Positions 1 to 64,000 of a DNA stretch of 64,000 bases are shown here, piece by piece. This stretch comes from Saccharomonospora glauca K62. Lineage in GTDB: Bacteria > Actinomycetota > Actinomycetes > Mycobacteriales > Pseudonocardiaceae. Numbering within the stretch: the first letter of the stretch is position 1; every line of letters begins with the position of its first letter. Position numbers and translations under genes: made by a program. A model generated the notes under the pieces. It ran no database searches, was not told the origin of the DNA, and saw only the letters and a program-made list of their open reading frames with translations. The DNA is taken from positions 3,466,524-3,530,523 of the forward strand of contig NZ_CM001484.1 of NCBI RefSeq assembly GCF_000243395.2, in the 5' to 3' direction.

Positions 1-923
1 CCTGTGGCGGCGAGCGCGTCCGCCCCACCGACGATTTCGCTGATCTCCTGGGTGATCTGGGCCTGGCGGGCCTGGTTCGCCAGTCGGGTGTACGTCTCGA
101 CCAGCTCCTGGGCGTTGTCCGACGCCGACTTCATGGCGTTGCGCTGAGCCGCCAGTTCGGATGCCGCCGACTCCAGCAACGCCGCGTAGATCCGCGTGTT
201 GATGTACTTCGGCAGCAACGCCCCCAACAACTGCTCGGCACTCGGCTCGAACTCGTACGCCGGAGGAATGGTCGCAGGGGCCTCCTCGGTGTACTCGACC
301 TCGAGCGGAGCGATGCGGCGCGCGACCGGAGTCTGCGTGAGCATCGAACGGAACTCCGTGTAGACGATGTGCAGCTCGTCCACACCCAGCACGCCGTCCG
401 CACCCGGGTCGGTGCCCGAGTCGTCCGCCCCCGCGAGGAACGCCTTCACCAGCGTCTCGCCCACCTCGGCGGCGTTCTCGTAACGCGGTTGCTGCGAGAA
501 CCCGGTCCAGCTGCCCGCGACCTCACGGTTGCGGAACCGGTAGTAGTTCACGCCCTTACTGCCGATCACGTAGAGCTGCGGGCTCTTGCCCTGCTCACGA
601 AGCAGCGCGAGCAGCTCCTCCGTCGCACGCAGCGCGTTGGCGTTGTAACCGCCGACCAGACCTCGGTCACTGGTGACCACCAGCACCGCGGCCCGAGAGG
701 GGTTCGGACGCTCGACCAGCAACGGGTGGTCGAGGCTCGTGCTGGCCCCGGCCAGGGCGGAGAGCACGTTGGTGATCTCCGTGGCGTAGGGGCGCGAAGC
801 CTCGACCCGTGCCTGCGCCTTGCTGATGCGGGAGGTGGCGATGAGCTCCATCGCCTTCGTGATCTTCCCGATCGACTTGGTTGCCCGGACCTTCTGCCGG
901 AGCTCACGAAGCTGAGCGGCCAT
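1..923 (-). CDS. atpG: ATP synthase F1 gamma subunit (3'-truncated by window edge)
   Basis: Gamma is the central rotor shaft of F1 that couples c-ring rotation to catalysis in the alpha3beta3 head, on the cytoplasmic side of the membrane. The gene starts at an ATG 10 nt downstream of the atpA stop and opens with [12 protein letters not shown] followed by the [14 protein letters not shown] segment typical of the gamma N-terminal helix. The C-terminal helix segment with [14 protein letters not shown] is present near the left edge. About 307 codons are visible; only the last few residues lie outside the window. It is the last visible gene of the leftward atp operon; atpD and atpC should follow beyond position 1. 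Confidence 0.97.
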
Positions 924-933
924 CGTTCGCGCC

Positions 934-2580
934 CTACTTCTTCACAGCCGCGGGACGGTGCACCTTCACGGACTCCTGGCCGACCTTGTCGGCGTCCATG
1001 GGATCCACGGGCTCGTCACCGACCAACGACTTGCCCTCGGAGGTGGTGAAGCTCTTCTTGAACTCGGCGGTGATCGAAACGACCCGCTCGGCGAGTTCAT
1101 CGCTCCACTTACCGGTCTCCCGGATCTCGGCGAGGATGTCGTCGTGCTTGTGCCGGATGTGCTCGAGCAGCTCGGCGTTGAACCGCGCGGTGTCCTCGAT
1201 CGGCACGTCGTCGTAGTGGCCCTTCGTGCCGAGGAAGATGGTGAGCACCTGCTGCTCGACCGGCACCGGCGAGTACTGCGGCTGCTTGAGCAGCTCGTAG
1301 AGGCGAGCACCACGGTCGAGCTGGGCCTTCGACGCGGCGTCGAGGTCGGAGGCGAAGGCCGCGAACGCCTTCAGTTCCTCGTACTGCGACAGGTCGATAC
1401 GCAGCGAACCGGAGACCGTCTTCATCGCCTTGATCTGCGCGTCACCACCGACTCGCGACACCGAGGTGGTCACGTCGACGGCGGGCCGCTGACCCGAGTT
1501 GAAGAGGTCCGACTGGAAGAAGCACTGCCCGTCGGTGATCGAGATGACGTTGGTGGGGATGTAGGCCGAGATGTCGTTGGCCTTCGTCTCGATGACCGGC
1601 AGACCGGTCAGCGAGCCACCACCCAGCTCGTCCGACAGCTTCGCGCAGCGCTCCAGCAGACGCGAGTGCAGGTAGAAGACGTCACCGGGGAACGCCTCGC
1701 GGCCCGGCGGACGACGCAGCAGCAGCGAGATCGCACGGTAGGCCTCGGCCTGCTTGGTGAGGTCGTCGAACACGATCAGCACGTGCTTGCCCTGGTACAT
1801 CCAGTGCTGGCCCAGAGCGGAGCCCGAGTACGGCGCGAGCCACTTGAAGCCCGCCGAGTCGGACGCCGGGGCGGCGACGATGGTCGTGTACTCCATCGCG
1901 CCCGCGTCCTCCAGCGACTTGCGCACGGACGCGATCGTGGAGCCCTTCTGGCCGACGGCGACGTAGATGCAGCGGACCTGCTTCTTCGGGTCGCCGCTCT
2001 CCCAGTTGGCCTTCTGGTTGATGATCGTGTCGACGCAGACCGCGGTCTTGCCGGTCTTGCGGTCACCGATGATCAGCTGCCGCTGACCACGACCGATGGG
2101 CGTCATCGAGTCGATGGCCGTGATACCGGTCTGCAACGGCTCGCTCACCGGCTGCCGCTCCACCACCGAAGCGGCCTGCAGCTCCAGCGCGCGCCGCTCG
2201 GTGGCCTCGATCTCGCCGAGACCGTCGATCGGGTTGCCGAGCGGGTCGATGACACGGCCGAGGAAGTTGTCGCCGACCGGGACCGACAGGATCTGGCCGG
2301 TGCGCTTGACCTCCTGGCCTTCCTCGATCGCCTCGAAGTTACCGAGGATGACGACACCGATCTGGCGCGGGTCGAGGTTCTGCGCGACGCCGAGGATGCC
2401 GCCGGGGAACTCCAGCAGCTCGTTGGCCATCGTGCCCGGCAGGCCTTCGACGTGGGCAACACCGTCGCCGGTGTCGACGACGACGCCGACCTCTTCCCGG
2501 CTCACGTCCGGGGAATAACTCGAGACGTAGTTCTCGATCGCGTTGGCGATCTCATCCGAGGAGATCGTCAGCTCCGCCAT
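934..2580 (-). CDS. atpA: ATP synthase F1 alpha subunit
   Basis: This 548-residue protein is the regulatory nucleotide-binding subunit of the F1 head. The N-terminal beta-barrel domain is followed by the nucleotide-binding core with the P-loop GDRKTGKT at about residues 172-179, then a helical C-terminal domain. The C-terminus carries an extension after residue 510 (rich in D, K and V, ending PAAVKK), which is usual in actinobacterial alpha subunits. It lies 63 nt downstream of atpH and 10 nt upstream of atpG on the same strand, within the atp operon. Length and sequence are fully typical. Confidence 0.98.
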
Positions 2581-2643
2581 GTCGTTCCCGCTCTCACTTC
2601 GTTCTTGCCAGTGTGCAAAGTATGTGTCATGTCGCCGACTCGC

Positions 2644-3465
2644 TCACCCGGCCAGTTGCCTGCGCAAGGCTTCCAGCCTGCCGGCGGCACTACCGTCGAT
2701 CACCTCGTCGCCGACCCGAACCACCACGCCGGCGCCCAACGAGCGGTCGACGACCACGTGCAACGTCACCGGTCGCTCGTAGATCCTCTCAAGCTGGCCG
2801 GACAACCGTTCCCGTTGCTCGGCCGTCAGCTCGATCGCGCTGGTGACGTAGGCCACCGCCCGGCCGTTGCGACCGGCGGCCAGCTCCACTAGCTGGTCGA
2901 CGCCGTGGGCGACGCTGCGACCGCGTGGGCGGAGCACGACCTGCTCGACCAACACCCTGGTGATCGGATCGACCTTGTCCGCGATGAGCTGGCGGATGAG
3001 GCCGCGTTTCGCCTCGGCGGGCGCCGTCCTGTCGGACAGCGCCCTCTCCAGCTCGGGCTTGCTTTCCAGGATACGAGCGAACTGGAACAATTCGTCCTCG
3101 ACGTCGTCCAGTTTGCCCGCTTTTTCCGCACCGGCGAGCAGTGCGGAGAAACCGAGGTGTTCGAGGCCGTCCACCAGCTCACGCGGATTCGACCACCGTT
3201 CGCCCACCACGGCTTCCAGCACCGACAGCGCGGGGACCGAAAGCTTGTCCCGCAGCAGGGTCGCGACCAGCTGCTTGCGGGCCTCGGGGTCCGACGAACC
3301 GTCCGACACGGCCCGCCGCAACCCGATCTCCCTGGTGAGCAGATCCACCACGGAGAGCAGCTCTTCCCCGACTGCGGACGGGTCGGCGCCCGCGTCGCCG
3401 AGCACCTCGTCGAGACGGGTCCCGGCGAAGCTCAGAGCCTCGCGGCTCGCAGCATGCAGCGTCAT
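2644..3465 (-). CDS. atpH: ATP synthase delta subunit (peripheral stalk)
   Basis: The 273-residue OSCP/delta subunit joins the top of F1 to the b-subunit stalk. The N-terminal helical bundle starts MTLHAASREALSF. The conserved C-terminal region has RLSGQLERIYERPVTLHV and a final segment containing GDEVIDGSAAGRLEALRRQL, diagnostic of the family. It is longer than the roughly 180-residue E. coli protein, as is common in actinobacteria, but it is not the b-delta fusion known from Mycobacterium, because a separate complete atpF lies 7 nt upstream. Confidence 0.96.
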   Translation of the reverse strand: MTLHAASREALSFAGTRLDEVLGDAGADPSAVGEELLSVVDLLTREIGLRRAVSDGSSDPEARKQLVATLLRDKLSVPALSVLEAVVGERWSNPRELVDGLEHLGFSALLAGAEKAGKLDDVEDELFQFARILESKPELERALSDRTAPAEAKRGLIRQLIADKVDPITRVLVEQVVLRPRGRSVAHGVDQLVELAAGRNGRAVAYVTSAIELTAEQRERLSGQLERIYERPVTLHVVVDRSLGAGVVVRVGDEVIDGSAAGRLEALRRQLAG

Positions 3466-3472
3466 CTAGGCC

Positions 3473-4015
3473 CTACTTCCTTGCTCCGGCCGCACCACTG
3501 ACTTCGAGCTCGTTCAGGAACCGGTCGACGGTGCCACGGCGCCGCGCTTCGTCCTCGAGCGATTCGCCCACGATCCGCCCAGCGAGCAGGACGGCGTTGC
3601 GCCCGAGTTCCTCTCGAAGCTCGGCCACCAGCTGGGCCCGCTGGGCCTGCAACTGCGCCTCACCCTGCGCGACGATGCGCCGCGCCTCTTCCTCGGCCTG
3701 CGCCCGCAGCTCTTCCTTGATCTGTTCGGCCTCGGCCCGCGCGTCGTCGCGGATCTTGGCCGCCTCGGTCCGAGCCTCGGCGAGCTGGGCCTTGTACTGC
3801 GCCAACGCCTGTTCCGCCTCGGCCTGAGCCTTCTCGGCCTTCTCGATGCCACCCTCGATCTTGGCTGCCCGCTCCTCGTACAGCTTTTCGAAGCGCGGTT
3901 TGACGAACTTCGTCATGACGAACAGCAGGATGAGGAAAGCGACAAGACCGATGATGATCTCGGAAGCGTGCGGAAGTACGGGATCGTAATCTTCCTGGGC
4001 CTGCGCCAAAATCAT
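3473..4015 (-). CDS. atpF: ATP synthase F0 b subunit
   Basis: This is the peripheral stalk b subunit. One membrane span (about residues 18-36, EIIIGLVAFLILLFV) is followed by a long charged coiled coil rich in A, E, K, R and Q (roughly 45-150), as expected for b. I chose the ATG at 4015 because GGAGA lies about 6 nt upstream. A GTG at 4027 in the same frame would add four residues but has no visible ribosome-binding site. About 180 residues. It is 7 nt from atpH and follows atpE in the operon. Confidence 0.95.
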   Translation of the reverse strand: MILAQAQEDYDPVLPHASEIIIGLVAFLILLFVMTKFVKPRFEKLYEERAAKIEGGIEKAEKAQAEAEQALAQYKAQLAEARTEAAKIRDDARAEAEQIKEELRAQAEEEARRIVAQGEAQLQAQRAQLVAELREELGRNAVLLAGRIVGESLEDEARRRGTVDRFLNELEVSGAAGARK

Positions 4016-4061
4016 CGCCGTCTCCACTTCGTCTGGTTACTCAAGCAGTCGGTGGAGGACG

Positions 4062-4313
4062 TCAGCCCGCGAGGAAGAAGAGCACGAACCCGAGCAGCGC
4101 GAGCACCTCAACCAGGGCGAACGTGGTGAAGCCGATGTTCATCAGCTTGCCCTGGGCCTCCGGCTGGCGGGCGGTGCCGCTGATGACCGACGAGAAGATC
4201 ATGCCCACGCCGATACCACCACCGATGGCACCGAGGCCGTAGCCGATGACGGCGAGACCCGCGTTGATGTCGGTCTCGGCGGCCTGCTGGGCAAGAAGCA
4301 TGGTGCTGCTCAC
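4062..4313 (-). CDS. atpE: ATP synthase F0 c subunit (proteolipid ring)
   Basis: This 83-residue hairpin proteolipid forms the rotating c-ring. The first glycine-rich helix (about 22-42, [13 protein letters not shown]) leads into the polar loop ARQPE (about 48-52). The second helix carries the ion-binding carboxylate Glu69 in [10 protein letters not shown]. No Na+-ring ligand signature is obvious, so it is presumably a proton ring. It sits between atpB and atpF, in the usual order. Confidence 0.98.
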
Positions 4314-4423
4314 GTAATTTCCCTTTCCAACTTCGTCCGTGTTCGGTTAACGGAGCCTTTGCCTTGGGGTCGAACGGACGTCACCTTCGCGTAGGCCGTC
4401 CGCCGGTCTTTTCTGGGTACGAC

Positions 4424-5206
4424 TCAGTGCTCCTCGGCCAGAGCCGCCCCGATGTAGTTGGCCGACAACAACGCGAAGATGAACGCCTGGATCACCATGA
4501 CGAGCGCCTCGATGAACGTGATCGCCAAGGCACCCGCGAACGAGAACGCGGAAACTGCCTTCACCAAGCCCTCACCATGCAACAACAGGTACTCGGCGGA
4601 CATAGCAAACAGCATGATCAGCAGATGACCCGCGAACATGGCCGCGAAAACCCGGATCGCCAGGGTGATCGGGTTCATGAAGAACTTGGTGAAGAACTCA
4701 ATCGGGCTGAGCAGGATGTACACGAACTTCGGGGCCCCCGGAGGCGCGAGCTGCAGCCTGAGGTACTTACGGAGACCGTGCTTCCTGATTCCCGCGTAGT
4801 GGTACACCGGATAGACCACCAGCACCGAAAGGGCGAGCGGGAACCCGATGTGCGACATCGTCGGGAACTGCAGGACCGGCACGAGACCGAAGAGGTTGTT
4901 CACCAGGATGAAGGTGAACAGGCTCAGCACCAGCGGCACGAAACGGAGGAAGTCGGCCGCGCCGATCTGCTCACGGGCGATGTTGTTACGCCCGAAGTCG
5001 TAGAGCGATTCGACGAGGAACTGCCCCTTGCCCGGAACGACGCTCATCTTCCTGGTGGTCAGCAGGAAGAAAGCCACGATGATGACGACCGAGAGCACGG
5101 CAAGCAGCATGGGTTTCGTGACCCAGCCGAAGATTGCCGGCAGATTGAAGGCTTCTGCCGTCGGCGGTGTGAATTCATCACCTGCGGCTAGTACCAGCGC
5201 GCCCAA
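4424..5206 (-). CDS. atpB: ATP synthase F0 a subunit
   Basis: The 260-residue a subunit forms the two proton half-channels beside the c-ring. Several hydrophobic spans are visible, including residues 33-50, 90-112 and 184-210. The essential arginine is Arg185 in the motif ITLAIRVFAAMFAGH, and the conserved PIEFFTKF segment precedes it. It is the first structural gene of the F0F1 operon; about 200 nt separate it from the AtpI-like gene upstream, long enough to hold the main operon promoter. Confidence 0.97.
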   Translation of the reverse strand: MGALVLAAGDEFTPPTAEAFNLPAIFGWVTKPMLLAVLSVVIIVAFFLLTTRKMSVVPGKGQFLVESLYDFGRNNIAREQIGAADFLRFVPLVLSLFTFILVNNLFGLVPVLQFPTMSHIGFPLALSVLVVYPVYHYAGIRKHGLRKYLRLQLAPPGAPKFVYILLSPIEFFTKFFMNPITLAIRVFAAMFAGHLLIMLFAMSAEYLLLHGEGLVKAVSAFSFAGALAITFIEALVMVIQAFIFALLSANYIGAALAEEH

Positions 5207-5408
5207 CTGGGCTCCTTCCGGTTCTCCCGGCCGGCGTTCACTCCGCCGGGGGAATCGTCACAAACCTGGACTTAACGTACCGGATACAGTTCCGGCACCG
5301 TGCAGGGCATCCCCAATGGGGATGAGACCTTGGTGCGGACGATACCAGGGGCGGAGCAGCCAATCCGTACGGGCGTACTCCAACCACCCCCGTTCGAGGA
5401 CAGTTGGC

Positions 5409-5942
5409 CTACTCGTCCGTAACCCGCTCGGCCGAACGGGGGACGACGAGAGTAGGGGTTCGAGTCGTCCGGAACGCCACCACCTCGGCTGCCGCCCACG
5501 CCACGACGGTCACCAACATGCCGAACGCGAGCGCGGGCCTGCTGAACCCCTCGACATCCCGCAGCAGGAACATGACCAGCAACAACGCCGACATCTTGAG
5601 GGCGTAACCGCCCAGCGCGAGGGTCATCAGCGTGCTCGGCGGGCGGGTGGCCGCGATCCGCATCATCGTGATCGTCACGAGCGAGGAACCGAAACCGAGC
5701 GTCGCGCCGAACGCGGCTCCCACCAGCCCCGACTGCCCCGCCGAGAGCGTGGCCACCCCGATCGTGACGAGCACGAGCGGTGTCGCAAGGCGCAGCCCCC
5801 ACCGCAGCATCGCGTCGGCGAGCGCGTACACCGACTTCGCGTGAGCGGCGCGGGCCTCCGCCTGCGCGGCCTCGTGGGCGGCGTCCTCCACCGAGTCGCG
5901 GGCGGCCGTCCCGGCCGCCACGTCACCGTCCACCATGTTCAT
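5409..5942 (-). CDS. AtpI-like membrane protein at the head of the atp operon
   Basis: About 177 residues with four hydrophobic segments (roughly 45-60, 64-82, 98-120, 128-148) after a charged, Ala/Glu-rich N-terminus. It corresponds by position to the small membrane protein (Rv1303-type) found between rfe/wecA and atpB in actinobacteria. AtpI is thought to help c-ring assembly or Mg2+ supply; here that role is inferred from position and topology. I chose the ATG at 5942, preceded by GAGGCGAGG; a GTG at 5963 in the same frame is an alternative. The first residues are MNMVDGD. Confidence 0.78.
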   Translation of the reverse strand: MNMVDGDVAAGTAARDSVEDAAHEAAQAEARAAHAKSVYALADAMLRWGLRLATPLVLVTIGVATLSAGQSGLVGAAFGATLGFGSSLVTITMMRIAATRPPSTLMTLALGGYALKMSALLLVMFLLRDVEGFSRPALAFGMLVTVVAWAAAEVVAFRTTRTPTLVVPRSAERVTDE

Positions 5943-6010
5943 TCGCCTCGCCTCTTCGGTCACCCGCTGCCTCACCACATCGGTCGCACCCGACGCGTCT
6001 CGCCGACAGC

Positions 6011-7174
6011 CTAGGCGGTGCTCTTCTCCTTCTGCCGTCTCAGCCGCGGCACGAACGTGATGAGCGCGGCGATCAACAGGCCGCCGCACGTGCCCCAGAA
6101 CACCGCCACCGTGTCGAACATCGCCACCGCGACCGCTCCGAACGCGAGCAACGCCGCCCACAGGTAGATGAGGAGCACGGCGCGGCGCTGCGAGTGTCCG
6201 ATCTCCAGCAGCCGGTGGTGCAGGTGCATCTTGTCGGCGGCGAACGGACTCTCCCCGCGCCGGGTGCGGCGCACCACGGCCAACACCAGGTCGAGCAGGG
6301 GAAGGAACAGCACGGCCGCCACCACGAACAACGGCGAGAGCAGAGCCACGACGTCGGTGGCGTCGAACGACGTGTAGACGATCCGACCCGACGCCGACGT
6401 GCTCGCCGCCGCCAGCATGAGCCCGATCATCATCGAACCCGAGTCGCCCATGAAGATCTTCGCGGGCTGGAAGTTGTGCGGGAGGAACCCGAGGCAGGCC
6501 CCGGCGAGCGTCGCCGCGATGAGCGCGGGCGGATAGGTGCTCACCTCACCGCCGGAGGAGTGCAGCAGCCACAGCGTGAACGTGCAGGTCGCCGCCGCCG
6601 CGATGAGCCCGAGACCACTCGCGAGCCCGTCGAGGCCGTCGACGAAGTTCATCGCGTTCACCATGACCACGACCAACAGCACGACCAGCAGACCGCCCTG
6701 GTTGCGGTCGAACATGAGCACGTTGCCGAGCGCGTCGGCGTCACCGCCCCACGGCACCCACAACGAGACCCACTGCACCCCGAACAACACGAGGATGCCC
6801 GCGCACATGACCTGACCGGCCAGTTTGGTCCAGGCATCGAGTTCGAAGCGGTCGTCGAGCGCGCCGATGAGCACGATGACGCCGCCACCGATGAGGACGG
6901 CGAGCGGGTCGTAGGAGTACTCGAACGCCCGTCTCAACACCGGCAACTGGTGGGCCAACGCCATACCGCCGACCACGCCGAGATACATGGCGAGTCCACC
7001 CATCCTCGGGATCGGGACGACGTGGACGTCGCGTTTGCGCGGAACGGCGACGGCCTTGACCTTGATGGCGAACCGACGCACGACGGCGGTGAGCAGATAG
7101 GTCACCGCGGCGGAGACGAGAGCGACGAGCAGGTACTCGCGGATGGGAAGACCGGTGGGGACAGCGGAGTTCAC
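6011..7174 (-). CDS. wecA: UDP-GlcNAc:undecaprenyl/decaprenyl-phosphate GlcNAc-1-phosphate transferase
   Basis: This 387-residue polytopic protein of the MraY/WecA family transfers GlcNAc-1-phosphate from UDP-GlcNAc to a polyprenyl phosphate, the first lipid-linked step of arabinogalactan-type or other wall-polymer synthesis. Visible family features are PRKRDVHVVPIPRMGGLAMYLG near the start (split here by loops), NAMNFVDGLDGLASG (metal-binding DD region), FMGDSGSMMIG and the H-rich loop MHLHHRLLEIGHS. About ten membrane spans can be drawn. It lies between tsaC and the AtpI-like gene, exactly as rfe does in mycobacteria. Confidence 0.94.
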   Translation of the reverse strand: MNSAVPTGLPIREYLLVALVSAAVTYLLTAVVRRFAIKVKAVAVPRKRDVHVVPIPRMGGLAMYLGVVGGMALAHQLPVLRRAFEYSYDPLAVLIGGGVIVLIGALDDRFELDAWTKLAGQVMCAGILVLFGVQWVSLWVPWGGDADALGNVLMFDRNQGGLLVVLLVVVMVNAMNFVDGLDGLASGLGLIAAAATCTFTLWLLHSSGGEVSTYPPALIAATLAGACLGFLPHNFQPAKIFMGDSGSMMIGLMLAAASTSASGRIVYTSFDATDVVALLSPLFVVAAVLFLPLLDLVLAVVRRTRRGESPFAADKMHLHHRLLEIGHSQRRAVLLIYLWAALLAFGAVAVAMFDTVAVFWGTCGGLLIAALITFVPRLRRQKEKSTA

Positions 7175-7244
7175 GACCGCGTCACCCTCCGAAAAGCACG
7201 GACGGGTGGTTCACAGTCAGCAACGCTACCGCTACCGTTCACAG

Positions 7245-7895
7245 TCACTCTTTCGGGCCGATCTCCATGCCCAGGGCCTCCGATACCGCCTCGGCACTCA
7301 CAGCGCCCTCACGGAGCAAGGACGGGGTGGGGCCGGTGAGGTCGACGATGGTCGACGGCACCGGGTCGCCGCTCGGACCGCCGTCGAGGTAGACCGCGAC
7401 GGACTCGCCGAGCTGCTCACGAGCCTGTTGCGCCGTGGACGCGGGAGGCTGCCCGGAGACGTTGGCGCTCGACACGGCCATGGGGCCGACCTCGCGCAGC
7501 AGTTCGAGCGCCACGGGATGCAAGGGCATCCGCAGCATCACGGTGCCCCTGGTGCTGCCGAGGTTCCACTGCAGGCTCGGCGCGTGCGGCACGACGATCG
7601 ACAGATCACCGGGCCAGAACGCCTCGATGAGGGTCTTGGCGTGCCGGGACAGCCCGAGCACCAGGCCGTCGACCGTGGACCAGGAGCCGACGAGGACGCC
7701 CACCGGCATGTCCGGGCCCCGGTTCTTGGCCCGCAGCAGGGCCCGCACGGCCGTCGCGTCGAAGGCGTCGGCACCGATTCCGTAGACGGTGTCGGTCGGC
7801 ATCACCACGAGCCTGCCGGAACGCACCGCCGAGGCGGCGGCCTTCAGCCCGTCGGCCCTCGTGTGCTGCTCACCGCAGTCGTACACCGCGCTCAT
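7245..7895 (-). CDS. tsaC: L-threonylcarbamoyladenylate synthase (Sua5/YwlC/YrdC family)
   Basis: The 216-residue enzyme makes threonylcarbamoyl-AMP from Thr, bicarbonate and ATP for the t6A modification of ANN-decoding tRNAs. The YrdC fold is shown by VVMPTDTVYGIGADAFD, KNRGPDMPVGVLV, FWPGDLSIVVP and GPMAVSSANVSGQ. The ATG at 7895 is chosen because the homologous domain begins just after it; the open frame extends further upstream but that part is a shadow of prmC. It is a single-domain protein, without the C-terminal Sua5 domain. Confidence 0.95.
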   Translation of the reverse strand: MSAVYDCGEQHTRADGLKAAASAVRSGRLVVMPTDTVYGIGADAFDATAVRALLRAKNRGPDMPVGVLVGSWSTVDGLVLGLSRHAKTLIEAFWPGDLSIVVPHAPSLQWNLGSTRGTVMLRMPLHPVALELLREVGPMAVSSANVSGQPPASTAQQAREQLGESVAVYLDGGPSGDPVPSTIVDLTGPTPSLLREGAVSAEAVSEALGMEIGPKE

Positions 7896-7944
7896 GCGCG
7901 CCAAGCTTAGCGCTGCCCTTTCGCCGGTCCTCGGCCCACGGCGG

Positions 7945-8808
7945 TCACACTCGGCGAGCCGTGACGAAGCGTGGACGCCCCGCCAGATCGGTGTGATCGA
8001 CCACGTCGGTGAGGACGCGCCGAGCCTCCAACAGGGCGGGCACCGCCTGCCCGTGGGTGTCGTCGTGCTCGATGGCGACACCGCCCCCCGGCCTCAGCAG
8101 GCGAGCCGCCATCGTGACGACGTGCCGGATCACGTCGAGCCCCCCTCCGGCCGCGAACACGGCCTGCGGCGGGTCGTAGTCCGCGACCTCCGGCGGGACG
8201 GGGGTGCCCTGCGGCACGTACGGCGGATTGCACAGCACGAGGTCCACGAGCCCGTCGAGCTCGGCGAACACGGTGTCGTCCGTCACGTCGCCCGAGTAGA
8301 GGCGGATCGGCGTGTCTCCGGCCTCCGCGCGCAGGTCGGCGTTGTGACGGGCCCAGGCGAGCGCATCGGGGTCGTTGTCCACCGCGTAGACGACCGCGTC
8401 CGGCCGAGCGTGCGCCACGGCGAGAGCCAGCACACCCGATCCGGTGCACAGGTCCACCACCACCGGGTGTGCCCGGTCCTTGAGCAGCTTCAGCCCCCAC
8501 TCCAACAACAATTCGGTCTCGGGCCGCGGGACGAACACGCCGGGACCGACCCGGACCCCGATGCCCCCCATCACGGCCTCGCCGAGGAGGTACTGGAGCG
8601 GCACCCGTGTGGAACGTTCGGCGACGAGGCGATGGATGGCCTCCACGACCGGCGGGTCGACGAGAGGAACGAGTGGCAACCTCCCCCGCTCGACGCCCAG
8701 CACGTGGGCGGCGATGAGTTCGGCCTCGGTACGCGGTGACGCGACGCCGGCCTCCTCCAGGATTCGAGCGGCCTCCAACATCGCCAGTCGTAGGGGCAGT
8801 CTCTTCAC
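7945..8808 (-). CDS. prmC: Release factor glutamine N5-methyltransferase
   Basis: PrmC (HemK) methylates the Gln of the GGQ motif in RF1/RF2. The SAM-binding motif VVDLCTGSGVLALAVA and the catalytic substrate-binding NPPY (in LVLCNPPYVPQG) are intact, as is FVPRPETELLLEW. The start is set at GTG 8808 (VKRLPLRLAM), giving 287 residues; the open frame extends to a TTG at 8838. In most actinobacteria prmC directly follows prfA; here prfA lies 11 kb away at 20050-21126, with the accessory block in between. Confidence 0.93.
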   Translation of the reverse strand: MKRLPLRLAMLEAARILEEAGVASPRTEAELIAAHVLGVERGRLPLVPLVDPPVVEAIHRLVAERSTRVPLQYLLGEAVMGGIGVRVGPGVFVPRPETELLLEWGLKLLKDRAHPVVVDLCTGSGVLALAVAHARPDAVVYAVDNDPDALAWARHNADLRAEAGDTPIRLYSGDVTDDTVFAELDGLVDLVLCNPPYVPQGTPVPPEVADYDPPQAVFAAGGGLDVIRHVVTMAARLLRPGGGVAIEHDDTHGQAVPALLEARRVLTDVVDHTDLAGRPRFVTARRV

Positions 8809-8844
8809 GGCGTCAAGACTTGCACATCCCCCGGACAACCGCGC

Positions 8845-9195
8845 TCAACCCCGGACGTCACCCGCCAGATTCGCCAGCCTCGTCCGATTGTGTCGCAATT
8901 TCTCGATGTCCTCGTCGAGAGCGCGCAGCTGCCTGGCCAGCAGCTCGCGCAACTGCGGGCACATGTCGAGGTCGGGTTTCTCGCCCCGCGCGCACGGGAG
9001 CACCTCTCGGATGCGTTCCGTGGGCAGGCCCGCGTCGAGCAACGCCTTGATCTGCCGCACCCGCGTGACCGCGTCCTCGTCATAGACGCGATACCCGTTG
9101 GCTTCCCGCCGCGCGCGAAGCAACCCCTTGGACTCGTAGTACCGCAACAGCCGGGCGCTGGCTCCCGTGCGGGCGGACAACTCACCGATCAGCAC
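8845..9195 (-). CDS. MerR-family transcriptional regulator
   Basis: About 116 residues. The N-terminal winged helix reads VLIGELSARTGASARLLRYY and continues with KGLLRARREANGYRVYDEDAV, the classic MerR DNA-binding domain. A dimerisation helix follows, with only one region containing cysteines (LPCARGEKPDLDMCPQL), so it may sense a small molecule or thiol stress rather than bind a metal cluster. I chose GTG 9195, preceded by GGAGAG; an upstream TTG at 9231 would extend it across the divergent promoter. It is transcribed away from the hydrolase at 9248, which it probably controls together with itself. Confidence 0.9.
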   Translation of the reverse strand: MLIGELSARTGASARLLRYYESKGLLRARREANGYRVYDEDAVTRVRQIKALLDAGLPTERIREVLPCARGEKPDLDMCPQLRELLARQLRALDEDIEKLRHNRTRLANLAGDVRG

Positions 9196-9209
9196 ACCGC
9201 TCTCCGGAC

Positions 9210-9241
9210 TTGACCTTGTCACCGATGTCAACCCTTAACGT
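9210..9241 (+). promoter_or_regulatory. MerR-type promoter/operator for the hydrolase gene
   Basis: A -35 hexamer TTGACC (9210-9215) and a -10 TTAACG (9235-9240) are separated by 19 bp, the over-long spacing characteristic of MerR-activated promoters. An inverted repeat TTGAC-N12-GTCAA (9210-9214 and 9227-9231) lies between them, where a MerR dimer would bind. The hydrolase ATG is at 9248, seven bases after the -10, so the transcript should be leaderless. Confidence 0.7.
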
Positions 9242-9247
9242 CGCATC

Positions 9248-10018
9248 ATGATCGAGAATTTCGCGACGACCACCAAGGGCTCCGGACCCGCGCTGCTGCT
9301 GGCTCACGGCGCGGGCGGCGAGGTACGGGCCAACTTCGGTCCGCTGATCGACGAGCTGGCCCGCACCCACACGGTGATCGGCGTCGACTACCCCGGCAGC
9401 GGTGCGACGCCGCGCAGCCCCGAGCCCCTGAGTCTCGACGGTCTCGCCGACGCGCTCGTGGCCACGGCCGTGCGCGAGGGGGCGGAGCGGTTCACCGTGT
9501 TCGGGTACTCGCTGGGCACCGCGGTCGCCGTCCGGGCGGCCACCCGCCACCCCGAGCGGGTCACGGGCCTCGTCCTCACGGCCGGGTTCGCCCGGCTCGA
9601 CAACCGCATGCGGCTCGCCGTCGACCTCTGGCGTCACCTGCTCGACGGTGACCGCCGGACCCTGGCGAGGTTCCTCACCTACGCGGCCACGGACCCGGTG
9701 CGGCTGGCCGAACTCACTCCCGAGGCTCTGGAGAGCGCGGTCGACGACCTCGCCGCGACGATCCCGCCCGGCAGCCCGGAGCACGTCGACCTGGTCGCCT
9801 CCGTGGACACGCGGGCCGAGCTGCCCCGCATCAGCGTGCCGACGCTCGTCGTGACCACCACTCGCGACCAGCTCGTCAGCGCCGACCTGGGACGCGAACT
9901 CGCCCGCGGCATCCCCGGCGCGCGGCTCGTGGAGATCGACTGCGGACACATCATCGGCGCCGAGGCCCCGGACGAGTGGTTGAAGGTCGTGACCGACTTC
10001 CTGCGGGAGCCGCGCTGA
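9248..10018 (+). CDS. Alpha/beta hydrolase
   Basis: This 256-residue cytoplasmic alpha/beta-fold hydrolase has the oxyanion region LLLAHGAGGE (residues about 17-26), the nucleophile elbow FGYSLGT with Ser88, an acidic residue in VTTTRDQLVS, and the catalytic His in DCGHIIGAEAP near residue 239. The substrate is unknown. It overlaps the next gene by one base (TGATG), so the two are translationally coupled. The MerR-type promoter directly upstream suggests induction by a xenobiotic or stress signal. No ribosome-binding site is visible, consistent with a leaderless message. Confidence 0.9.
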   Translation: MIENFATTTKGSGPALLLAHGAGGEVRANFGPLIDELARTHTVIGVDYPGSGATPRSPEPLSLDGLADALVATAVREGAERFTVFGYSLGTAVAVRAATRHPERVTGLVLTAGFARLDNRMRLAVDLWRHLLDGDRRTLARFLTYAATDPVRLAELTPEALESAVDDLAATIPPGSPEHVDLVASVDTRAELPRISVPTLVVTTTRDQLVSADLGRELARGIPGARLVEIDCGHIIGAEAPDEWLKVVTDFLREPR

Positions 10019-10716
10019 TGGAGCTGGAGGTGATTCTGCCGGACGAGGACGCCGGGATGGCCCCCGGCATCCTCCCGGACCTCGCCGTCCACGCGGAAGC
10101 TCTCGGCTACCGAGGTGTCTGGCTGCCGGACCACCTACTGCCGCCCGAGCCCTTCGGCCCCGTCTACGGAGGCGTGTACGAGCCGCTGGTCACCCTCGCC
10201 TTCCTCGCGGCGCGGACACGACGGCTCCGGCTGGGCACCTCGGTGCTGGTGCTGCCCCTGCGTAACCCGTTCGCGGTGGCCAAACAGGCCGCGACCCTCC
10301 ACGCGCTGTCCGGCGGCCGGGTGGCGTTGGGTGTCGGCGTGGGGTGGGACCGCACCGAGTTCGAGTCGGTGGGCGCGGAGTTCTCCACTCGGGGCGCACG
10401 CACCGACGAGGCCCTCGTGCTGATGCGGGAACTGTTCTCGGGCGCGACCCGCTTCGACGGGCGCTTCCACTCGTTCGAACGGGGCCACTTCACTCCCGTG
10501 CCCACGACGCCGTTACCGATCGTCGTGGGCGGGGTCTCCCCCGCCGCACTGCGCCGGGCGGCGTCCCTCGCCGACGAGTGGCAGGGGGTGGGCCTCACCC
10601 CGGAGGCGTTCGCCGACGCGGGCGCCGACACGGTGGCGGTCTCGGTGTCGCCCTACGAAGGGGCCGCGGAGAGACTGTCCGAACTTGCCGACGCGTGGAA
10701 GTCCCCGACACCGTGA
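10018..10716 (+). CDS. LLM-class (F420/FMN-dependent) oxidoreductase
   Basis: About 232 residues. The luciferase-like TIM-barrel signature is visible: GYRGVWLPDHLLPPE near the N-terminus, RRLRLGTSVLVLPLRNP, LSGGRVALGVGVGW and PIVVGGVSPAALRRAA. Proteins with this pattern in actinobacteria usually use F420; FMN cannot be excluded. It is shorter than many relatives (280-340 residues), so part of the barrel end is reduced. Its ATG overlaps the hydrolase stop codon, making a two-gene operon under the MerR-type promoter. Confidence 0.88.
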   Translation: MELEVILPDEDAGMAPGILPDLAVHAEALGYRGVWLPDHLLPPEPFGPVYGGVYEPLVTLAFLAARTRRLRLGTSVLVLPLRNPFAVAKQAATLHALSGGRVALGVGVGWDRTEFESVGAEFSTRGARTDEALVLMRELFSGATRFDGRFHSFERGHFTPVPTTPLPIVVGGVSPAALRRAASLADEWQGVGLTPEAFADAGADTVAVSVSPYEGAAERLSELADAWKSPTP

Positions 10717-10744
10717 CCCCATCCCGGCCGCCCGAAGACCGAGC

Positions 10745-10776
10745 CCGGCTGCTTCGTACGAACCTCGGGCAGCCGG
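10745..10776. terminator. Hairpin between convergent genes
   Basis: Arms CCGGCTGC (10745-10752) and GCAGCCGG (10769-10776) with a 16-nt loop lie between the rightward LLM gene and the leftward SDR gene. There is no T-run, so it may be only a weak bidirectional stop. Confidence 0.4.
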
Positions 10777-10828
10777 AGTTCCGGTCGGTGGTGACCTTCG
10801 TGGATTCGAGCGGCCGACGCCCGCGCCT

Positions 10829-11470
10829 TCAGTCCGACGCGGACGTCTCGTCGGTGATCGTGACGATCCCACTCGGGTGGTCCAGCACGGCGACCGTGCG
10901 GGCCGCGGCCGTGTCGATGTGGACGCGCGGACCGGTCGGCGGCGACTCGGGGTAGAAGGTGCCGGGACCGTGGAACTGGCCGTAACGCAGCACCACACCG
11001 CCGAAGTCGAGGACGGCCTCCTCCAGCGTCCGGACCGCCTCGCCGCCGTGCTCGGGCGGCAACTCCCAGGCGACGCTTTGCGCGAGGAACCTTTCGCAGC
11101 CGGCGGCTCGCGCCGCGGCAATGAGATTGCCAGTCCCCTCGACTCGGATACGCGCGTTGCCGGCCCGCCGTTCGGGTAGTTCCTCGGCGGAGTCGGGGAG
11201 GTCGGTGAGTTGGTGGAGTAGGAGATCCGGCCGGAAGTCCCGCACGGCGTCGGTCAGGGCCGGCGCGTCGTAGACGTCGCACACGACCGGTTCGGCGCCG
11301 AGCTTGCGAACCAGCGGAGCCTTCCCGGCGGTGCGAGTCATCCCCGCCACCGTGTGTCCCGCGCGCGTGAGCAGCGGCAACAAGCGAGAGCCGATCACTC
11401 CGGTCGCCCCGGCGACGAAGATGCGAAGCGACGAAACCTCGGACGAGGACGTGGTTCGTTCGTCGTGCAT
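10829..11470 (-). CDS. NAD(P)-binding SDR-type epimerase/reductase
   Basis: A 213-residue atypical extended SDR. The Rossmann motif FVAGATGVIGSRLL is at the N-terminus after a short charged leader, followed by HTVAGMTRTA and the typical core that ends in RVHIDTAAARTVAVLD. The classical YxxxK is not obvious, so it may be an NAD(P)-dependent reductase or isomerase rather than a sugar epimerase. The start at 11470 has AAGAGAG upstream. It sits next to, but points away from, the deoxysugar aminotransferase; a role in that pathway is possible but not shown. Confidence 0.8.
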   Translation of the reverse strand: MHDERTTSSSEVSSLRIFVAGATGVIGSRLLPLLTRAGHTVAGMTRTAGKAPLVRKLGAEPVVCDVYDAPALTDAVRDFRPDLLLHQLTDLPDSAEELPERRAGNARIRVEGTGNLIAAARAAGCERFLAQSVAWELPPEHGGEAVRTLEEAVLDFGGVVLRYGQFHGPGTFYPESPPTGPRVHIDTAAARTVAVLDHPSGIVTITDETSASD

Positions 11471-11555
11471 GAGGCCATTCTCTCTTCGGCCACTCGGCTG
11501 ACAAGCGATTTGCCTTGCCGCCCGGAGGCGCAATCTCCACAGAGGACTCGGGAAA

Positions 11556-11592
11556 TAGGGGTTACCCCTACGACCCCCTCCCTGCCTATGCT
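11556..11592 (+). promoter_or_regulatory. Palindrome and -10 element upstream of the sugar aminotransferase
   Basis: TAGGGGT and ACCCCTA form a 15-bp palindrome with one central base (11556-11570). A -10-like TATGCT follows at 11587-11592, 34 nt before the ATG at 11626. The palindrome is placed where an operator or activator site would be. The protein that binds it is unknown. Confidence 0.45.
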
Positions 11593-11625
11593 GGCGGCAA
11601 ACCGCGCGAGTCGAGAAGGACGACG

Positions 11626-12735
11626 ATGCCAACGCTGGTCTGGGACTATCTGCACGAATACCACGACGAGCGCGCCGACATCCTCGACGCGGTGGAGACG
11701 GTGTTCTCCTCGGGGCGGCTCGTCCTCGGCAAGAGCGTCTCGTCGTTCGAATCGGAGTTCGCCGACTACCACGGCGTCTCCCACTGCGTCGGCGTCGACA
11801 ACGGCACCAACGCGATCCGGCTCGCGCTCCAGGCCATGGGCATCGGCAAGGGCGACGAAGTGATCACCGTGTCGAACACGGCGGCGCCCACGGTCGTGGC
11901 GATCGACGCCGTCGGTGCCACGCCGGTCTTCGTCGACGTCGACCCCGACACCTACCTGATGAACGTCGACCAGGTCGAAGCGGCGATCACCCCCAGGACG
12001 CGGTGCCTGCTTCCCGTCCACCTCTACGGGCAGTGCGTCGACATGGCGCCACTGCGCGCGTTGGCCGAGAAGCACGACCTGCTCGTTCTGGAGGACTGCG
12101 CGCAGGCCCACGGCGCCCGCCAGCACGGCGAGGTGGCCGGGTCCATGGGCACCGCAGCGGCGTTCTCCTTCTACCCCACGAAGGTGCTCGGCGCCTACGG
12201 TGACGGGGGCGCGACGATCACCGACGACCCCACCATCGACGCCAACCTCCGCCGCCACCGCTACTACGGGATGGAGGAGCGGTACTACGTCGTCGAAACA
12301 CCGGGGCACAACTGCAGGCTCGACGAGGTGCAGGCCGAGATCCTGCGGCGCAAGCTACGGAGGCTCGACGACTACATCAAGGGCAGGCAGGCCGTCGCCG
12401 ACCGCTACGTCGAGGCGCTGTCCGACACCGAACTCGTCCTGCCCACCACCGCCGAGGGCAACACGCACGTGTACTACGTGTACGTCGTGCGCCATCCCCG
12501 CCGGGACGCGATCCTCGAAGCGTTGAAGGCCTACGACATTCAGCTCAACATCAGCTATCCGTGGCCGGTGCACACGATGACGGGCTTTTCCCACCTCGGC
12601 TACTCCGAGGGCAGCCTGCCGGTCACCGAAGCACTGGCGAAGGAGATCTTCTCCCTCCCGATGTACCCGTCGTTGCCGCGCGAGACGCAAGACCGCGTGA
12701 TCGACGCGCTTCGCTCGGTACTGGCCTCGCTCTAG
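11626..12735 (+). CDS. dTDP-3-keto-deoxyhexose 3-aminotransferase (DnrJ/EvaB type)
   Basis: This 369-residue protein of the DegT/DnrJ/EryC1/StrS family transfers an amino group, using PLP and usually Glu, to C-3 of a dTDP-keto-deoxysugar. The PLP-binding lysine is Lys186 in [16 protein letters not shown] and the PLP-pyridine Asp157 is in [10 protein letters not shown]. From memory the whole sequence closely resembles DnrJ of daunosamine biosynthesis, from [20 protein letters not shown] to [11 protein letters not shown]-like ends. The ATG at 11626 has AGAAGGA upstream. Together with the genes at 13.4-17.2 kb it should make a 3-amino-2,3,6-trideoxyhexose. Confidence 0.93.
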
Positions 12736-12778
12736 GCTCGCGGGCACACGGCAAGGCCGAACCACTACTGTCCTCCCC

Positions 12779-13429
12779 GTGACCGAACCCTCCCTCCGCA
12801 CGACGGCGGAGGCCTACGACGCCGTCGCCACCGTCTACGCCGAGTTCGCTCGCGACTCCCTGGACGCCCTTCCCCTGGACCGCGCCGTGCTCACCGCGTT
12901 CGCCGAATTCGCGCGGACCGACTCCGGCCCCGTCGCCGAACTGGGGTGCGGCCCCGGCCAGACCACCGCGTTCCTGCGAAAGCTGGGGCTCGACGTCTTC
13001 GGCGTCGACCTCTCCTCGGCGATGATCGAGCTCGCCCGCGAGGCCTACCCCGACATCCGGTTCGAGTGCGGTTCCATGGACGCCCTCGACCTCGCCGACG
13101 GCGCGCTCCGCGGCATCGTGTCGTGGTACTCGCTCATCCACACCCCGCCGCGGGACGTGCCGTCGTACTTCGCCGAGTTCCGTCGAGTGCTCGCGCCCGG
13201 CGGCCACCTCCTGCTGGCCTTCTTCGAGGCGGAGGGCGGGCCACTCACGACGTTCGACCACAAGGTGACGACGGCCTACCGATGGCCGATCGACGAACTC
13301 GCTGCCCTGGCGGGCGAGGCCGGGTTCACCGAGGTCGGCCGCCTGCTACGAGAACCGGGCGAAGGGGAGCGGTATCGCCGGGGCCACCTGCTGATGCGCG
13401 TGGCGGACGCGACCGAGGCGGATGAGTAG
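12779..13429 (+). CDS. Class I SAM-dependent methyltransferase
   Basis: About 216 residues with the SAM-binding motif VAELGCGPGQTTAFL, the acidic strand end FGVDLSSAMIELA and post-motif FECGSMDALDLADG, all typical of small UbiE-like methyltransferases. It starts with GTG 43 nt after the aminotransferase and probably shares its transcript. It does not resemble the known sugar N,N-dimethyltransferases closely enough to assign that role; N- or O-methylation of the aminosugar is a reasonable guess. It converges on the dehydratase gene with 15 nt between stops. Confidence 0.85.
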   Translation: MTEPSLRTTAEAYDAVATVYAEFARDSLDALPLDRAVLTAFAEFARTDSGPVAELGCGPGQTTAFLRKLGLDVFGVDLSSAMIELAREAYPDIRFECGSMDALDLADGALRGIVSWYSLIHTPPRDVPSYFAEFRRVLAPGGHLLLAFFEAEGGPLTTFDHKVTTAYRWPIDELAALAGEAGFTEVGRLLREPGEGERYRRGHLLMRVADATEADE

Positions 13430-13444
13430 CGTCGCCGGGACTTC

Positions 13445-14881
13445 TCACACCACGGCCAGGCTCCGCAGGCACAGCAGCAGGCTGCGCGCCTGGATGTTGA
13501 CGTAGAAGCTGTGTCGCAGCAGTTCGTCGTACTGGGACAACGTCAACCAACGGTAGTGGGGGTCGTCGACGGCGACGTCGGTGTCGGTCTCCACGATGAG
13601 GTACCGGTTCTGCGCCGTCAGGAACCGACCTCCCTCCTCGGACAACACCGTGTCGAAACGCACCCGCGTCGATCGCAGCACCTCGTCGAGGAACCGGGGC
13701 CGCGCCGCGTCGGGAAGCAGCTCGTAGTTCTCGGGGGTGCACTGCACGGTGGGGGCGAGTTCCACGACGTCGGCGTAGCCGGGCTCGGTCCTGGCGTGGG
13801 TGAGGACGTGCAGCACACCGCCGATCTCCTTGACGACAAAGGCGATCACGCCCGTCCCCACGGGTTCGATCATCGGTTGTGACCACGCGCCCACTTCCCT
13901 GCCCTCGGCCTCCACGTGCACGCCGACGACGGAGAAGAAACGGTCGCTGTGGTGGGAGATCACACCGTCCTTCTCGCGCCACCCCGGCAGCCCCCGCAGT
14001 GGCGTGCGGTGCACACGCAGATCGGTGCGCGTCCTGGCCTCGGTGATCCAGCTCAGCACCTCGTCGGTGGTGTGCACGGACGGCGCGCTGGGATCGGCGG
14101 AACGCGCCAGCGCCGCGCGGAAGTCGTCGCCCGACCGCGAGGCGACGGAGTTCGTCCAGTACCGGCCACCGCCCGGCAGGCAGGCCAGTACCGTCCGCGT
14201 GTCCATGTTCACGAGGTCCGGCACGGTGAGCAGTTCGGCGAGCTGTCTCAGGGTCAGCCAACAGAATCCGTCGGCCAGCGGGACGGGCTCGTCGACCTCC
14301 ACCACCATGTTGCGGTTGCGCTTGCGGTAGAACCAGGCCCCCTGCTCCGACTGCCGGATGTCCACGAGCACCCGATGCCCGGCGGGTTCCCGGAAGTACC
14401 TCAGATACGGGATCGATCGTCCCTTATGGACTCCCGTGTAGTTGCTGCGGGTCGCCTGCACCGTCGGTGACAGTTGCAGTCCACCTCCGGGATTGCCCGG
14501 TTCCTGCTTGGCCTGGACCAGGCAGTGCAGCACACCGTCGATCTCCTTCACCAGGATTCCGAGAATCCCGATCTCGGGCTGGTTGATGATCGGCTGCCGC
14601 CACGACGCCACCACGGCGTCGTCGCGCTCCACCGACACCGCCTCGACGCTGAAGAACCGGCCCGTGTGATGCCGCAGGAACCCCGTGTCGGGTTCCCGGA
14701 CCCACCCGGTCAGCTCGTCGAGCCCCGCCCGTCGCGTCTTCATCCAGGTGCGTCGCGACAGTCCGGCGAGCCAGTCGTGCACCTCGGCCGTGTCCGGGAA
14801 GTGGGACCCCGGCGCGAACAGCGAATCGGTCAGGCGGGCCGCGACCTCGTCGCGTGACAAAGGACGAAGGGGAGCAACCAC
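13445..14881 (-). CDS. dTDP-4-keto-6-deoxyglucose 2,3-dehydratase (EvaA/TylX3 type)
   Basis: This 478-residue protein removes the C-2 hydroxyl of a dTDP-4-keto-6-deoxyhexose, the first step to 2,6-dideoxysugars. The family is an internal duplication of a Nudix-like domain, clearly visible here: the first copy has CLVQAKQEPGNPGG and TVQATRSNYTGVHKG, and the second has HVLTHARTEPGYADVVELAPTVQCTPENY. The start is GTG 14881 with GAAGGAG 7 nt upstream; the open frame extends further but without homology. It is the last gene of a leftward group with the ketoreductase and C-methyltransferase. Confidence 0.95.
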   Translation of the reverse strand: MVAPLRPLSRDEVAARLTDSLFAPGSHFPDTAEVHDWLAGLSRRTWMKTRRAGLDELTGWVREPDTGFLRHHTGRFFSVEAVSVERDDAVVASWRQPIINQPEIGILGILVKEIDGVLHCLVQAKQEPGNPGGGLQLSPTVQATRSNYTGVHKGRSIPYLRYFREPAGHRVLVDIRQSEQGAWFYRKRNRNMVVEVDEPVPLADGFCWLTLRQLAELLTVPDLVNMDTRTVLACLPGGGRYWTNSVASRSGDDFRAALARSADPSAPSVHTTDEVLSWITEARTRTDLRVHRTPLRGLPGWREKDGVISHHSDRFFSVVGVHVEAEGREVGAWSQPMIEPVGTGVIAFVVKEIGGVLHVLTHARTEPGYADVVELAPTVQCTPENYELLPDAARPRFLDEVLRSTRVRFDTVLSEEGGRFLTAQNRYLIVETDTDVAVDDPHYRWLTLSQYDELLRHSFYVNIQARSLLLCLRSLAVV

Positions 14882-15005
14882 CGAGCGACTCCTTCGGCAG
14901 GACCGGCTTTTCCGCGTCGCCGACGACCGACCGTGAGGGACCTCGGCCGACGTCACCGGCCGACACCGGCAAGCTTCGCCGCCCGCGTTTCCGGTGGTCA
15001 ACCAC

Positions 15006-15041
15006 CGGGCGACCCCTAACTCCCGGAATAGGGGTCGCCCG
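15006..15041 (-). terminator. 13-bp hairpin overlapping the ketoreductase stop codon
   Basis: Perfect 13-bp arms (15006-15018 and 15029-15041, CGGGCGACCCCTA and its complement) enclose a 10-nt loop. The 5' arm on the mRNA encodes the last residues of the ketoreductase and the TAG stop lies at the start of the 3' arm (15016-15018 region). It probably limits read-through into the 2,3-dehydratase gene or stabilises the upstream mRNA. There is no T-run. Confidence 0.6.
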
Positions 15042-15984
15042 TCCGGCCCTCCCGAACCGCCACGGCCGCGACGGTCGCGTCGATTCCGGCGGACAAGTCG
15101 ACCTCGGCGCGCCATCCGGTGACCTCCGTGAACGCCGCGGGATCGGCGACGAGACTGCGTCCGTCCATCTCGGTGGCCTCCGTCGGCGGGGGCACGGACA
15201 CCACCGGAACCGGGGGCCGTCCGGTGTGGGCGGACACGGCCGCCGCCACCCGCTCGAACAGCTCACGCACGCTGACACCGCGACCCGAACCCAGAAGCCA
15301 GTGGCGTCCCGCCAGCCGAGGGGCGTCGACGACGGCGTGGACGAACGCGTTCGCGACGTCGTCGACGAACACGAGATCCCGCTCCACGGCGCCGTCGCCC
15401 CACACCGTCAGCGGTTCGCCCGCCAGCGCCCTGCGCACCATCGCGGTCACCACTCCCCGGTCGAGCGCGCTCGGAGCGGGCCCGTAGACCGTGGGAAGCC
15501 GCAGACTGACGCCTCCCCCGTCGAGCACCACGCGTTCGGCCACCAGCTTCTGGCGGTCGTACTCGGTGGTCGGCTCGTCCGGCTCCGTGCCGTCGACGCG
15601 ATCGCGGGCCCCCGCGCCGACCTGGGACGTCGAACCGGCGAACACCACCACCCGCCCCGCTGCGGACGCGATCGCCGAACGCACGACGGCGACGTTCACC
15701 CGCTCCGCCGCCTCGGCCTCGTGGTCCCCGATCCGGTACGTGCTGCCGCCCGTGTACAACACGAGCGGCAGCACCACGTCCGCGTCCGCGATCACCTCGG
15801 CCACCCGGCCGGGCTCGGTCAGATCGGCGGCCACCGCCTCCACGTGGGCACAAGGAGCACGACCGCTCGACGACACCGACCTCACGGTCGCCCCCGCCGC
15901 CACGAACCGCGCGGCGACGGCCGAACCGATGAATCCCGAGCCTCCGAGCACGACCACCCGGACTCCCGTCAGCGCGGACCCCAT
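15016..15984 (-). CDS. dTDP-4-keto-deoxyhexose 4-ketoreductase (EvaE/DnmV type)
   Basis: A 322-residue extended SDR. The NAD(P)-binding motif VVVLGGSGFIGSAVA is at residues about 9-23 and the catalytic Tyr/Lys pair is in EYDRQKLVAERV. Substrate-domain signatures RLPTVYGPAPSALDRG and ERDLVFVDDVANAF are typical of sugar-nucleotide SDRs. Between 2,3-dehydratase and 3-C-methyltransferase genes it best fits the last-step C-4 ketoreductase of dideoxysugar pathways. Start ATG 15984 lies 2 nt after the methyltransferase stop, so the genes are coupled. Confidence 0.88.
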   Translation of the reverse strand: MGSALTGVRVVVLGGSGFIGSAVAARFVAAGATVRSVSSSGRAPCAHVEAVAADLTEPGRVAEVIADADVVLPLVLYTGGSTYRIGDHEAEAAERVNVAVVRSAIASAAGRVVVFAGSTSQVGAGARDRVDGTEPDEPTTEYDRQKLVAERVVLDGGGVSLRLPTVYGPAPSALDRGVVTAMVRRALAGEPLTVWGDGAVERDLVFVDDVANAFVHAVVDAPRLAGRHWLLGSGRGVSVRELFERVAAAVSAHTGRPPVPVVSVPPPTEATEMDGRSLVADPAAFTEVTGWRAEVDLSAGIDATVAAVAVREGRTGDPYSGS

Positions 15985-15986
15985 CG

Positions 15987-17222
15987 TCAGACCACGTGCA
16001 CGTGGGGCACGTACCGGATCCAGCGGCCACCCGCCTCGCGGAACGCCTGCTCCTTGGCCATAATCTCGTCGGCGTGGTTCCAGGCGAACAGCAGCGCGTA
16101 CGACGGGTAGTTCTCGGCGAACGCCTCCGGCGGCCGAACCGGGATGTGCGCGCCGGGGGTGAGCTTGTACTGCTTCGCGGGCGTGGTGTCGCACACGAAC
16201 TCCACCAGCTCGGGCCCGATACCGCAGAAGTTGGTCACCGTGGCGCTCTTCGCGGTGGCGCCGTACCCCACGATGCGATGGCCCTCCGCCCGCAGGCGCC
16301 TCAAAAGCGCCACCAACTCGTCGCGGACCGCGTACACCCGGTCCGCGAACGCCTTCAGCACGGCGAGTTCCCCGAGCCCCGCCCGGCGTTCGGAGGTGAG
16401 CAACTCGTCGACCGCGGCACTGCGCTTGCGTGCTCCGGGGCGAGCGAGCGTGTAGCGGATCTCACCGCCGTGCACGGGAAGGTGCTCCACGTCGACCAGT
16501 TCGAGACCGTGCCTGCGGGCCATCTCGTCGACGGAGCTCGCACTGAAGAAAAAGAAGTGCTCGTCGTAGATCTGGTCGAACGACGTGCGCTCGACGATGT
16601 CCCCGAGGTAGGGGTCCTCGAACACGAACACCCCGTCGGGCTTCAACAGCGTGGTGACTCCCCGCAGGATCGAGGACATGTAGGGGATGTGGCACAGGGT
16701 GTTGGCCGCGTAGATCACGTCCGCCCGGCCCTCGGCCTCCACGATGTCGAGAGCCGTGGCCTCCTCGAAGAAGTCCTTCCGCACCCGCACGCCCTCACCG
16801 GCCGCCAGATCGGCCACGGCACCCGAGGGCTCCACTCCCAGGTGCCGCACTCCCGCCTCGGCCACCGTCTTGAGCATGGTGCCGTCGTTGCACCCCAGCT
16901 CGACGATGAACGAGTCCTCTCCGGACAGTTCCGTGGCGAGGAACCTCTCCGCCATGCGTCGGAAGTGCTCGCGCATCACCACCGACCCGCGCGACAGGTA
17001 CGGATAGTCCTCGTGGAACATCGCCTCGCGCGGCACTTCCTCCGTCAACTGCACCATGCCGCACGTCTCGCACAGGCCGACCGCGAGCCGGAAGGTGTAC
17101 TCCTCCGTCGAGTCCGACGGATCGCGGAAGGCGTCCGACAACGGCTGGGTACCGAAGTCGAGGAACTCGGTGACCGCGTCACCGCAGATCCGACAGTGAG
17201 GTGCGGGGGATTCGGGCGCCAT
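15987..17222 (-). CDS. dTDP-sugar 3-C-methyltransferase (EvaC/TylCIII type)
   Basis: This 411-residue enzyme adds a methyl branch at C-3 of a dTDP-keto-deoxysugar using SAM. The N-terminal zinc-binding part has C10xxC13 and C51xxC54, followed by the conserved FLDFGTQPLSDAF. The SAM domain has FIVELGCNDGTML, and the catalytic region has YDEHFFFFSASS, where the Glu-His pair of TylC3 is found. The C-terminal domain includes IVGYGATAKSATVTNFC. The ATG at 17222 has GAGAAGGAG upstream. Its presence beside a 3-aminotransferase predicts a 3-amino-3-C-methyl sugar of the vancosamine type. Confidence 0.93.
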   Translation of the reverse strand: MAPESPAPHCRICGDAVTEFLDFGTQPLSDAFRDPSDSTEEYTFRLAVGLCETCGMVQLTEEVPREAMFHEDYPYLSRGSVVMREHFRRMAERFLATELSGEDSFIVELGCNDGTMLKTVAEAGVRHLGVEPSGAVADLAAGEGVRVRKDFFEEATALDIVEAEGRADVIYAANTLCHIPYMSSILRGVTTLLKPDGVFVFEDPYLGDIVERTSFDQIYDEHFFFFSASSVDEMARRHGLELVDVEHLPVHGGEIRYTLARPGARKRSAAVDELLTSERRAGLGELAVLKAFADRVYAVRDELVALLRRLRAEGHRIVGYGATAKSATVTNFCGIGPELVEFVCDTTPAKQYKLTPGAHIPVRPPEAFAENYPSYALLFAWNHADEIMAKEQAFREAGGRWIRYVPHVHVV

Positions 17223-17256
17223 TGCGCGTTCTCCTTCTCTTGTCGGGGAACAGGAC

Positions 17257-19851
17257 TCAGGCACCCGTGCCGCAGGCGTCGGCGTGAATGCCCAGTTCTC
17301 GCGGGAGTTCGGCACGACCCTTCACTCCCAACTTCCGGTACACCCTGGTGAGGTGCTGTTCGACCGTGCTCACCGTGATGTAGAGCAGAGCGCTGATCTC
17401 GCGGTTGGTGTGGCCGAGGGCGGCGAGTTCGGCGACCCGGCGTTCGGAGTCGCTCAACGCCGGGACACCGTGGGCGGCCAACCGGTCGACGTGGGCGGTC
17501 CTTCCGTCGAAGAGCCGCTCGAACCGACGTCGCGTCCTCGCGAGTTCCCGACCGTCACCGCAGGCTTTCAGCAGCTCGACCGACTTCCGTAGCAGCTCGG
17601 CGCGCTGGCGGGGGCCGTTCAGCTCGGCCAACAGTCGCAACGCGATGCCACGGGTCCGCCGATCCGCGTTCCCGAGCTGCTCAGTGACGAGGTCACGGGC
17701 GGCGTCGGGTCTGCCGAGCGCGAGGTTGGCCTCCGCGAGGTCGAGCCGCCACGGCGCCACCAACGGCAGGTCCGAGCCCCGCTGTCTCATCCTCGCGGCG
17801 CAGGTCTGGAAGTCGCTGATGGCGGCGAGTGCGCGGCCCTGAGCCAGGTGGGCGTGTCCCCGAGCGTGCAGGTAGAACAAACCGATCACGCCGTCGAACA
17901 TCGCCTCCGGCACCGGCAGCCGCAGCAGTTCCTCCAGCACGTCCGGCTCCCCCGTCTCGGTCAGGGCGAGGAGTTGCACGGCGACGGGATAGCCGATCAA
18001 CACCCCCCAGCCCTGGGTCGGCAGCAACCTCATCGCCGAGGCGGCGAGGCGGAAGGCCGTGGCCGAATCCCCCCGCCGCAGGGTCAGGTGAGCTCGCACG
18101 ACCTCGCACAGCGCTCGCCACGTGTTCGCCCCGCCGTCGGCGGCCCTGGCGATCATTCGCTCGCACCAGCGTGCGGCGCTGTCGGGCTCGCCCGCGAAGA
18201 CCAGGGCCAAAAGCGCGGTGACGACCACTTCCGGTGCCGTCTCGCCGGGGTGGCTGCTCTTCAGCACGTGCTCCGCGGCGGAGAGGTCCCGGCGGTCGAA
18301 CTTCGTGGTCCAGAACCGGCCGAGCACGCGTCCGGCCTCGGCCCACGGGTCGGAACTCGGCGGTCCCCCTTCCGGGGCGTCCCCGGACTCCGGGCCCAGT
18401 CCGTGGACGTGGCAGATGATCCTCAGCTCCGCCGCCGACCGGACGTCGAGGAGCTCGGGATTCTCGCGGCACGCCGCCAACACGCAGTCGACCGTGTCGT
18501 GGTCGCCGGACCAGAAGGCGTGCCACAGCACGAGCACCACGTCCCGGCCCCGCGACCGGCCCGCCCACAACGCCGTGCGCAGTGGTTCGAGGTACGTGGC
18601 CGACGCGGCCGGGTTGATCCGCCACAACGCGCGGACGAGCATTCGACCGATCTCGAACCGCTGGGCTCCGACAGCGGCGGTCGACGCGAGTTCCAGGCAG
18701 CGGATCGCGTCCTCGACCTCGTCGGCCGACAACGCCTGCTCGGCAGCGATTCGCAACACGTCGACCGCCCAGTTGTCGACCCGGTCGAGCGCGAGCAGGT
18801 GAGTCGCCACCGTGGTGGCGTCGTCACCCCGGCGGTGGAGCGCCTCGGCAGCCCGGCCGTGCAACGCGGAGCGTTCGTCGGCGGTCAGACCGCGCAGCAC
18901 CGCCGCGCGCACCCCGGCGTGCCGGAACCGGGCGCCCATCACCAGCCCCGAGGCCTCCAAGGCCCCCATGAGCCGCTCGGTCACCTCGGTGGTGAGATCC
19001 GCGAGACGTGCGACGAGGTCCACCGAACAGTCGTCCGCGAGCACCGCCATCGCCTTGGCGACGGCCGAGAGCGACGGCTCCCACCGATGCAGTGCCGCGA
19101 GCACCGTCTCGACGCCGGTGGGCCCCAACGTGCGCTCGTCGACCTCGTGCCCCGCGGCGAGATCGGCGGCCATCGCCCGCACCAACATCACGTTGCCGCC
19201 GCTCCAACGACACCACAACGGCGCGAGCCGCGAGGCCCCGGTGGGGCCGAGGCGCTCCGAGAGCAACGCGGTGACCTCCGACTCGCTCAGCGGACCGAGC
19301 CGAACCCGCCGGACCGAGCTCGGGTCGAGCTCCGCGTGCAGGCGCATCGCCAGCGAGTGGGAGTGCTCCCGCTCCGCGAGGACCAACAGGAGCCGCGCCG
19401 AGGACACCCGCCGGCACAGGCGGAGCAGAAACTCCCGCGACTGCCGGTCCGCGAACTGCACGTCGTCGACGCTGATCACGACCGGTCGCCCGTGGGAAAG
19501 CCGCGACAGCTCCGAGCACAACTCGTGGCGCAGCCGCAGGCTCGATCGGTCCGACGACTCCTCCGCGCAGGCCGTGGCGAAAGCGGCGAGTCGGTCGGTG
19601 GTCTCGGGTGACACTCCCGCGCCGTGGACGAGCTGGTCCAACACTCCCGCCGGAAGTGACCGCTCGCTCCAGATCCCGCGAGCGCACAGCACCAGTGCCC
19701 CGGCTTCGGCGGCACGGTCGGCGAATCGCCGCAGCAGCTCGGTCTTCCCGCTTCCGAGCCCGCCGGTGATCAGCGCGAGCCCGCCCCGGCCCTCCACGCA
19801 CTCGGCGAGCAGTGAGGTGAGTTCGGCGAGGGCGGCTTCGTGGTCCGCCAT
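17257..19851 (-). CDS. Large ATP-binding LuxR-family regulator (LAL type)
   Basis: About 864 residues. An N-terminal AAA/STAND ATPase has Walker A GGLGSGKT (about 30-37) and a Walker B-like RPVVISVDDVQFAD. A long helical-repeat middle follows, and the C-terminus is a LuxR HTH with LSDSERRVAELAALGHTNREI and TVSTVEQHLTRVYRKLGVK. LAL proteins commonly activate secondary-metabolite clusters in actinomycetes. The ATG at 19851 is preceded by GGGGG at 5 nt; GTG 19857 is an alternative. It lies 34 nt upstream of the C-methyltransferase on the same strand, so it is probably in the sugar operon and may be autoregulated. Confidence 0.92.
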   Translation of the reverse strand: MADHEAALAELTSLLAECVEGRGGLALITGGLGSGKTELLRRFADRAAEAGALVLCARGIWSERSLPAGVLDQLVHGAGVSPETTDRLAAFATACAEESSDRSSLRLRHELCSELSRLSHGRPVVISVDDVQFADRQSREFLLRLCRRVSSARLLLVLAEREHSHSLAMRLHAELDPSSVRRVRLGPLSESEVTALLSERLGPTGASRLAPLWCRWSGGNVMLVRAMAADLAAGHEVDERTLGPTGVETVLAALHRWEPSLSAVAKAMAVLADDCSVDLVARLADLTTEVTERLMGALEASGLVMGARFRHAGVRAAVLRGLTADERSALHGRAAEALHRRGDDATTVATHLLALDRVDNWAVDVLRIAAEQALSADEVEDAIRCLELASTAAVGAQRFEIGRMLVRALWRINPAASATYLEPLRTALWAGRSRGRDVVLVLWHAFWSGDHDTVDCVLAACRENPELLDVRSAAELRIICHVHGLGPESGDAPEGGPPSSDPWAEAGRVLGRFWTTKFDRRDLSAAEHVLKSSHPGETAPEVVVTALLALVFAGEPDSAARWCERMIARAADGGANTWRALCEVVRAHLTLRRGDSATAFRLAASAMRLLPTQGWGVLIGYPVAVQLLALTETGEPDVLEELLRLPVPEAMFDGVIGLFYLHARGHAHLAQGRALAAISDFQTCAARMRQRGSDLPLVAPWRLDLAEANLALGRPDAARDLVTEQLGNADRRTRGIALRLLAELNGPRQRAELLRKSVELLKACGDGRELARTRRRFERLFDGRTAHVDRLAAHGVPALSDSERRVAELAALGHTNREISALLYITVSTVEQHLTRVYRKLGVKGRAELPRELGIHADACGTGA

Positions 19852-20049
19852 CCACACCCCCTGCCCGATGTCACGATCGCCCCTCTCTGATCAATGACAG
19901 CAGGGTTATAACACGCGAAACGCCCCGGCGAACGGCTGCTGAAAAAGGTCAAAAGCGGCACCGGGAGAACGCGGATTCGGAACAGACCACTTCGATGCCC
20001 GCGTCGGGCGAACCGTTGCCACGGGTCCCGACGTGGCGGGAGCGGCCGT

Positions 20050-21126
20050 TCAGCCCTCCGCCCGGGCCTGCGCCATCCGCTCCTCCCGGTCGGCGGCGCG
20101 CAGCGCGTCCAGCACTCCCGTCAACTCCCCGTCCAGCACCTGGTCCAGGTTGTAGGCCTTGTAGTTGACGCGGTGGTCGGAGATCCGATTCTCGGGGAAG
20201 TTGTAGGTGCGCACCCGCTCCGACCGGTCGACCGTCCGCACCTGCGAGCGGCGGGCGTCGGCGGCCTTCGCGGCGGCCTCCTCCTCCGCCAGCGCCTGCA
20301 ACCGCGCCTGCAACACCTGGATGGCCCGCGCCCGGTTCTGGATCTGCGACTTCTCGTTCTGGCACGACACCACGATGCCGGTGGGGAGGTGCGTGACCCG
20401 GACCGCCGAGTCGGTGGTGTTGACGCTCTGGCCGCCGGGGCCCGACGAGCGGAACACGTCGATGCGCAGGTCGTTGGGGTCGATCTCGACCTCGATCTCC
20501 TCCGGCTCGGGATAGATCAACACGCCCGCGGCCGAGGTGTGGATGCGGCCCTGCGACTCGGTGGCGGGCACGCGCTGCACGCGGTGAACGCCGCCTTCGA
20601 ACTTCAGCCGGGCCCACACACCCTCGACGTCCGTGCCCTTGCTCTTGATCGAGACCGTCACGTCCTTGTAGCCGCCGAGGTCCGACGGCGTGGCGTCGAG
20701 GATCTCGGTCGTCCAGCCCTGCCGTTCGGCGAACCGCAAATACATCCGCAGCAGGTCGCCGGCGAACAACGCGGACTCCTCACCGCCCTCGCCCGACTTG
20801 ATCTCCATGACGACGTCCGAGCCGTCGTAGGGGTCGCGAGGCAGCAGCAGCTCCGTCAACCGCGCTTCCAACGCCGGAATCCGCTCGGCCAGCCGCTGGG
20901 CCTCCTCGGCGAACGCCTCGTCCTCGGCGGCCAGCTCCTTGGCCGCGGCCAGGTCGGAGCGAGTGGCTTCGAGTTCCCTCACCGTCTTGACCACGGGCGC
21001 CAACTCCGCGTAGCGACGCCCCAGCTTGCGGGCACGGGCCTGATCGGCATGCACTGCCGGGTCCGCCAACTGCTCTTCGAGCTCGGCGTACTCGTCGAGC
21101 AACCCTCGCAGTGATTCCGACTCCAC
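20050..21126 (-). CDS. prfA: Peptide chain release factor 1
   Basis: RF1 recognises UAA and UAG stops and triggers peptide release in the ribosome. The 358-residue protein carries the catalytic GGQ in [17 protein letters not shown] and the flanking [19 protein letters not shown]. The codon-recognition region is present in the middle of the protein. GTG 21126 is preferred, with GGAAGG just upstream; the open frame extends to 21204 without homology. It follows rpmE and rho, as in other actinobacteria, but its usual downstream neighbour prmC has been displaced to 7945. Confidence 0.97.
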
Positions 21127-21231
21127 GGCCTTACCTTCCTCGAACGCCTGCCTTACCAACCACGGGCACTGGGAAACGCGAAACGGCGCTCGCTCCTGCC
21201 GCACGAGCAGAAGCGAGCGCCGTCCACCAAG

Positions 21232-21444
21232 CTACTTCTTGCGCTTGCCGTAGCGAGCCTCGAAGCGCGCCACTCGACCACCGGTGTCGAGGATCTTCTG
21301 CTTACCCGTGTAGAACGGGTGGCAGTTCGAGCAGATCTCGACCTGGATGGAGTCGGAGGCGGCGGTGCTGCGGGTGGTGAAGGTGTTGCCACAACCGCAG
21401 GTCACGGTGGTGACGTGGTAGTCGGGGTGAATACCGCTCTTCAT
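21232..21444 (-). CDS. rpmE: 50S ribosomal protein L31 (zinc-binding form)
   Basis: This is a 70-residue ribosomal protein. Zn ligands of the C+ form are seen as TCGCGN (Cys16, Cys18) and [14 protein letters not shown] (Cys37, Cys40). The conserved [20 protein letters not shown] segment is intact. Being the cysteine form, it is the zinc-replete paralogue; a Cys-free partner is not in this window. It lies between rho and prfA. Confidence 0.98.
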
Positions 21445-21578
21445 GGTGTCCTCTCCTCGTGGCCGCCGGATCCCCGTACCCGCGGGGTGAACCGGAGCCG
21501 GACGTCAGCGGAACAAGTCTGCCAGAGGGGCAGACGATCTTTTCAACGCACCCTTACGGGCGGATATTTCCCCCACAC

Positions 21579-21618
21579 CGGCTGGTGGGCCCGTCGGTCG
21601 ACGACACCGCACCAGCCG
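21579..21618 (-). terminator. Possible hairpin terminator after rho
   Basis: Arms CGGCTGGTG (21579-21587) and CACCAGCCG (21610-21618) form a 9-bp stem with a 22-nt loop, 17 bases beyond the rho stop codon. No T-run follows. It may separate rho from rpmE. Confidence 0.4.
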
Positions 21619-21635
21619 ATGGGGTCCGACAACTC

Positions 21636-23627
21636 TCAGTCGTCGTCCGCTCCCGGAGCGGTCTTGGAGACCTGCATCAGGAACTCGGCGTTCGTCTTGG
21701 TCTTCCGCAACCGGTCCAGCAGCAGGTCGATGGCCTGCTGGGAGTCGAGCGCGTGCAGCACCCGGTGCAGCTTGTGGGTCACCGCCAACTCGTCGGGCGA
21801 GAGCAGCAGCTCCTCCTTGCGCGTACCCGACGGGTTGACGTCCACGGCCGGGAACACCCGCCGCTCGGCGATCTTGCGGTCGAGCTTGAGCTCGGCGTTG
21901 CCGGTGCCCTTGAACTCCTCGAAGATCACCGTGTCGCCGGTGGAGCCCGTCTCCACCATCGCCGTGGCGAAGATGGTGAGCGAGCCGCCGCCCTCGATGT
22001 TGCGGGCCGCGCCCAAAAACCGCTTCGGCGGGAACAGCGCCGTGGAGTCGACACCACCCGACAGAATGCGCCCGGACGCCGGAGCGGCCAGGTTGTAGGC
22101 ACGACCGAGCCGGGTGATGGAGTCGAGCAGCACCACGACGTCGTGCCCCATCTCGACGAGCCGCTTGGCCCGCTCGATGGACAGCTCCGCCACCGAGGTG
22201 TGGTCCGACGGCGGGCGGTCGAAGGTGGAGGCGATGACCTCACCCTTCACCGACCGCTGCATGTCGGTGACCTCTTCCGGCCGCTCGTCCACCAGCACCA
22301 CCATGAGGTGGCACTCGGGGTTGTTCGTGGTGATCGCGTTCGCGATGTCCTGCATGATCGTCGTCTTGCCCGCCTTGGGCGGGGACACGATCAGCGCGCG
22401 CTGTCCCTTGCCGACCGGCATCACCAGGTCGATGACTCGCGTGGTCAGCTTGTTCGGCGTGGTCTCCAGCCGCAGCCGCTCGTTCGGGTACAACGGCGTC
22501 AGCTTGTGGAACTCGGGGCGCTTCTTCGCGACCTCGGGGTCGAGCCCGTTGATCGAGTCGACACGCACCAGCGGGTTGAACTTCTGACGCTGCTGCTCAC
22601 CCTCGCGCGGCTGCTTGACGACACCCGTGATGGCGTCGCCACGACGCAGACCGTACTTGCGGACCAACGACAGCGACACGTAGACGTCGTTGGGGCCGGG
22701 CAGATAACCCGAGGTCCGCACGAACGCGTAGTTCTCCAGCACGTCGAGAATGCCCGCGACGGGGAGAAGCACGTCGTCTTCCCTGATCTCGGTGTCGGCA
22801 CCGCCGCCTTCACCCCGGCCACGGCGACGACGGTCGCGGAAACGCCTGCTGCGACGGCCGCCGCGCTCCTCGTCCTCGCCCTGGTTGCCGTTCTGGCCAC
22901 CGTTGGCGTTGCCGTTCTGGCCGCGCTGCTGGTTGCCGGCCTGCTTGCCGTCGGACTTGCCGTCCTTGGCCTCGGACTTGCCGGAGTCGGACTTACCGTC
23001 CTTGTCCCCGCCGTCACGCTGGCTCGATTCGTCGTCGGAACGTTGCGCGGCACCGGCCTCACCGGAACTCGAACCGCCCCGGCCGGAACCACGCCGACGC
23101 CTGTTCGGCCTGCTTCCTCCGTCGTCCTGGGTCTCCCCCGAGGGTTTGGCCTCCTGGGCGGTGTCCTTGCCGCCCTTGGCCTCACCGGTGTCCTTACCGG
23201 CGCCCGTGTCGGCGTCGCCCCCGGCAGCGTGCCCGGACGAACCCGCGTCCTCACCGGAGCCGCCGCGCTTGGTGGACCGCTTCTCCTTGCCGTCACCGGC
23301 CCGGTCCACCCCGTCGAGGGGCGGGGTCGCCTCCTTGGCGGCCTCGGTAGCGGTGTCCTTGGCCGTCGACCTCGTGCGCTTCGTCTTGCCCTGGCGCTCA
23401 CGGATGGCCGCGATCAGGTCGCCCTTGCGCATCCCCGTGGTGTCGCTGATGCCCAACTCGGTGGCGAGTGCCCGCAGTTCGGCGATCACCATGCCCGACA
23501 GGCCACCGGGTCGCCGTCTGGGAGTCGTTCCCGTGCCGTTGGACTGCGGCGTCCGCTCACCCGAGTCGGACGATGCAGATGGGGCTGCCTGGGTCTCGTC
23601 GCCGCTCAACAGATCGGTGTTGCTCAC
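21636..23627 (-). CDS. rho: Transcription termination factor Rho with actinobacterial insertion
   Basis: Rho is the hexameric RNA helicase for factor-dependent termination. The 663-residue protein has a Rho_N/SAP-like segment (about 44-79), a disordered region of about 200 residues (80-280) rich in G, K, D, R, S and N, and then the RNA-binding and ATPase core starting near EDDVLLPVAGILDVLENY. Walker A is VSPPKAGKTTIM and Walker B is VVVLLDSITRLGRAYN. GTG 23627 is preferred (GGAAGGA upstream). The long low-complexity insertion is known from actinobacterial Rho, where it adds RNA affinity. Confidence 0.97.
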   Translation of the reverse strand: MSNTDLLSGDETQAAPSASSDSGERTPQSNGTGTTPRRRPGGLSGMVIAELRALATELGISDTTGMRKGDLIAAIRERQGKTKRTRSTAKDTATEAAKEATPPLDGVDRAGDGKEKRSTKRGGSGEDAGSSGHAAGGDADTGAGKDTGEAKGGKDTAQEAKPSGETQDDGGSRPNRRRRGSGRGGSSSGEAGAAQRSDDESSQRDGGDKDGKSDSGKSEAKDGKSDGKQAGNQQRGQNGNANGGQNGNQGEDEERGGRRSRRFRDRRRRGRGEGGGADTEIREDDVLLPVAGILDVLENYAFVRTSGYLPGPNDVYVSLSLVRKYGLRRGDAITGVVKQPREGEQQRQKFNPLVRVDSINGLDPEVAKKRPEFHKLTPLYPNERLRLETTPNKLTTRVIDLVMPVGKGQRALIVSPPKAGKTTIMQDIANAITTNNPECHLMVVLVDERPEEVTDMQRSVKGEVIASTFDRPPSDHTSVAELSIERAKRLVEMGHDVVVLLDSITRLGRAYNLAAPASGRILSGGVDSTALFPPKRFLGAARNIEGGGSLTIFATAMVETGSTGDTVIFEEFKGTGNAELKLDRKIAERRVFPAVDVNPSGTRKEELLLSPDELAVTHKLHRVLHALDSQQAIDLLLDRLRKTKTNAEFLMQVSKTAPGADDD

Positions 23628-23991
23628 ACATGTCCTTCCTGACCGGTCAACGCTCCACGCGTGGACCAGCGGACCACCGCCCGCGTCCGAATTGCGAGAC
23701 GGCATACTGAATCCCTCCGCGGCCGGTCCATCGCCGAACATGCGAGACACAGCGAGAACCGCCGTCAAGAGATCAATCGATCACCGTGTTTACCCGAAAC
23801 CCCGTCGAGAACCAACGGAAAAGATCCGATCCGGAAGATTCCGGAACCAGCACCGGGTGCGGAAACCGCACGGTGACCGAACGCCTCCGAGGGTAGACCG
23901 CCCGGCCACACGGTGCAACAACCACCCCCCACATGGCGCCTTCCTTTTCGATCGCCGGAAGGAGCCTCACCTCAGGGGTGTCCGGGCGTGG
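23628..23991. other. Intergenic region between thrB and rho
   Basis: This 364-nt gap should hold the rho leader and promoter (leftward) and the thrB 3' end. The only structure I can support is a hairpin at 23851-23875, in which CACCG...TGCGG pairs with CCGCACGGTG around AAA with a two-base bulge; it could end the thr transcript. I see no conserved small ORF or riboswitch. Confidence 0.5.
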
Positions 23992-24876
23992 TCACGCGGA
24001 GTCAGTGTCGAGTCGGACACCGTTCGGATCGACGGGTAACGGCATGACCTCGAATCCCGTAACGTCCACGCCGTCGGGAAGTATTCCCGTGGTGGTCAAC
24101 GCGAGCACGGTGGGGCCCGCGCCCGAGATCACGGCGGCCACCCCGCGCGCCCGAAGGGCCCTCATCAACCGCACGGAGGCCGGATACGCGGGCTCGCGGT
24201 ACTCCTGGTGCAGCCGGTCCTCCGTCGCCGCGAACAGCAGGTCCGGCCGTGAGGTCACGGCGTGCACGGTCAACGCGCTCCGGCTCGCCGTGAACGCGGC
24301 GTCGCCGTGCGGCACGTAGTCGGGCAGCAGGCCCCGCGTCTGGTCCGTGGACGACCGTTCCTCGGGCACGGCCACCACCGGCCTGATCGCGGCGTGCGGT
24401 TCGAGCCGCTCCGCGTGGAACGTGGTGCCCGACTGCCACGCCACCACGAACCCGCCCAGCAGACTCGCCGCGGCGTTGTCGGCGTGCCCCTCGAACTCGG
24501 AGGCGAGCTGCAGCGCGCCCTCGTCAACGTCCTTGCCCGCCAACGCGTATCCCGCCGCGATCCCCGCGACGACCGCCGCGGCCGACGAACCGAGTCCTCG
24601 CGCGTGCGGAATGGCGTTGTGACAACGCAGGGCCAGGCCCGGCACGCTCACGTCCAGGTGCCGACAGGCACGGCGAAGCGCGCGCACCACGAGATGCGAC
24701 TCGTCGGTGGGCACGCCGGACATGTCCCCGGCCCCGGCATCGATCACCTCGACGCTGAGGCCGGAGGCCGTCACCTCGACCTCGACGACGTCGTGCAGCG
24801 CCAACGCCAGGCCGAACGTGTCGAACCCCGGACCGAGGTTCGCCGTCGACGCCGGAACGGTGATCGTGTACTTCAC
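23992..24876 (-). CDS. thrB: Homoserine kinase
   Basis: This GHMP-family kinase phosphorylates L-homoserine to O-phosphohomoserine for threonine synthesis. The 294-residue protein begins with [19 protein letters not shown], the GHMP N-terminal motif, and has the ATP-binding glycine loop [14 protein letters not shown]. The C-terminal motif GAGPTVLAL is intact. Its start is 25 nt downstream of the thrC stop, in the hom-thrC-thrB order of actinobacteria. Confidence 0.97.
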
Positions 24877-24901
24877 GCCAACACTCGTTTCCCGACGGCT
24901 A

Positions 24902-25993
24902 CTACAGTTGCAGCGCCGCCGCGACGGCCCGCGGGTCCACCGCGAGCGGCTCGACCTCCACGTTGTCCTCCAGGGCCGTGGCGGGATCCTTGAGACCGTG
25001 GCCCGTGACCGTGCACACCACGGTCGAACCCTTCGGCAGTCGCCCGTCGGCCGCCGTCAGCAACAGCCCGGCGACGCTCGTCGCCGAGGCGGGCTCCACG
25101 AACACGCCCTCGCGCCGGGCCAGCAGCCGGTAGGCGTCCAGGATGCGCTCGTCGGTCACGGCCTCGAACAGACCGCCGCTGGCCGTCTTCGCCTTCACCG
25201 CCGACTCCCACGACGCCGGGCTACCCACCCGGATCGCCGTCGCCACCGTCTCCGGGTCCTTCACCGGCTCGCCCTTCACCAACGGCGCGGCTCCCGCGGC
25301 CTGGAAGCCGAACATACGGGGAACGTTGTCGACGACACCGTCGGCGGCGTACTCGGTGTAACCGGCCCAGTAGGCGGTGATGTTGCCCGCGTTGCCCACC
25401 GGGAGGCAGTGGATGTCGGGGGCCTGCCCGAGCACGTCACAGATCTCCCACGCCGCGGTCTTCTGCCCCACCAGCCGGACGGGGTTCACCGAGTTGACCA
25501 ACGTCACCGGGTAGTCGGCCGCCGTCTTGCGCGCCAGCTCCAGGCAGTCGTCGAAGTTGCCGTCGATCTGCAGGATGCGGGCACCGTGCCGCACCGCCTG
25601 GGCCATCTTGCCCATCGCGATCTTGCCCTGGGGCACCAGCACCGCCGTGGTGAGTCCCGCGCGGGAGGCGTAGGCGGACGCCGAGGCCGACGTGTTGCCC
25701 GTGGACGCACAGATGACGGCCTTCAACCCGCTGGCCTTCGCGTGCGTGATCGCCACCGTCATGCCGCGGTCCTTGAACGAGCCGGTGGGGTTGGCCCCCT
25801 CGACCTTCAAGTACACCGTGCAGCCGGTGAGCTCGGACAGGTGCGGCGCGAACAGCAGCGGCGTGTTGCCCTCGCCCAACGTGATGATCTCGGCACCTTC
25901 CGGGACCGGAATGCGCGACGCGTACGCCGCGATGACGCCCGGCCAACCAGGGCGCGTGCCCTGCCCCGCCGCCGAAGAACCCTGCGCGTTCAC
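24902..25993 (-). CDS. thrC: Threonine synthase
   Basis: This PLP enzyme (fold II) converts O-phosphohomoserine to threonine. The 363-residue protein has the PLP lysine in [14 protein letters not shown], the phosphate-binding glycine motif in [12 protein letters not shown], and [16 protein letters not shown]. Length matches the short actinobacterial form. Its GTG/ATG start overlaps the hom stop (25990-25993), so translation is coupled. Confidence 0.97.
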
Positions 25994-27297
25994 GAGTCCT
26001 CGCCTTCCACCCGCATCACACTGACCACTTCCCGCACCACGTCCAGCTTGCTGATCTCACTGACCGTGGCCTGCAGCGCCGCGTCCGGCGCCAGGTGCGT
26101 CACCACCACGAGGCTCGCGGTGGAGTGCTTGTCCCGCTGCCGCACCGCCGCGATGCTCACGCCGTGCACGGCGAAGACCTGCGCGATCTGGGCGAGCACA
26201 CCCGGCTTGTCGGCGACGTCGAGACTGATGTGGTACCGCGTCGGCGTCTGCCCCATCGGCCGCACCGGAAGCGCGGCGTGCGCGGACTCGCGCGGCCCCC
26301 GGCCTCCCGCGACCCGATTGCGCGCGGCCGCCACGAAGTCCCCCAGCACGGCGCTGGCCGTGGGAGCGCCCCCGGCACCCTGGCCGTAGAACATGAGCTG
26401 GCCCGCGGCCTCCGCCTCGACGTACACCGCGTTGAACGCGCCGCCCACGCCCGCGAGCTGGTGGCTCCTCGGAATCATCACCGGGTGGACCCTCGCCGAC
26501 ACCGACTCGGTGCCGTCCTCCGCGACCACTCGCTCACAGATCGCGAGCAGCTTCACCGTCCGGTTCAGCCGCTTCGCCGCCACGATGTCCGACGCACTGA
26601 TGCCCCTGATGCCCTCACGGTGCACATCGGACGCCGTCACCCGCGTGTGGAAGGCCAGCGACGCGAGGATCGCGGCCTTCGACGCGGCGTCGTAGCCGTC
26701 CACGTCGGCGCTGGGGTCGGCCTCCGCATAGCCGAGCCGGGTCGCCTCGTCGAGCGTCTCGGCGTAACTCGCGCCCGTGGCGTCCATCGCGGACAGGATG
26801 AAGTTCGTGGTGCCGTTGACGATGCCCATGACACGGGTGATCCGGTCACCCGCCAGGGACTCCCGCAGCGGCCTCAACAGCGGAATGGCACCCGCCACGG
26901 CGGCCTCGTAGTAGAGGTCGGCGCCCGACTCGCTCGCCGCGGCCGCGAGTTCGGCGCCGTGCTCGGCCAGCAGCGCCTTGTTGCCGGTGACCACCGACTT
27001 CCCCTTGCGCAGGGCGGTCAGCAACCAGCCGCGCACGGGATCGATGCCGCCGATCAACTCGATCACGACGTCCACGTCGGACTCGACGAGCTCGCCCGCG
27101 TCGGCGGTCAGCAGGTGCTGCGGCAGGTCCGGGTGCTTGTCCGGCCTCCGCACCGCGATACCGGCCAGCTCGACGGGCGCACCGATCCTCGCGGCCAACT
27201 CGTCGGCGTCGTCCAGTAACCGACGAGTGACCTCGCTGCCGACCGTGCCGCAGCCCAGCAACGCGACCCGCACGGGAGCCTCACGACGCTCGCTCAC
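25990..27297 (-). CDS. hom: Homoserine dehydrogenase
   Basis: The enzyme reduces aspartate semialdehyde to homoserine. The 435-residue protein has the NAD(P)-binding [13 protein letters not shown], the catalytic region with [14 protein letters not shown] and [16 protein letters not shown], and a C-terminal ACT domain (about 350-430) that in relatives gives threonine feedback inhibition. It overlaps lysA upstream and thrC downstream by 4 nt on each side. Confidence 0.97.
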
Positions 27298-28733
27298 GAC
27301 ACCTCCAACCGGAACATGTCCTCGTTCGTCTCCCGCCTCAGCAACAGCCTGTGGTTGCCGTTACGCACCGCCACCACAGCGGGTTTCGGTTGCTTGTTGT
27401 AGTTGCTCGCCATCGAGTAGCAGTACGCCCCCGTCGCCGCCACGGCGAGCAGGTCACCGGGAGCCAGGGTGTCCGGCAACCAGCAGTCGCGGACCACGAT
27501 GTCACCGGACTCACAGTGCTTTCCCACGACACGGGACAGCACCGCCCGAACCTCGCCCGGTTGGCCGTCGTCGCTGGCGCGGGACACCAGCCGGCAGTCG
27601 TACGCCGCGTCGTACAGGGCGGTGCGGATGTTGTCGCTCATGCCGCCGTCCACGCTCACGTAGCGGCGCGACATGTCCTCACCGAGCGTGACGTCCTTGA
27701 TCGTGCCCACCTCGTACAGCGTCACGGTCCCCGGCCCGGCGATGGCCCGCCCCGGCTCACCGGCGATCCGCGGCACGGGCAGGTCGGCGAACGCGCACTC
27801 CTTGCGCACGATGTCCCGGATCTGCGTGATCATCTGCGCGGGCGGCGGCGGGTTGTCCCGGTCGGTGTAGGAGATGCCGAAACCGCCGCCGAGGTCCACC
27901 AGCGACAGCTGTTCGATCAGTTCCTGACCGTGTTCGGCCCGCAGGTCCGCGAGCAGTCCGACGACCCGGCGCGCGGCGACCTCGAAGCCGTCCGTGTCGA
28001 AGATCTGCGACCCGATGTGGCTGTGGAGGCCGACGAGCTTCAGCGACGTGGTGTTCAACACCCTGCGTACCGCCTCGGCGGCGTCGCCGGAGGCCAGGGA
28101 GAAACCGAACTTCTGGTCCTCGTGGGCCGTGGCGATGAACTCGTGCGTGTGCGCCTCGACCCCCACCGTGACCCTGACCAGGACCGGCTGCACCACGTCG
28201 TGGCGCTCGGCGATCTCGGCGAGCCGGGCGATCTCGTGGTAGGAGTCGAGCACCACGGTGCCCACTCCGGCCTCCACGGCCTGTTCCAGCTCGGCGAGCG
28301 ACTTGTTGTTGCCGTGGAACGTGATGCGCTCGGGCGGGAACTCCGCCCGCAGCGCGATGGCCAGCTCACCGCCGCTGCACACGTCGAGACTGAGCCCCTT
28401 CTCGGCCACCCAGCGGGCCACCTCCGTGCACAGGAACGCCTTGGCGGCGTAGTGCACCAGGGCCGGGTCCTCGAACGCCTCGGCGTACTCGGCACACCGC
28501 GCCTTGAAGTCCACCTCGTCGATCACGAACAGCGGGGTGCCGTACGTCTTCGCGAGCTCGCGCACGTCCACCCCCGCTATCCGCACGACACCGTCGGGAG
28601 CGCGGTAGGTGTTTCGTGGCCAGACCTTCGGGTAGAGCCGGTCGATTTCCTCCGAAGTGGACGGCGGAAAGCCCGCCTGGTCCGCGTGTGGATAGACCTC
28701 CGCGTGCCGGGGCCCCGCGGGATGTGCGCACAT
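27294..28733 (-). CDS. lysA: Diaminopimelate decarboxylase
   Basis: This fold III PLP enzyme decarboxylates meso-DAP to L-lysine. The 479-residue protein has the PLP lysine in [14 protein letters not shown], the HIGSQIFD and GGGFGI motifs of the barrel, and the C-terminal catalytic Cys in [12 protein letters not shown]. It carries an extended N-terminus of about 30 residues like mycobacterial LysA. Its stop overlaps the hom start, so lysine and threonine branches share a transcript. Confidence 0.97.
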
Positions 28734-28796
28734 TGCTTACGTTCCTTTACGGCGTTCCCGCACGGCGATGACGCCGCCGGGGCTTGCAGTTGGCCA

Positions 28797-28826
28797 CCTC
28801 CTCGACGCCTGCGCTCGTCGAGGAGG
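28797..28826 (-). terminator. Hairpin between argS and lysA
   Basis: Arms CCTCCTCGACG (28797-28807) and CGTCGAGGAGG (28816-28826) form an 11-bp stem with an 8-nt loop, 13 nt past the argS stop. It is either an intrinsic-like terminator for argS or an attenuator in the lysA leader. There is no T-run. Confidence 0.5.
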
Positions 28827-28838
28827 CGCAACGCTCTG

Positions 28839-30494
28839 CTACATCCGCTCCGGTGCGGACACTCCGAGCAGTGACAGCCCGTTGGCGAGCACCTGACGGG
28901 CGGCCTCGCACAGGGCCAGTCGGGCGTACGTGAGCGGGGTGGGCTCCTCGTCACCCTGGGGCAGGACCCGAGCGGCGTCGTAGAACTTGTGGTAGGCCGA
29001 CGCCAACGACTCCAGATACCGTGCGACGCGGTGCGGTTCCCGCAGCTCGGCCGCCTTCTTCAACACCGAGGGGAACTCACCGATCGTCCTGATCAGGTCG
29101 CCCTCCCTCGGGTGGGTCAGCAGGCTGACGTCCGCGTCGGAACGCAGTTCGAGGTTCTGCTCGGCCGCGTTGCGCTGCAGGGACGCCAACCTGGCGTGCG
29201 CGTACTGGACGTAGAAGACCGGGTTGTCGTTGGTGCGCTTGCGCAACAGGTCCAGGTCCACGTCCAGGGTGGAGTCGACGGAGTACCGGGACAACTCGTA
29301 GCGGGCGGCGTCCACGCCGACGGCCTCGACCAAGTCCTCCATCGTGACGACCGTGCCGGCGCGCTTGCTCATCCGCACCGGCTTGCCACCGCTGACGAGG
29401 TTCACGAGCTGCCCGATCATCACCTCGACGGTGTCGGGGCTGTGTCCCATCGCCGCCGCGGCGGCCTTGAGCCGCGCGATGTAGCCGTGGTGGTCGGCGC
29501 CCAGCATGTAGATGCACAGGTCGAAACCGCGGTTGATCTTGTCCCGCAGGTAGGCGATGTCACCCGCGATGTAGGCGGGCGCGCCGTCGGACTTGATGAC
29601 CACCCGGTCCTTGTCGTCACCGTGCTCGGTGGAGCGCAACCACCAGGCGTTGTCGGCGAAGTACAGGCTGCCGTTGGCCTTGAGCTCCTCCACCACCGAG
29701 GCCACCGCGCCCGAGGTGTGCAGCGAGTCCTCGTGGAAGAACACGTCGAAGTCGGTACCGAACTCGTGCAGGCTCTTCTTGATCTCCTCGAACATGAGCC
29801 CCACGCCGATCCGACGGAACGTCTCGTGGCACTCGTCCTCCGGCAGGGACAGCGCGTTCGGCTCCTCGCGCAGCACCTGCGCGGCGATGTCGTTCACGTA
29901 CGTGCCCGCGTACCCGTCCTCGGGCACGGGCTCGCCCTTCGCGGCGGCGATCAGCGAACGGACGAACCGGTCGATCTGCGCGCCCGCGTCGTTGAAGTAG
30001 TACTCGCGCGTGACCTCGGCCCCCTGCGCGGCCAGCAACCTGCCCAGCGCGTCACCGACGGCGGCCCAGCGCGTGCCACCGAGGTGGATGGGGCCGGTCG
30101 GGTTGGCCGACACGAACTCCAGGTTGATCCGACGTCCCTCGTAGGCGGTGCCGCGGCCGTAGTTCTTTCCTTCCCGCAGCACCTGCCACACGATCTCCCC
30201 CTGCGCGGAGGCGGCGAGGCGGAAGTTGAGGAAGCCGGGGCCCGCGACCTCGGCCGAGTCGATGCTCGGTGAGTCGGAGATCACATCGGCGAGTTCCTGC
30301 GCGAACTCTCGGGGCTGCAACCCGGCCTTCTTCGCCACCTGGAGCGCGAGGTTCGTCGCGTAGTCGCCGTGCTCGGGGTTACGAGGTCGCTCCACTGTCA
30401 CCCGCTCGGGCAGGATGCTGTGGTCGAGCCCACGATCGGAGAAGATCTGGGCGGCGGACTTACGAACGAGTTCAGCAAGAGCGGCGGGAGTCAC
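28839..30494 (-). CDS. argS: Arginyl-tRNA synthetase
   Basis: This class I synthetase charges tRNA-Arg. The 551-residue protein has the N-terminal Add-1 domain, the HIGH-equivalent [17 protein letters not shown], the KMSKS-region [15 protein letters not shown] and the C-terminal anticodon-binding helical domain. GTG 30494 is used. A TACACT -10-like hexamer ends 6 nt before it, so a leaderless mRNA is plausible. A tRNA-Arg gene lies about 3 kb upstream. Confidence 0.96.
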
Positions 30495-30541
30495 GAGGCG
30501 AGTGTAAGTCCGACGGCGTCCGAGGTTGACACCGGTCGCCG

Positions 30542-30554
30542 GTAGTATCACTAC
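30542..30554. promoter_or_regulatory. Small palindrome in the argS/DUF3105 divergent region
   Basis: GTAGT-ATC-ACTAC is a perfect 13-bp inverted repeat lying about 44 nt before the DUF3105 start; a TTGACA occurs at about 30527. It resembles GntR-type operators in form only. The regulator is unknown. Confidence 0.3.
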
Positions 30555-30597
30555 ACTTCAGAGCGGGTAACCGTCGCCGGACGAATCGACAGGAGCC

Positions 30598-31467
30598 ATG
30601 GCCAACGGAAAGCAGAAGAAGGGCCCCTCGAAGAAGAAGGGCCGCGTCGCCGCGGCTCGGAGTTCGGTGGTCGCCGGGAAGCAGACTCCCTGGGGCACCA
30701 TCGCCGCGGTCGTAGCCATCGTTCTCCTCGCCGCCGGCGTGTTCGGTTACTACTACGTGGCCTCCAGCGACCAGCGCGCCCAGCGCGAACGGGAAGAGGC
30801 CGCCGCCAGCTTCGCGCCCGACGAGAACAACCCCGACCCCTCCGAGAAGATCGACGGTGTCGTACGGCAGGGGTACGAGGGTGGCGCCCACGTGCTGCCC
30901 GACGAACGCGTCGCCTACGACAAGACCCCGCCGTTCGGCGGCCCGCACGACGGTTACTGGGCCGCGTGCAACGGCGTCGTCTACCCGGAGGCGGTACGGA
31001 CCGAGAACATGGTCCACTCGCTCGAACACGGTGCGGTGTGGATCACCTACGACCCCGACCGGATCAAGGGCGAGGACCTGGAGCAGCTCAAACTGCGGGT
31101 CGAGGGCAAGCCGTTCATGATGATGTCGCCGTATCCCGGCCTCGACTCGCCCATCTCGCTGCAGTCGTGGGGCCACCAGCTCAAACTCGACAGCGTCACG
31201 GACGAGCGCATCGACCAGTTCATCGCCGCCCTGCGTCGCAACCCGAACACCTATCCGGAGATCGGCGCCTCCTGTGACGCGTTGGGACCCGGCATGTTCG
31301 ACCCGGACAACCCGCCGCCGTTCAACCCCGAGCCGCCCGGCCCCGACGCCAAGCCGATGGACTACAAGGGCAGCGCGGGCGCCCCGGACGAGGACATGGG
31401 CACCCAGGCGCCGCAGAATCAGGAACAGCAGCAGCAGTCGGAATCCTCGACTCCGAGCGAGGGCTGA
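30598..31467 (+). CDS. DUF3105 membrane-anchored protein
   Basis: A 289-residue protein with a Lys/Arg-rich cytoplasmic N-terminus (about 1-30), one membrane span (about 32-54, IAAVVAIVLLAAGVFGYYYV) and an extracytoplasmic DUF3105 domain (about 85-215). The conserved pattern is clear: PPFGGPHDGYWAACNGVVY followed by MVHSLEHGAVWITYDP, whose His/Cys set suggests metal binding. The tail is Pro/Gln/Ser-rich. Function is unknown. It forms a pair with the DUF305 gene 3 nt downstream, a combination common in actinobacteria. Confidence 0.92.
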   Translation: MANGKQKKGPSKKKGRVAAARSSVVAGKQTPWGTIAAVVAIVLLAAGVFGYYYVASSDQRAQREREEAAASFAPDENNPDPSEKIDGVVRQGYEGGAHVLPDERVAYDKTPPFGGPHDGYWAACNGVVYPEAVRTENMVHSLEHGAVWITYDPDRIKGEDLEQLKLRVEGKPFMMMSPYPGLDSPISLQSWGHQLKLDSVTDERIDQFIAALRRNPNTYPEIGASCDALGPGMFDPDNPPPFNPEPPGPDAKPMDYKGSAGAPDEDMGTQAPQNQEQQQQSESSTPSEG

Positions 31468-31470
31468 GTG

Positions 31471-32202
31471 ATGGCGGCGCAGGAGCAGCCCGAGCCGGAC
31501 GTAGTACCCGACGAGCCGGAAGCCCGCAGTGCGCCGCCCACCTGGTCCCGTGTGGTGATCTTCGGTGCCGCGGCACTCGCGGCGTTGTTGATCGGCGCCA
31601 CGATCGGGCTGGTCATCGGGCAGAACCGTTCGGGAGACGACACGCCCGCCGCCTCGCCACGAGCCGGTTCGGTCGATGTCGGATTCGCCCAGGACATGTC
31701 GCGGCACCACCTTCAGGCCGTCACGATGGCCAACTGGGCCCGCGACCACAGCGACGACCCCGCGATCAAGCAGCTCGCGTTCGACATCGCGAGTGTGCAG
31801 CTCGAACAGGTGGGGCGGATGAAGGGCTGGCTCATGCTGTGGGGGCAGCCCGAGGAGCCGCTGGGTGAGCCGATGCAGTGGATGTCGGGAGGACACGGGC
31901 ACGGACACGGCTCGAACGCCACCGCGACCTCCGACGGGGGCCTGATGCCCGGCATGGCCAGCGAGGAGGAGTTGGCCAAGTTGCGCTCGCTCTCGGGCGA
32001 GGAGCTGGACGTCTACTTCCTCCAGCTCATGCTGCGCCACCACCAGGGCGGTGTCGACATGGCCCAGTACGGCTACGACCACGCGTCCGAGCAGGCGGTA
32101 CGGACGCTGGCCAGGAGCATGCTCGTCTCGCAGGGCGCCGAGATGGACACGATGCGCGGCATGCTGGCCGAACGCGGCGCGGAGCCGCTGCCGTTCCCGT
32201 GA
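31471..32202 (+). CDS. DUF305 family membrane-anchored protein
   Basis: About 243 residues: a short N-terminal cytoplasmic part, one membrane span (about 28-50) and two repeats of the ferritin-like four-helix DUF305 fold. Signature histidines are in FAQDMSRHHLQAVTMANWA and LMLRHHQGGVDMAQYGY. A Gly/His run (GGHGHGHGS) between the repeats hints at metal binding. Function is unproven; relatives occur near copper or zinc genes. A CDF metal exporter converges on it with only 3 nt between stop codons. Confidence 0.9.
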   Translation: MAAQEQPEPDVVPDEPEARSAPPTWSRVVIFGAAALAALLIGATIGLVIGQNRSGDDTPAASPRAGSVDVGFAQDMSRHHLQAVTMANWARDHSDDPAIKQLAFDIASVQLEQVGRMKGWLMLWGQPEEPLGEPMQWMSGGHGHGHGSNATATSDGGLMPGMASEEELAKLRSLSGEELDVYFLQLMLRHHQGGVDMAQYGYDHASEQAVRTLARSMLVSQGAEMDTMRGMLAERGAEPLPFP

Positions 32203-32205
32203 GGG

Positions 32206-33129
32206 TCACCAACGCAGTTGCTCGCAGCGGCGGGCCGACTCCCTCGGCTCCACCTGGAGCGTGGCGTGCTCGATCGCGTAGCGCGAAGACAGCAGTCGTT
32301 GCGCCGAGGAGAGCACCTCGGCCGAGTCGGTGTCGGACTCCACGGTGAGATGCGCCGAGGCGACCTCCATGCCGGAGGTTAGTGTCCAGACGTGCAGGTC
32401 GTGGACGTCCTCGACACCCGGCAGTTCGTGCAGGTCACTGTTGAGCGCCTCCACGTCGATGCCACGGGGCGCGTGCTGGAAGAGGATGCGCAACGCGCGG
32501 CGGGCGAGCACGACGGTGCGGGGCAGCACGAACACGCCGATGGCCACACCGATGATCGGGTCGGCGTAGCGCCAGCCGGTGGTGAGGGTGAGCGCTCCAC
32601 TGACGAGAACGCCGATCGAGCCGACGAGATCGGCGAGCACCTCCAGGTAGGCCCCGCGCACGTTGAGGCTCTCGTCGGCCCCCCGACGCAGCAGCAGGAA
32701 GGCGATCACGTTCGCCACCAGGCCGAGCGCCGCCACCACCAAGACGGGGAGGCCGGGCACCTCGGGCGGGTCGGTGAGCCGCTGGATCGCCTCGTAGACG
32801 ACGTATCCGGCGACCCCGAACAACAACACGGCGTTGGCGAGCGCGGCCAACACCTCGGCGCGGTACATGCCGAACGTGCGCGTGAACGTGGGACCGCTGC
32901 GGCCGGCGAGGTGGACGGCGACGAGCGCCATACCGACACCGAGCACGTCGGTGAACATGTGGCCGGCATCGGAGATGAGCGCCAACGACGACGTCGCGAA
33001 GCCCACACCGGCCTCGACGACCATGACGACCGCGCCGAGCACGAGCGCGACCGTCAGGCTCGTGACATAGCGCCCGGATGCGCTGGCACTCCGCGGAGGC
33101 AGGTGCCCGTGTCCGTGTCCGTGTCCCAT
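32206..33129 (-). CDS. Cation diffusion facilitator (Zn/Co/Cd efflux) transporter
   Basis: A 307-residue CDF exporter that moves divalent metal out in exchange for protons. It starts with a His-rich MGHGHGHGHLPP, then six membrane spans. Metal-site motifs are LISDAGHMFTDVLG in TM2 and LEVLADLVGSIG in TM5. The C-terminal cytoplasmic ferredoxin-like domain has VHDLHVWTLTSGMEVASAHL. The ribosome-binding site GGAGGAAGG precedes the ATG. An operator-like element sits in the promoter (33162-33190), suggesting metal-responsive repression. Confidence 0.94.
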   Translation of the reverse strand: MGHGHGHGHLPPRSASASGRYVTSLTVALVLGAVVMVVEAGVGFATSSLALISDAGHMFTDVLGVGMALVAVHLAGRSGPTFTRTFGMYRAEVLAALANAVLLFGVAGYVVYEAIQRLTDPPEVPGLPVLVVAALGLVANVIAFLLLRRGADESLNVRGAYLEVLADLVGSIGVLVSGALTLTTGWRYADPIIGVAIGVFVLPRTVVLARRALRILFQHAPRGIDVEALNSDLHELPGVEDVHDLHVWTLTSGMEVASAHLTVESDTDSAEVLSSAQRLLSSRYAIEHATLQVEPRESARRCEQLRW

Positions 33130-33161
33130 CGCCTTGCCTTCCTCCAGCCGTGCCGACCTCG

Positions 33162-33190
33162 AACATATAGTTACATGCGCATGAGTTCAA
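33162..33190 (-). promoter_or_regulatory. Promoter with ATGCGCAT palindrome upstream of the CDF gene
   Basis: On the minus strand a -35 TTGAAC (33190-33185) and a -10 TATGTT (33167-33162) are spaced by exactly 17 bp. The palindrome ATGCGCAT (33175-33182) lies in the spacer, the usual position for an ArsR/SmtB-type metal-sensing repressor. The repressor itself is not in this window. Confidence 0.5.
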
Positions 33191-33339
33191 GAATGGCGCG
33201 ACGGCTCTCACCAGCGCCTTCCACCGCCGTCGAAGCTTCCCGGCCTCCCCGGCGACGAAACCCGGAGACCCCGGAAACCGACCCACCGACACGGCCTCAC
33301 GGGGCATGCGCTAAGCTTCACTCGTCGCACACGCGATGG

Positions 33340-33412
33340 GCCCTCGTAGCTCAGTGGATAGAGCACTGCCCTCCGGAGGCAGGTGTCGCAGGTTCGAATC
33401 CTGCCGAGGGCG
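33340..33412 (+). tRNA. tRNA-Arg(CCG)
   Basis: A 73-nt cloverleaf: acceptor stem GCCCTCG/CGAGGGC with discriminator G, D arm GCTC...GAGC, anticodon stem CTGCC/GGCAG with loop CTCCGGA giving anticodon CCG, and T arm GCAGG-TTCGAAT-CCTGC. CCA is not encoded. It reads CGG arginine codons, frequent in this genome. It lies between the CDF gene and accessory genes, but I see no duplicated 3' end that would mark an integrated element. Confidence 0.96.
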
Positions 33413-33714
33413 CCCAGATCACAGCGTCTCTCGCCTCAGCCGAAATCATTCTCAGGACACGTTCGTGTCACATACCGCGGGTCCGTGCGGCCGGAAGCTG
33501 AGGACTCGGAGAGAGCGAGTCTCGTGTCATGGCTTTCTCCCCGTGACCTCGCCACCGCCTTCCGTGGCAGCCCGGCCACCAAGAACGTCAGCGGCTCTCC
33601 GGCCCGGTGACGGAGCAGGCCACAAGTCGACGTTCTCGCAGGTCAGCACAACCGGCCAGGTTTGGCCTCCACATGACCTTGGCCGATTGGCGACTCGGCC
33701 CCACCATCCACTAC
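33413..33714. other. Intergenic region after tRNA-Arg
   Basis: About 300 nt between the tRNA and the preferred start of the ESX-type amidase. The amidase frame remains open back to a GTG at 33607 (and an ATG at 33673), but that upstream part is basic and has no ESX-like character. I see no terminator, tRNA or convincing promoter in it. Confidence 0.4.
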
Positions 33715-34977
33715 ATGATCACCTACCAGCAGCTCCGGGACGTCAACCCGGACATGTTCGCGACGGCGGCCGACGACTGGCTCGTCGTCGCCAAGGAAGC
33801 CGAGACCGCCGCGGACGACATCTACGAAAGCGACGCCGACGGCCTCGAAGACAACTGGACGGACGAACTCGGCGAGCAAGCCCGCGCGGAATGTCAAAAG
33901 ATCGCTCAGGACTACCACATCGCCGCGCTCGCGAGCCGAGGCGTCCTGACCGTGCTGGACGGGTTCGCCGATGCCGTGCGGATGGTCAAGCGGAACCTCG
34001 AATCCGCCGTGGACTTCGCCACCGGAGCCGGGTTGTCCGTCTCCGACGACGGTCACGTCACCGTTCCGCCCGGCAACGACGATCCCCGTGCCGCCGAACA
34101 GGCCGCCCGTGCCAACGAACTCGTCATCGACGCGCTCACGGCCGCGACCCGAATCGACGAGGAGGCCCGGACGGCGCTGTACGACCTGGTGCGACAGGCA
34201 AGCATCGACACGGTCATGAGTGAGGACGAGATCGCCGAAACGGTGCTCAACGGCCCCGTCAAAGCAGCGGGTCTCGCCACCTTGGAAATGATCAAAGAGA
34301 GCATGCCGCTCGACGAGAGCGCCGAAGAACAAACAGCGTGGTGGCACTCCCTGAATCCCGAACAGCAACGCGAGTACATGCGAGCCGCTCCGGTCGAGCT
34401 TCACGACATGGCCGGGATTCCGGACACCGTGAAACGGGAACTCATCGGGAACGACGGTATGAACCGGGTCGAGATGGTTCGGTGGGCTCAACAGTACGGG
34501 GAGACCGAGTACCGCAACATTCCCGGCATGGCGAACTGCACGAACTTCGTCTCCTACGCCATGCACGAAGGCGGTGGGGTGCCCGAGAACGCCGACGGCA
34601 TCACCCCGTACGACGAGGACGACTGGTCGCAGGATCACGATCATTGGGGGATACCCGGCCTCAACGAGCTGGACAAACAGCAGCAAAGCGCTTCCTGGGC
34701 CGCGGCCCGGAACCACCACGACTACATGTTGAGTCACGGCGGCGAAACCGTGTCCCCGGCCGAGGCGATGCCCGGCGACATCATCTACTTCGAAAACACC
34801 GAAGGAATACACCATGCCGCGGTGGTCACGGCCATCACACCGGACGGCGAGATCATGTACACGCAGCACACCGGGGAACACACCAACCTCAGCCTCACCG
34901 ACCGGCAGGCCTTCAACAACATCTACAGCGGTGAGGACACCCCGATCATCGTCCGGCCGCATCCCGACTGGATCTGA
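33715..34977 (+). CDS. ESX-type (WXG100-like) protein with C-terminal amidase domain
   Basis: About 420 residues from ATG 33715. The N-terminal half is a WXG100/LXG-like helical region (MITYQQLRDVNPDMFATAADDW), followed by a spacer ending HDMAGIPDTVKRELIGN, common in actinobacterial type VII-exported toxins. The C-terminal part (about 255-415) is an amidase_6/CHAP-like domain with catalytic Cys in MANCTNFVSYAMHEGGG and His in EGIHHAAVVTAI. No signal peptide is present, so export would be by type VII secretion. Likely a peptidoglycan hydrolase or antibacterial effector. Starts at 33607 or 33673 are possible. Confidence 0.8.
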   Translation: MITYQQLRDVNPDMFATAADDWLVVAKEAETAADDIYESDADGLEDNWTDELGEQARAECQKIAQDYHIAALASRGVLTVLDGFADAVRMVKRNLESAVDFATGAGLSVSDDGHVTVPPGNDDPRAAEQAARANELVIDALTAATRIDEEARTALYDLVRQASIDTVMSEDEIAETVLNGPVKAAGLATLEMIKESMPLDESAEEQTAWWHSLNPEQQREYMRAAPVELHDMAGIPDTVKRELIGNDGMNRVEMVRWAQQYGETEYRNIPGMANCTNFVSYAMHEGGGVPENADGITPYDEDDWSQDHDHWGIPGLNELDKQQQSASWAAARNHHDYMLSHGGETVSPAEAMPGDIIYFENTEGIHHAAVVTAITPDGEIMYTQHTGEHTNLSLTDRQAFNNIYSGEDTPIIVRPHPDWI

Positions 34978-35016
34978 ACCGACCGACACGATCAATCGCA
35001 ACCGAGGAGGCCCCCG

Positions 35017-35343
35017 TTGGCACCACCGGACATCCGAATGAACCCGCCCGGTGTTCACAACACCGCCGAGCGTCTCGCGGACATCGCGGAAACGGCGAAG
35101 ACGAACATCAGCTCGCTGTTCGCCTCCAGTGACGCCGCCGCCACCGCACATCCCGGTTGGCGGACCAGCAGCGCGTTGGCCGCTTGTACCGACACCTGGC
35201 GGACGGAACTCGTCACGGTAATCGAACGCACCACGGACGTCGCCGGGAAACTGCACACGAGCGCAACCGAAGTGACCGAAGCGGACGCCGAGGCCCGCGA
35301 ACGACTGACGGCCGCCGTCAGCGGGTTGCAGACGAACGACTGA
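35017..35343 (+). CDS. Small WXG100/ESX-like protein
   Basis: A 108-residue helical protein with the TTG start supported by GAGGAGG 6 nt upstream. It has a WXG-like turn, AAATAHPGWRTSSALAAC, between two predicted helices, and no signal peptide. It lies 39 nt after the amidase gene. Such small partners form heterodimers with, or accompany, ESX effectors, so it is probably a co-secreted partner or chaperone. An immunity role is less likely from the fold. Confidence 0.75.
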   Translation: MAPPDIRMNPPGVHNTAERLADIAETAKTNISSLFASSDAAATAHPGWRTSSALAACTDTWRTELVTVIERTTDVAGKLHTSATEVTEADAEARERLTAAVSGLQTND

Positions 35344-35704
35344 TCACACCGGCGGGATCGCTCGGCCGGCTCGTCCGCCGGTCGCGTTCCCGGCCCCGGC
35401 ACGGCGCCCACCACGGCGAGGCGCACGACGCGACTCCCCGCGACCAGCCGGTCGGTGGCGAGCCCGGAAGACCGAACGGATCACATCACCCCGCACGGCG
35501 AAGGCGTCCACCCCCGCACCGCCCGAGACGGCACTACGCGAACTCACCGACGACAGCGAGTTCTCCCTCGTGGTTCCCCACGACTTCCTCACCGAGACCG
35601 AGCGGGACGCGCTCCGGCCCGGTCACGTGCCGCCAACCGGCGGCGAAGACGAGAAACCGTGTGGTCGCCGGCCCACCCTCGCGACCGGCGATCACACGGC
35701 GTAG
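35344..35704 (+). pseudogene. Possible frameshifted coding remnant downstream of the WXG100 gene
   Basis: No intact gene is present in this 365-nt gap, but two stretches look coding. In one frame the stretch at about 35405-35490 reads GAHHGEAHDATPRDQPVGG, and in another the stretch from about 35500 to a TAG at 35702-35704 reads as ETALRELTDDSEFSLVVPHD and continues with FLTETERDALRPGHVPP. Both have the high GC3 of real genes, and no start codon opens the second frame before an internal GTG. A decayed third gene of the ESX-type locus is the simplest reading; I do not recognise the product. Confidence 0.3.
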
Positions 35705-35708
35705 CGAC

Positions 35709-36449
35709 TCAGCAGTTCGGGGCGCTCCAGAATCGGCTCGCCTTGTTACCCACGTGCACGTGGTCGTTGTGGCCCGGATAGCCCGGCCCGAGGAGCTCCT
35801 CGAAGCCCGCCGACTTTCCGCCGTTCCACATCTGGCACTGGCTGGGACCACTGCTCAGTCCGAGGTCGGCAGCCTGCCCGTACATGTGCAGGCTGGTGGA
35901 CGACCCACCCACGGACGCGTTGCACGAGACGCTGCGGAAACCGGAGGTGACCACCAAAGGACGGTCGCCGAGCTTGTGGCGCAGCGCTTCGAGCTGCCAC
36001 ATGACCCGGCGCATGTTCTCCCGCGCCGTGGCCGCGGGAACCTTGCCGCCTTCGTAGTTACGGGCGCCGCAGTTGTAGTTGAACTCCGAGTGGTCGAAGT
36101 GGATCGGCGTGCAGTCGGCGTCCTGGAGCTCGTAGATCTTGTTGAAGGTCTGGGTACCGGCCACGCCGTCGGGCGTCAGCCCGTATCCACTTTGGAATCG
36201 CTTGACCGCCGCCTCGGTGGCGGGGCCGTACTCGCCGTCGATGGCGAGGTTCTCGCCCGAGGCGACCCAACCGGCCACCCGGATCTGCAGTTCCCTCACG
36301 TCACTGCCGCTCATACCGCGCTGAAGCACGCGGTTCCACGTGTAGCACTCGTCGGCCGCCGCGATGCTGGGCGTCATCACGCCCGTCACCACGGCACCTC
36401 CGAGGACGAGCGCCACGACAGCGAGCACATACCCGATCCGTCTACGCAT
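35709..36449 (-). CDS. Secreted M15 family peptidase with peptidoglycan-binding domain
   Basis: A 246-residue exported protein: a signal peptide (1-31, ending SIAAA), a peptidoglycan-binding domain 1 (about 42-107, LQRGMSGSDVRELQIRV and FQSGYGLTPDGVAG) and an M15_3-type D,D-/L,D-carboxypeptidase domain (about 115-246). Zinc ligands are His188 and Asp195 in SLHMYGQAADLGL and His230/His232 in HNDHVHV. Cysteine pairs suggest disulfides. It should trim wall cross-links outside the cell. The ATG at 36449 has GGAGG upstream. Confidence 0.92.
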   Translation of the reverse strand: MRRRIGYVLAVVALVLGGAVVTGVMTPSIAAADECYTWNRVLQRGMSGSDVRELQIRVAGWVASGENLAIDGEYGPATEAAVKRFQSGYGLTPDGVAGTQTFNKIYELQDADCTPIHFDHSEFNYNCGARNYEGGKVPAATARENMRRVMWQLEALRHKLGDRPLVVTSGFRSVSCNASVGGSSTSLHMYGQAADLGLSSGPSQCQMWNGGKSAGFEELLGPGYPGHNDHVHVGNKASRFWSAPNC

Positions 36450-36697
36450 TGCGCCTCCGCAGGATGAGTGCGTCGTGCAGGGTTCGTCGCACGCCCGGCA
36501 TCCTGCAGTGATCTTGTCTCATAGTCAATAAGAGTTTCGAAAATTTTCACCTCACAACGCAAGATCCTCCCAACTCAGCCCCGCCTTCACTCTCGCCGCC
36601 GGAGATGGGGACCGACACTCGCGTGTAGACACTCGGGAAAGTCGGTTCGAACCGTTCCCCCGAGGAAAGCCGCGCGGCCACGGGGAATCCGAGCCGT

Positions 36698-37060
36698 TCA
36701 CGTGACACGGCGCCCGGTCTTTTCCTCGTGGTACTCGCAGAACGCCGCGTACGCCCTGGCCCCGTGGACCGTGGCGGGCCCGCCCTTCATCAGGAACGTC
36801 ACGCCGATCGCCTCCGCAGCCTCCCTCGGTGTCGCACCGTGGTGCACGGCCGCCTGGGCATGCGCGGCGATACAGCCGTCGCACTGCTCGCTCACCGCGA
36901 CGGCCAACGCGATGAGCTCCTTCGTCCGAACGTCGAGGGCGCCCGGCTGCATCGCCGCGGCGTGCAACCGCGCGTAGCCCTCGTACACGTCGGGAATCAC
37001 GCTCCGTAGGGCTCGGGTGGGTTCCCGTAGCTCGTGCCGCACCTGCCTGCCGTAGGTCAT
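36698..37060 (-). CDS. Carboxymuconolactone decarboxylase (AhpD-like) family protein
   Basis: A 120-residue CMD-family protein with the redox CxxC in VSEQCDGCIAAHAQAAVHHG and the preceding Glu of the AhpD-type proton relay. It probably acts as a thiol-dependent peroxidase-like oxidoreductase, not a true lactone decarboxylase. The ATG at 37060 is preceded by GGAGGAGG. It is divergent from the LLM-hemerythrin gene, with a palindromic operator between the two, so both are probably under the same regulator. Confidence 0.88.
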   Translation of the reverse strand: MTYGRQVRHELREPTRALRSVIPDVYEGYARLHAAAMQPGALDVRTKELIALAVAVSEQCDGCIAAHAQAAVHHGATPREAAEAIGVTFLMKGGPATVHGARAYAAFCEYHEEKTGRRVT

Positions 37061-37107
37061 CCCGCCTCCTCCATTCGGATTACAGGGGATGCCCGGCGGA
37101 AGAACGG

Positions 37108-37147
37108 CCGACACCACGGCGTTAGGAAGATATGATTGAGCGCTCAA
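37108..37147 (+). promoter_or_regulatory. Promoter with perfect palindromic operator for the LLM-hemerythrin gene
   Basis: A -35-like CCGACA (37108-37113) and a strong -10 TATGAT (37131-37136) are spaced 17 bp. The 12-bp perfect palindrome TTGAGCGCTCAA (37136-37147) begins on the last base of the -10, where TetR-family repressors often bind. It is 15 nt before the ATG at 37163. The cognate repressor is not visible nearby. Confidence 0.65.
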
Positions 37148-37162
37148 CCAAAAGGAGTCGCT

Positions 37163-38662
37163 ATGCGTGACTACGGACACAACCTCCGATTCGGCACGTT
37201 CCTCACTCCGGCCTCCGGGGACCCGGAACGCGTGGTGCGCCTCGCCCAGCTCAGCGAGCGGGAAGGGCTCGACCTCGTCACGTTCCAGGACCACCCGTAC
37301 CAACCCGCGTTCCTCGACACGTGGACGCTGCTGTCCTTCGTCGCCGCCCGCACCGAGCGGATACTGCTCGCGCCCAACGTGGCGAACCTGCCGTTACGAC
37401 CTCCCGCCGTGCTCGCTCAAGCAGCCGCGAGCCTCGACCTCCTCAGTGGGGGCCGGCTGGAACTCGGCCTCGGCGCGGGCGGATTCTGGGACGCGATCGA
37501 GGCGATGGGAGCCAAACGACTCACTCCCGGAGAGTCCGTGGTCGCGCTGGAGGAGGCCGTCACCGTCATTCGGCAGCTCTGGGACACCTCCCAACGCGGC
37601 GGCGTGCGACACCACGGCGAGCACTACCGGATCGTCGGCGCGAAACGCGGCCCCGCCCCGGCCCACCGCGTCCCGATCGTCCTCGGCGCGTACAAACCAC
37701 GGATGCTGAAGCTCGTGGGGCGCGTCGCCGACGGGTGGCTGCCGTCGCTGTTCCGGCTCTCGAATCCGGAGGATCTCTCCGGGATGAACGACCTCGTCGA
37801 CGAGGCGGCGATCGAGGCGGGACGGAAGCCGAGCGACATCCGGCGCTGGCTCAACATCGGCCCGGACGATCGCGATCCACGGGCGTTGGCCGAGCTCGCC
37901 CTGGAGTACGGCGTGTCCACCTTCATCCTCAGCACCGACGATGCGGACGTCATCACGGAGTTCGGTCGCACGATCGCTCCGGAGGTGCGGGATCTCGTCG
38001 GGTCCGGGAACGGGACGGCCACCACCGTGCCGCCCGAGCCTTCTCGCCCCACGGAGTCTCGCGCCGACACCCTCGACGACGGAACCCGGTACGGCGAGAA
38101 GATGCCGTGGGACGAAAGCACCCGTCCCACGGCACCGCGTCCCTCGGACGACACCCCGCCCAGTCCTCGGGGTCGCGCGGTCAGTCAGCACCTCGTGGAC
38201 GTCCACAACGAGCTTCGTACGGAACTACGCCAGCTCCGCGACCTCGTGGACCAGGTCGAGCGGGGCACGATGGAGGTCGGCACGGCGCGGTCACAGCTCA
38301 ATCAGATGGCTCTGCGCCAGAACAACTGGACCATGGGCGCCTACTGCGAGTCGTACTGCCGGGTCGTCACGCAGCACCACACCATCGAGGACGAGGGCAT
38401 CTTCCCTCATCTGCGTTCCGTCGACGACGGTCTCGCGCCGGTCCTCGACCGGCTCGAAGCCGAGCACCGGGTCATCCACGACGTACTCGACGGCGTGGAC
38501 AAGGCTCTGGTGCGCCTCGTGTCGAATCCCGACGACGGTCACGCCGAACTCCGGCGCGCCGTCGATCTGCTCACCGACACGCTGTTGTCCCACTTCGCCT
38601 ACGAGGAGAGGGAACTGCTGGAACCCATCGCCCGGCACGGGATGTATCCCGGACAGCTTTGA
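37163..38662 (+). CDS. LLM-class oxidoreductase fused to a hemerythrin domain
   Basis: A 499-residue fusion. Residues 1-285 form a luciferase-like F420/FMN-dependent oxidoreductase (LVTFQDHPYQP, ERILLAPNVANLPLR, LSGGRLELGLGAGGFWDA, VPIVLGAYKPRML). A Pro/Ser/Thr-rich linker (about 290-335) leads to a hemerythrin HHE four-helix domain (about 340-495) with iron-ligand residues in HNELRTELRQL, QHHTIEDEGIFPHLR, EAEHRVIHD and LSHFAYEERELLEP. Hemerythrin binds O2, NO or peroxide at a di-iron site, so the fusion may pair sensing or delivery of an oxidant with flavin chemistry. AAAGGAG precedes the ATG. Confidence 0.9.
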   Translation: MRDYGHNLRFGTFLTPASGDPERVVRLAQLSEREGLDLVTFQDHPYQPAFLDTWTLLSFVAARTERILLAPNVANLPLRPPAVLAQAAASLDLLSGGRLELGLGAGGFWDAIEAMGAKRLTPGESVVALEEAVTVIRQLWDTSQRGGVRHHGEHYRIVGAKRGPAPAHRVPIVLGAYKPRMLKLVGRVADGWLPSLFRLSNPEDLSGMNDLVDEAAIEAGRKPSDIRRWLNIGPDDRDPRALAELALEYGVSTFILSTDDADVITEFGRTIAPEVRDLVGSGNGTATTVPPEPSRPTESRADTLDDGTRYGEKMPWDESTRPTAPRPSDDTPPSPRGRAVSQHLVDVHNELRTELRQLRDLVDQVERGTMEVGTARSQLNQMALRQNNWTMGAYCESYCRVVTQHHTIEDEGIFPHLRSVDDGLAPVLDRLEAEHRVIHDVLDGVDKALVRLVSNPDDGHAELRRAVDLLTDTLLSHFAYEERELLEPIARHGMYPGQL

Positions 38663-38686
38663 ACATCGTCCGCTGAGAACGAACAC

Positions 38687-38727
38687 GCGTCGGGCCCGGC
38701 CGATGACTCACCGGCCGGGCCCGACGC
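38687..38727. terminator. Strong bidirectional hairpin terminator
   Basis: Perfect 16-bp arms (38687-38702 and 38712-38727, GCGTCGGGCCCGGCCG and its complement) with a 9-nt loop lie between the rightward LLM-hemerythrin gene and the leftward transglycosylase gene. No T-run, as usual in high-GC actinomycetes. Confidence 0.75.
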
Positions 38728-38753
38728 ATGACCTCGAATGTCTCGCGGTGGGA

Positions 38754-39602
38754 TCAGTAACCGCGGTAGCCGCCACCCGCGGCCATCTGGGCCAGACCGG
38801 GGTGCTCGGCGAAGCTGCCGTAACGGCTCAACGTGTACCGGGTACCGGCGATGATGTTGGACACCGGGTCGTAGATGTCCTCGTAGCCGGGCAGCTTGTA
38901 GGCGTTGAACGTCGAGTCGATGGTCTGCATCAGACCCTTGGACGGAGTACCGCGCTTGGCGTTGATGTCCCAGAGGTTGATGGCCTTGGGGTCGCCGCTG
39001 GACTCCTTCTCGATGACGGTCCGGATGCTGGGGATGTCGGCTTCGGACACCGGCTCGCCGTGCTCCTGCATGACGGAGATCGCCGTCCGGATCCAGCCGT
39101 CGAGCTCGTCGACCGGCTCGGTCTGCGCGGCCGGCTGGGCACCGCCGCCACCCTGGTCCTCGGCTGCGGGCTCGGCGGGTTGCTCGGGCTGCTCCTCGGC
39201 CGCGGCGTCCTGCTGCTCGGCCTCGGCGGGCGCCTCCTGGGCGACGTTCGGGTCGGCGCTCCTCGGGGCGGGAGCGCCACCGCCGACGGGTGCGGAGTCG
39301 TCCTTCTTGTTCTCCGCCTTGCCACCGCCGACGACGTTCTTGGCCGACTCGGCGTTGTACTGCTGGGCGACGGCAGCGGTGTCGGCCGCCACGGTCCTCG
39401 TCGCTTCTTCGTCCGTGCCCGCCATCACGGCCGGGCTCGCCACACCGGTGACGAAGAGAGCGAGCACACCAACCGAGGCGTAGCCACGGGCGGCGGCGCG
39501 CACGGACCGGCCGAGCGACGTCGCAGGCGCGGAGATGTTTCGGGTCGGGGCCTGAAGCGCGATCAGCTTCTTCACGCGCTCGAACATCTTGTGGTCTGCC
39601 AC
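38754..39602 (-). CDS. Secreted SLT-type lytic transglycosylase
   Basis: About 282 residues: a basic N-terminus, a membrane/signal segment (about 42-60, YASVGVLALFVTGVASPAVM), a long acidic Glu/Gln/Ala/Pro linker (about 65-165) and a C-terminal SLT/lysozyme-like domain. The catalytic Glu200 is in TVIEKESSGDPKAINLWD and the family motif SKGLMQTIDSTFNAYKLP follows. It should cleave glycan strands outside the cell. GTG 39602 is used; an ATG at 39587 is possible. Upstream lies a long structured leader. Confidence 0.88.
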   Translation of the reverse strand: MADHKMFERVKKLIALQAPTRNISAPATSLGRSVRAAARGYASVGVLALFVTGVASPAVMAGTDEEATRTVAADTAAVAQQYNAESAKNVVGGGKAENKKDDSAPVGGGAPAPRSADPNVAQEAPAEAEQQDAAAEEQPEQPAEPAAEDQGGGGAQPAAQTEPVDELDGWIRTAISVMQEHGEPVSEADIPSIRTVIEKESSGDPKAINLWDINAKRGTPSKGLMQTIDSTFNAYKLPGYEDIYDPVSNIIAGTRYTLSRYGSFAEHPGLAQMAAGGGYRGY

Positions 39603-39720
39603 GAGCGTGGATCTCCTTCTCGCTGAGGTACCGCCGGTCCGGTCGGGGGGCTTGACCGACGGCCGCTTCGCGTGACCCCTCGGGGGAAAGATCCGGTCAA
39701 CGCGAAGACCTGTGCGAGAT
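39603..39720 (-). promoter_or_regulatory. Structured 5' leader of the transglycosylase gene
   Basis: On the minus strand two stems can be drawn: one pairs CGCG(T)TGACC with GGTCACGCG (about 39702-39668) and one pairs TCGGTC with GACCGA-type sequence around CCCCCC (about 39659-39639). Transglycosylase and Rpf genes of actinobacteria often have a c-di-AMP (ydaO/yuaA) riboswitch here. I cannot confirm its conserved core by eye, so only a structured leader is claimed. Confidence 0.35.
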
Positions 39721-39964
39721 TACGAAACGACAACACCAAAAATCATTAGCCGGTGACCAGGAACACAGATCAACCGTGTTTGACAAAGCCGGATACGGTT
39801 TATCCCACCGGGTTGTGTGTCTCTGACCTGGGAAGACGTCCGAACATGACGTCGTTCACTCTCGGGCACAATTATGATCTTCAAATCCTCCCGGAGCGGC
39901 TTTAACTCTATCTCGTTCGCATAGCGAAAAAGTTGACTGACCGTATCCGATTGCGGTCAAAACC

Positions 39965-40030
39965 GTGGAATCGAATACGACTCCAGACCGTCAGGAAACA
40001 CAGAGTCGCATTCGATCAACGAAATTCCAC
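39965..40030. repeat. Long imperfect inverted repeat in an AT-richer gap
   Basis: The left arm 39965-39983 (GTGGAATCGAATACGACTC) is complementary to 40003-40030 except for one mismatch and a 7-nt bulge, with a 19-nt loop. It is about 100 nt past the MFS stop codon and could be its terminator. The rest of the 39721-40127 gap is AT-richer than its surroundings and holds no gene I can support. Confidence 0.5.
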
Positions 40031-40127
40031 GCCGAGAATCGACGAGGTTGCTCCGTGTGACGAGCCTCATCCTCGTCCGTCGAGTCGGTGAGCGCCGCCA
40101 CGAAGCCGCCGAGATGACGCGGCGAGG

Positions 40128-41354
40128 TCACTCGGCGCACACGCTCCCTCTCGTTTCCCCCGGTCCACAGTGGTCACCGTGGTGCCCGGAGCGGTGCAAT
40201 CCGAGCGGTAGGGCCAACGCGATCGCCGCGGACAACACGACGACCGCCCCCACCCGTCCCACCGCCCACGCGAGATAAACCCCCATGGACGCCACTTCCG
40301 TACCGAGCCCGACGAGCGACGTGGCGGTGGCACGTGCGTCACCGCGAAAACAGTGCTGCAGCCGGGTGTTGGCCACCACGAGCACGGCCCGGTAGGTGGC
40401 GTAGAACACCGCTACGCCCACGAGTCCGGCCGCCCGCCCCAACGCCTCCGTGACGGCGAGCACAGCGGCGGCCGTACCGAGGAACAGCGTCAGTGTGGTC
40501 GGGCGCACGCGCGTGAGCCGCCCCGCCCACGCGGAGCCGAGCGCTCCGGCGATCGAGATACCCACCACCGCCTGCGGAACCCACTGCGTGGGCACGCCCC
40601 GGTCACGGGCCAGCAGCCCGAAGTACTCCTCCACCGCGTCCAGCGACGCCAGCAACGCCACCACCACCACGGCCCGACGCGACACCGGGTCGCTCAACAC
40701 CGCGAGGACCCCGGCGCGGAGCACACCGACGCAGCCGTCCGACCGTCCGGATTGCCCGGACCGCTCCGGCGCTCTCGACGGCTCCGGAAGGCACGCGGCC
40801 AGCACGGCCGAGGCCGCACAGACACCGACGCTCACCCAGCCGACCAACAGCAAGCCTCCGGTGGCGAACAACGTGGTGGCGGCCACGGCGGCGGGGATGT
40901 CGGCGACCAGCCGGAGGGCGTCGAGCTGCCCGTAGCTCCGACCGAACCGCTCGGTCGCGCCCACGGCCGCCAGCCCGTCGTACAACAGCGCCTCCACCGC
41001 TCCGGAGAGCAAGGCCCCACCAAACCCCCACAGCACGAACCCGAGGGCGAACGACGGGAACTCGGGCCAGCCGGTCCACAACACGTAGGCGGCGGCCTGC
41101 AGCAGCCCACCCGACGCCAGCGCTCCCCGGCGGGAGAACCGATCGGCCAACGCACCGCTGGGCACCTCGGCGAGAAGACCCACCACCGACCAGAGCACGA
41201 ACAACCGAGAGATCTCGGCGTCCGACAACCCGGCCTCGGCGAACCACAGCGCGTACAGGGGGTAGAACGGAACGCTTTCCGAAAGCAGCGCCCACAGCCG
41301 CAGCCGGCGGACGAGTCCACGCTCCGTCCCGGCCGAACGTCGCGGTCGTGTCAG
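40128..41354 (-). CDS. MFS transporter with non-canonical (CTG?) start or N-terminal frameshift
   Basis: An integral membrane protein of the major facilitator superfamily with 10-12 spans and the loop-2/3 motif EVPSGALADRFSRRG. The first in-frame ATG/GTG/TTG is a TTG at 41228, but that would cut off the first membrane helix, whose sequence LWALLSESVPFYPLYALWF is encoded directly upstream in the same frame. That frame is open only back to a TGA at 41355-41357, immediately followed by CTG 41354. Either CTG is the start (408 residues) or an indel separates it from an ATG at 41361 in another frame. The substrate is unknown, perhaps a drug or metabolite. Confidence 0.75.
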   Translation of the reverse strand: MTRPRRSAGTERGLVRRLRLWALLSESVPFYPLYALWFAEAGLSDAEISRLFVLWSVVGLLAEVPSGALADRFSRRGALASGGLLQAAAYVLWTGWPEFPSFALGFVLWGFGGALLSGAVEALLYDGLAAVGATERFGRSYGQLDALRLVADIPAAVAATTLFATGGLLLVGWVSVGVCAASAVLAACLPEPSRAPERSGQSGRSDGCVGVLRAGVLAVLSDPVSRRAVVVVALLASLDAVEEYFGLLARDRGVPTQWVPQAVVGISIAGALGSAWAGRLTRVRPTTLTLFLGTAAAVLAVTEALGRAAGLVGVAVFYATYRAVLVVANTRLQHCFRGDARATATSLVGLGTEVASMGVYLAWAVGRVGAVVVLSAAIALALPLGLHRSGHHGDHCGPGETRGSVCAE

Positions 41355-41379
41355 TCAACATCGGGTGTGCATGCCCCGG

Positions 41380-41407
41380 ATGCTACTCCGTGACGTATGT
41401 CACGGAG
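41380..41407 (-). promoter_or_regulatory. Operator and -10 for the MFS transporter gene
   Basis: A perfect inverted repeat with 9-bp arms CTCCGTGAC (41386-41394) and GTCACGGAG (41399-41407) around 4 nt directly abuts a minus-strand -10 TAGCAT (41385-41380). This is a typical repressor site for an efflux transporter (TetR or GntR type). No regulator gene is adjacent. Confidence 0.6.
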
Positions 41408-41422
41408 AGCCTTTTCGGGACG

Positions 41423-41854
41423 TCATCCCGCGTGCTTCACGATGCCGAGCCGCGCCCGGACCACGGCCATGCACTCGTCCTCGACGTAGAGCATGCCGGC
41501 TCGGCTCGCCAACTCGCGTGCCTCGGCCGAGGTGATGCCCAGCTGCAGCCACACCGCCTTGGCACCGACCCGAACGGCGTCCCGCGTCACCGCGGCGGCC
41601 TCGGGGGAAGGCCGGAAGACGTTGACGACCTCGATCGGCCTGCCCGCCTCCGCGGCCTCGCCGAGGCTGCGGAACACGGTCTGCCCCAAAAGCTCGCTCC
41701 CCGGTTCGGCGACCGGGTTCACCGGGATGATCCGAAAGCCCGCGTCACGCATGGCGGCGGGCACCGAGTGCGCTGCTTTCGCGGGATCGCGGCTGAGTCC
41801 CACCACGGCAATGGTGTCGAAGTCCCGCAAGATCTTCTCGGCCGTGTTCGTCAT
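41423..41854 (-). CDS. CoA-binding protein (YccU family)
   Basis: A 143-residue single Rossmann-fold CoA-binding domain (CoA_binding_2). The nucleotide-binding start IAVVGLSRDPAKAAHSV and the following FRIIPVNPVAEPGSELLGQ and VDVFRPSPEAA-like VNVFRPSPEAAAV are typical. The biochemical role is unknown in most species. It lies 28 nt downstream of the TPP enzyme gene on the same strand and may be co-transcribed. Confidence 0.9.
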   Translation of the reverse strand: MTNTAEKILRDFDTIAVVGLSRDPAKAAHSVPAAMRDAGFRIIPVNPVAEPGSELLGQTVFRSLGEAAEAGRPIEVVNVFRPSPEAAAVTRDAVRVGAKAVWLQLGITSAEARELASRAGMLYVEDECMAVVRARLGIVKHAG

Positions 41855-41882
41855 GTGTCATCCCTTCCGGGGCACCGCGGGG

Positions 41883-43520
41883 TCACCCCGTGTTCTCCTG
41901 CCGATACCAGCGGGACGAGGTGTTCAGGGGCGGGCGTAGCTCCCCGTTCACCACGAGCACGTTCGGCTCGTCGGAGCGAGTGAACTCACGCAGCAGCCGC
42001 CGAAACGCCCTCCCGAAACCGTCGACGCGATCGGCGTAGACGCCGAACGACTTGGCAAGCCCCACGAAGTCGGGCGTCGCGAGCTCGACACCGTGGTGCT
42101 CGAAGCCCGCGTGCGCTCGGTCGTAGCTCAGCATGCCGTACCCGCCGTCGTCGACGATCACCACGGTGACGGGAAGCTGCTCCTGAATGGCGGTCGCCAG
42201 CTCCGAGCATCCGGGCAGGAACCCACCGTCACCCGTCACACACACCGCGCGCACGGCGCCCGCGGCCGCGACCCCCAACGACGCGGGGAAGCCGAAGCCC
42301 GTGGTGCCCCAGCCCATCGGCAGGGCGAGCTGCCGCGGTCCCGACACCCGATGGAACCCGCCGATCCAGCTTCCCGCCGCACACATGTCCGCGACGAGCA
42401 CGGAGTCCTCGGGCAGCGTCTCCTTGAGCGCGGACAGGAACTCGGCGGCGTGCGGCTCCTCCTTGCGTACTCGCCTGCGAAGCAGTACCTCGATCTCGTC
42501 GAGCCTGCGCGTGAGCTCGTCGAGACCGGGTTTCGGTGAGACACCCCGCGACAGCTCCTCGACGACCTCCCGCGCGTCACCGAGCAGCAGCAGGTCGGGC
42601 GGACAGTTCTTCTCCGCTTCCTCGGCATCGATGTTCACCGCGATGAGCCCCGGCGGCCGCGGCATGCTGCCGTTCTGCGTCATCGTGTCGTCGAAGTCGG
42701 TGCCGATCGCGAGCACGACGTCGGCCTCGTCCCACAGCACGCCCACCTCGGGCGCGTGCAGGGGGTTGGACGCCAGGCACGGGTGGTCGGGCGGCACGAT
42801 TCCGCGCGCGGCGACCGTGGTGACGATGGGCGCGGCGAGCCGCTCGGCGAGAAGGCCGATCGCCTCACCCGCTCCCGACCGCAGAGCTCCGCCTCCCGCC
42901 CAGATCAAGGGGTGCTGAGCCTGTTCCAAGGCTTCCCGCGCTTCTTTCAGAGCCTCCTCCGCCACCGGCGGCGGCCCCGAGCCGACCGAGCCGACGGAGT
43001 CCGAGCTTTCCGTGACGGGATCGTCCAGGAAGCCCGCCGGGACCCCGACGTACACGGGACCGCTTCGGGGACGCAGCGCGGTCTCGGCCGCCCGCCGCAC
43101 CACGGGAGCGATCTCGTCCGGGTGCTCCACCGTGAGGACGGCCTTCGCCCACGGTTCGAGGAACTCCTCCCGGCACTCGCTCTCCCGCGCCGCCCGAGAC
43201 GCGGAGGACACGTCCGTGGTGATCACCAGCACGGGCGAGGCCGACGCCCTCGCCTCCTCGACCGCACGCACCGTGTTGACCGCGCCCGGTCCCGTCGTCA
43301 CGAGGGCGACACCGAGCGAGCCCGTCGTCCTGGAGTAGCCGTCGGCGGCGTGGACCGCGGCCTGCTCCTGCCGTACGCCGATGACGCGAAGCCCCTCGGG
43401 CCCCCGCTCGGCCAGGGCGTCCCGGATCGGGAAATTGTGCGCACCGGGGAGCCCGAAGACGGTGTCGACTCCGAGTTCGGTCAGGGTCTTCACAAGACTG
43501 CGCGCACCGTTCACCGCCAC
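41883..43520 (-). CDS. TPP-dependent enzyme (acetolactate synthase-like)
   Basis: A 545-residue protein with the three domains of the POX/AHAS family: the N-terminal Pyr domain with the catalytic Glu52 in GVRQEQAAVHAADGYSR, a middle domain, and the C-terminal PP domain with VTGDGGFLPGCSELATA, the Mg/TPP site. It lacks an adjacent ilvN-type regulatory subunit and differs from housekeeping IlvB, so the substrate (pyruvate, a benzoylformate-like or an oxalyl compound) cannot be fixed. A second, different TPP enzyme lies at 61716. Confidence 0.88.
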   Translation of the reverse strand: MAVNGARSLVKTLTELGVDTVFGLPGAHNFPIRDALAERGPEGLRVIGVRQEQAAVHAADGYSRTTGSLGVALVTTGPGAVNTVRAVEEARASASPVLVITTDVSSASRAARESECREEFLEPWAKAVLTVEHPDEIAPVVRRAAETALRPRSGPVYVGVPAGFLDDPVTESSDSVGSVGSGPPPVAEEALKEAREALEQAQHPLIWAGGGALRSGAGEAIGLLAERLAAPIVTTVAARGIVPPDHPCLASNPLHAPEVGVLWDEADVVLAIGTDFDDTMTQNGSMPRPPGLIAVNIDAEEAEKNCPPDLLLLGDAREVVEELSRGVSPKPGLDELTRRLDEIEVLLRRRVRKEEPHAAEFLSALKETLPEDSVLVADMCAAGSWIGGFHRVSGPRQLALPMGWGTTGFGFPASLGVAAAGAVRAVCVTGDGGFLPGCSELATAIQEQLPVTVVIVDDGGYGMLSYDRAHAGFEHHGVELATPDFVGLAKSFGVYADRVDGFGRAFRRLLREFTRSDEPNVLVVNGELRPPLNTSSRWYRQENTG

Positions 43521-43541
43521 GCCGCGAGGATACGATCTTCG

Positions 43542-44543
43542 TCACCACTGGGCGGGCAGGGTCTCCTCCCTCGGTGGCGGGCCGGGCGGGGTGCCGTCGC
43601 CGAAGGGACGCCCCCCGAGCGCCTCCCGGCCGTGCGGTGTCGCCCACGCCGACAGGTCGGGGCCCTTCGGCACGATCCCGGTCGGGTTGATCTCCTTGTG
43701 CACCTGGTAGTAGTGCCGCTTGATGTGGTCGAAGTCGACCGTGTCACCGAAACCGGGCGTCTGGAACAGATCCCGCGCGTACGCCCACAGCACGGGCATC
43801 TCCGTGAGCTTGTTGCGGTTGCACTTGAAGTGGCCGTGGTAGACGGCGTCGAACCGGACGAGCGTGGTGAACAGCCGGATGTCCGCCTCCGTGATGGTGT
43901 CGCCCACCAGGTAGCGCTGTGTGGCGAGCCGTTCCGACAACGCGTCGAGGCGGGCGAAGAGGCGATCGTAGGCCTCCTCGTAGGCCTTCTGCTTCGTGGC
44001 GAACCCCGCCTCGTAGACGGCCGCGTTGACATCGGCGTAGACCACGGCGTTCACCTCGTCGATCTCGTCCCGCAGCGCCTCGGGATAGAGGTCGGGAGCG
44101 CCGGGACGGTGGTGAGCGGTCCACTCCGTCGACAGATCGAGCGTGATCTGCGGGTAGTCGTTGGTCACGACCTTTCCGCTGGGTATGTCCACGATCGCGG
44201 GCACGCTGATGCCACCCGAGTACTCCGGGTCGGCCTTGGCGTAGGCCTCGCCGAGGAAGCGGATACCGAGCACGGGGTCACGGCCGTCGGGGTCGAGGGT
44301 GAACCGCCAACTGCGTTCGTCCTGGATCGGGTCGGCCACGGCGACCGACAGCACGTGCTCCAGCCCGAGCAGTCGGCGCACGATGAGTGCCCGGCTGGCC
44401 CACGGGCACGCGCGACTGACGACGAGGCGGTAGCGGCCGGGTTCGACCGGCCATCCGTCGCGGCCGTCGGCGGTGATGCGGGAGGTGAAGCGGTTGGGAG
44501 CGCGATGGAATTGCCCGGTCTCCGGGTCCGTCTCGATGCCCAT
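43542..44543 (-). CDS. Glutathionyl-hydroquinone reductase-like (ECM4/YqjG) protein
   Basis: A 333-residue protein of the xi-class glutathione transferase family. The catalytic Cys46 is in SRACPWASRALIVRRLLGLE, and family motifs YVGDTITEADIRLF-type (YLVGDTITEADIRLFTTLVRF) and HIKRHYYQVHKEINPTGIVP are present. In actinobacteria, which use mycothiol rather than glutathione, the physiological thiol may differ. It is divergent from the WS/DGAT gene. Confidence 0.92.
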   Translation of the reverse strand: MGIETDPETGQFHRAPNRFTSRITADGRDGWPVEPGRYRLVVSRACPWASRALIVRRLLGLEHVLSVAVADPIQDERSWRFTLDPDGRDPVLGIRFLGEAYAKADPEYSGGISVPAIVDIPSGKVVTNDYPQITLDLSTEWTAHHRPGAPDLYPEALRDEIDEVNAVVYADVNAAVYEAGFATKQKAYEEAYDRLFARLDALSERLATQRYLVGDTITEADIRLFTTLVRFDAVYHGHFKCNRNKLTEMPVLWAYARDLFQTPGFGDTVDFDHIKRHYYQVHKEINPTGIVPKGPDLSAWATPHGREALGGRPFGDGTPPGPPPREETLPAQW

Positions 44544-44620
44544 GGCACCGACGCTAGTCCCCCACCGGCGGGCGGGGAACTCACGACAACATACCGGAAC
44601 GGCGACGGAGTGAAACGCTG

Positions 44621-45988
44621 ATGCAACTGATGCCGGTCACCGACTCCATGTTCCTCGCCCTCGAAACCAGGGAGCACCCCATGCACGTCGGTGGCCTCGC
44701 GCTGTTCACACCTCCACCGGACACGGGCCCCGACTACCTGAAGTCGCTGCGGAAGGAGCTGCTCACCGACTCCGACGTCCGGGACGTGTTCCGGCTCCGG
44801 CCCGCCACCCCACTGAGCACCCGCGGGTTTTTGTCCTGGGTCGAGGACACCGAGCTGGACCTCGACTACCACTTCCGGCACTCGGCGCTACCCCGGCCGG
44901 GACGTGTCCGCGAACTGCTCGAAGTGACGTCACGCTGGCACAGCACGCCGCTCGACCGGCATCGGCCGCTGTGGGAGATCCACCTCGTCGAAGGGCTCGC
45001 CGACGGCAGATTCGCCGTCTACACCAAGGTGCACCACGCCCTCATGGACGGCGTGTCGGCGTTGCGCCATCTCCAGAGCGTCCTCACCGACGACCCCGAC
45101 GCGCGGGACTGCCCTCCCTTCTGGGGCTCCCGCGAGCCACGGCGGAACCGGGAACGCCCCGGTCCGCACCTGTCCACGTGGTTGCGGAACGGCCGTCGCG
45201 CGCTGGAGGAGTTGGCCGGCATGGCACCGCTCGCCGCCCGCGTGGCTCGCGAGGCGTTCCGGGAACACCGGCTCACCCTGCCGCTGCGGGCGCCGAGGAC
45301 GATGTTCAACGTCCCGGTGGGAGGCGCCCGCCGGTTCGCCGCGCAGTCGTGGGAGCTGGAACGGCTCGGCGCCGTCGCCTCGGCCGCGGGAGTGTCCCGC
45401 AACGACGTGGCACTGGCGATGTGCTCGGCCGCGTTGCGGGCCTACCTGCTCGACCACGACGCCCTGCCCGACGTGCCGCTGGTGGCGATGGTCCCGGTGT
45501 CCCTGCGCCCGCGCGTGAGCGAGGCGACCACGGGCAACCGCACCGGTGCGCTGTTGTGTGACCTCGGCACCCACCTGCCCGATCCCGCCGATCGGCTCGC
45601 GGTGATCCGGCGGTCGATGGCGAACGGCAAACGCCTGTTCGGTGACCTGTCGCCGTGGCAGGCGTTGCTGTTGTCGGCGTTGAACGTCGCCCCGTTCGCC
45701 GCCGCGCCGCTGCCCGGATACGTCACGCACACCCGGCCGGCGTTCAACATCGTGATCTCGAACGTGCCCGGCCCACGCTCGCACCTGTACTGGAACGGCG
45801 CCCGCCTCGACGGCCTCTACCCGGCGTCGGTGCTGCTCGACGGGCTGGCGCTGAACATCACGATGACCACGAGCGGCGACACGCTCGACATCGGCATCAC
45901 GGGCTGCCGCCGCCGCGTGCCGCACCTCCAACGCCTCCTCGCCCACCTGGAGGACGGCCTGAAGTCCCTGGAACACGCGGTGCTGTAA
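44621..45988 (+). CDS. Wax ester synthase/diacylglycerol acyltransferase (WS/DGAT)
   Basis: This 455-residue enzyme transfers acyl groups from acyl-CoA to diacylglycerol or fatty alcohols for storage lipid. The active-site HHALMDG is at residues 138-144. The second family region with MVPVSLRPR and NRTGALLCDLGTHLPDPADRL and the PAFNIVISNVPGP motif are intact. The ATG at 44621 starts MQLMPVTDSMFLALE. It ends 2 nt before the composite inverted repeat at 45991. Confidence 0.95.
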   Translation: MQLMPVTDSMFLALETREHPMHVGGLALFTPPPDTGPDYLKSLRKELLTDSDVRDVFRLRPATPLSTRGFLSWVEDTELDLDYHFRHSALPRPGRVRELLEVTSRWHSTPLDRHRPLWEIHLVEGLADGRFAVYTKVHHALMDGVSALRHLQSVLTDDPDARDCPPFWGSREPRRNRERPGPHLSTWLRNGRRALEELAGMAPLAARVAREAFREHRLTLPLRAPRTMFNVPVGGARRFAAQSWELERLGAVASAAGVSRNDVALAMCSAALRAYLLDHDALPDVPLVAMVPVSLRPRVSEATTGNRTGALLCDLGTHLPDPADRLAVIRRSMANGKRLFGDLSPWQALLLSALNVAPFAAAPLPGYVTHTRPAFNIVISNVPGPRSHLYWNGARLDGLYPASVLLDGLALNITMTTSGDTLDIGITGCRRRVPHLQRLLAHLEDGLKSLEHAVL

Positions 45989-45990
45989 CC

Positions 45991-46124
45991 GCGTGTCCGC
46001 AGATTAGGTACGCGTGTCCGCAGGTTAGGGACGCGTGTTCGCACTTCTCGTACGCGCCGCCGTACGGGAACTGCGAACACGCGTGCGCAGGCTGCGGACA
46101 CGCGTACGCAGCCTGCGGACACGC
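45991..46124. repeat. Composite inverted repeat of 21-bp units (copy 1)
   Basis: Two 64-nt arms (45991-46054 and 46061-46124) with a 6-nt loop CGCCGC. Each arm consists of three units of 21 bp with a constant core ACGCGTGTYCGCA and a variable 8-bp part. Right-arm units are the complement of left-arm ones but with different variable parts, so the cores pair and the variable parts pair only partly. The element fills the whole gap between the convergent WS/DGAT and amidase genes (stops at 45988 and 46128). It probably acts as a bidirectional terminator. A related copy lies at 63280-63470. Confidence 0.85.
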
Positions 46125-46127
46125 CGG

Positions 46128-47507
46128 TCAGTTCCACGGGTTGACTTCTTCGACGAGTTTCGCCACGGCCAGCACCAGGTCGTCGGAATGCCGGGGGCCG
46201 ACGATCTGCAGTCCCACGGGCAGTCCCTCGGAGGTGAACCCGGCGGGCACGGAGACGGCCGGCTGCTGCGTCATGTTGAACGGGTAGGTGAACCGCGTCC
46301 ACTCGGGCCAGCTTCCGTAGCCGCCGCCGGGCGGCACGTCGTGTCCCACCTCGAACGGGACGATCGGCACGGTGGGCGTGAGGAGAACGTCGTAGACCGT
46401 GTGGAACTCTCCCATGTGGATGCCCAACGCGGCCCGTTCGGCGGTGGCCTCCAGGTAGTCGCGCGCGGAGTAGGTCCGGCCACGTTCCCACACCTCGCGC
46501 AGACCGGGGTCGACCTTCTCCTCCGAACCCGGCGGGAACGAGTCGAGCCACTGCGCGGCCCCCGCCGACCACAGCACGCCGAACGCCTCGATCGGGTCGG
46601 TGAAGCCCGGATCGACGTCCTCGACCTCTAGCCCCGCCTCGCTCAGTTTCGCCACCACCGACACGACGACCCTCGCGATCTCCGGATCGACGTCCACGTA
46701 CCCCAGATCGGCCGAGTAGGCCGCCCGCAGCCCCCGTACGTCACGACGCACGGCCTCGCGGTAGGCACCGGGCGGCGGCGGCAGTGCCGACGGATCGCGG
46801 TGGTCGGGCGCGGAGAGCACGTCGAGCAGCAGCGCCACGTCGTCCACGGAGCGAGCGATCGGCCCCGCGTGTGAGAGCGGACCGAACGGGCTCGCCGGAT
46901 ACAGGGGGATACGGCCTCCCGTGGGCTTGAAACCCACCACGCCGCAGAACGCCGCGGGGATGCGCACCGACCCGCCGCCGTCCGTGCCGACGGACACCTC
47001 CCCCATCCCGGTGGCCACCGCCACCGCGCTGCCGCCACTCGACCCGCCGGGGGTCAACGCCGGGTTCCACGGGTTGCGGGTGATGCCGTTCAAGGGGCTG
47101 TCCGTCACGGCCTTCCACCCCAGCTCCGGCGTGGTGGTCTTGCCGAGCAGCACGAGGCCGTTCTCCCGCATCCGGGCGGTGACGGGGCTGTCGACCTCCC
47201 ACTCCTGGTCGCGGTCGATGCACAGCGACCCCCGCAGGGTCGGCCAGCCACGGGTGAGGAACATGTCCTTGATCGACGCGGGAACGCCGTCGAGCCACCC
47301 GATCGGGTTCCCCTCCCGCCACCGCTCCTCGGAATCGCGGGCCGCGTCGAGTGCCGCCTCCGGGTCGACGAGCGTGAACGCCCGGTAGTCGGGGTCGCGT
47401 TCGGTGATCACGTCGAGCGCGGCTCGGGTGGCCTCGACGGGCGACAACTCACCGGACGAGTACGCGGCGACGAGTTCGCTCGCGGTCAGCGGGGACGCTC
47501 TCGACAT
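46128..47507 (-). CDS. Amidase (amidase-signature family)
   Basis: A 459-residue amidase with the Ser-cisSer-Lys triad: Lys in GVPASIKDMFLT, and serines in TPGGSSGGSAVAVATGMGEV and the downstream GTDGGGSVRIPAAFCG. It hydrolyses a C-terminal or linear amide of unknown identity. The ATG at 47507 has GAGGAGA upstream. It starts 41 nt after the D-2-hydroxyacid dehydrogenase stop and should be in that operon, under the ATTGT-type operator at 48554. A role in releasing ammonia from an amide intermediate of the catabolic cluster is inferred. Confidence 0.92.
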   Translation of the reverse strand: MSRASPLTASELVAAYSSGELSPVEATRAALDVITERDPDYRAFTLVDPEAALDAARDSEERWREGNPIGWLDGVPASIKDMFLTRGWPTLRGSLCIDRDQEWEVDSPVTARMRENGLVLLGKTTTPELGWKAVTDSPLNGITRNPWNPALTPGGSSGGSAVAVATGMGEVSVGTDGGGSVRIPAAFCGVVGFKPTGGRIPLYPASPFGPLSHAGPIARSVDDVALLLDVLSAPDHRDPSALPPPPGAYREAVRRDVRGLRAAYSADLGYVDVDPEIARVVVSVVAKLSEAGLEVEDVDPGFTDPIEAFGVLWSAGAAQWLDSFPPGSEEKVDPGLREVWERGRTYSARDYLEATAERAALGIHMGEFHTVYDVLLTPTVPIVPFEVGHDVPPGGGYGSWPEWTRFTYPFNMTQQPAVSVPAGFTSEGLPVGLQIVGPRHSDDLVLAVAKLVEEVNPWN

Positions 47508-47548
47508 GGCTCTCCTCGTACTCGTCGTCGGTGACGGCCGCTCGCGCC

Positions 47549-48526
47549 TCACGGCGTCGAGGGTACGTAACCCAGGCGTTTGTCCACGACGTTGCGCAGG
47601 GGACGGCCCTCGCGCCACCTGGCGAAGTTGTCGGCGAAGACCTCCACGAGCGCGTTGCGCCAGCCCACGAAGTCACCGGACATGTGCGCCGAGATCAAGA
47701 CGTTCTCCATCGTCCACAACGGACTCTCCGGGGGAAGCGGCTCCTGCTCGAACACGTCGAGGGCCGCGCCCGCGAGGTGTCCTTCGCGCAGCGCCGCGAT
47801 CAGGTCCGAGGTCACCACCAACTCGCCCCGACCGACATTGACGAAGCGCGCGCCCGGCCGCATCGCCGCGAACGCGCGGGCGTCGAACATGCCCTTGGTC
47901 CGCTCGGTCAGGGGCGCCACGGCGATCACGACGTCGAAGTGGGGCAGGTGCCGGGTGAGCTCCTCCGACGCCACCACCCGCCCGAAGTCGGGGTCGGCCT
48001 CCCTGGCACGCCGACCGGCCCCGGTGACGCTCATGCCCACGGCGCGCAGCAGGCGAGCGATCGCCCGGCCGATCGGGCCCGTTCCCACGACGAGGGCGGA
48101 GGTACCGGCGACGCGTTCGGTCTCGCGGTGCCGCCACGTACGTCGCTGCTGCAGGCGCAGGGAGCCTGCGAAGTCCTTGGCGAAGGCGATCACCACGCCC
48201 AGGACGTACTCCGCGATCGCGGAGTCGAACACCCCTCGGGAGTTGGTGAGGACGACGTCGCTGTGCCGCAGCTCGGGAAACATCACCGGGTCGACACCCG
48301 CGCTGGCGATGTGCAGCCACCGCAACCGGTCGGCGGCGTGCCACGCGCCGGGAACGGCGCGGGACAGGAAGTCGTAGACGAACAACACGTCGGCCCCCCG
48401 GAGGGCGTCGGGGAGTCCGCCCGCGTCGGCGTACCGAACGGTCGCCACCCGCTCGACGGGGTCCATGTCCGGGGGCCGTCGATCGCCGCACAACACGGCG
48501 ACGACCGGACTTTCCGTGCCACTCAC
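47549..48526 (-). CDS. D-2-hydroxyacid dehydrogenase
   Basis: About 325 residues from GTG 48526. The NAD-binding motif is LVVGTGPIGRAIARLLRA. The catalytic Arg is in ARFVNVGRGELVV, the Glu in the FEQEPLPPESPLW stretch and the His in VLISAHMSGD. It reduces a 2-keto acid or oxidises the D-hydroxy acid. The GTG lies only 6 nt after a -10 TACCGT, so the mRNA is likely leaderless. It is divergent from the first racemase-like gene. Confidence 0.9.
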   Translation of the reverse strand: MSGTESPVVAVLCGDRRPPDMDPVERVATVRYADAGGLPDALRGADVLFVYDFLSRAVPGAWHAADRLRWLHIASAGVDPVMFPELRHSDVVLTNSRGVFDSAIAEYVLGVVIAFAKDFAGSLRLQQRRTWRHRETERVAGTSALVVGTGPIGRAIARLLRAVGMSVTGAGRRAREADPDFGRVVASEELTRHLPHFDVVIAVAPLTERTKGMFDARAFAAMRPGARFVNVGRGELVVTSDLIAALREGHLAGAALDVFEQEPLPPESPLWTMENVLISAHMSGDFVGWRNALVEVFADNFARWREGRPLRNVVDKRLGYVPSTP

Positions 48527-48565
48527 GTTGACACGGTATGGGGAAGTCGTATGATTGTCAACAAT
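48526..48565. promoter_or_regulatory. Overlapping divergent promoters with GntR operator (site 1)
   Basis: Rightward: TTGACA (48528-48533), 16-bp spacer, TATGAT (48550-48555). Leftward: TTGACA (48561-48556), 17-bp spacer, TACCGT (48538-48533), then 6 nt to the GTG. The palindrome ATTGT-CA-ACAAT (48554-48565) covers the rightward -10 edge and the leftward -35, so one bound dimer would block both. The same operator recurs at 49384 and 57826. Confidence 0.8.
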
Positions 48566-48620
48566 CCGAGGAGTCCCCCCGGAGGCCCCTTCATGCATAA
48601 AAGCCGTCGGAGGTCGACCC

Positions 48621-49370
48621 TTGGATTTCGCAGCCCTTGACATCCCTTCGTTCGACGGCCCTCTCGCTCAGCGCGGCATCGGCGTGATCGCGCCCTTCGA
48701 CCTCGCCCTCGAACGCGAGCTGTGGCGCTGGGTTCCCATGGAGGTCTCGCTGCACCTCGCCCGCACGCCCTACGAGCCCGTTCCCGTCAGTCTGGAGATG
48801 GCCCACCTGGTCAGCAACTCGGCGCACCTCGCCGCGGCCACGCGCGACATCCTCCACGTGGAGCCGGAGGTGGTCGCCTACCTGTGCACGTCGGGAAGCT
48901 TCGTGGGCGGGGTCGACACCGAGAAGTCGCTACGCAAGATCATCCGCGACGCGGGCGCGCCCGACGCCGTCACCACGTCGGGGGCGCTCGCCGAGGTGCT
49001 GCGACGCCTGGACCTGCACCGGATCTCGGTGCTCACCCCCTACGACGTCGATCTGACCGAACGGCTGCACGACTTCCTCGCCGAGCTGGGCGTCACCACC
49101 GTGTCCAGCGACCACCTCGGCCTCGGCGGCGGCATCTGGAAGGTCAGCTACCGCACGATCGCCGAGCGCATCCTCTCCGCCGACCACACCGACGCGCAGG
49201 CGATCTTCGTCAGCTGCACGAACCTCCCCACCTACGACCTCATCGAGCCGTTGGAGGAGGCGCTCGGCAAACCGGTGCTCACGGCGAACCAACTCACGAT
49301 GTGGGCCTGCCTGCGCCGGATGGAACTGCCGATCGTGGGCCCCGGCCAGTGGTTGCGCGAAGTGTCCTGA
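48621..49370 (+). CDS. Maleate isomerase/Asp-Glu racemase-superfamily protein 1 (two Cys)
   Basis: A 249-residue protein of the maleate cis-trans isomerase/arylmalonate decarboxylase group. Both catalytic cysteines of maleate isomerase are present: Cys89 in AYLCTSGSFVGG and Cys199 in FVSCTNLPTYDLI. The TTG start at 48621 is supported by GGAGG 7 nt upstream; the open frame continues upstream into the promoter. With both Cys it is probably an isomerase or racemase. It is paralogous to the next gene and of identical length. Confidence 0.85.
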   Translation: MDFAALDIPSFDGPLAQRGIGVIAPFDLALERELWRWVPMEVSLHLARTPYEPVPVSLEMAHLVSNSAHLAAATRDILHVEPEVVAYLCTSGSFVGGVDTEKSLRKIIRDAGAPDAVTTSGALAEVLRRLDLHRISVLTPYDVDLTERLHDFLAELGVTTVSSDHLGLGGGIWKVSYRTIAERILSADHTDAQAIFVSCTNLPTYDLIEPLEEALGKPVLTANQLTMWACLRRMELPIVGPGQWLREVS

Positions 49371-49383
49371 TTTCCCGAGTAGG

Positions 49384-49395
49384 ATTGTCGACAAT
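49384..49395. promoter_or_regulatory. GntR operator (site 2)
   Basis: ATTGTCGACAAT is a perfect 12-bp palindrome, 19 nt before the GTG of the second racemase-like gene, overlapping a TAGGAT -10-like hexamer (49380-49385). It would control that gene and the gntR gene 3 nt behind it, making the regulator autoregulated. Confidence 0.75.
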
Positions 49396-49414
49396 CTGCC
49401 GTAGGAGGTGCCCG

Positions 49415-50164
49415 GTGTCGCCCACCCCGCAGGACAGCACGGCCGTCTCGGTCGGCTTCATCTACCCGGACCACGCCGCCGAGGACGACTATCCCTACGC
49501 CGAGAAGCTGCTGGGTGGCACGGCGCGGCTTCCGGTCGAACACGTCTACGGCATCGATCTCCACGCGATTCCCGAACTGCTCGATCTCGGAAGCCCCGAC
49601 CGGCTCGCGGAAGGAGCCGCCCGACTCGCCGCGCACGACCCCGCGGCGGTGGTGTGGGCGTGTACGAGCGGCAGCTTCGTCTACGGCTGGGAAGGCGCAC
49701 ACGACCAGGTCGAACGGCTCTCCCGCGCCGCGGGCGGGCTCCCGACCTCCAGCACTTCGTTCGCGTTCGTCCGGGCCGCCGAGGCCCTCGGCGTACGCAC
49801 GGTGGCCGTCGCCGCCAGCTATCCGGACGACGTGGCCGAGCTGTTCGTCGACTTCCTCCGACGCGGTGGTGTGGACGTCGTGGGCATGTCGAGTGCCGAT
49901 ATCGTCACGGCGGCCGAGGTCGGTCGACTCTCCCCCGACGACGTGGTGAAGCTGATCGCCGACCGCGACCGTCCGGACGCCGACGCGCTGCTCGTGCCCG
50001 ACACGGCCATGCGCACGCTCGCGCTGATCGAGCTTCTCGAACGGCGGCTCGGCAAACCCGTCCTGACCGCCAACCAGGTGACCGTGTGGGAAGGCCTGCG
50101 TCTCGTCGGTGTCACCCCCACCGTGCCCGGACTGGGCACCCTGTTCCGAAGGAAAGGCACGTAG
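49415..50164 (+). CDS. Maleate isomerase/arylmalonate decarboxylase-like protein 2 (Cys to Asp)
   Basis: A 249-residue paralogue of the preceding gene. Cys83 in VWACTSGSFVYGW is kept, but the second catalytic position is Asp196 (in LLVPDTAMRTLALI), where the paralogue has Cys199; the flanking GKPVLTANQ is the same in both. Loss of the second Cys argues against two-base racemisation and for decarboxylase or cis-trans isomerase-like chemistry, or for a binding role. GTG 49415 has a GTAGGAGG ribosome-binding site. Confidence 0.84.
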   Translation: MSPTPQDSTAVSVGFIYPDHAAEDDYPYAEKLLGGTARLPVEHVYGIDLHAIPELLDLGSPDRLAEGAARLAAHDPAAVVWACTSGSFVYGWEGAHDQVERLSRAAGGLPTSSTSFAFVRAAEALGVRTVAVAASYPDDVAELFVDFLRRGGVDVVGMSSADIVTAAEVGRLSPDDVVKLIADRDRPDADALLVPDTAMRTLALIELLERRLGKPVLTANQVTVWEGLRLVGVTPTVPGLGTLFRRKGT

Positions 50165-50166
50165 CC

Positions 50167-50907
50167 ATGCTGGCCGACATCGAGCCCGTCAACAGGGAGT
50201 CGACGGCGTCGATCATCGCTCGTCAGCTCCGAGACGCGATCATGACCGGTGCCCTCCCGCCGGGCACCCAGCTCGGGGAGGCGGAACTGGCCTCCCGGTT
50301 CGAGGTGTCCCGTGGTCCGCTGCGCGAGGCCATGCAGCGGTTGGTGTCCGAGGGGCTGCTTCGCAGCGAACCGCACCGCGGCCTGTTCGTGATCGACCTG
50401 GGCGCCGACGACGTGCACGACATCTACTGGGCCCGATCGGCCATTGAACGGGCGGCGGCCCAGCGCGTCGTACGCGGACCCGACCGCGACCGGGTCGCCG
50501 ACCTGCTCTCCGACGCGGTCACCGCGATGGCCGAGGCCGACGAGCAGGACGATCCCACCGCGCTCAGCGAGGCCGACCTCGCGTTCCACGAGACCCTCAT
50601 CGCGGCGTCCGGCAGCAGGCGGCTCGTGCGCATGGCCAGCACGCTGCTCATCGAGACCCGGATGTGCCTGTCCGCGCTGCAGAGCACCTACCGGCGGAAC
50701 TACCAGGGTGTCGACGAGCGGATAGCCGAGCACAACCGCATCATCGAGGCACTGCGCGACGGCGACGAGGAGCTCCTGCTCTCGCTGCTGGAGGCGCACA
50801 TGGAGGACGCCGTGCGACGCCTGGCTCCGGACAAGAGCCTGGTCACGCCGCCGGCTCCGAAAGCGACCACCCGGCAGGGACGGCGGCGGACCCGCCCCGC
50901 CGAGTAA
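50167..50907 (+). CDS. GntR/FadR-family transcriptional regulator
   Basis: A 246-residue regulator with an N-terminal winged helix (SIIARQLRDAIMTGALPPGT and LASRFEVSRGPLREAMQRL) and a C-terminal FCD domain (about 80-225) with metal-ligand residues in DLAFHETLIAASGS and EHNRIIEALRDGD; FCD domains bind organic acids. It lies 2 nt after the second racemase-like gene. Its likely target is ATTGTYRACAAT, found at 48554, 49384 and 57826. This is a FadR-type TNGTNNACNA consensus, so autoregulation and control of the whole cluster are expected. Confidence 0.92.
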   Translation: MLADIEPVNRESTASIIARQLRDAIMTGALPPGTQLGEAELASRFEVSRGPLREAMQRLVSEGLLRSEPHRGLFVIDLGADDVHDIYWARSAIERAAAQRVVRGPDRDRVADLLSDAVTAMAEADEQDDPTALSEADLAFHETLIAASGSRRLVRMASTLLIETRMCLSALQSTYRRNYQGVDERIAEHNRIIEALRDGDEELLLSLLEAHMEDAVRRLAPDKSLVTPPAPKATTRQGRRRTRPAE

Positions 50908-50910
50908 CCC

Positions 50911-53900
50911 CTAACCGAGATCCGCGAGCGCGGCGGCCGCCGTCGCGGCGGTCGCGCTGCCCAAGGCGATACCCCAGCCCACCGGCCCCAGCGGGGTGCA
51001 ACCGAAGAACTGGCTCAGCCCCGGCGTCTGGATCACCGCGGCCAGCACGGCCGCAGAGCCGAGGCCGCTCGCGACCACCGACGGGTTGCGGCGGCCGACG
51101 AGCAACGTCTGCCCGAGCTGGGTGCCCACGAGCGCGGCGAGCGCCACGGTGCCCGCCCTCCGCCGCCGCCCGGTGAGCCTGGCCAGCGTCCACGCGGCCG
51201 TCGCCCCGGCCGCGGTCGTGCCCGCGCGCACCCCGATGTCCCGGTAGAGCCGTCTGCCCAGGGAACTCTCCGGACCCTCGCGCAGGGAGTTCTCCACGCT
51301 CGTGTCGTCGGGGCGACGCAGCGCGATCGCCATCGACGGCACCAGATCGGTGAGCATGTTCACCAGCAGCAACTGGCGAGCCCCGAGCGGCGAGCGGCCC
51401 GTCACGAGCGCGCCCAGGACGGTGAACGCGATCTCCCCGAGATTTCCGCCGAGCAGCACGCCGAGCGCCAGCCGCACCGACGCCCACATCGCGCGCCCCT
51501 CCACCAGCGCGGCGATGATCGTTTCGAGTTTGTCGTCGGTGACGACGAGGTCGGCGGCGGCTCGCGCGGCGGGCGTGCCGCGCTCACCCAGGGCGATCCC
51601 GACGTCGGCCAGCCGAATGGCGGGCGCGTCGTTGGCCCCGTCCCCCGTCATCGCCACCGTCCTGCCCAGCGCGCGGTACGCCTGGACGATCCGCACCTTG
51701 TGCGCGGGCGTGCAGCGCGCGATGACGTCGACGTGGGGCAACAGCTCACGCAGCTCGTCCTCGTCGAGCTCGTCGAGCTCCGCCCCCGTGACGATCTTCA
51801 GATCGTTGTGGCCGTTGATCTCCGCGGCGATGGCCCCGCCCGTCACGGGGTGATCGCCGGTCAGCATCACGATCTGCACGCCCGCGTCCCGGAGCCGGGC
51901 CGCGGCGGGCGCCGCGCTGTCCCGCACCGGGTCGGCGATCGCGAGGAAACCTCGGAACGTCAGGCCGCGGACCGAATCGGGGTCCCGCAGGTCGATTGGT
52001 TCGTTGAGGAACCGCTCGGCCACCGCGAGCACACGGTGACCCGACTCGGCCAGGGATCGCAGTCGGCCCGTGAGCCGTTTCCGGGCCCTCCCGCCGAGGT
52101 CGCACCGGGACAGGACCTCCTCGGGAGCTCCCTTAACACTGAGCAGAAGGCCGTCCCGCGTCCGCCCGATGGTCGCGTGGAGACCACGGGAGGACTCGAA
52201 CGGCATCGCCGCGACCTCCTCCCAGCCGGCCGCGCCGGTGGCGGTGGTCAGTCCCAGCCTCACCCCGGCTTCGGCGACCGCCCTGTCGGTGGCGTGCGGG
52301 AGCGTGTCGAGTTCGTCGGCGTGCGGGGTGGCTCGCAACGCCGCCGCGAGCACGGGTCGCAACCTCTCCGGTACGTCCATCGCGGACCGGGTGTGCCCGT
52401 CGTCGACCTCGCTGACGGTGAGCCGCCCCTCCGTGAGGGTTCCCGTCTTGTCGAAGCACAGCACGTCGACGCGCCCGAGTGCCTCGATGCTGCGGGGATT
52501 GCGTACCAGGGCACGATGCTCGGCCAGCCTCCGGGCCGCGGCCAGTTGCGCCGCGCCCACCATGAAGGGCAGTCCCTCCGGGACCGCCGCGACGGCCAGG
52601 TTCACCGCGGTGCTCAGGCTGTCGCGCAACGGCACCCTACGCAGCAGCCCGACTCCCGCCACCGCCGCCGCCGAGCCCGCCGCGAACGGAAGGCTCTTCT
52701 CGGTCAGCTCGGTCAGCCGCGACTCCACCCCCGTGGTGGGCGCGCCCTCGCGCGCGATCGCCATGCTGCGTCCCGCCTCGGTGTCGTTGCCGACGGCCAC
52801 GACCACGGCGGTCGCCCGTCCCGCGGCGACGGTCGTGCCCTCGTACACCATCGAGGAACGCTCCGCGACGTGGGAGGCCACCACGGGAGCGGGGTCCTTG
52901 GCCACGGGCAGCGACTCCCCGGTCAACGATGACTCGTCCAGCTCCAGCCCGTGCGAGTCCACGAGCCTGCAGTCCGCGGGCACCACGTCCCCCGCCGTCA
53001 ACGTCACCAAATCGCCGGGAACGAGTTCCTCGGCGGTGACCACGCGCTCCTCGCCGTCGCGCACGACCGTGGCGCTCACGGCGGAACGGCGCAGCAACTC
53101 GGCCAGCTCCTTCTCGGCACGGACCTGTTGCAGACTGCCTATCAACGCCGAGAGCCCGACCACGGCCACCACGAGCGCGGCGTCCGCCGGGGAGCCCACG
53201 GCGGCAGCCACCGCCGCTCCCCCGGCCATGACGGGGGTGAGCGGATTGGCCAGCTCGGCCACGAACGCGCTTCCCAGCGTCGTACCCCCCACCCGCCTCG
53301 CACTCTTCGCGGCGGCCCTGCGCGCCACTTCCCCGCCGCTCAAACCGCCCTCGCCGCAACCGAGCTGGGCGCGCACCACGGAGACGGGCATCATGTGCCA
53401 CGGTTCGGCCCTGCCCCCGACTCCGAGCCCCTCCGTCCTGCTCGGTTCCCGCAACCGCATGGCCTGCCGACGCGCGTTGAACAACGCGATGGCGGCGCCC
53501 GCGTTGACCGGGCGCAACGCGCGGGTGGTCGGGTTCATGACCCCACCTCTCAGCACGGAGACCGCCCCCACCCCGGACGCCGCCTGGGCGATCCGGATGC
53601 TGTGGGCGGTCACCCGCTTCATCGCACCCACCGCCTCGACCAGCACGGACGCGGTGACGAGGTCGGTCCCCACCAGCACGTGGGCTCCCCACGGCGGGCG
53701 CTCCCCCTTGACGTACACCCCCACCCCGCAGTCGGCCGCGCTCAGCGCTCGCCGCGAGTTGGAGACCACCAACACCCGGTGTCCGCGCTCCTGCAACTCG
53801 CGCACGGTGGCGCGGGGGTCGTCGGTCTCGTACACGGGCAGTCCGCTGCGCCGCGCGGCCACGGTGAGCAGCTCCGTGTTCGGCATCGACTCCGGATGCA

Positions 53901-55200
53901 ACCCGGCCACGGCCCGCAACTTGCGCCCCTGTCCCAAGCCCAGCACCTGGCTGGCCCCCTGACGGCGCACCGTGGCGCTCTCCTTGTCACCGTGCGGACC
54001 TTCGAGTTCCCGACCGTCGAGCGGTCCGAGCCACCACTCGCCCTCCTCGGCCGTGCCGTCGGGCCCGGTGGCGGAGAACAGCCGCCACGCCACCTCCGCG
54101 ACCGTCTTCCTGTCGACGTCCCCCACCGGTACGAGCGCGGAGAGCGCGAGGACCCCCGTGCTCAAGCCCTTCATGTCCACCACGACGGCGTCGATGGTGT
54201 CCAGCCTGCGCAGTGCCGTGCGCTCCATGACGATCGCGCCACGCCGCGCGATCGCCGTGCCCAGGGCGGTCCCGAACGCCGACCTGGCCACCTCCACGGG
54301 TTTGGGCAACGTCGCCAACCCGAGCGCGAGCGCCTTCCGCGCCCCCAGGAACGGCACCGCCGACACACCCGCCACGGCGCCGAGTCCCAACGCCTTGCGG
54401 TGATAACGCTCGGCCACGCCCTCCGGCGCGGGAGCGGGCCTCGCGCTGGGTCTCGCCTTCGCGGCGACGGACTCCGGGCCCGTCACCACCCGGTCCTCGA
54501 CGGCCAACCACGCGCGTTCGACGGCGCGGGCTTCCTGCCACTCCCCGGCTCGCTGTACGAGGTCCACCAGGATGCCCTCGTTGCCCGCCGCGAGTCCCTG
54601 CGCGAGCGCTCCGGCCATCGCCATCCGGGACTCGCCGCGAGTGGGCCCGAGGGAGCGGGGCCGGATCCATTCCTTCAACGCGGGATGGTGGTCGACGGCG
54701 GACAGCAACCCGCTCACCTCCGGCGGGAGGGGCGCCCACCTCCCGAGCCGGGTGATGGCGGAGACGACGAGTCCGAGCATGTCGACGGCGAGTGTCGGCA
54801 GCACCCCGGTCCCCCTGACCCCTTCTGCCGGGTGGTGCGCCTCGTCCTCGACGGCTTCGTCCTCGGTCGACACCGGCAGGGACTCCGCGCGCCTGACGAG
54901 CTCGACGATCTCACGTCGGCGAGGAGGTGGGTCGGCGACAGTGACGACGAGCCGCGACGTCGGCCCGTTGACCCTCGCCCACACCACCTGCGGATGCGCC
55001 TCGACGGCCTCCTCGATCCGACGGGCCACCTTGCCCCGGTCCTTGCCCTGTACTCCGTGCACCTCGATGAACAACCGGCCGGGGCTGGTCCTGACGTAGC
55101 GCCGCGACGTGGCGGCCAGTGAAGCCACTCCCCGGACGGTGCCGATGGCGGTCCCGACGAGGGACAACGGACCCGGTATCGGAAGCCCGAGCAGGTTCAT
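50911..55200 (-). CDS. Very large cation-translocating P-type ATPase (CtpI-like)
   Basis: About 1429 residues, almost twice a normal P-type ATPase. The C-terminal half is a complete pump: actuator TGESLPV, phosphorylation site [15 protein letters not shown], hinge [20 protein letters not shown] and about ten spans in all. The N-terminal half has an HMA-like segment (about 40-95) and a degenerate second ATPase-like region with membrane spans, like mycobacterial CtpI. The transported ion is unknown. It starts 45 nt downstream of the dehydrogenase at 55246 on the same strand; GTG 55218 is an alternative start. It splits the catabolic cluster physically. Confidence 0.9.
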
Positions 55201-55245
55201 GGGGCCGGAATGCCCCACCTCCCGCCGTTCTACGCACCGGGGGTG

Positions 55246-56313
55246 TCAGACCGCCTCGGCGATCGCCGTGCCGAGCTGCTCCGTCGTCGCCTTGCCCCCG
55301 AGGTCGGGAGTGGCCACCTTCCCCTCGGCCAACACCTTCTCCACGGCGGCGTCGACCGCCCGCGCCGCGGTGGTCTCGCCGAGGTGGTCGAGCATCATCG
55401 CGGCGGCGAGGATCTGGGCCACGGGATTGGCGATGCCCTTGCCCGCGATGTCAGGGGCGCTGCCGTGCACGGCCTCGAACATCGACGGGTGCGTGCGTTC
55501 CGGGTTGATGTTGCCGGACGGCGCCATGCCCAGGCCACCGGTCACGGCCGCGGCGAGGTCGCTCAGGATGTCGCCGAACAGGTTGGACGCCACGATCACG
55601 TCGAGCCTGTCGGGCTGCTGCACCATCCTGGCGGCGAGCGCGTCGATGTGACACTGCTCGGCCTCCACGTCCGGGTACTCGGCGGCGACGAGCTCGAAAA
55701 TCTCGTCCCAGAACGGCATCGTGTGGATGATGCCGTTCGACTTCGTGGCCGAGCAAACGCGCCGCGAGCGGGTGCGTGCCAGCTCGAACGCGTACCGGAT
55801 GATGCGTTCCACCCCGACGCGGGTGAACACCGACTCCTGGAGCACGAACTCGTCGGGCCGGCCCTCGTTGTGCCTGCCCCCGAGCGTGGAGTACTCGCCC
55901 TCGGAGTTCTCGCGGACGATCACCATCTCCAGCTCGTCGGCCGTGCGGTCGGCCAGCACCGACGTGGTTCCGGGTAGCAGCCGCACCGGCCGGAGGTTGA
56001 CGTACTGCGAGAACGCGCGCCGCAGCGGAATCAGCAGCCCCCAAAGCGACACGTGGTCGGGCACGCCGGGGAACCCGACCGCGCCCAGCAGGATCGAGTC
56101 GAAGCCGGCCAACGTCGCCACGCCGTCCTCGGGCATCATCTCGCCCGTGGCACTGTAGCGCTCGCAGCTGTAGTCGAACTCCGTCCACCGCAGCTCGAAG
56201 CCGTGCTCGGCCGCGGCGACGTCGAGCACCTTGCGGGCCTCGGCGGTGACGTCCACACCGATTCCGTCGCCGGGGATGGCGGCGATCTCGTAGGTCCTCA
56301 TCGGCGTGCTCAC
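55246..56313 (-). CDS. Tartrate/D-malate dehydrogenase (isopropylmalate dehydrogenase family)
   Basis: This 355-residue decarboxylating beta-hydroxyacid dehydrogenase has the substrate and NAD motifs [31 protein letters not shown] and [19 protein letters not shown]. The GEYSTLGG segment matches the tartrate/D-malate branch (TtuC/DmlA) better than LeuB or Icd. GTG 56313 overlaps the stop of the aldehyde dehydrogenase by 4 nt (GTGA), so the two are translationally coupled. Likely in the operon controlled by site 3. Confidence 0.9.
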
Positions 56314-57773
56314 AGGCTCACCGCGATGTACTTGGTCTCCAGGAACTCCTCTATGCCGACGGTTCCGCCCTCCCGGCCGAGCCCGGACTGCTTGACGCCT
56401 CCGAACGGCGCGGCGGGATTCGACACGATGCCCTGGTTCAGGCCCACCATGCCGGTCTCCAACCGCTCGCTGACCCGCAGGGCGCGCTTGACGTCGTTGG
56501 TGTACACGTACCCGACGAGCCCGTACTCGGTGTCGTTGGCGGCGGCCAGGGCCTCGTCCTCGGTGTCGAACACCGTGATCGGAGCGACGGGGCCGAAGAT
56601 CTCCTCGCGGCAGATGCGCGCGTCGGCGGGCACACCGGTGAGCACGGTCGGCCGGTAGAAGTTCCCCGGCCCGGCCACGGGCTCGCCGCCGGTGAGCACC
56701 TCGGCCCCGCGTTCGGTGGCGTCCGCGACGAGTTCCGCGACCTTGGACACGGCGGCGGAGTCGATCAGGGGACCGACCACGACCCCCTCCTCCGTGCCGC
56801 GGCCGATGGACAGCGCGGACATACGCTCGGTGAGCCTGCGGGCGAACTCGTCGGCCACGCCACGCTGCACGTAGAAACGGTTGGCCGCCGTGCACGCCTC
56901 CCCGATGTTGCGCATCTTGGCCTGCATGGCGCCTTCCACCGCGGCGTCGAGGTCGGCGTCGTCGAACACCAAAAACGGCGCGTTGCCGCCCAGCTCCATC
57001 GACGTGCGCAGGACCTTGTCGGCGCACTGCTCCAGCAAAATCCTGCCGACCGCCGTCGAGCCGGTGAACGACAGCTTGCGAGCCCTGCCGTCGCGAATGA
57101 GCGGCTCCATCACGCCACCGGCGTCGGAGGTGGTGATGACGTTGAGGACACCGTCGGGCAGTCCCGCGTCGGCGAGGATCTGCGCCAACGCCAGCATCGA
57201 CAACGGCGTCTGCTCGGCGGGTTTGATGACCATCGTGCAGCCCGCCGCCACGGCCGGGCCGATCTTGCGCGTGCCCATCGCCATCGGGAAGTTCCACGGC
57301 GTGATGAGCAGCGACGGCCCCACGGGCTGCTTGGTGACGAGCAGGCGGCCACTACCGTTCGGCGCGACGGCGTACCCGCCGTCGATGCGCACCGCTTCCT
57401 CGGCGAACCAACGGAAGAACTCCGCGGCGTAGGCGATCTCGCCGCGGGACTCCGCCAGCGGCTTGCCCATCTCCAGCGTCATCAGCAGGGCCAGCTCCTC
57501 CCTGCGCGCGAGAAGGGCGTCGTAGGCCCTGCGCAGGATCTCCCCGCGCTCCCTCGGGGGGTGCGCCGCCCACTCCTTTTGCGCCGAGACGGCGGCGTCC
57601 AGGGCGGCCATGCCGTCCGAGACGGACGCGTCGGCCACCTCGCAGAGCACCTTCCCCGTGGCCGGGTCGTGCACGGGAAACGTCGCGCCACTGGTGGCGG
57701 GGGTCCACTTGCCACCGATGAACAACTCCTTGGTGACGGCTTCCACCACACTCGACTCGGTCACCGTGCTCAT
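56310..57773 (-). CDS. NAD(P)-dependent semialdehyde dehydrogenase (SSADH-like)
   Basis: A 487-residue aldehyde dehydrogenase. The catalytic Cys294 is in NIGEACTAANRFYV and Glu260 in SMELGGNAPFLVFDDAD. Cofactor motif FTGSTAVGRIL and the pre-motif ITPWNFPMAM are intact, and the sequence fits the succinate-semialdehyde (GabD) clade. It would oxidise the semialdehyde product of the aminotransferase at 57952. ATG 57773 has AGGGAG upstream. It is divergent from that aminotransferase with the GntR site between. Confidence 0.93.
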   Translation of the reverse strand: MSTVTESSVVEAVTKELFIGGKWTPATSGATFPVHDPATGKVLCEVADASVSDGMAALDAAVSAQKEWAAHPPRERGEILRRAYDALLARREELALLMTLEMGKPLAESRGEIAYAAEFFRWFAEEAVRIDGGYAVAPNGSGRLLVTKQPVGPSLLITPWNFPMAMGTRKIGPAVAAGCTMVIKPAEQTPLSMLALAQILADAGLPDGVLNVITTSDAGGVMEPLIRDGRARKLSFTGSTAVGRILLEQCADKVLRTSMELGGNAPFLVFDDADLDAAVEGAMQAKMRNIGEACTAANRFYVQRGVADEFARRLTERMSALSIGRGTEEGVVVGPLIDSAAVSKVAELVADATERGAEVLTGGEPVAGPGNFYRPTVLTGVPADARICREEIFGPVAPITVFDTEDEALAAANDTEYGLVGYVYTNDVKRALRVSERLETGMVGLNQGIVSNPAAPFGGVKQSGLGREGGTVGIEEFLETKYIAVSL

Positions 57774-57814
57774 GAAGACTCCCTGCTCTCGCTGATTGCG
57801 CCGCTGCGAGTGCC

Positions 57815-57843
57815 ATGCTACGAATATTGTTGACAATCTACAA
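57815..57843 (-). promoter_or_regulatory. Leftward promoter with GntR operator (site 3)
   Basis: On the minus strand, TTGTAG (57843-57838), a 17-bp spacer and TAGCAT (57820-57815) form a promoter for the aldehyde dehydrogenase-tartrate dehydrogenase pair. The palindrome ATTGT-TG-ACAAT (57826-57837) lies within the spacer. It may also act on the rightward aminotransferase gene at 57952. Confidence 0.78.
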
Positions 57844-57951
57844 CCCTGAGGGCGTGGTATCCGCGACACATGCGGTGATCGTCTCCCGAGGACGACTCGA
57901 CCACACCCTCACACCGATGTCCAACGCCGCGTCGCAAAGGAGCACGCCGAC

Positions 57952-59211
57952 ATGGCTCAGCTTTCCCCGATCCTCAAGCAGGCCACCCCGGTCGTCGTCG
58001 ATCACGGCGAGGGCGCCTACCTCTACGACACGAGCGGACGCCGGCACCTCGACTTCACGGCGGGCATCGGTGTGACCAGCACCGGACACTGCCACCCGCG
58101 CGTGGTGGCCGCCGCGCGGGAACAGATCGGCAAACTGATCCACGGGCAGTACACCACCGTGATGCACAAGCCTCTGCTCGAACTGACCGAGCGGCTCGGC
58201 GAGGTGTTGCCGAAGGGTCTCGACTCCCTGTTCTTCGCCAACTCCGGCAGCGAGGCCGTCGAGGCCGCCCTCCGCCTGACACGGCAGGCCACCGGACGCC
58301 CCAACATCATCGTGTTCCAGGGCGGTTTCCACGGCCGCACGGTGGCCGCGGCGTCGATGACCACGTCCGGCACCCGCTTCAGCGCGGGCTTCTCGCCCCT
58401 CATGAGCGGCGTGCACGTGGCGCCCTTCCCGTACGCCTTCCACTACGGCTGGGACGAACGGACGGCCACGGAGTTCGCACTGCGCGAGCTGGACTACCTG
58501 TTCGCCACGCAGACCTCGCCGCAGGAGACGGCCGCGTTCTTCGTCGAACCCATGCTGGGCGAGGGCGGCTACGTCCCCGCCAACCCCGAGTTCCTGGCGG
58601 GCCTGCGGCGCCGCGCCGACGAGCACGGCATCCTCCTCGTCGTCGACGAGATCCAGACCGGCTTCGGGCGCACCGGCCGGTTCTGGGGTCACGAACACTT
58701 CGACGTCCGCCCCGACGTCGTGCTCATCGCGAAGGGACTCGCCAGTGGCTTCCCGCTGTCGGCCATCGCCGCTTCGAAGGACCTCATGGGCAAGGCATGG
58801 CCGGGCTCGCAGGGCGGGACCTACGGCGGCAACGCCGTGTCGTGCGCGGCGGCCGTCGCCACCCTCGACGTCATCCGCGACGAGAACCTCGTCGAGAACG
58901 CGGCGGCACGCGGCAGGCAACTGCTCGACGGCGCCAAGGCGGTCGGCGAGAAGACGCCGGGCATCGGCGACGTGCGGGGCCTGGGCCTGCTCGTCGGGTC
59001 GGAGTTCGTCACCCCCGACGGCAAGCCGGACGGCGCCACCGCCCAGGCCGTGCAGAAGACCGCGGCCGAGAAGGGCCTGCTCCTCCTCACCTGCGGAGCG
59101 TTCATGAACGTCGTGCGCATGATCCCGCCGCTGGTCGTGACCTCCGAGCAGGTCGACGAGGCGCTGGAGATCTGGGCCGACACGGTCGCCTCGGTCACCG
59201 GCGACGCCTGA
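57952..59211 (+). CDS. Class III aminotransferase (GABA/beta-alanine type)
   Basis: A 419-residue PLP enzyme that transfers an omega-amino group from a substrate such as GABA or beta-alanine. The PLP lysine is Lys261 in VVLIAKGLASGFPLSA, and Asp232 in LVVDEIQTGFGRTGRF contacts the pyridine ring. FFANSGSEAVEAALRLTRQATG is the phosphate-binding region. The ATG at 57952 has AAAGGAG upstream. Divergent from the semialdehyde dehydrogenase and co-controlled by site 3, this is a classic transamination-oxidation pair. Confidence 0.94.
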   Translation: MAQLSPILKQATPVVVDHGEGAYLYDTSGRRHLDFTAGIGVTSTGHCHPRVVAAAREQIGKLIHGQYTTVMHKPLLELTERLGEVLPKGLDSLFFANSGSEAVEAALRLTRQATGRPNIIVFQGGFHGRTVAAASMTTSGTRFSAGFSPLMSGVHVAPFPYAFHYGWDERTATEFALRELDYLFATQTSPQETAAFFVEPMLGEGGYVPANPEFLAGLRRRADEHGILLVVDEIQTGFGRTGRFWGHEHFDVRPDVVLIAKGLASGFPLSAIAASKDLMGKAWPGSQGGTYGGNAVSCAAAVATLDVIRDENLVENAAARGRQLLDGAKAVGEKTPGIGDVRGLGLLVGSEFVTPDGKPDGATAQAVQKTAAEKGLLLLTCGAFMNVVRMIPPLVVTSEQVDEALEIWADTVASVTGDA

Positions 59212-59245
59212 GTTCGCGCCGCCCCGTCCCGACAAGGAGCACCGG

Positions 59246-59743
59246 ATGGCTCGCCACATCACCATCAGTCTGGACAAACGCGGGGTGTCCTGCCGCGCTC
59301 GCCTGCTCGACGCCGAGGCACCGAGGACGTGCCGAGCGGTGTGGGACGCCCTCCCCCGGAGCGGGGCGGCCTACCACGCGAAGTACGCCCGCAACGAGGT
59401 CTACACCCTCCTCCCGCCGTTCGCCGACCCCGAGCCCGGACGCGAGAACCCCACGGTGACGCCCATTCCCGGCGACGTCGTGTACTTCGGGTTCGAGGCT
59501 TGGGAGATCGGCAACCCCGCGTACGGCTACGACGAGGCCAGCGCGGCGCACAACGCGCGGGGTGCCACCGATCTCGCCATTTTCTACGGCCGCAACAACC
59601 TGTTGCTCAACGGGGACGTGGGCTGGGTTCCGGGGAACGTCTTCGCCACGATCACGGAAGGGCTGGAGGAGATGGCCGAGGCCGCACGAGATCTGTGGTT
59701 GCGAGGTGTCGAAGGGGAAACCCTGACGTTCGCCCGCGCCTGA
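59246..59743 (+). CDS. DUF3830 family protein
   Basis: A 165-residue cyclophilin-like-fold protein of unknown function, with conserved segments FEAWEIGNPAYGYDEASAA and NNLLLNGDVGWVPGNVF. Related proteins occur next to racemase-, hydantoin- or amidase-type catabolic genes in bacteria, from general knowledge. It is 34 nt downstream of the aminotransferase, with AAGGAG before its ATG, so it is in the same operon. A role as an isomerase or hydrolase in the pathway is conceivable but unproven. Confidence 0.85.
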   Translation: MARHITISLDKRGVSCRARLLDAEAPRTCRAVWDALPRSGAAYHAKYARNEVYTLLPPFADPEPGRENPTVTPIPGDVVYFGFEAWEIGNPAYGYDEASAAHNARGATDLAIFYGRNNLLLNGDVGWVPGNVFATITEGLEEMAEAARDLWLRGVEGETLTFARA

Positions 59744-60100
59744 CACGGGACCGGTTCACTCGAACGGGTAATGTTGCGATCTTTACGTATCGTACTGATG
59801 GGGTAACTCGTTGGTGTGGTCCCAGAGCACGACGTGACCCCATGAGAACTCATCGCAGCAGAATGACCCGGTCGAGCGAACACGAATTGTCACACGCGGA
59901 TGGAAATTCTGGCCCCTTTGTAAAACCCGAAAGTGGTACGTGTTTAAACTGAGGGGATTCCCTTCGGGCTCCGCTTCCACCACGGCTTCTTTGACAGCGA
60001 ACGATCTCCGGTGGGAATGTTGATCTCGCTTTCGAAAGCGGTGTGTGCACACAAATTCGCTGTATAGCCAACGAATGCCTTTTTGGTAGAAGGAGCCCCC
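59744..60100. other. Intergenic region upstream of the small hydrophobic-peptide gene
   Basis: This 357-nt gap is AT-richer than its flanks and holds no gene I can support apart from the small ORF at 60101. A TTGACA occurs at about 59991; its best partner -10 is uncertain (AATGTT 19 bp on, or TATAGC near the ORF). Short dyads include GTGTGCACAC near 60048. It most likely contains the promoter and leader of the small gene. Confidence 0.4.
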
Positions 60101-60193
60101 ATGCAGTTCATGGTCATGCACGCCACCTCCGCCGGCGACCTCCTCACCGGACTGCTGGCGCACCTCGCCCACCTCATCGGCTGGCTGGTCTGA
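60101..60193 (+). CDS. 30-codon hydrophobic peptide
   Basis: The ORF starts MQFMVMHATSAGDLL and ends AHLIGWLV; it is 30 residues, mostly hydrophobic from residue 14, and could insert in the membrane. AAGGAG lies 6 nt before the ATG and a canonical terminator follows at 60226, so it is likely a real monocistronic gene. The size and shape recall type I toxin or membrane-regulator peptides. I do not recognise it. Confidence 0.6.
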   Translation: MQFMVMHATSAGDLLTGLLAHLAHLIGWLV

Positions 60194-60225
60194 GGGGCGA
60201 CGCCCAGAGCGCACGAGCATGACAC

Positions 60226-60261
60226 GCGGGGCCGACACCAGGCGCGGGTCGGCCCCGCTTT
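60226..60261 (+). terminator. Intrinsic terminator after the small peptide gene
   Basis: Perfect 11-bp arms GCGGGGCCGAC (60226-60236) and GTCGGCCCCGC (60248-60258), an 11-nt loop, and a TTT tail. It is the clearest T-tailed rho-independent terminator in the window. Confidence 0.85.
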
Positions 60262-60330
60262 CGTGCGAAAACAAAAACGTGAGAATGATTCATAGCCGAC
60301 GGATACCGGTCCGTACTAGGCTGCTCGGCC

Positions 60331-61713
60331 ATGAGCGACGTAGCGCAGCGGCTGGCCGAGATCGTCGGCGCCGACAATGTGGTGAGTGGGGACGCCGTCG
60401 GCGACGACTACTCCGGAGACGAAGCGCTCGTCGGAGATAAGGTCCGGCCCGCTCACGTGGTGAAACCCGGAACCGCCGAAGAAGTCGCCGCCGTGCTGCG
60501 GCTGGCCACCGAGGAATCGGTGCCCGTGACGGCGCGAGGTTCGGGCACCGGGCTTTCCGGCGCGGCACGCCCCCTCGCCGGGGGCATGGTCGTCTCCTTC
60601 GAGCGCATGGACGCGATCCTCGACATCGACACGGTCAACCATGTCGCCGTGGTGCAACCCGGCGTCACCTTGTCCGATCTGGACAGTGCCACCGCCGAGG
60701 TGGGGCTCGGCTACACCGTCTATCCCGGCGAGATGAGCGCGAGCGTTGGCGGCAACGTCGGCACGAACGCGGGTGGCATGCGCGCCGTGAAGTACGGCGT
60801 CGCCCGCAACAACATCCTCGGTCTTCAGGCGGCACTACCGACGGGTGAGCTCATCCGTACCGGAGGACGCACCGTCAAGACCTCCACCGGTTACGACCTC
60901 ACCCAGCTCATCATCGGTTCGGAGGGCACCCTCGCCCTCGCCACCGAGGTGATCGTCAAGCTGCACCCGCGCCTCCCCCACGGCGCGACGGTGCTCGCGC
61001 CCTTCCCCACGCTCGACACGGTGATGAACGCGGTGCCACGCGTCGTGGCCAGTGGTCTCGCGCCACACATCCTCGAATACATCGACGCCCTCACGATGGC
61101 GGCCATCACCCACACCTCGCAGTTGTCGCTCGGTGTTCCCGACGACGTCCGCGACGCCTCGCAGGCTTACCTCGTCGTGGGCCTGGAGAACCACGACGCC
61201 GACCGACTCTCGGGCGACGTCGAGACCCTCGGGGAACTGCTCACCGAACTCGGCGCCCCGGACAGCTACGTGCTCGAAGGGCCCTCCGCGCGCAAACTCA
61301 TCGAGGCGCGCGAGAAGGCGTTCTGGACCGCCAAGGCCGCGGGCGCCGACGAGGTGATCGACGTCGTGGTGCCGCGCTCGGCGCTCCCGGCGTTCCTCTC
61401 CGAGGCGCAGGCCGCGGCCGCGCGCACGGAATCGGGCGTGGTCGGCTGTGGACACGCGGGGGATGGCAACGTCCACCTCGCCGTGTTCCAGAAGGACCCC
61501 GACAAGCGCGCACGGCTGCTGCACGAGATCTTCGCGGCCGGGATGGAACTCGGTGGGGCCATCTCCGGCGAGCACGGCATCGGGCGCGCGAAGAAGGACC
61601 ACTTCCTCCGGTTGGAGGACCCAGTCAAGATCGAACTGATGAGCCGAGTGAAGCGGGCGTTCGACCCCGCCGGGATCCTGAACCCCGGTGTGCTCTTCGG
61701 CCGGGAGGATTGA
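60331..61713 (+). CDS. FAD-binding oxidase (GlcD/D-lactate dehydrogenase type)
   Basis: A 460-residue flavoprotein of the FAD-linked oxidase family. The FAD domain has PVTARGSGTGLSGAARPLAGG and YPGEMSASVGGNVGTNAGGM (PP-loop and glycine loop); the C-terminal cap ends with GEHGIGRAKKDHF and a FDPAGILNPG motif, which is typical of glycolate/D-2-hydroxyacid oxidases. It oxidises a 2-hydroxy acid to the keto acid. No clear ribosome-binding site is present; a TACTAG hexamer lies at 60314-60319. It overlaps the TPP enzyme gene by -2 nt and likely feeds it with a 2-keto acid. Confidence 0.9.
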   Translation: MSDVAQRLAEIVGADNVVSGDAVGDDYSGDEALVGDKVRPAHVVKPGTAEEVAAVLRLATEESVPVTARGSGTGLSGAARPLAGGMVVSFERMDAILDIDTVNHVAVVQPGVTLSDLDSATAEVGLGYTVYPGEMSASVGGNVGTNAGGMRAVKYGVARNNILGLQAALPTGELIRTGGRTVKTSTGYDLTQLIIGSEGTLALATEVIVKLHPRLPHGATVLAPFPTLDTVMNAVPRVVASGLAPHILEYIDALTMAAITHTSQLSLGVPDDVRDASQAYLVVGLENHDADRLSGDVETLGELLTELGAPDSYVLEGPSARKLIEAREKAFWTAKAAGADEVIDVVVPRSALPAFLSEAQAAAARTESGVVGCGHAGDGNVHLAVFQKDPDKRARLLHEIFAAGMELGGAISGEHGIGRAKKDHFLRLEDPVKIELMSRVKRAFDPAGILNPGVLFGRED

Positions 61714-61715
61714 GC

Positions 61716-63275
61716 ATGGCCATGAACGGTGCCCAGTCGCTGATCCACACACTCGTCGACGCCGACGTGGACGTGTGCTTCGCCAATCCGGGGACGTCCG
61801 AGATGCACTTCGTCACCGCGCTCGACGACGTCCCCCAGATCCGGGGTGTGCTCGGGCTGTCCGAAGGGGTGGTCACCGGTGCCGCCGACGGGTACGGCCG
61901 CATGGCGGGCAAGCCCGCCGCGACGCTGCTGCACCTCGGCCCCGGACTCGCCAACGGGCTCGCGAACCTGCACAACGCCCGCCGCGCGAACACGCCGATC
62001 GTCAACATCATCGGGGACCACGCCACCTACCACAAGAAGTTCGACGCGCCCCTGGAGTCGGACATCGAGGCCCTCGCCGGTTCGTTGAACGGCTGGGTCC
62101 GGCGCTCGGCGAGCGCGGCCGACGTCGGCGCCGATGTCGCGGCGGCGGTCGCCGCGGCGCAGGACGCCCCCGGCCGGGTGGCGACGTTGATCCTGTCCGC
62201 CGACGTGTCCTGGGGCGAGGGAGGCGTGCCCGCCACCGCGGTGACTCCCCGTGCTCCGCGTCCGGTGGCGTCGGACGTGGTGAAGGCGGTCGCCGAGGTC
62301 CTGCGCGGGGACGAACCCGTGGCACTGCTGGTCGGTGGAGCCGCCTGCCGCGAAGCGGGGCTGCGCGCGCTGAGCCGGATCGCGAAGGCCACCGGGGCCA
62401 AGCCGTTCGCGGAGACGTTCCCCGCCCGGATCGAACGCGGTGCGGGGCTGCCCAACATCGAGCGGCTCGGCTACCTCGCCGAGCAGGTCACCTACCAGCT
62501 CGACGGGGTGCGGCACGTCGTCGTCGCGGGCACTCGGGCGCCCGTGTCGTTCTTCGCCTATCCGGGCAAGGCGAGCGATCTGGTGCCGGAAGGCGCGCGC
62601 GTCCACACATTGGCCGAGGCGGGTGACGACGTCGTCGCGGCGCTGGAGGAGCTGGCCGACGAGGTGGCGGCGGACGTCGAACCGGATCTCGCCCCCGCCC
62701 AGCGGCCGGAGCTTCCCACCGGGGATCTGACGCCGCAGAACTGGGTCCAGGTAATCGGCGCGCTCCTACCCGAGGGCGCCATCGTCTCCGACGAGGCCAA
62801 CACGTCCGGGCTGCTGGTGCCGATGGCCACCGCGGGGTCTCCCCGGCACGACGTGTTGACGTTGACCGGTGGCGCGATCGGGCAGGGGATACCGGTGGCC
62901 ACGGGCGCGGCCATCGCGGCACCCGACCGGCCGGTGATCAACCTCGAGTCCGACGGCAGCGCGCTCTACACCATTCAAGCGCTGTGGACCCAGGCTCGGG
63001 AGAACCTCAACGTCACCACGGTGGTGCTCAACAACCGGGCCTACGCCATCCTCCGGCTGGAGTTGCAGCGGGTCGGCGCGGAGTCCTCGGGCCCGAAGGC
63101 GCGAGGACTGCTCGATCTGTCCACACCGGACCTGGACTTCGTGAGAATGGCCGAGGGCTTCGGGGTCCCGGCGACTCGCGCGCGGACGGCCGAGGAGCTG
63201 GCCGACCAGTTCCGCCGCGCGGTGGCCGAACCCGGCCCGCACCTGATCGAAGCGATGGTCCCGCCCCTGCTCTGA
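61716..63275 (+). CDS. TPP-dependent decarboxylase (benzoylformate decarboxylase/acetolactate synthase-like)
   Basis: A 519-residue enzyme of the AHAS/BFD family with the Glu49-region GVLGLSEGVVTGAADGYGR, a middle domain with AVTPRAPRPVA, and a PP domain with NLESDGSALYTIQALWTQA and NNRAYAIL, the Mg/TPP site. In the PP motif ESDGS replaces GDGS, as in benzoylformate-type enzymes. ATG 61716 has GGGAGG 7 nt upstream; it starts 2 nt after the FAD-oxidase stop. With that oxidase it probably decarboxylates a 2-keto acid to an aldehyde. Confidence 0.88.
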   Translation: MAMNGAQSLIHTLVDADVDVCFANPGTSEMHFVTALDDVPQIRGVLGLSEGVVTGAADGYGRMAGKPAATLLHLGPGLANGLANLHNARRANTPIVNIIGDHATYHKKFDAPLESDIEALAGSLNGWVRRSASAADVGADVAAAVAAAQDAPGRVATLILSADVSWGEGGVPATAVTPRAPRPVASDVVKAVAEVLRGDEPVALLVGGAACREAGLRALSRIAKATGAKPFAETFPARIERGAGLPNIERLGYLAEQVTYQLDGVRHVVVAGTRAPVSFFAYPGKASDLVPEGARVHTLAEAGDDVVAALEELADEVAADVEPDLAPAQRPELPTGDLTPQNWVQVIGALLPEGAIVSDEANTSGLLVPMATAGSPRHDVLTLTGGAIGQGIPVATGAAIAAPDRPVINLESDGSALYTIQALWTQARENLNVTTVVLNNRAYAILRLELQRVGAESSGPKARGLLDLSTPDLDFVRMAEGFGVPATRARTAEELADQFRRAVAEPGPHLIEAMVPPLL

Positions 63276-63279
63276 CCAA

Positions 63280-63470
63280 CGCGTGTCCGCAGCCTACGTA
63301 CGCGTGTCCGCACCTTAGGGACTCGTGTCCGCAGTTTGGGGACACGTGTTCGCACTTGCGGTACACCGGGGTCCCCTGCCGTGCGGCCCGAACGGAAACC
63401 CGGTGTACACAACCTGCAGACATGCGTACGCAATCTGCGGACACGAGTGCACAACCTGCGGACACGGCAG
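63280..63470. repeat. Composite inverted repeat of 21-bp units (copy 2)
   Basis: The left arm has four tandem 21-bp units starting at 63280, 63301, 63322 and 63343 (core ACGCGTGTCCGCA with changes), then a 10-bp inner stem GTACACCGGG (63362-63371) paired with CCCGGTGTAC (63400-63409) around a 28-nt loop. The right arm holds about three complementary units ending near 63470. It lies between the TPP enzyme (stop 63275) and the FadB-like gene. The units are more divergent than in copy 1 at 45991. Confidence 0.8.
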
Positions 63471-63507
63471 GGCCACCGGCCCCGCATGCGCGGGGGCGGT
63501 GGCCCTC
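63470..63507. terminator. Hairpin terminator between convergent genes
   Basis: Arms AGGGCCACCG-G-CCCCGC (63470-63486) and their complement (63491-63507) form a 16-bp stem with one G-G mismatch and a 4-nt ATGC loop. It directly abuts the composite repeat and is 21 nt from the FadB-like stop codon. Confidence 0.75.
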
Positions 63508-63527
63508 GTCAGCAGCCTCGGGGAGAC

Positions 63528-64000
63528 TTACTCGAAGATCTCGCCCTTCTCGGCCTTCTCCACCAGCGAGGCCGGCGGCTCGAAGTGGCTGCCGTAGCGC
63601 TCGGCGAGTTCACGCGCCCGCGCGACGAAGCCCTTCAGCCCGCCCTCGTACTGGTTGATGTACTGGATCACACCACCGGTCCAGGCGGGGAACCCGATAC
63701 CGAAGATCGACCCGATGTTGGCGTCCTGCACCGAGTTGAGCACGCCCTCGTCGAAGCACTTGACGGTCTCCAGCGCCTCGGCGAACAGCATCCGCTCCTG
63801 GAGATCTTTGAACGGCACGTCGCCGCTGCCGCTGTTGAAGGCCTCCCGCAGCCCCGGCCACAACCGGACCCGCTTGCCGTTCTCGTCGTACTCGTAGAAC
63901 CCGGCCCCGGACGAGCGGCCCTTGCGGTCGAACTCGTCGAGCATCCGGTCGATGACGGCCTCGGACGGGTGCGGCGTCCACGTGCCGCCCGCCGCCTCCA
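63528..64000 (-). CDS. 3-hydroxyacyl-CoA dehydrogenase/enoyl-CoA hydratase (FadB/FadJ-like), 5'-truncated
   Basis: Only the C-terminal 157 codons are in the window; the frame is open to the right edge. The visible part is the second 3-hydroxyacyl-CoA dehydrogenase C-terminal domain of a trifunctional FadB/FadJ-type protein: DEFDRKGRSSGAGFYEYDENG, then ECV-region FDEGVLNSVQDANIGSI and FGIGFPAWTGGVIQYINQ. It belongs to fatty acid beta-oxidation. The internal ATG at 63944 is not the start. The TAA/TGA stop is at 63528. Confidence 0.9.
   Translation of the reverse strand, partial: EAAGGTWTPHPSEAVIDRMLDEFDRKGRSSGAGFYEYDENGKRVRLWPGLREAFNSGSGDVPFKDLQERMLFAEALETVKCFDEGVLNSVQDANIGSIFGIGFPAWTGGVIQYINQYEGGLKGFVARARELAERYGSHFEPPASLVEKAEKGEIFE

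Follow-up and report, generated by a model that had tools for sequence, protein, structure and literature searches.

Helically phased 21-bp repeat arrays at gene ends in Saccharomonospora glauca K62 and related genomes, and a possible role as protein-bound boundaries

Introduction

In Saccharomonospora glauca K62, two convergent genes, encoding a WS/DGAT protein and an amidase, are separated by little more than a large inverted repeat made of 21-bp units. This junction raises the question of what the repeat is, and whether it acts in the transcript as a hairpin or on the DNA as a set of protein-binding sites. The window, which is the whole 64,000-nt stretch of DNA analyzed here, contains the following features:

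44621..45988, plus strand: WS/DGAT gene (ORF, Pfam), whose stop is followed by the left arm
45992..46054, plus strand: left arm, three 21-bp units with the 10-mers CGTGTYCGCA at 45992, 46013, and 46034, pointing away from the WS/DGAT stop
46055..46060, no strand: centre of 6 nt separating the arms
46061..46123, minus strand: right arm, three 21-bp units with 10-mers at 46072, 46093, and 46114 (plus coordinates), pointing away from the amidase stop
46128..47507, minus strand: amidase gene (ORF, Pfam; start from the codon-usage gene caller), whose stop is followed by the right arm
63279..63469, no strand: another two-armed family member, located between convergent genes (gap 63276-63527, 252 nt), with four units left and three right (footprint defined by at most three mismatches per core)

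The preliminary description had read the junction as a hairpin of 21-nt units, and the hairpin is real: its arms (45991-46054 and 46061-46124) are 64 nt each, 83% complementary, and 6 nt apart. The 2 nt left over at the WS/DGAT stop (gene end 45988) and the 3 nt at the amidase stop (gene end 46128) are also as described. The cores had been called identical, which holds for the inner ones and fails for the outermost core of each arm (CCGCGTGTCCGCA, one mismatch; CGGCGTGTCCGCA, two mismatches). At 21-nt spacing there are three units on the left and two full units on the right, or three per arm with mismatches allowed, and the element measures 132 bp between its outer 10-mer ends. Pfam confirmed WS_DGAT and Amidase for the flanking genes, and an Rfam search of 45000-47000 returned just three matches, all far under their gathering scores.

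A dispersed family of 21-bp arrays

A search of the 4.56-Mb K62 genome found 162 exact copies of the core ACGCGTGTYCGCA and none of the reversed-pattern control. These copies group into 76 clusters, so the element is not unique, and the dispersed intergenic family that had been proposed is supported. Two of the 76 clusters lie mostly within called genes, compared with a coding fraction of 87% in the fetched DNA. A strict two-unit pattern was also matched in four contigs of Saccharomonospora sp. NB11.

Across 115 arms of the K62 genome, the unit consists of CGTGTYCGCA, a variable octet, and usually ACG. Most arms have three units (66) or four (28); the others have two (9), five (6), six (3), seven (2), or 13 (1). 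An imperfect outermost core is typical throughout the family, in which the first unit begins at CGTGTCCGCA and the three bases before it are variable. Units are also ordered within arms, as a T at unit position 6 is found in 0/115 first, 6/115 second, and 47/106 third units. When a two-armed cluster is defined by a core on both strands, each with one mismatch or none, 39 of the 76 clusters are two-armed and 37 one-armed.

Several members depart from this layout. Two two-armed elements, at 719147 and 4057556, have outward-facing arms. Outward-facing arms in L058 2981-3086 and L105 2981-3128 flank a short inverted centre with GTGCCC/GGGCAC, the reverse of the usual layout. Some clusters are neighbors 0.6-1.5 kb apart (616130/617276 in L055, 260718/262206 in L048, and 897401/898046 in L061), as if placed at both ends of a single gene.

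A stem-loop within each 21-nt unit (CGUGU...GYACG) would explain why arrays start with CGTG and end with ACG. It was rejected as a general rule because in three other genomes (G008, G001, and G004) the units retain both 10-mer and 21-bp period and mostly lack the ACG end.

Placement at gene ends

The neighbors of the 76 clusters are convergent in 33 cases, co-directional in 34, divergent in eight, and unclear in one; gene calls come from a codon-usage script, with approximate starts, small genes possibly missed, and some contexts possibly wrong. The preliminary description had tied the family to convergent genes. As an enrichment this stands: besides the 33 of 76 clusters, the exact core occurs in the window, which was not chosen around arrays, at 2/8 convergent junctions and 0/47 others. 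The 34 co-directional and eight divergent clusters therefore count in part against the link as first proposed. In the fetched loci, arrays occupy 31/63 convergent, 32/201 co-directional, and 7/56 divergent gene pairs, rates that are biased upward since the loci had been picked around arrays. Array-free convergent gaps of the fetched set have a median of 16 nt, and arrays therefore fill junctions that are otherwise tight.

Among arms with a same-strand upstream gene, 60 of 80 start 1-15 nt past its stop and point away from that gene. In co-directional gaps, 30 of the 34 elements are closer to the upstream stop than to the downstream start (sign test, 3e-6); 28 lie within 25 nt of the stop and four within 25 nt of the start, and the stop-proximal arm points away from the gene in 28. 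Of the 37 solo arms, 24 fit this placement, with a same-strand stop at most 25 nt upstream of them, and the remaining 13 are placed otherwise. Few genes carry arrays. With 76 clusters against some thousands of genes, the family is therefore not a general terminator.

In one genome (G008, L115 2440-2945), an array extends into the end of the WS/DGAT gene, where the usual last codons are replaced, the stop lies inside the repeat, and the array is partly masked.

Unit spacing and the phase between arms

The units of an arm are spaced strictly. Neighboring exact units less than 42 bp apart stand at 21 bp in 118/118 distinct K62 pairs and in 45/45 pairs in other loci of the genus, and exact-unit spacings of 19, 20, 22, and 23 were found neither in K62 nor in those loci. 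Allowing one mismatch yields seven odd spacings in K62 loci, ranging from 35 to 68, several of which span two arms.

Facing arms are separated by distances that increase in steps. In 37 inward-facing elements, the innermost opposing 10-mers lie 18, 27-28, 38-39, 48, 58-60, 70, 79-82, or 92 bp apart, which gives a Rayleigh R of 0.93 at 10.5 bp, one turn of B-DNA (the Rayleigh p values presume independent elements, which is only partly true). Because arms sharing a single 21-bp lattice would produce multiples of 21 trivially, elements with related loops were merged. The 20 merged loop clusters have an R of 0.92 at 10.5 bp versus 0.50 at 21 bp, and this maximum was reached by 0/500 uniform draws.

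The stepping recurs in four other species, where at least 66 elements among the matches listed give an R of 0.71 with a best period of 10.3-10.5 bp (one innermost match per element, with G010 included to about 2.05 Mb). Among the same matches, 16 of 21 off-lattice elements fall 2.5 bp or less from the half-lattice (6 of 16 residues expected there); the other five are away from half-turn positions, and the 16 include several related copies. Mismatch rules differ between the K62 set of 37 inward-facing elements and the ortholog set described below, and one element may show different inner distances in the two.

An RNA stem or a DNA array

If the element worked in the transcript, as a bidirectional terminator or a 3'-end stabilizer, a stem of 10-13 bp helices parted by symmetric internal loops would stop polymerase or shield the mRNA from 3' exonucleases. 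The window element does fold very stably as RNA (-109.1 kcal/mol versus -63.9 +/- 4.0 for shuffles; z -11.2; 0/200 shuffles as good), and the position of arrays after stop codons also speaks for such a role. Co-directional gaps contain two-armed elements as well (11 '++' and eight '--' clusters), with no second gene for the second arm to serve, as suits a stem. The near-invariant core is uninformative about pairing, and the variable octets do not behave as paired strands. In the 33 elements with at least three units on each arm, inter-arm octet identity is 0.455 versus 0.494 for shuffled partners, with 1967/2000 shuffles at least as alike. Spacer identity in G226, a species of another genus, is 100 versus 102.5 expected, and the sense strand of 16 co-directional elements has 43 G-U versus 45 A-C mismatches. 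An exception is G226, with covariation at three positions where the inner unit starts (60/5000 shuffles).

Compared with an intrinsic (Rho-independent) terminator, the window element shares the G+C-rich stem and lacks the U-tract after it, as no terminator-like site with a U-tract was found on either strand of 45700-46400. Compensatory stem changes are likewise not found in the octets, the three inner positions in G226 excepted. Moreover, 37 of the 76 clusters have a single arm, and a transcript stem gives no reason for loop length to track 10.5 bp. The bidirectional terminator of the preliminary description is thus not upheld, given octets without covariation, the missing U-tract at the window element, and the one-armed clusters. 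An RNA-level role in termination or 3'-end protection is unlikely, with a chance of about one in five.

The resemblance between the octets of facing arms is slightly below chance, most clearly at octet position 5 of unit 2 (two matches versus 9.8 expected). The pattern looks as if long perfect palindromes were avoided.

The phasing between arms, the two-turn spacing of units, the freely varying octets, and the directional solo arms argue for a protein array on DNA over a stem in RNA, and the position of the arrays after stops suggests a gene-end boundary or terminator. A protein-binding array had been mentioned in the preliminary description, and the 10.5-bp arm phasing favors it while falling short of proof of binding. 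We therefore lean, with somewhat less than even confidence, toward a protein-bound, helically phased array that would act as a gene-end boundary, in preference to an RNA-hairpin terminator. The elements would be arrays of binding sites for a putative sequence-specific DNA-binding protein. Each arm would typically offer three sites two helical turns (21 bp) apart, which would place the bound molecules on one face of the DNA. Where two arms face each other, their fixed helical phase (10.5-bp steps) could bring the bound proteins into contact and join them in one bridged complex. Located just past stop codons, this complex might serve as a boundary, either assisting RNA polymerase in stopping or separating neighboring transcription. 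From geometry and position we infer the binding, the interaction of the arms, and the boundary or termination role alike.

The footprint of RNA polymerase is such that a full block at the first site would halt the enzyme before the stop codon is copied. Any block would therefore act further in, or through the joined complex. Several observations weigh against a protein array, namely the 8/76 divergent clusters, the 13/37 stray solo arms, the two outward-facing elements, the off-phase elements, ortholog spacing shifts of -5 and +3 bp, and the small number of array-bearing genes. If a protein array is nonetheless what these elements are, some bacteria would have a gene-end boundary that is built of protein and read on the DNA helix, not in RNA.

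Two dialects of the core

The same WS/DGAT-amidase junction in three deep relatives (G005, G006, and G011) has two facing arms of 21-bp units at both stops, with the different core CGAGTYGCC. At this junction, the amidase side is visible in G007, and the gap of G003 is short with no array. Pairs of CGTGTYCGCA at 21 bp number 24-316 in eight of the 12 genus genomes and are absent from the other four; beyond the genus, 2/285 further family genomes have a single hit each. Pairs of CGAGTYGCC number 40-268 in exactly the four genus genomes without CGTGTYCGCA pairs and are absent from the eight. The two dialects are therefore mutually exclusive within the genus (eight versus four of 12 genomes), and the split may reflect a single event. 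Such genome-wide dialects are expected if a trans-acting factor reads the core.

In other genera, CGAGTYGCC pairs occur in G226 (75), G117 (48), G087 (14), G251 (6), G299 (6), and G092 (3). Any match to this pair pattern is found in 38/297 genomes, many being one recurring string that resembles conserved coding sequence. Hits to the reversed-pattern controls are scattered and never exceed four per genome. Arrays of the second dialect are also located at gene ends. By the codon-usage gene calls, 13 of the 15 G226 clusters sit between convergent genes. Among 20 measured arm ends of G226, 15 are 2-6 nt away from a stop, and the arms again finish in a distinct inner unit. Arm ends in G117, G005, G006, G011, and G007 are near stops and more variable than in G226.

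The phase between arms is shared as well. In 24 second-dialect elements from six species and three genera (dropped if the inner distance exceeded 200 or a chained unit was missing on either strand), the best inter-arm period is 10.5 bp (R 0.73), period 21 gives an R of 0.21, and the value was matched by 0/500 uniform draws. Eleven further elements, taken without G226 and G251, whose distances are nearly constant, have by themselves an R of 0.56 at 10.5 bp (p 0.03) and a higher value, 0.68, at 9.5 bp. All 35 together give an R of 0.68 at 10.5 bp.

A more specific form of the favored protein array would have a dedicated, lineage-specific protein mark selected gene ends in Pseudonocardiaceae-type actinobacteria, through a face-to-face complex on phased 21-bp arrays. 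The recognition sequence would differ by lineage, and all arrays of a genome would shift together with it; the geometry and some orthologous positions would be retained. This fuller proposal is doubtful, with a little under one chance in three. If true, the two dialects would be a natural experiment in concerted, genome-wide switching of a recognition sequence.

Persistence at orthologous junctions and spread by copying

Twenty-five distinct arrays from other species (G002, G003, G008, G009, and G010) were compared with K62 by their flanking genes. Twelve lie between flanks matching both sides of a K62 array (10 K62 junctions), one has a one-flank match, one is beside a K62 array at another junction, and 11 have no match. 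Inner distances were compared in 11 ortholog pairs, including the window element. Four pairs are unchanged, four differ by 20 or 21, and single pairs by 10, 3, and -5. In the second dialect, 8/51 arrays have a flank matching next to a K62 array junction; three of the eight are from another genus, and two had been fetched for that very match. Some gene ends thus seem to have retained an array through changes in its sequence.

Copying within the genome also occurs, as is evident from one inner module that is common to several elements, among them those at 617276, 697766, 905993, and 1192237. Spread by a mobile mechanism is therefore a serious rival, according to which the family is a self-spreading intergenic repeat, like REP or BIME elements and moved by an unrecognized enzyme, whose geometry and location are by-products of copying. 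It accommodates the 11 of 25 arrays without a matching array-bearing flank in K62 and the array-free short gap of G003 at the window's junction. The 12 arrays between flanks orthologous to a K62 array speak against it, and copying alone is not expected to give 10.5-bp steps. In addition, the Y1 tyrosine transposase of REP elements (Y1_Tnp, PF01797; RAYT) had 0 matches in the K62 genome, in contrast to 5/14 positive control genomes. A mobile repeat is thus improbable, at roughly one chance in six.

Neutral tandem repetition, in which slippage and gene conversion expand and homogenize 21-bp units in tolerant non-coding DNA, would explain runs of identical units, with about 13 at 697766 and at least 12 in G008. 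It does not explain why spacing stays at exactly 21 bp though octets diverge, nor the ordered T variant of the third unit, the orientation relative to stops, or the 10.5-bp arm phasing, and we give it very little credence. The run near 697766 of chromosome contig C1 (L057 2813-3252) has the identical octet CTTCCCGC throughout its arm of about 13 units and is a recent expansion; the units of its partner arm are diverse.

Comparison with known systems

The arrays resemble REP and BIME elements in being dispersed, extragenic, high-copy, and clade-specific in sequence, with inverted pairs near gene ends, as such elements are characterized in one report (PMC2817692). The 162 cores in 76 clusters, with 2/76 mostly in genes, agree with the high-copy and extragenic character. 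A REP unit is a palindrome of 20-40 bp, mostly with a GTAG or CGTC tag, as given in a second source (PMC3733652), whereas CGTGTYCGCA-N8-ACG has no fixed GTAG or CGTC and is not such a palindrome. Binding of gyrase, IHF, or Pol I is a further mark of the REP/BIME group. The arrays are instead a 10-mer on a strict 21-bp lattice, with facing arms on 10.5 bp rather than a single palindrome. They are thus not assigned to the REP/BIME group, because the Y1 transposase search had no match and the unit differs.

Iterons of plasmid origins are direct repeats of about 20 bp; they stand at whole helical turns and are recognized on one DNA face by a protein. The arrays are likewise direct repeats at integral helical turns. 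Unlike iterons, they are spread over the chromosome at gene ends, often with two facing arms, and not at an origin (dnaA, C1:456), and we know of no initiator for them. DNA uptake sequences are ten-base words with clade dialects that occur as inverted pairs after genes. The arrays share all of these features, except that here the words are always in 21-bp arrays.

Sal boxes with TTF-I and Reb1 sites are polar protein roadblocks. The arrays also consist of short, oriented putative sites just downstream of genes, comparable to the roadblocks covered in a review (PMC10310618), and by this analogy may work in a similar way. They differ in their closeness to the stop codon, which makes a simple first-site block unlikely.

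Gyrase, or another topoisomerase, could also be the reader. A capture site of about 130 bp, two-fold symmetric and phased, would relieve positive supercoils between convergent genes, much like BIME-2, which binds gyrase according to PMC2817692. The typical length is indeed near 130 bp (132 bp in the window element; 127-129 nt in three convergent gaps of G226), and symmetry and helical periodicity recall the strong gyrase motif of 47+36+47 bp with periodic G/C, as outlined in PMC12393610. The arrays do not have this fixed layout, since their centre ranges from 18 to 92 bp, some are one-armed, and arms have 2-13 units. Wrapping also does not need a near-invariant core with dialects. Because the centre is variable and the G+C profile of the unit has no dominant 10.5-bp component, gyrase wrapping fits poorly, and a capture site is quite improbable, at about one chance in ten.

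A literature search by title and abstract opening, with most subscription papers and bioRxiv preprints outside its reach, found no description of such arrays.

Distribution along the chromosome and other repeats

In K62, 52 of the 76 clusters lie in the chromosome half around dnaA (binomial, 9e-4). A nucleoid-occlusion-like map was considered and dropped, as gene content may vary along the chromosome; the listed elements of G226, in which the origin was not located, are not visibly depleted mid-contig. The sequence GTGTCCGCA resembles a DnaA box, a reading at odds with the TTCGCA variant and with the second dialect.

Gaps of 45-700 nt were surveyed in 15 other genomes of the family, one per genus, over 14 stretches measuring 20 kb and a single stretch of 4.7 kb. 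They contained no 21-bp repeats, in a sample small enough that further dialects may exist. Repeats of other kinds were seen in two genomes. G009 has a 20-bp tandem repeat in a divergent gap (L155 19135-19411) that is, by eye, unrelated to the 21-bp arrays, and G007 has a different repeat of period 30, GGGGCACTTTCCCTGCGTT with an inverted copy, in a gap called convergent (L146 10004-10261).
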